Assembly (NCBI GenBank): GCA_003153875.1
Contig: PMBY01000051.1
Location: 5,646 to 19,827 of the forward strand
DNA: 14,182 nucleotides
Reading direction: 5' to 3'
DNA from: Myxococcales bacterium
GTDB lineage: Bacteria > Myxococcota > Polyangia > Fen-1088
How positions within the stretch are numbered: the stretch's first letter is position 1; every line of letters starts with the position of its first letter. The position numbers were made by a program, and so were the translations under genes. Under the pieces are notes generated by a model. It saw only the letters and a program-made list of their open reading frames with translations. It was not told the DNA's origin and did no database searches. This document shows positions 1 through 14,182 of this stretch, piece after piece.

Positions 1-992
1 CCGGACAGCACTTCCTTGGCGGCCTTGGAATTCGGGTACTTCTTCACCAGCCGATCGAAAACCGCACGAGCCCGGGCTTCCATGCCGTTCGCCTCGAGCA
101 GGACGCCCAGGCCCATGAGCACGACATCGCCCTTCTCGAAGCCAGCGACCTGAGAAGCCACCGCGTAGTGCTCGGCGGCCTTGAGGAAGCTGGCGTTGAT
201 CTCGGGGCCGAAGGAACGGGCCCCCGCGCCCACCTGCTGGCCGTCGCCGCTGCCCGCCTGCGCCTGCGAGTCCTTTTCGAGTTCCTGGAGGCGCAGGAAG
301 AAGTGCTTGCCCGCGTACAGGTCAGCCAAGTAAAGCTCGTACTTGGCGATGCGCGGGTCGTCAGCCGGAACCGAGGTCAAGAGTGTCTCGATCTTCTGCG
401 CCTTGGCGTCGTCAGGCTTCTTGGCGCGCGCTCGCCACACGGTCTCGTGTTGGGCGTGCAGCTTGGCCAGGTAGGCGGCCACTGGATTCTCCGGCTCGCG
501 CTTTGCCTCTTTGGCAGCGGGCGTCTTGGGCTCGTCAGGCACCGCCGTGGCTGACTCGGGCGCCGCAGCCGACTTCGCGGCAGGCGTCGGGGGCGGAGCC
601 TCCGCAGGCGTCGCTGGCACGGGCGCCGCGACCGCGCCCAGCTTTTCTGTGAGGGCCTGCTGCTGCTTCTTGAGATCCTCCATCTCCTTGATGTGGCCGT
701 CGATCTCCTGCTTGAGCGCCGGGGTGACGTGCTTTTCCTTACGCAGGTATTCGTGGAAGCTGGCCAGCGCCTTGTCCGGGGCGCCCATGTTCTGGTAGCA
801 GCGCCCGATGTTGTAGATGTACATCGGGTGGATGTATTGGGCGAAGAGCTGGGAGTAGATGTCGATCGCCTCCTGGTACTTCCCCGCCGCGAAGAATGCG
901 CGCGCGGTTTGCTCGCGCGGGTCGTTCTTGGGCGCCTTGGCGGCGGCCCCGAGCAGGAGCAGGATAGCGATTCCAGTTGCAATGCGCCTCAT
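1..992 (-). CDS. Exported TPR-repeat protein (3' end outside window)
   Basis: The reading frame stays open from the ATG at 992 through base 1, giving 330 complete codons; the C-terminus lies beyond the window. Residues 1-20 form a signal peptide (two Arg, then a run of Ile/Leu ending in Ala-Ala-Ala-Lys-Ala) with no lipobox Cys, so a periplasmic location is likely. Residues 28-85 are a TPR pair (AGKYQEAIDIYSQLF, then YNIGRCYQNMGAPDKALASF). Residues 92-118 are charged and probably helical or coiled coil, and 120-165 are an Ala/Pro/Lys-rich linker. Residues 267-330 hold further TPR-like helices ending in YPNSKAAKEVL. This layout is common in myxobacterial hypothetical TPR proteins encoded next to kinases. 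It has no enzyme motif and is probably a scaffold or envelope protein. It is divergent from the kinase across a 209-base spacer. The start is supported by a good Shine-Dalgarno sequence. Confidence 0.85.
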   Translation of the reverse strand, partial: MRRIATGIAILLLLGAAAKAPKNDPREQTARAFFAAGKYQEAIDIYSQLFAQYIHPMYIYNIGRCYQNMGAPDKALASFHEYLRKEKHVTPALKQEIDGHIKEMEDLKKQQQALTEKLGAVAAPVPATPAEAPPPTPAAKSAAAPESATAVPDEPKTPAAKEAKREPENPVAAYLAKLHAQHETVWRARAKKPDDAKAQKIETLLTSVPADDPRIAKYELYLADLYAGKHFFLRLQELEKDSQAQAGSGDGQQVGAGARSFGPEINASFLKAAEHYAVASQVAGFEKGDVVLMGLGVLLEANGMEARARAVFDRLVKKYPNSKAAKEVLS

Positions 993-998
993 CGGCGG

Positions 999-1004
999 TC
1001 CTCC
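999..1004 (-). promoter_or_regulatory. Ribosome binding site of the exported TPR protein
   Basis: On the minus strand GGAGGA lies 6 bases before the ATG at 992, which fixes that start and makes the signal peptide the true N-terminus. It is the clearest Shine-Dalgarno sequence in the window. Confidence 0.7.
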
Positions 1005-1201
1005 ATAAACCCGAGGGCCGCGGTCACGGCTCTCGGGTGTGCCCAGGGTACCCGAGATGGCCCCCGGCCGTCCACACTGCTGGGCGGGCCATACGACACT
1101 TGAATCCGGTGGCGGATTGCCGCATCCTCGTGCGCGGTGAGTTCATTGGTTTTCCTTGGCAGGACCGGCTTTTCCCGGCCGATGACGGCTCGCGGTCTTC
1201 C

Positions 1202-2575
1202 ATGAGCGACGACTCGTCCAGCGAACAGAATCTCCCCGGCGGTACCCAGGTCGGCGAGTACGTGATCGAGCGCAAGCTCGGTGAAGGCGGCATGGGGTCG
1301 GTGTACGCCGGCGTGCAGCCGCTGATTGGCAAGCAGGTCGCCATCAAGGTGGTGGCCGCCATGTGGGCCCGCAACGAGCAGGTGACCAAGCGCTTCCTCG
1401 AGGAAGCCCGCGCTGTCAATCAGATCCGGCACCCCCACATCATCGACATCTTTTCGTTCGGGGTTCTGCCCGACGGCCGCCCCTACTTCGTGATGGAGTT
1501 TCTCCAGGGCGAGAGCCTGGAGGACGCGCTGGAGAAGGGCCACGTCACCAACCGCGAGGTGCTCCTGCTGATGCACCAGCTGTGCGACGCGCTCGGGGCT
1601 GCGCACGCGGCCGGGTTCGTGCACCGCGATCTCAAGCCCGAGAACCTGTGGATCGCGCGCCTGCCCAACCAGGAGCCTTCGCTCAAGATCCTCGATTTCG
1701 GCATCGCCAAGAACCTGAGTGTGCCCAACGCCAAGGTGACCGTGGATGGGCAGATCCTGGGCACAGCCCAGTACATGGCGCCGGAGCAGGCCATGGCCAC
1801 CCCCGTGGATGGCCGCACCGATGTCTACGCGCTGGGCGTGATTCTCTATCGCATCCTGACCGGCGCCTTGCCCTTCGATGGCGAGACTGCCTACGCGGTG
1901 GTGACCAAGCACGTGACCGAGGCGCCGGTGCCGCTGTCGCGCCTGCGTCCTATCCAGCCGGCGCTCGAGGCGGTGGTGCTCGACTGTCTAGCCAAGAACC
2001 CGGCGCAGCGTCCACAGAGCGTGGGCGATCTCTGGGCGCGGCTCGAGCCCGAGCTGGAAGACTGGGCGGGTCCGGCGGTGATCTCGCCGGGCAAGGTGGC
2101 GCGCACCGGGACCGCACGACCGGCGAGCTCGGCGACGTCCGCGCGCACGACCCCACTTGCGGCCAGCACTTCGCGCGCCAGCATTCCTCCCGTCGCTGGC
2201 GTCACCCGGGTGCAGGCCCCGAGCAAGGGGTCTGGCGGTCGGACCGCGGTGGTGGCAGGGGCCGTAGCCGTCGTGGTGGTAGCGGTCGGGGTGGGCATTT
2301 TCCTTGGTCGTGGCTCTTCGCCGGCCCCTTCATCTGCAACCAGCAACGCTATTTTCGATACTCGGCCGAAGCTGCCAGCCGCGGCTCCGCTTCCACCTGC
2401 GACAGTGGCAGCCCCGGCGGTCCCCGACGCTCGGCCGGCCGAGGCTGCGCGTGATGCTGGCGTCGCGATTGCGCCAGCAGCGACTCCCGCCCTGCCGCCT
2501 TCGTCTGAACCCGCCAAGAAGCATCACCGCGAGCGACGAAACCCCGAAGGCGGCGGCGAGCCCCTGCCGCTGTAG
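1202..2575 (+). CDS. Transmembrane Ser/Thr protein kinase (Hanks type)
   Basis: A 457-residue kinase that transfers phosphate from ATP to Ser/Thr of proteins. The domain spans residues 20-285: glycine loop GEGGMGSVY (27-35), VAIK with Lys49, an alpha-C Glu at 67/68, catalytic HRDLKPEN (141-148, base Asp143), DFG (165-167) and APE (193-195). All catalytic residues are present, so it should be active. A Thr/Ser/Ala linker leads to a single membrane span at 348-369. A ~88-residue tail rich in Ala and Pro follows, with a basic patch near its end (KKHHRERR); no PASTA or other known sensor domain is visible. The topology would be kinase inside and tail outside. The frame stays open upstream to 977, but I start at the ATG at 1202 because the kinase N-terminus follows it and the upstream residues look non-coding. 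No strong ribosome site is seen. The target is unknown; the divergent TPR protein is a possible partner. Confidence 0.93.
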   Translation: MSDDSSSEQNLPGGTQVGEYVIERKLGEGGMGSVYAGVQPLIGKQVAIKVVAAMWARNEQVTKRFLEEARAVNQIRHPHIIDIFSFGVLPDGRPYFVMEFLQGESLEDALEKGHVTNREVLLLMHQLCDALGAAHAAGFVHRDLKPENLWIARLPNQEPSLKILDFGIAKNLSVPNAKVTVDGQILGTAQYMAPEQAMATPVDGRTDVYALGVILYRILTGALPFDGETAYAVVTKHVTEAPVPLSRLRPIQPALEAVVLDCLAKNPAQRPQSVGDLWARLEPELEDWAGPAVISPGKVARTGTARPASSATSARTTPLAASTSRASIPPVAGVTRVQAPSKGSGGRTAVVAGAVAVVVVAVGVGIFLGRGSSPAPSSATSNAIFDTRPKLPAAAPLPPATVAAPAVPDARPAEAARDAGVAIAPAATPALPPSSEPAKKHHRERRNPEGGGEPLPL

Positions 2576-2593
2576 TACGACAGCTTCACGAGT

Positions 2594-3091
2594 TCAACAG
2601 GCACGCCAGAGTACTATTGCCCCGAACCCGAGAACGGCGATGATTCTGACGAGTCTCTCGGTCTTGGCCAAGGTCAGTCTCGTGCGTCTGCGCGGCGTTC
2701 CGGCCAGGCGCTCGGCTGCGGGCGAGTCCTTTCCCGCCGCGGGCTGATCGAGCACGACGGAACGCGACTGGCTCGTGTCCACGGCTACGTGGCGGCCGAT
2801 CTGCTCGAACAGCTTGTAGTAGTCCGGCGTCAGGCGCGAGGACAAACTGATTCTCTTGCCCGACGACCCCCAGTAGATAGCCATTGTCAGATCGCCTTCA
2901 GACGTGAGGCGCTCAACGGCTCGCTGGACGTCGTCCCACGGGATGTAGTCGTCGCGGCCGCGGAGCCAGTTGCGATACTTGATGCCGTTCTCGTCAACGT
3001 CGATCTTGTCGGCCTTGACAGCGGCCACCAACACCAGTGCCGCCAGCAGCACTGCGCCTAAACAAGCAATCACGATAATCGACGAGATCAT
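2594..3091 (-). CDS. Small two-span membrane protein, PH-like fold suspected
   Basis: A 165-residue protein from the ATG at 3091; a GTG at 3109 in the same frame would add six residues, and neither start has a clear ribosome site. Residues 1-24 are a hydrophobic segment. A soluble part follows with an alternating polar pattern (DKIDVDENGIKYRNWL, then YIPWDDVQRAVE). That style, in which IPWDDV follows an aromatic/Arg strand, is typical of bacterial PH-like or YcxB-type membrane proteins. A second span lies close to the C-terminus (RIIAVLGFGAIVLW). The soluble part would face one side between the two spans. It converges on the kinase gene, with 18 bases between the stop codons and no visible terminator. 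I do not recognise a specific family; function unknown. Confidence 0.65.
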   Translation of the reverse strand: MISSIIVIACLGAVLLAALVLVAAVKADKIDVDENGIKYRNWLRGRDDYIPWDDVQRAVERLTSEGDLTMAIYWGSSGKRISLSSRLTPDYYKLFEQIGRHVAVDTSQSRSVVLDQPAAGKDSPAAERLAGTPRRRTRLTLAKTERLVRIIAVLGFGAIVLWRAC

Positions 3092-3109
3092 TCGCCAGTA
3101 GACCACCAC

Positions 3110-3606
3110 ACCTGGTGCCGCGGAACAACAGCCAACGGGGGTCTACCGGGAATGGAAGGTGTCGCGCCTTCAGGCTGACGTCGCCCGCGCCAGGTTTCTG
3201 ACGCCGGCCATGCCACAGGGCCCAGTCCACAGGATTTCGGCAGCAGGCGCCTGGCGCGCCCCTTGCTTGGTGTCTGCCGAGAGGCCTCTCATGTACAAGC
3301 GAATTGCGAGCTGTCGGATCTGTGGCAACCAGAATCTGGTCAAGTGAAGGAAAAATGGCGCTTGTTCGGACTATGCTCCTGACAAAGCGCTCGACAAAAT
3401 CCTCGCCGCCTTCTGGTACAAGACGAGGTTGGCGAGATAGACATCGGCCAACCGCATGCCTGCGACGCCGCCGCTAAAGGATACACCTCGAGACGCCGAG
3501 GATCCTACCAGCTACCCATGCACTGTCCCACGAGAGTCCCGCTGCACGAATTCTTCCAACCTGTCGTCCGGTGCCCAACCGTGCAAGAGCGCCTTGCGGA
3601 TTACCG
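3110..3606. other. Gene-poor stretch with methyltransferase stump
   Basis: About 500 bases between the minus-strand membrane protein and glf. The only recognisable content is the 5' stump of a methyltransferase at 3291-3440. After it, 3441-3606 is open in more than one frame, but none gives a protein I recognise. I find no convincing promoter, terminator hairpin or RNA gene. The promoter of the glf operon should lie here, yet no clear -35/-10 pair is visible. Confidence 0.5.
3291..3440 (+). pseudogene. Remnant of a C-methyltransferase (zinc-binding N-terminus)
   Basis: From the ATG at 3291 the frame reads 18 residues, including SCRICGNQNLV, and stops at a TGA (3345-3347). A start of the type MYKRI-x-x-CRICGN-x-NLV is the opening of the zinc-binding domain (Methyltransf_13) of sugar C-methyltransferases, where Cys8 and Cys11 would be the first two zinc ligands; the family is normally about 400 residues. 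A purine-rich GAGAGG lies 6 bases before the ATG. Past the TGA the same frame stays open to the TAG at 3438-3440 and looks coding (DKALDKILAAFWYKTRLA), but I cannot align that part with the family, so an internal deletion is likely. It is a dead gene fragment upstream of glf. Confidence 0.6.
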
Positions 3607-4758
3607 ATGAAGCGAAACATCCTCATCGTGGGCGCCGGGCTCTACGGGGCCGTCTGCGCACATACGCTGACCAAGGCCGGACACCGTGTCCGGGTCATGG
3701 AAAGGCGAGGGCACGTGGGCGGAAACTGTTACACGCGCTACTGCGAACCCGCTGGTTGCCATCAGCACGTCTATGGCGCACACGTCTTTCACACAAGCAG
3801 CAAGCGCATCTGGCAGTACGTTACACAGCTGACTGAATTTCACAGCTACGTCAACCGCGTAAAGGTGAATTTCCGTGGCGCCATTTACAGCTTTCCCATA
3901 AACCTGCTTACCCTGCATCAACTGTATGGAGTTCAGTCACCAAGCGAAGCCATTCGCAAGCTAGGGGAAGTCCGCATCCCCATTCAAAGCGCCGAGACCC
4001 TAGAAGACTATTGTCTGTCGACCGTCGGTCCGGAGATCTACCGAATCTTCTTCGAGGGATACACGACGAAGCAGTGGAACCGTCACCCGCGCGAGCTCCC
4101 CGCCCACATCATCAAGCGCCTCCCGATTCGGATGGATTTCAACGACAATTACTACAACGACACGTACCAGGGCATCCCGAGCAACGGCTACACGGCGCTC
4201 TTCGAGCGTCTACTCGAGGGCATCCCGGTCGAGCTCGACGTCGATTTCCTTACGGCTCGAGACGAAAACATAGATAGGCACGATCTAACAATATACACCG
4301 GCCCTATTGACGCCTTCTTCCGCCACTCTCGCGGCGCACTCGAGTATCGCTCGCTGCGCTTTGAGACGACCCTTCTCGACTCAAACGACTTTCAGGGCAA
4401 CGCCGTAATCAACTACACGGACCGTGAAACGCCGTGGACACGGATTGTCGAGCACAAGCACTTTGGCCCATCGAACACAAGCAGCCAGACGCTTATCACC
4501 CGCGAATTCCCGCTCGACTGGCAATCCGGCCTACCCGAATACTATCCGGTGAACGATTCGAAGAACAAGGCTCTACTTCGCGCCTATCAACGAGACGCTC
4601 TGGCCCTTCACCCCAAGGTACACTTTGGAGGAAGACTTGCCCAATACCGGTATTACGATATGGACCAAGTGATCGGCGCCGCCCTCCACTACTGTGGTCC
4701 CGTGGATCCGGCGGTCGCGGCTTTGTCTTCATCTTCGGCAAACGAGAACACGCTATGA
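3607..4758 (+). CDS. glf: UDP-galactopyranose mutase
   Basis: A 383-residue FAD enzyme that converts UDP-galactopyranose to UDP-galactofuranose, the donor for galactofuranose in surface glycans; the family is usually 365-400 residues. The N-terminal dinucleotide fold is clear: GAGLYGAVCA (9-18), an acidic residue at 32 and GGN (38-40). Family signatures follow: YGAHVFHT (56-63), SYVNRVKV with YSFPINL (80-100), EGYTTKQW (150-157), RLPIR (171-175, containing the catalytic-region arginine), EYYPVND (311-317) and the flavin-end motif GGRLAQYRYYDMDQV (341-355). No part is missing. I start at the ATG at 3607, just before KRNILIVGAG; an upstream in-frame start at 3571 would add 12 unlikely residues. 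No strong ribosome site. First gene of a four-gene operon; its stop overlaps the next start as ATGA. Confidence 0.96.
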   Translation: MKRNILIVGAGLYGAVCAHTLTKAGHRVRVMERRGHVGGNCYTRYCEPAGCHQHVYGAHVFHTSSKRIWQYVTQLTEFHSYVNRVKVNFRGAIYSFPINLLTLHQLYGVQSPSEAIRKLGEVRIPIQSAETLEDYCLSTVGPEIYRIFFEGYTTKQWNRHPRELPAHIIKRLPIRMDFNDNYYNDTYQGIPSNGYTALFERLLEGIPVELDVDFLTARDENIDRHDLTIYTGPIDAFFRHSRGALEYRSLRFETTLLDSNDFQGNAVINYTDRETPWTRIVEHKHFGPSNTSSQTLITREFPLDWQSGLPEYYPVNDSKNKALLRAYQRDALALHPKVHFGGRLAQYRYYDMDQVIGAALHYCGPVDPAVAALSSSSANENTL

Positions 4759-5738
4759 AGAAGCGTTGGCGTCAGGTAATCCTCATTTGCCCGAATTCCG
4801 TGACAGGCGGGCCCGAAGCACTTCACCAGCTTGGTCATATGGTGAACAAACTCGGCGGAGACGCCCGTTTCGCCTACTTTGGGGGACGCTGCAAACTTCA
4901 GATCGACAAGGACCGACTTCTTTGCGAGCTCGACCCCAACTGTGAACCACTTTCGGCATATGCAGCCTACAACCCCACCGTGATCACCGAGATCAAGCTT
5001 GACACCGATATTCTGCTTGTCTTCCCCGAGATCCTTGCCGAGTTGGCTGCCGGAGTTCGCGGCGTAGCCACGGCCGTCTGGTGGCTTTCCGTGGACAACG
5101 CTCTTCGCCAGAACGTGAATCTGACCTATCCCAGCTCTCGCAAGCTCTATTTCGCCAACACCGAGCTCATCCACTTCTTTCAGTCCTACTATGCTCACGA
5201 CTTTTTGCGCCAGAATGGCGCCCAGACGGTCTATCCGCTGTTCGACTACGTGTCATCGGAATTTCGCTTCGCAGATCCCGGCGAGCCGTCTCCACGCGAG
5301 AAGATTGCATTCTTCCCCTCCAAAGGGGGAGAGCTGGCGAAAAGCTTCTTCGAGCGCGCACCCGACCTTCAACCGATGCCCATCGCCAACATGACGCGGG
5401 CGCAAGTGTCTCAAGCTCTAGCGACGTCCGCCATCTATATTGACTTCGGCCATCACCCAGGAAAGGATCGCGTGCCACGTGAGGCCTCTGTCGCGGGTGC
5501 AGTCGTTCTTCTGCACCAGGTCGGCGCCGCGAATTTCTACCTCGACCACCCGCTCGACCAGCGCTACCTGTTCACGCAAAAGAGCATCGAGACCGGCGCG
5601 CTGGCCGGGCTCGTACGGACGATCCTCGCGGAGAGAGAGAAGCATCTGGCGGCGCAGGGGGCCTATCGCCAACGGATCGCGAACGAACTGCACGAATTCG
5701 AGCTGCAAGTATCCAACGCCTTTTTCGCACCGACCTGA
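4755..5738 (+). CDS. Putative GT-B-like glycosyltransferase
   Basis: A 327-residue cytoplasmic protein whose ATG overlaps the glf stop (ATGA, 4755-4758), so translation is probably coupled. The N-terminal half starts with a strand and a glycine-rich turn (VILICPNSVTGGPEALHQL, 8-26), as in GT-B transferases. The second half contains AFFPSKGGE (185-193) and DFGHHPGKDRVPREA (230-244), followed by a small-residue loop and NFYLDHPLDQRY. The HPGKDR-PREA block, with its Glu-containing C-terminal helix, matches a group of uncharacterised proteins in capsule and O-antigen clusters and sits where GT-B enzymes bind the nucleotide sugar. The position after glf makes a galactofuranosyl or neighbouring sugar transfer plausible, but donor and acceptor cannot be read from the sequence. 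An upstream in-frame opening to 4434 lies inside glf and is ignored. Confidence 0.8.
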   Translation: MKKRWRQVILICPNSVTGGPEALHQLGHMVNKLGGDARFAYFGGRCKLQIDKDRLLCELDPNCEPLSAYAAYNPTVITEIKLDTDILLVFPEILAELAAGVRGVATAVWWLSVDNALRQNVNLTYPSSRKLYFANTELIHFFQSYYAHDFLRQNGAQTVYPLFDYVSSEFRFADPGEPSPREKIAFFPSKGGELAKSFFERAPDLQPMPIANMTRAQVSQALATSAIYIDFGHHPGKDRVPREASVAGAVVLLHQVGAANFYLDHPLDQRYLFTQKSIETGALAGLVRTILAEREKHLAAQGAYRQRIANELHEFELQVSNAFFAPT

Positions 5739-5763
5739 AGCCTCGTTCCGTCGCGTGCCTACC

Positions 5764-7644
5764 ATGACAACGAGCCCAGCCTCCGACCTCTTCACTTCGA
5801 GTCAAGTCAAGACGTTCGAGCACCTTCTAAACGCCCATCTGAACTCACCTGAAGACGATTCTCTAGCGAGTCAGGTTCTCGCATTTCGTCGCCAGATGGT
5901 GGACCTTCTTCAAGCTTGCGGGCCCAACCAGATCCAATCGCTTTTCCAAGGCACGTTTGGGTCCGTTTTTCGCGCCCTGGTCGCGGCAAACTTTTCGACG
6001 TCGCCGCCCGATAGCCAGGCAGCGGCGTCATCCGCCAAACTCGCCGAGAGCTGCCTGGCTCAGTCAGACTCTTCTTTCGATGTTCGCCCGCTTCTTTCCT
6101 GCATGCTGCTCATTCAAGCCCACCAAATCAAGCTACCGAATCTGCTGCGCTCCGTGCCCGATTGGCTCTTCGACGACTACCTAGCCTACCTTCTGCAGGC
6201 TCCCCCGGTCTTTCTCCATGCTACCGAAGCCGACGACTACGCCGCGCACATGCAGTCGTGTCTCCGAGCACTTTGGGACGAAATCTCGCGTGCCCCCGAT
6301 CAGCCGCGCACTCGCCGCGCGGCTCACGCCTTCATCGCGAAAGCCAATTTCATTCCCCTGTACTTCGCAAACAGCAACACCCGCGAACTGGCAACCCTTC
6401 GGGCCTCGATAATTGAGCATTTCTTGCGTAGCCAGGGCGCTGCCATAGACGCCAGTTTTTCCATCGAGAGCACCGTCTCCAGAAAGACTCGAGTCGGCTT
6501 TCTCAATGCTCACTTTGGCCAGCAGACTGAGACCCACGTCGCCCTCCCTACGTTTAGGCTCGATCGCGACAGGTTCGAGGTCTGCCTCTTCTCTCTTCTC
6601 AGTAATCCTGGCGCGGTCGAAACCTACTGCCGCTCCCTTGCCGACGCCTACACACTTCTGCCTCCGGCTCTCGACGCTCAGGTTCGCACTCTCCGTGCGG
6701 CCAACCTCGACGTCATCATCGTTGGCACCAACGTGACAGCTGTCACCAACCAGGTGTCTCTCATCGCGTCGCATCGGCTTGCGCCAATCCAGCTTGTCAC
6801 CTACTGCTCCCCTGTCAGCACCGGGATGCGGAACATTGACGGATACATCTCGGGAACGCTCAACCATCACTCTGGCCTGGATGAGCACTTCTCCGAGAAA
6901 CTCTGTTATTGCGATGGCCCCCCCGGCTGCCTCGACTATTCAATCGAGCCACAGGGAACCCTGAAGACGATCAGGCGATGCGACCTGGGACTTCCAGACG
7001 ACGCGGTCGTGTTTGTGAACGCCGCCGCATGCTTCAAGATCCTGCCGGAGATGCAGGACACGTGGACGAAGATCCTAGCTGCCATTCCGCATGCACGCCT
7101 CCTCCTCCTCCCATTCAATCCCAATTGGTCAAGGACATTTCCCGTCAAGCAGTTTGAGTCTTCCCTGTCGCGCGTTCTTCGACGTCACGGCCTTTCAAGT
7201 GACAGAGTGAGCCTTGCCCCGTCTCTGCCAACCCGCAGCGATGTCAAAAGCGTCGAGGCACTCGCTGACATCTATCTGGATACGTTCCCCTTCTCGGGAA
7301 GCATCTCGGTGATCGATGCGCTGGAACTCGGCCTTCCCACCGTTGTGTGGGAAGGCGAAACGCACCGTTCACGCATGGCCTCTGCCTTGCTGCGCGAGCT
7401 CGACCTACCCGAGCTCATTGCCACCGATCAAGACAGCTACATTGACCAGTCGGTCGCTCTCGCATGCGATAACGCATTCCGCGACCGCTTGAAGACAACC
7501 ATCGCCGAACGAATGGCGCGCCGCCCTCGCTTCATCGATCCCGGCGCCTACGGTCGTCAGCTGAGCATTCTCCTCGAAAGGCTAGTCCGCGAACATCGTG
7601 CTGCCCAAAGATTGACCGAAGCGTCAGCGCCTCAAGTGGCCTAG
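5764..7644 (+). CDS. GT41-family glycosyltransferase without TPRs (HMW1C/OGT-like)
   Basis: A 626-residue protein. Residues 1-235 look all-helical and match no repeat I know. The GT-B catalytic part follows: VGFLNAHFGQQTETHVALP (244-262), with His258 aligning to the OGT histidine in its SHLM-type motif; an HFSEKLCYCDGPPGCLDY block (375-392); FVNAAACFKILPE (417-429), with Lys425 aligning to the UDP-phosphate-binding lysine; and DIYLDTFPFSGSISVIDAL (502-520) plus GETHRSRMASALL (531-543) for the UDP site. The Thr-rich loop normal in OGT is Ser-Ile-Ser here. Length and layout (helical N-terminus, no TPR, about 165 residues between the His and Lys) resemble HMW1C-type N-glycosyltransferases. The alternative is a SPINDLY-like enzyme acting on a glycan. 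It starts 25 bases after the preceding gene, with no clear ribosome site. Confidence 0.85.
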   Translation: MTTSPASDLFTSSQVKTFEHLLNAHLNSPEDDSLASQVLAFRRQMVDLLQACGPNQIQSLFQGTFGSVFRALVAANFSTSPPDSQAAASSAKLAESCLAQSDSSFDVRPLLSCMLLIQAHQIKLPNLLRSVPDWLFDDYLAYLLQAPPVFLHATEADDYAAHMQSCLRALWDEISRAPDQPRTRRAAHAFIAKANFIPLYFANSNTRELATLRASIIEHFLRSQGAAIDASFSIESTVSRKTRVGFLNAHFGQQTETHVALPTFRLDRDRFEVCLFSLLSNPGAVETYCRSLADAYTLLPPALDAQVRTLRAANLDVIIVGTNVTAVTNQVSLIASHRLAPIQLVTYCSPVSTGMRNIDGYISGTLNHHSGLDEHFSEKLCYCDGPPGCLDYSIEPQGTLKTIRRCDLGLPDDAVVFVNAAACFKILPEMQDTWTKILAAIPHARLLLLPFNPNWSRTFPVKQFESSLSRVLRRHGLSSDRVSLAPSLPTRSDVKSVEALADIYLDTFPFSGSISVIDALELGLPTVVWEGETHRSRMASALLRELDLPELIATDQDSYIDQSVALACDNAFRDRLKTTIAERMARRPRFIDPGAYGRQLSILLERLVREHRAAQRLTEASAPQVA

Positions 7645-7680
7645 GCAATCCTCCGAGGAACCATTGGATGCATTTGCGCG

Positions 7681-10392
7681 GTGGACGCGAGTCAATTCTG
7701 GGACGCCATGAACAATAGCAATTCCAAGAACCCCGAGTCTCTGCCGTCTCCTAGCGAAGTCTGGTACGCCGATAATGATGTCCGCTACGTCTCGACGCCG
7801 CCGTCGGCACGAACCTTTTGCAGCGTAGCCCATGAAAGCCGCTATGCCTGGGTTCTCCGCAATCAGGAGCTTGAGGGCAAGACGGTTCTCGATTTCGGCA
7901 GCGGGTCCGGCTACGGCACCCATCTCCTGGGTTCCCGCGCGGCTCTCGTTCACGGAATCGACTATCCCGCGCAAGCGGTCGCCTATGCTGCGACTCAATA
8001 CGCGAAAGAGAATGTCGCCTTCTTTCGGGCGGACGCATCGTCGGCACAAGAAATACTCGACGTTCTCCAACCCGACACCTACGATCTCATCACCTCCTTC
8101 GACGTCATTGAACACATCTCGGCGTATCGAGGGTATCTCGCAAACGTCGTCCGGCTCCTCAAAACGGATGGTGCCCTGCTTATTGGCTGCCCCAACCGAC
8201 TCCAGACGCTCAACTGGAACCGGACTTGGAATCCTTTTCACAAGCAGGAATTCGGACCACGGCAGTTCCGCGAAATACTCCAGGACTATTTCGAGGACGT
8301 GACTCTTGTGTCCCAGGACTTTTTCGATCCGGCCAAACGGGAAGCCGCGCGCGTGAGGAACTACGAAGCCTCCAAGCCTTCTCCGCCCTTGCTTCTCGAC
8401 GACGCAGACATTGCCTTTGTTGAAGAACCAGACCCTGCGGCACTCGACCAAGCGTTCGGCCTCATGGCGATATGCAAGCGACCGAGACGGCGGCACACGG
8501 CCAAGGATCCGGTCAAGGTGCTTCTCATCGAACCCAAGTACGCCTCCAAGGAGGCGCTTCCCTGGATACCTATCGGCAAGGGCTACTTGGCCGCCCTGCT
8601 GCGCAGAGAGGGTTTCGAAGTCAAGATCATCGACAATGCTTTGCACGCTCTTGGCGATGCGGCCCTGTTGCAGCAGATCGAGAGCTACAGGCCGGCAATC
8701 GTTGGGACGGGCGGCATGACGTTGCAAATGAGCGACACCCTCCGGATCGTCCGGCTCATCCGCTCCTCGAGCGTTCGCGACGCACTGTTGATTGGTGGCG
8801 GAGTTCACTTTACCCTCCTGCCGGATGACGGCATCGATCTCTTCGATTTGCTCGTCATTGGGGAAGGGGAGAGCACCTTCCTTGACATCTGCAACCGATT
8901 TCGAGGTCGCGGCGGATCGCGGGAAGCGCAGGTCTATGCTGACATCCCTGGCCTTTGCTGCAAAGTCGGCGACACCATGGTTCGTTCTGAGTCCAGACCA
9001 TTCATCGAGGACCTCGACGCGCTTCCCTTGCCTGCGTACGACCTTCTCGACGTCAAGCAATACAACGACTTCCTGATCACAGGAGAACGAGCCGTTAGCG
9101 TCATGACCGGTCGCGGATGCCCTTTCGACTGCCAATTCTGCGCAGCACCGACGCTATCCCGCCGAAAAGTCAGAACCTTCTCTCTCCAATACACGTTCCG
9201 GCTGATGGAATACTTACAGGAGGTCTACGGGTTCACCAATTTTCGGGTCATGGACGACACCTTTGCTTCCTGCAAGCAGCGGGTTGTCGCCTTCTGTGAC
9301 GAGATTCGAAAACGCAAGATGAAGCTCAACCTCACCTGCCTCACGCACGTCAACACTGCCGACGAGGCCACATTCCGCGCCATGAGAGAGGCTGGCTTCA
9401 CCATCGTCGCGCTCGGCATCGAGTCGGGGAACGATGAGATCTTGAAGAAGATCAATAAGCGCATCACCCGCCGACGGGCAATCCGCGCCATCAACCTCGC
9501 GAAGCAGGCGGGCCTTCTTGTCGAAGGGCTGTTCATGATCGGCAATGTCGGTGAGACGAAAGAAACCATTGAAGACACGATCAAGTTTGCGAGCACCTAC
9601 AATCCCGTCTTTGTCAACGGCAAGCGGGCAGGCTTCAACTGGTTCCAATTTGCGACGCCCTTTCCAGGCTCCCGTTTCCATAAGAGCGCGAGCCGTTACG
9701 GCACCGTTGTTTCCACGAACTACGACGACTACACCCACCAGACCCCTGTTTTCATCCCAACGGGTCTTGATGTCGCGACGATGGTCCAGCTACGACAGAG
9801 GGCACTCCAAGAAGCCGGTTACGGAACGCCCACGGGCGAACACCAAGCCCGCCTTGTCGCCGAACAGCGCTACCGTGAGATCCACGCATCCGTTGCCGCT
9901 GATCGCATGAACGAAGTCTACCGAGCTCTCGTAGCTCTGGCCGACGAATTCCCGACGTTTGCTCACGCCCACAACGATCTCGGCGTTCTTGCCTACGCTT
10001 GCGGCAACAAGGACACAGCCCTGAAGCACTGCCGCCTCGCAGTCGAACTGGCCCCGGGCAACGTCAATTTCCTCAAGAACCTTGCCGACGTCCTTTATCT
10101 TTCATTCGGAAGGATTGTCGAAGCTGTTTCAATCTACCTCGACCTGGCTTCGCGTGCGCCCGACGACATCGAAGTCCTTCTCGCGCTCGGCAACGCTAGT
10201 GTCGCCCTGGGTGAGATCGCCGATGCAGAGAAATTCTTCGATCGGGTCCACCGCCTTGACCCTTCTAACAACCTGGCACAGCAAGGACTCGCCTTCGTTC
10301 GCGCGCAGCACAATCAGGCTTCTCTCGTACGCACCACCGACGTCTCGCCCGCACGTGAAGCAGATCCTGGCGGGACTCCCAGCACGGTGTAG
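7681..10392 (+). CDS. Fusion: SAM methyltransferase + B12-binding radical SAM + TPR
   Basis: One uninterrupted 903-residue frame with three units. Residues 25-266 are a class I SAM methyltransferase: motif I VLDFGSGSGYGTHLL (69-83), acidic GIDYP (92-96), DLITSFDVIEH (135-145) and LLKTDGALLIGCPN (159-172). Residues 278-405 are a cobalamin-binding-like domain (PIGKGYLAALLRREGFEVKI, IGGGVH, VIGEGESTF); the base-off DxHxxG motif is absent. Residues 470-690 are a radical SAM core with CxxxCxxC at Cys480, Cys484 and Cys487, then GIESGND (579-585) and FATPFPGS (657-664). Residues 740-868 hold about four TPRs. The radical SAM part may methylate unactivated carbons and the N-terminal unit O or N atoms; the TPRs may dock the substrate or partner enzymes. 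The GTG at 7681 is the first usable start; the ATG at 7708 is an alternative that trims nine residues. It lies 36 bases after the GT41 gene, as the last gene of the operon. Confidence 0.88.
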   Translation: MDASQFWDAMNNSNSKNPESLPSPSEVWYADNDVRYVSTPPSARTFCSVAHESRYAWVLRNQELEGKTVLDFGSGSGYGTHLLGSRAALVHGIDYPAQAVAYAATQYAKENVAFFRADASSAQEILDVLQPDTYDLITSFDVIEHISAYRGYLANVVRLLKTDGALLIGCPNRLQTLNWNRTWNPFHKQEFGPRQFREILQDYFEDVTLVSQDFFDPAKREAARVRNYEASKPSPPLLLDDADIAFVEEPDPAALDQAFGLMAICKRPRRRHTAKDPVKVLLIEPKYASKEALPWIPIGKGYLAALLRREGFEVKIIDNALHALGDAALLQQIESYRPAIVGTGGMTLQMSDTLRIVRLIRSSSVRDALLIGGGVHFTLLPDDGIDLFDLLVIGEGESTFLDICNRFRGRGGSREAQVYADIPGLCCKVGDTMVRSESRPFIEDLDALPLPAYDLLDVKQYNDFLITGERAVSVMTGRGCPFDCQFCAAPTLSRRKVRTFSLQYTFRLMEYLQEVYGFTNFRVMDDTFASCKQRVVAFCDEIRKRKMKLNLTCLTHVNTADEATFRAMREAGFTIVALGIESGNDEILKKINKRITRRRAIRAINLAKQAGLLVEGLFMIGNVGETKETIEDTIKFASTYNPVFVNGKRAGFNWFQFATPFPGSRFHKSASRYGTVVSTNYDDYTHQTPVFIPTGLDVATMVQLRQRALQEAGYGTPTGEHQARLVAEQRYREIHASVAADRMNEVYRALVALADEFPTFAHAHNDLGVLAYACGNKDTALKHCRLAVELAPGNVNFLKNLADVLYLSFGRIVEAVSIYLDLASRAPDDIEVLLALGNASVALGEIADAEKFFDRVHRLDPSNNLAQQGLAFVRAQHNQASLVRTTDVSPAREADPGGTPSTV

Positions 10393-10415
10393 CGAGCTGA
10401 GTTGATTGCAGCAGG

Positions 10416-10950
10416 TTGCCGCTGTTCATACGGTCGGACAATGGACCACCGTTTGCGTCGCAAGGGCTGCACGGGCTCACGAGGCTGTCCGTGTGGTGGA
10501 TGCGACTGGGGATTGTGCACGAACGCATCGATCCTGGGCACCCGGAGCAGAACGGCCAACACGAGCGGATGCATCGGACACTGAAGGCCGAAACCACGCG
10601 ACCTGCAGGACAGCATTCGCTGGAGCAGCAAGAACGCTTCGACGCTTTTCGCGAGGAGTGCAACAACGAGAGGCCGCATGAGGCGCTGGACGGCAAAGGC
10701 CCTGCCAAGGTGTACACGCCATCGCCGCGACCCTTCCCCGAGAAGCTGGCTGACCCCGTCTATCCTCTGCACGACGACACTCCCTCCTGGTGTTGGACCT
10801 GGGCACCTACGACCCGAAGCTGGGCATCTTCAAGCCAACTACGTCGTGATCACCCCGAACTCATTGCATTCCGCACGCGCGGTGGAGCGCTCAACATCCA
10901 GAAGAAGTGTTACCCATGTGCCCGGTCTAAAACGTCACCCATCTTCCCGC
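10416..10950 (+). mobile_element. Decayed 3' part of an IS481-like insertion sequence
   Basis: From 10416 to about 10778 the frame encodes the C-terminal part of an integrase-core transposase: IRSDNGPPFAS (catalytic Asp), GHPEQNGQHERMHRTLK (catalytic Glu, 35 residues later), ERPHEAL and SPRPFPEKL. The first two thirds of the gene, with the first catalytic Asp, are absent. Near 10780 the frame shifts by two: from 10784 another frame gives DLGTYDPKLGIFKP, meets a TGA at 10847-10849, and ends VLPMCPV with TAA at 10928-10930, a familiar C-terminus for this family. About 50 residues seem deleted at the shift. The right end seems to include the repeat pair at 10908-10950. I see no left end or target duplication. 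The remnant begins 23 bases after the fusion gene and cannot encode an active transposase. Confidence 0.75.
10908..10950 (+). repeat. Imperfect tandem repeat at the right end of the IS remnant
   Basis: TGTTACCCATGTGCCCGG (10908-10925) recurs as CGTCACCCATCTTCCCGC (10933-10950), 13 of 18 bases identical with a 25-base period. The first copy overlaps the last codons of the transposase. Paired TTACCCAT-CCCGG blocks of this kind are found at the ends of IS481-group elements and may be transposase binding sites. No inverted copy is visible on the left. Confidence 0.5.
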
Positions 10951-11001
10951 TTGCACACAAGACGCCCACGAACTCGCTCACGCCCACGCGACCCGCGACC
11001 C

Positions 11002-11027
11002 GCGGGCCGGCCCTTCGGGCGGCCCGC
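11002..11027. repeat. Strong GC hairpin without T-run
   Basis: GCGGGCC, one extra G, then GCCC, a TTC loop, GGGC and GGCCCGC form an 11-base-pair stem with a single bulge. It lies between the IS remnant and the aminotransferase remnant, after a short ACCCGCG direct repeat (10991-11004). There is no following T tract, so it is a poor intrinsic terminator for the plus strand. It could be a dispersed palindromic element. Confidence 0.55.
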
Positions 11028-11069
11028 AATTACCCGACAGACTCTAGCTACGGCAACCTGTGCGATCTG

Positions 11070-11393
11070 ACGGCGTTGGCCGACCATCCTGGTTTGCGCT
11101 TCCCGCGCATTTGCGCCGAGGTCGTCCCGGTGATGTGGGCGGTGGCCATACGACTGGACCCAAACCGGATTCGCATGGGCCGCGACGCCCTCATTGCGCG
11201 GCTGCTCGCCGACGGAATCGAGACCCGCCCGGGATTCTATCCGGCGTCCGCACAGCCACCCTTTGCCGGCCCGCCCGTGGGCAACAGCGAACGCCTGGCT
11301 TCGCAGATCATCAGCCTGCCTGCATCGCCGACACTGGCTGAAGAGGAAGTGGACCAGGTGTGCACGCGACTGCTGGCTCTAGCATCTCCTTGA
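11070..11393 (+). pseudogene. 3' remnant of a DegT/DnrJ/EryC1/StrS sugar aminotransferase
   Basis: The last 107 codons of a PLP-dependent nucleotide-sugar aminotransferase, a family normally 360-400 residues long. The frame reads ALADHPGLRFP, then MWAVAIRLDPNRIRMGRDAL, GIETRPGFYPASAQPPF, and a C-terminal helix pair starting IISLPASPTLAEEEV. This matches the C-terminal subdomain of perosamine- or StrS-type enzymes. The PLP lysine and the rest of the active site lie in the missing N-terminal two thirds. The frame is fused by chance to the transposase frame upstream, with 10779-11069 as junction sequence without homology that I recognise. The stop is two bases from the stop of the convergent GT41 gene. 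It has no start or ribosome site of its own. Confidence 0.8.
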
Positions 11394-11395
11394 GA

Positions 11396-13447
11396 TCAGC
11401 GGCCGCGACAGTAGGCCCGCCATGCCTCACGAAAGGCGGCTTCTAGCCCACGCGTCAAAGGCCCAGCGTCCATCAAAGGCGAAGCCAGAAGTCTGCGGCG
11501 CAACCCTGAGCGCAACTCGCCCAAACTGTCCCGCTTCCCCGCCCAAGCCACAGCCTTGTCCGCATAGTCCGACTGATCCTTGGCAACCAACTCCTGCAGG
11601 CCCACTCGGCTCAACAGACTCGCGCCGACTCTGCCTGCGTGACAGCGTCCCTGCAAAGTAAGAACAGGCACTCCCATCCACAGCGCTTCGCAAGTCGTGG
11701 TGGTTCCGTTGTAGGGGAACGTGTCCAGCGCCAAGTCCACCTCATGGTAGCGCTGCAGATGGTCTGCGGCCGATTGCTCATGGCCCATGAAGCACACACG
11801 CTCTGGTGCAATTCCTCCGTGCGCGGCAAGCGTTCTGAGAATGCGCCGCTTGACCCCTTCATTTCGCAGCCCGTGCGCCTTGAGAAGAAGCCTGCTTCCG
11901 GGCACCCGGGCCATAATCGCGGCCCAGATCTGCAAGAGCGTGTCGTTTGTCTTTGCCATATTGTTGAAGCTGCCAAAGGTCATGTGACCGGTCTTGCACA
12001 CAGGCGACTCGGCAACCGGTATCTCCCTGGCGAAGGGCGGAACCGAGTAGGCAAGAAAGCCCCCGTCGATTCGCAGAAGCTTCTCGCTATGCCACGCGTC
12101 GGCAACTCCAGGAGGATCTGCCACAGCGTCGGTGATTCGGTAGTCCATGCTGGCAAGTCCCGTGGTGTTGGGATAGCCGAGATAGGTTATCTGCACCGGA
12201 GCCACGCGCTCCGCCAGCATGGGCAAGCGATTGTCAGCGGTATGGCCCGAGAGTTCTATCAGCACATCAATTTGATCATCTTGAATGAGCGCGGCAAGGT
12301 CGTCGTCACTCATCCGGAACACGGGACGCCAGCGGTCTGTGGCCTGGCGGATCCGTTCCGTCATTGCATCTTCCACGTTGCAGGTCGCATAGCACGTGAC
12401 CTCAACCACGGAGCGATCGTGAGCCTCGAGAAGCGGCGCAATGAAGTGGGCAACTGAGTGAGTGCGAAAATCCGGCGACAGGTAGGCAATGCGCAGCCTC
12501 TTTTCGGGGCCCATTGATCGCGGTGCCAGTGGCCGAGGACTCGGCTTGACGATTTCATTGAAGCGGCGGTGTTCGGCCGCGACCCAGTTGGGCTCTGCGG
12601 CGGGATCATCGTTGAGGGAAAGCAGGTACCCGGAGAAGACGCTTGCCTGATCAGGCTTGAGGCGAAGGGCATGCTGATAGTGGCGCCTGCATTCCGCCAG
12701 CTCGCCCTGATCGCGCAAGAACATCGCGAGGTTGTTGTGTGCCTCCACGCAGTTGGGGTCCACCTGCAACGCTCGGCGCATCATATTGACCGCCACGTCG
12801 GTTAGCCCAGTGATGTTGGCGAGAATGCCCAAATGGAGGAAGGCCCTGACCGACTGCGGGTCCAGTTCGAGAACCCGCTGGAACGCGGCCCGCGCCTCCG
12901 ACAATTGATGCAATTCGAGCCACGCTAGGCCGAGATCGTTATAATAGCCCGGATTGTTGGGGTCTAGATCGAGCGCCCGGGTGAAATGTGCAACCGCCGC
13001 TTCGCTCTGGCCGAGCTTGCCATAGCAATAGCCCAGGGCACGCTGGGCCGGAGCGGAGTCTGGTTCAATGGCCACCCGGCGCAAGTGCAGGGGCAGCGCT
13101 TCGCGGAAGCGCCCAGCCTCTTCAAGGGCCGCCAGCAGCCTTTGCAGCAGGTTGAGGAAGTTGCGCCGGATCACCGGGCGTTCTGGCGCCAATGCGAAAG
13201 CCTTGCTGAGTAGCTCGAAACGCTCTTCGGCCTTGACGCCCTTCTTGTCGTAGATCGTCGCCAGATCGTTGAATGCTTCGGGGTCCAGGGTGCCGCATTC
13301 AATGGCTGCGCCATAGGACTCTTCCGCCAGGTTCAGGTTGCCTTGGGCTATCGCCAGCTTGGCGGCTCGGCACAGCTTCGCCGCCTTCAACGCAGGATTT
13401 TCCTTCACCGCGTTTTGCCTGCGGCGCAGCCCGGTCTTCCTGCTCAT
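11396..13447 (-). CDS. TPR + SPINDLY/OGT-type glycosyltransferase (GT41)
   Basis: A 683-residue cytoplasmic protein of the predicted O-linked N-acetylglucosamine transferase, SPINDLY family. Residues 25-268 contain about seven TPRs (for example GQSEAAVAHFTRALDLDPNN, 146-165), which in this family hold the acceptor protein. The GT-B part starts near 317: LRIAYLSPDFRTHSVAHF (318-335), with His334 at the catalytic-histidine position; ELSGHTADNRLPML (398-411); PVQITYLGYPNTTG (417-430); FGSFNNMAKTND (491-502), with Lys499 at the UDP-phosphate lysine position; and DTFPYNGTTTTCEALWMGVPV (575-595), plus a GRCHAGRVGASLL loop. It is full length with motifs intact. It could add GlcNAc, fucose or another sugar to Ser/Thr; the donor is not readable from the sequence. 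The ATG at 13447 is preceded by only a weak GGGG. High GC, like the right flank. Confidence 0.92.
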   Translation of the reverse strand: MSRKTGLRRRQNAVKENPALKAAKLCRAAKLAIAQGNLNLAEESYGAAIECGTLDPEAFNDLATIYDKKGVKAEERFELLSKAFALAPERPVIRRNFLNLLQRLLAALEEAGRFREALPLHLRRVAIEPDSAPAQRALGYCYGKLGQSEAAVAHFTRALDLDPNNPGYYNDLGLAWLELHQLSEARAAFQRVLELDPQSVRAFLHLGILANITGLTDVAVNMMRRALQVDPNCVEAHNNLAMFLRDQGELAECRRHYQHALRLKPDQASVFSGYLLSLNDDPAAEPNWVAAEHRRFNEIVKPSPRPLAPRSMGPEKRLRIAYLSPDFRTHSVAHFIAPLLEAHDRSVVEVTCYATCNVEDAMTERIRQATDRWRPVFRMSDDDLAALIQDDQIDVLIELSGHTADNRLPMLAERVAPVQITYLGYPNTTGLASMDYRITDAVADPPGVADAWHSEKLLRIDGGFLAYSVPPFAREIPVAESPVCKTGHMTFGSFNNMAKTNDTLLQIWAAIMARVPGSRLLLKAHGLRNEGVKRRILRTLAAHGGIAPERVCFMGHEQSAADHLQRYHEVDLALDTFPYNGTTTTCEALWMGVPVLTLQGRCHAGRVGASLLSRVGLQELVAKDQSDYADKAVAWAGKRDSLGELRSGLRRRLLASPLMDAGPLTRGLEAAFREAWRAYCRGR

Positions 13448-13459
13448 TGCCCCAGCAGA

Positions 13460-13609
13460 CTATTTCTCGGCCGTTGCCTCGCCTTTCTTGAGCGCCCCGC
13501 TGACGTCGAAGCCATCGAGAGGGTTTCCGTCAGCCTGTGCTCGAGTTTGCGCTTGACTTGTGGAGGCAATGGCCCAAGTATCCGCAGACGTTTCATGAAC
13601 TATGCTCAT
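13460..13609 (-). CDS. Possible 49-residue ORF upstream of the TPR-GT41 gene
   Basis: The ATG at 13609 has AGG about three bases upstream, and the frame ends with TAG 12 bases before the start of the TPR glycosyltransferase, which suits a leader gene in the same transcript. The peptide is hydrophilic, with an Ala/Gln/Thr-rich middle and an ending DGFDVSGALKKGEATAEK; no motif or signal peptide is seen. A GTG at 13651 would extend it by 14 residues, past the start of the opposite-strand gene at 13642. Codon third positions are less GC-rich than in the neighbours, which weakens the case. It may instead be the untranslated leader of the glycosyltransferase gene. Confidence 0.35.
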   Translation of the reverse strand: MSIVHETSADTWAIASTSQAQTRAQADGNPLDGFDVSGALKKGEATAEK

Positions 13610-13641
13610 TGCCTGGAAGCGAACTGCTCTAGCGTTTGCCG

Positions 13642-14070
13642 ATGAGTGCACGCGTAGGCCATCGGTGGGGATTGTGGCTGGGTTTGCTGGCCGTCGCGGC
13701 CGGCATCACTGTGACACTCGCCATCGTGCTGGGGGGGAGACCCAATACCTCTGGCGTCCAGTCGATACAGCAGGCCAGCGATGCAACGGGTAGCTCTCTT
13801 GGTTTCGCGACTGGGCGCTCAGTGCCCAAGCTTCTGCTGCGACGGCCGCCAGTGGAGCGCGTGGCGGCCCCAGTTCCGAGTGAGCAGATCGCCGGGAAGG
13901 AATCTGCGCCCACTGTGACCGCGCAGGCCCAACCCAAGGATCGACAATCACCGCCCGATGCCCAGGCTTCCTCGCTTCTCACTCACGGTCTGGCGCAACG
14001 CTTGCGCGACATCACGGGTCGCCTCCAGCGCCTGAAGACAGCAACAGGATCGGGCGGTTCCGGGCCGTAG
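13642..14070 (+). CDS. Small membrane-anchored protein, function unknown
   Basis: A 142-residue protein from the ATG at 13642; a TTG two codons upstream is possible but less likely. Residues 9-32 (WGLWLGLLAVAAGITVTLAIVLGG) are a clear N-terminal membrane anchor after a short basic stretch, so the rest should be outside the cytoplasm. Residues 35-115 are low complexity, rich in Ser, Pro, Ala and Gln, with a basic patch LLLRRPPVERV. Residues 116-136 (SLLTHGLAQRLRDITGRLQRL) form an amphipathic helix. There is no enzyme motif. It is divergent from the TPR glycosyltransferase. I do not recognise a family, and the ribosome site is weak. A short stem (AGCAC/GTGCT, 14073-14087) lies just after the stop, with TTTT six bases further on; it is too weak to call a terminator. 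Confidence 0.6.
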   Translation: MSARVGHRWGLWLGLLAVAAGITVTLAIVLGGRPNTSGVQSIQQASDATGSSLGFATGRSVPKLLLRRPPVERVAAPVPSEQIAGKESAPTVTAQAQPKDRQSPPDAQASSLLTHGLAQRLRDITGRLQRLKTATGSGGSGP

Positions 14071-14128
14071 CGAGCACGAGAGGTGCTGCTGAGTTTTCCC
14101 GAGGATCGCGTGGTAAGACTGTGCCACC

Positions 14129-14182
14129 ATGACCAACAGCGAGCGCTACCTTGAGGAATCACTGGCCGGAGAGGGCGGGACA
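14129..14182 (+). CDS. Start of a further gene (runs off right edge)
   Basis: The ATG at 14129 opens a frame of 18 codons with no stop, reading MTNSERYLEESLAGEGGT. It begins 58 bases after the small membrane protein, in the same direction, so the two may be cotranscribed. GGTAAGA lies about ten bases upstream as a poor ribosome site. It is too short to assign a product. Confidence 0.4.
   Translation, partial: MTNSERYLEESLAGEGGT

What the first reader, a model, noticed from the sequence alone, without database searches (positions are those of the whole stretch)
7681..10392. Single polypeptide with methyltransferase, B12 radical SAM and TPR domains
A class I SAM methyltransferase (motif I at 69-83), a cobalamin-type radical SAM unit (Cys480/484/487) and a TPR tail are read in one frame with no stop and good coding character throughout. 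The first two activities are usually separate proteins in glycan or natural-product clusters. A fusion would couple two chemically different modifications, such as a heteroatom methylation and a radical C-methylation, on one acceptor, with TPRs possibly holding a protein or partner transferase. It sits in an operon with a Galf pathway enzyme and a GT41 transferase, so the substrate is probably a glycan or glycoprotein.
Basis: partly seen in the sequence, partly recalled or inferred. Interest (0 to 1): 0.75.

Follow-up and report, generated by a model that had tools for sequence, protein, structure and literature searches.

The report
Fused glycan-tailoring enzyme with radical SAM
An uncultured fen myxobacterium carries one protein that joins an ordinary methyltransferase, a vitamin-B12-type radical enzyme and a protein-docking tail next to sugar-chain genes, and relatives suggest it chemically decorates sugars or sugar chains, although the exact reaction is untested.

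Summary
Window 7681-10392 is one 903-codon frame with a class I methyltransferase (MT), a B12-binding domain, a radical SAM core (C480/C484/C487) and a TPR tail. The MT/rSAM junction is no artefact: P0003-P0006 (54-67% identical over the MT) share it, and MT and rSAM diverge in step. The rSAM part belongs to a clade of 40 of 56 tree rows (100/100) and misses every curated cut-off listed. 33 of the 40 are standalone; others are fused to glycosyltransferases or the MT, and two lie in viral contigs, one clearly in a phage sugar cluster (GLF, NeuB, GmhA-like, PseF-like). Here the gene follows GLF, a GT-B glycosyltransferase of a family without a Pfam model (next to glf in one of two plasmid loci opened; fused to MT-rSAM in P0004) and a GT41 without TPR hits. 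Best reading: a cytoplasmic two-active-site glycan-tailoring enzyme, heteroatom methylation plus a radical step, probably C-methylation; separate GenN and GenD1 are the precedent. The glycan role is well supported. Chemistry, cobalamin use, acceptor and TPR role are inferred; a near-identical MAG copy has a stop before the TPRs. I rate it a new variant of a known kind.

The parts
7681..10392 (+). MT-B12/rSAM-TPR fusion gene (903 codons; possible start ATG 7708)
7867..8286 (+). class I SAM methyltransferase domain (residues 63-202 by Pfam; fold matches span about 26-271)
8557..8883 (+). B12-binding (Rossmann) domain, residues 293-401; M346 is the best candidate residue beneath cobalt
9106..9591 (+). 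radical SAM core, residues 476-637, with C480/C484/C487 at 9118-9141
9592..9816 (+). C-terminal region shared by the rSAM clade (QFATPFPGS ... HQTPVFIP), residues 638-712
9826..9828 (+). codon 716 (ACG here; TAG in the near-identical MAG contig L009), rSAM/TPR boundary
9925..10293 (+). TPR tail, residues 749-871
3607..4758 (+). UDP-galactopyranose mutase (GLF); stop overlaps the next start (ATGA)
   Evidence: TIGR00031 347.9 bits, cut-off 303.75
4755..5738 (+). GT-B glycosyltransferase of a family without a Pfam hit; homologue fused in P0004 and next to glf in Azospirillum TSH58
5764..7644 (+). GT41 transferase without Pfam TPR hits
   Evidence: PF13844 95.8 bits; nearest solved chain 5djs

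Best explanation
It is a cytoplasmic, two-active-site glycan-tailoring enzyme. The N-terminal class I MT transfers a methyl group from SAM to an O or N of a sugar. The middle B12-type radical SAM module abstracts H from a sugar carbon and most likely adds a methyl group from methylcobalamin. The TPR tail holds the enzyme to a partner of the same operon, perhaps the GT41, which has no TPR hits, or the acceptor. The operon GLF, GT-B transferase, GT41, fusion would make and decorate a Galf-containing glycan. Shown: domains, fusion, conservation of the rSAM cysteines, gene order, recurring fusion or linkage of this rSAM clade to sugar enzymes. Inferred: that the four genes are one operon, cofactor, C-methylation, common acceptor, TPR role, Galf in the product.
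Confidence: 0.5

Rival explanations
1. The rSAM module does not methylate but does another radical reaction on the sugar (deoxygenation as in AprD4, epimerisation, or ring change as in OxsB), while the MT does the only methylation.
Against: The significant profile alignment to AprD4 covers only the rSAM part (profile 161-416), not the B12-like domain, whereas P0001 scores 68.8 bits to Pfam B12-binding. Z for AprD4, CysS, MgmA and OxsB lie within 3.5 of each other. An AprD3-like reductase was not searched for.
Confidence: 0.27
2. The target is a polypeptide: the protein C-methylates and N- or O-methylates a peptide or glycoprotein, with TPRs holding the protein substrate.
Against: Curated cut-off not met (ApyD 750). 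Fusions and phage neighbours are sugar enzymes. No RiPP precursor was looked for.
Confidence: 0.1
3. P-methylation, as in PhpK, of a phosphonate or phosphinate on the glycan.
For: PhpK family 121.7 bits and Sden_1168 family 95.2 bits.
Against: Far below cut-offs 600 and 575; phosphonate genes were not searched for.
Confidence: 0.03
4. A chance fusion of independent glycan enzymes in a laterally acquired, partly decaying island; no functional coupling, and the TPR tail is dispensable.
For: Full-length match in 1 of 377 Myxococcota genomes, no match at E <= 1e-60 in the 2 same-family genomes. Lower GC than flanks, and transposase and aminotransferase remnants at the edge. TAG before the TPR in the MAG copy. 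Partners differ between relatives.
Against: The MT-rSAM junction is kept in five proteins at 51-85% identity with intact motifs; the TPR tail is kept in P0003, 69% overall.
Confidence: 0.1

Closest known systems
GenN + GenD1 (gentamicin biosynthesis)
   Same: a class I SAM methyltransferase and a Cbl-dependent radical SAM methylase modify C3'' and C4'' (PMC5461906 passages)
   Different: separate proteins, small-molecule antibiotic; here one chain with TPR beside glycan genes; no direct sequence comparison was made
AprD4 (radical SAM diol dehydratase)
   Same: best fold and profile match; acts on a sugar-like substrate
   Different: 97.5 bits against a family cut-off of 500; match confined to the rSAM part
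Class 1 Cbl-dependent radical SAM enzymes (class as defined for OxsB, TsrM, TokK in PMC13331322 section 3; CysS and MgmA added here by fold)
   Same: N-terminal Rossmann Cbl-type domain followed by rSAM core
   Different: fused to an N-terminal class I MT and a TPR tail; Met at the position aligned to TsrM Arg69 and OxsB Asn186
BchE / HpnJ
   Same: highest-scoring curated profiles (154.6 and 134.5 bits)
   Different: cut-offs 481 and 578 not met
rimO-ngt-agt operon of Actinobacillus pleuropneumoniae
   Different: the window's GT41 resembles OGT/SPINDLY more than NGT; the GT-B protein has no significant sequence match to AmGGT (E 0.23); rimO was not compared with the fusion

Membership tests
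Class 1 Cbl-dependent radical SAM enzymes | CxxxCxxC motif for the 4Fe-4S cluster | tested here: met
   C480, C484, C487; 32 of 32 rows of A5
Class 1 Cbl-dependent radical SAM enzymes | N-terminal Rossmann Cbl-binding domain | tested here: met
   PF02310 68.8 bits, gathering 32.1; fold matches
Class 1 Cbl-dependent radical SAM enzymes | non-His residue beneath cobalt in the loop after strand 3 | tested here: inconclusive
   aligned to M346 (TsrM, OxsB) or L348 (TokK); no ligand modelled
Class 1 Cbl-dependent radical SAM enzymes | cobalamin binding | not testable with these tools
   needs protein
BchE (TIGR02026) | curated score 481.35 | tested here: not met
   154.6 bits
HpnJ (TIGR03471) | curated score 577.6 | tested here: not met
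   134.5 bits
AprD4 family (NF033070) | curated score 500 | tested here: not met
   97.5 bits, residues 422-691 only
PhpK P-methyltransferases (TIGR04479) | curated score 600 | tested here: not met
   121.7 bits
class I SAM methyltransferases | Pfam fold model and glycine-rich motif I | tested here: met
UDP-galactopyranose mutase (neighbour) | TIGR00031 equivalog score 303.75 | tested here: met
   347.9 bits
HMW1C-like NGT (neighbour GT41) | NF049992 equivalog score 1000 | tested here: not met
   37.5 bits
[quoted passage not shown]
   the sequence matches to NGT chains cover only later parts of the protein
GT41 (neighbour) | PF13844 gathering score | tested here: met
   95.8 bits, cut-off 25
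Agt/AmGGT glucosyltransferases (neighbour 4755-5738) | significant sequence match | tested here: not met
   profile E 0.23 to 8xsg
Agt/AmGGT glucosyltransferases (neighbour 4755-5738) | GT-B fold like AmGGT | tested here: met

The most novel reading that the evidence does not exclude
An undescribed clade of B12-type radical SAM enzymes is dedicated to glycan building in bacteria and phages. It is repeatedly welded to glycosyltransferases and methyltransferases. In this protein, heteroatom methylation and radical C-methylation are done by one chain on a growing Galf-containing glycan, giving branched-chain methyl sugars, with a methionine beneath cobalt.
Probability: 0.3. Interest if true: 0.75.

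Novelty: new variant of a known kind. Interest (0 to 1): 0.55.

Why it matters
The Cbl-dependent radical SAM enzymes that I read about act on antibiotic precursors or on proteins. A clade tied to glycan assembly by gene fusion and by gene clusters, a phage one included, would give cellular or surface glycans a C-H functionalisation step, and would offer single-chain enzymes for making C-branched or radical-edited sugars. It makes a testable set: the fused forms say which activities belong together.

Tried and rejected
Assembly or frameshift artefact at the MT/rSAM junction: rejected, the same junction is in five proteins and in MAG contig L009.

Independent origin of the two MT-fusion groups: the free tree splits them, but one clade is not rejected (p-AU 0.314). 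Undecided.

HMW1C/NGT-type N-glycosylation operon: attractive because ORF 4755-5738 folds like AmGGT, but the GT41 is nearer to OGT/SPINDLY (5djs 4.9e-25 against 3q3e 1.5e-5) and misses the NGT cut-off. Not claimed.

Other collections: plasmids, 54 of 72,556 records match P0001, none over 80% of it, the 20 rows listed at 22.9-28.6% identity over the rSAM part. Viral contigs: none with P0001; 28 loci with the rSAM alignment, two at 43%, 26 at 20-29%. Phage records: 1 of 50,697 matches the L047 protein, at 23.6%. Genome contigs: 2 loci, the MAG and Coriobacteriia L010 at 27%; L010's genome was searched once and not pursued. Four Myxococcota rSAM relatives at 33-35%: only ORF lists of their short loci were looked at.

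MetH as a sign of B12 use: 3 pieces, none over cut-off, in a 76%-complete genome. Inconclusive.

Literature: searches found 0 papers; others (3; 1; 15 of 23 listed) showed none on this fusion or clade in the listings. The library holds open-licence PMC papers only. Papers seen: passages of PMC11659888, PMC5461906, PMC10507012; abstract and the section headed 3 of PMC13331322; abstract and one section each of PMC12159676 and PMC5303269; the rest as listings.

Full report
What is there. The window holds one frame of 903 codons at 7681-10392. Pfam gives a class I methyltransferase, a B12-binding domain, a radical SAM core and TPR repeats, all above cut-off. The first codon is GTG, and database copy P0002 is given as 903 aa; ATG 7708 has a GGGA upstream and aligns with the internal Met13 of P0003, so 894 aa is also possible. 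The window is near-identical to MAG contig PMZX01000009.1, Myxococcales bacterium fen_1103; the window's own assembly is not held.

The fusion is real and recurs. A database search scored the 7990 candidates sharing most words and gave 30 proteins at E <= 0.001. P0003 (881 aa, 69%) has the same full layout. P0004, P0005 and P0006 keep MT and rSAM at about 56% identity and carry other domains in place of the TPR tail. A second search with a three-row alignment scored 7997 candidates and gave 82 proteins at E <= 1e-20; 5 of 82 carry both MT and radical SAM domains by precomputed Pfam (P0002-P0006, P0002 being the near-copy of the window). Pairwise identities in MT (51-84%) and rSAM (55-85%) rise and fall together, as expected if the two parts travelled together. 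The linker is a net four residues longer in P0004-P0006 than here.

A distinct rSAM clade. I built a tree of rSAM regions: 57 rows were put in and 56 kept; the script's filter dropped P0214, the only row with an HpnJ name, and P0002 and P0009 were not put in. Forty rows form one clade with 100/100 support on a long branch (0.69): seven fusions (P0001, P0003-P0006, P0008, P0010), 31 standalone database proteins (P0007, P0152-P0181; 408-513 aa) and the two viral ones (407 and 411 aa). Several outside rows are long and the tree warns that some of them meet. The MT fusions fall in two groups; holding them together is not rejected (p-AU 0.314). That the clade lies outside named families rests on cut-offs, not on the tree: P0001 misses the cut-off of each of the 25 families listed of 49 hit, and P0152, P0173 and the L047 protein miss those listed for them.

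Sugar context from fusions. Pfam scans of seven relatives show GT4 domains in P0005, P0006 and P0009 and a Glycos_transf_1 domain in P0008: four of seven carry a Pfam glycosyltransferase domain. P0004 has Methyltransf_24 followed by a region 31% identical over 325 residues to the window's ORF 4755-5738. P0010 has a long N-terminal region without a Pfam hit. P0009 starts inside the rSAM core and also has TPR and a C-terminal MT. TPRs are in two of seven (P0003, P0009).

Viral relatives. A scan of viral contigs with the rSAM alignment gave 28 loci, two at 43% identity. In L047 the rSAM gene lies in a run with GLF, class III aminotransferase, a borderline GT8 protein (24.4 bits, cut-off 24.3), a SPASM protein, NeuB, a SIS-domain protein, a cytidylyltransferase and an MptE-like protein, followed by terminase and portal genes. 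NCBIfam's nearest profiles include GmhA, PseF and NeuB, all under cut-off. L046 looks similar by reading its ORFs; of its proteins only three were scanned, against PHROGs, with weak or no hits, and no packaging gene was seen in the 9.6 kb held.

History. Of 377 Myxococcota genomes, five match at E <= 1e-60; only G001 matches over the full length, and its contig has the length and match coordinates of the MAG contig; the other four match at 33-35% over the rSAM part, and the two same-family genomes do not match. The GT-B neighbour is in 1 of 377 (E <= 1e-20) and the GT41 in 1 of 3 genomes tried. The four genes have GC 0.566-0.585 against 0.612-0.672 in the flanking genes. This points to lateral gain.

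A stop in the sister copy. The MAG copy differs at 9 of 2712 bases; two are adjacent and make codon 716 TAG instead of ACG. Codon 716 lies just after the rSAM clade's conserved end and before the TPRs. It may be a strain difference or an assembly error; either way the TPR role is the least secure part.

Mechanism, with likelihoods (my judgement). Glycan tailoring of some kind about 0.75; both active sites used on a sugar or chain about 0.6; rSAM step being C-methylation about 0.5; TPR docking a partner encoded nearby about 0.4. The closest functional precedent is GenN plus GenD1 in gentamicin, which N-methylate and C-methylate at C3'' and C4'' (PMC5461906 passages).

Verdict. Observation confirmed; interpretation partly supported; new variant of a known kind, interest 0.55.

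Noticed in passing
L047:2147-12157 and L046:784-9619: Viral contigs carry a sugar cluster; in L047 GLF, NeuB, GmhA-like isomerase, PseF-like cytidylyltransferase and two radical SAM genes stand beside terminase and portal genes.
   Followed up: partly
4755-5738: Large family (1193 hits) of GT-B glycosyltransferases without Pfam or NCBIfam hit; possible Galf transferase because it sits next to glf here and in Azospirillum TSH58. Distant homologues (22%) also appear in 4 Enterococcus faecalis plasmid records.
   Followed up: partly
9826-9828: Codon 716 is ACG here but TAG in MAG contig L009, two adjacent substitutions at the rSAM/TPR boundary.
   Followed up: partly
10416-11393: Frame that joins an IS481-like transposase C-terminal remnant to the C-terminal part of a DegT/DnrJ-type aminotransferase: decayed edge of the island.
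   Followed up: partly
11396-13447: A second GT41, on the minus strand, with many TPR-family hits, outside the gene run; matches in G001 are only 26-32% identical, but the MAG is incomplete there.
   Followed up: partly
977-2575: Serine/threonine protein kinase of a kind with many relatives in the nearest genomes (53, 59 and 80 matches).
   Followed up: partly
L019:7877-19251: Azospirillum B510 plasmid has three adjacent large fusion proteins: TPR-methyltransferase (866 aa), GT4-GT41 (1587 aa), TPR-GT41 (1240 aa).
   Followed up: partly
L018:10525-16203: Acaryochloris plasmid protein of 1892 aa joins DUF4915, TPRs and GT41.
   Followed up: no
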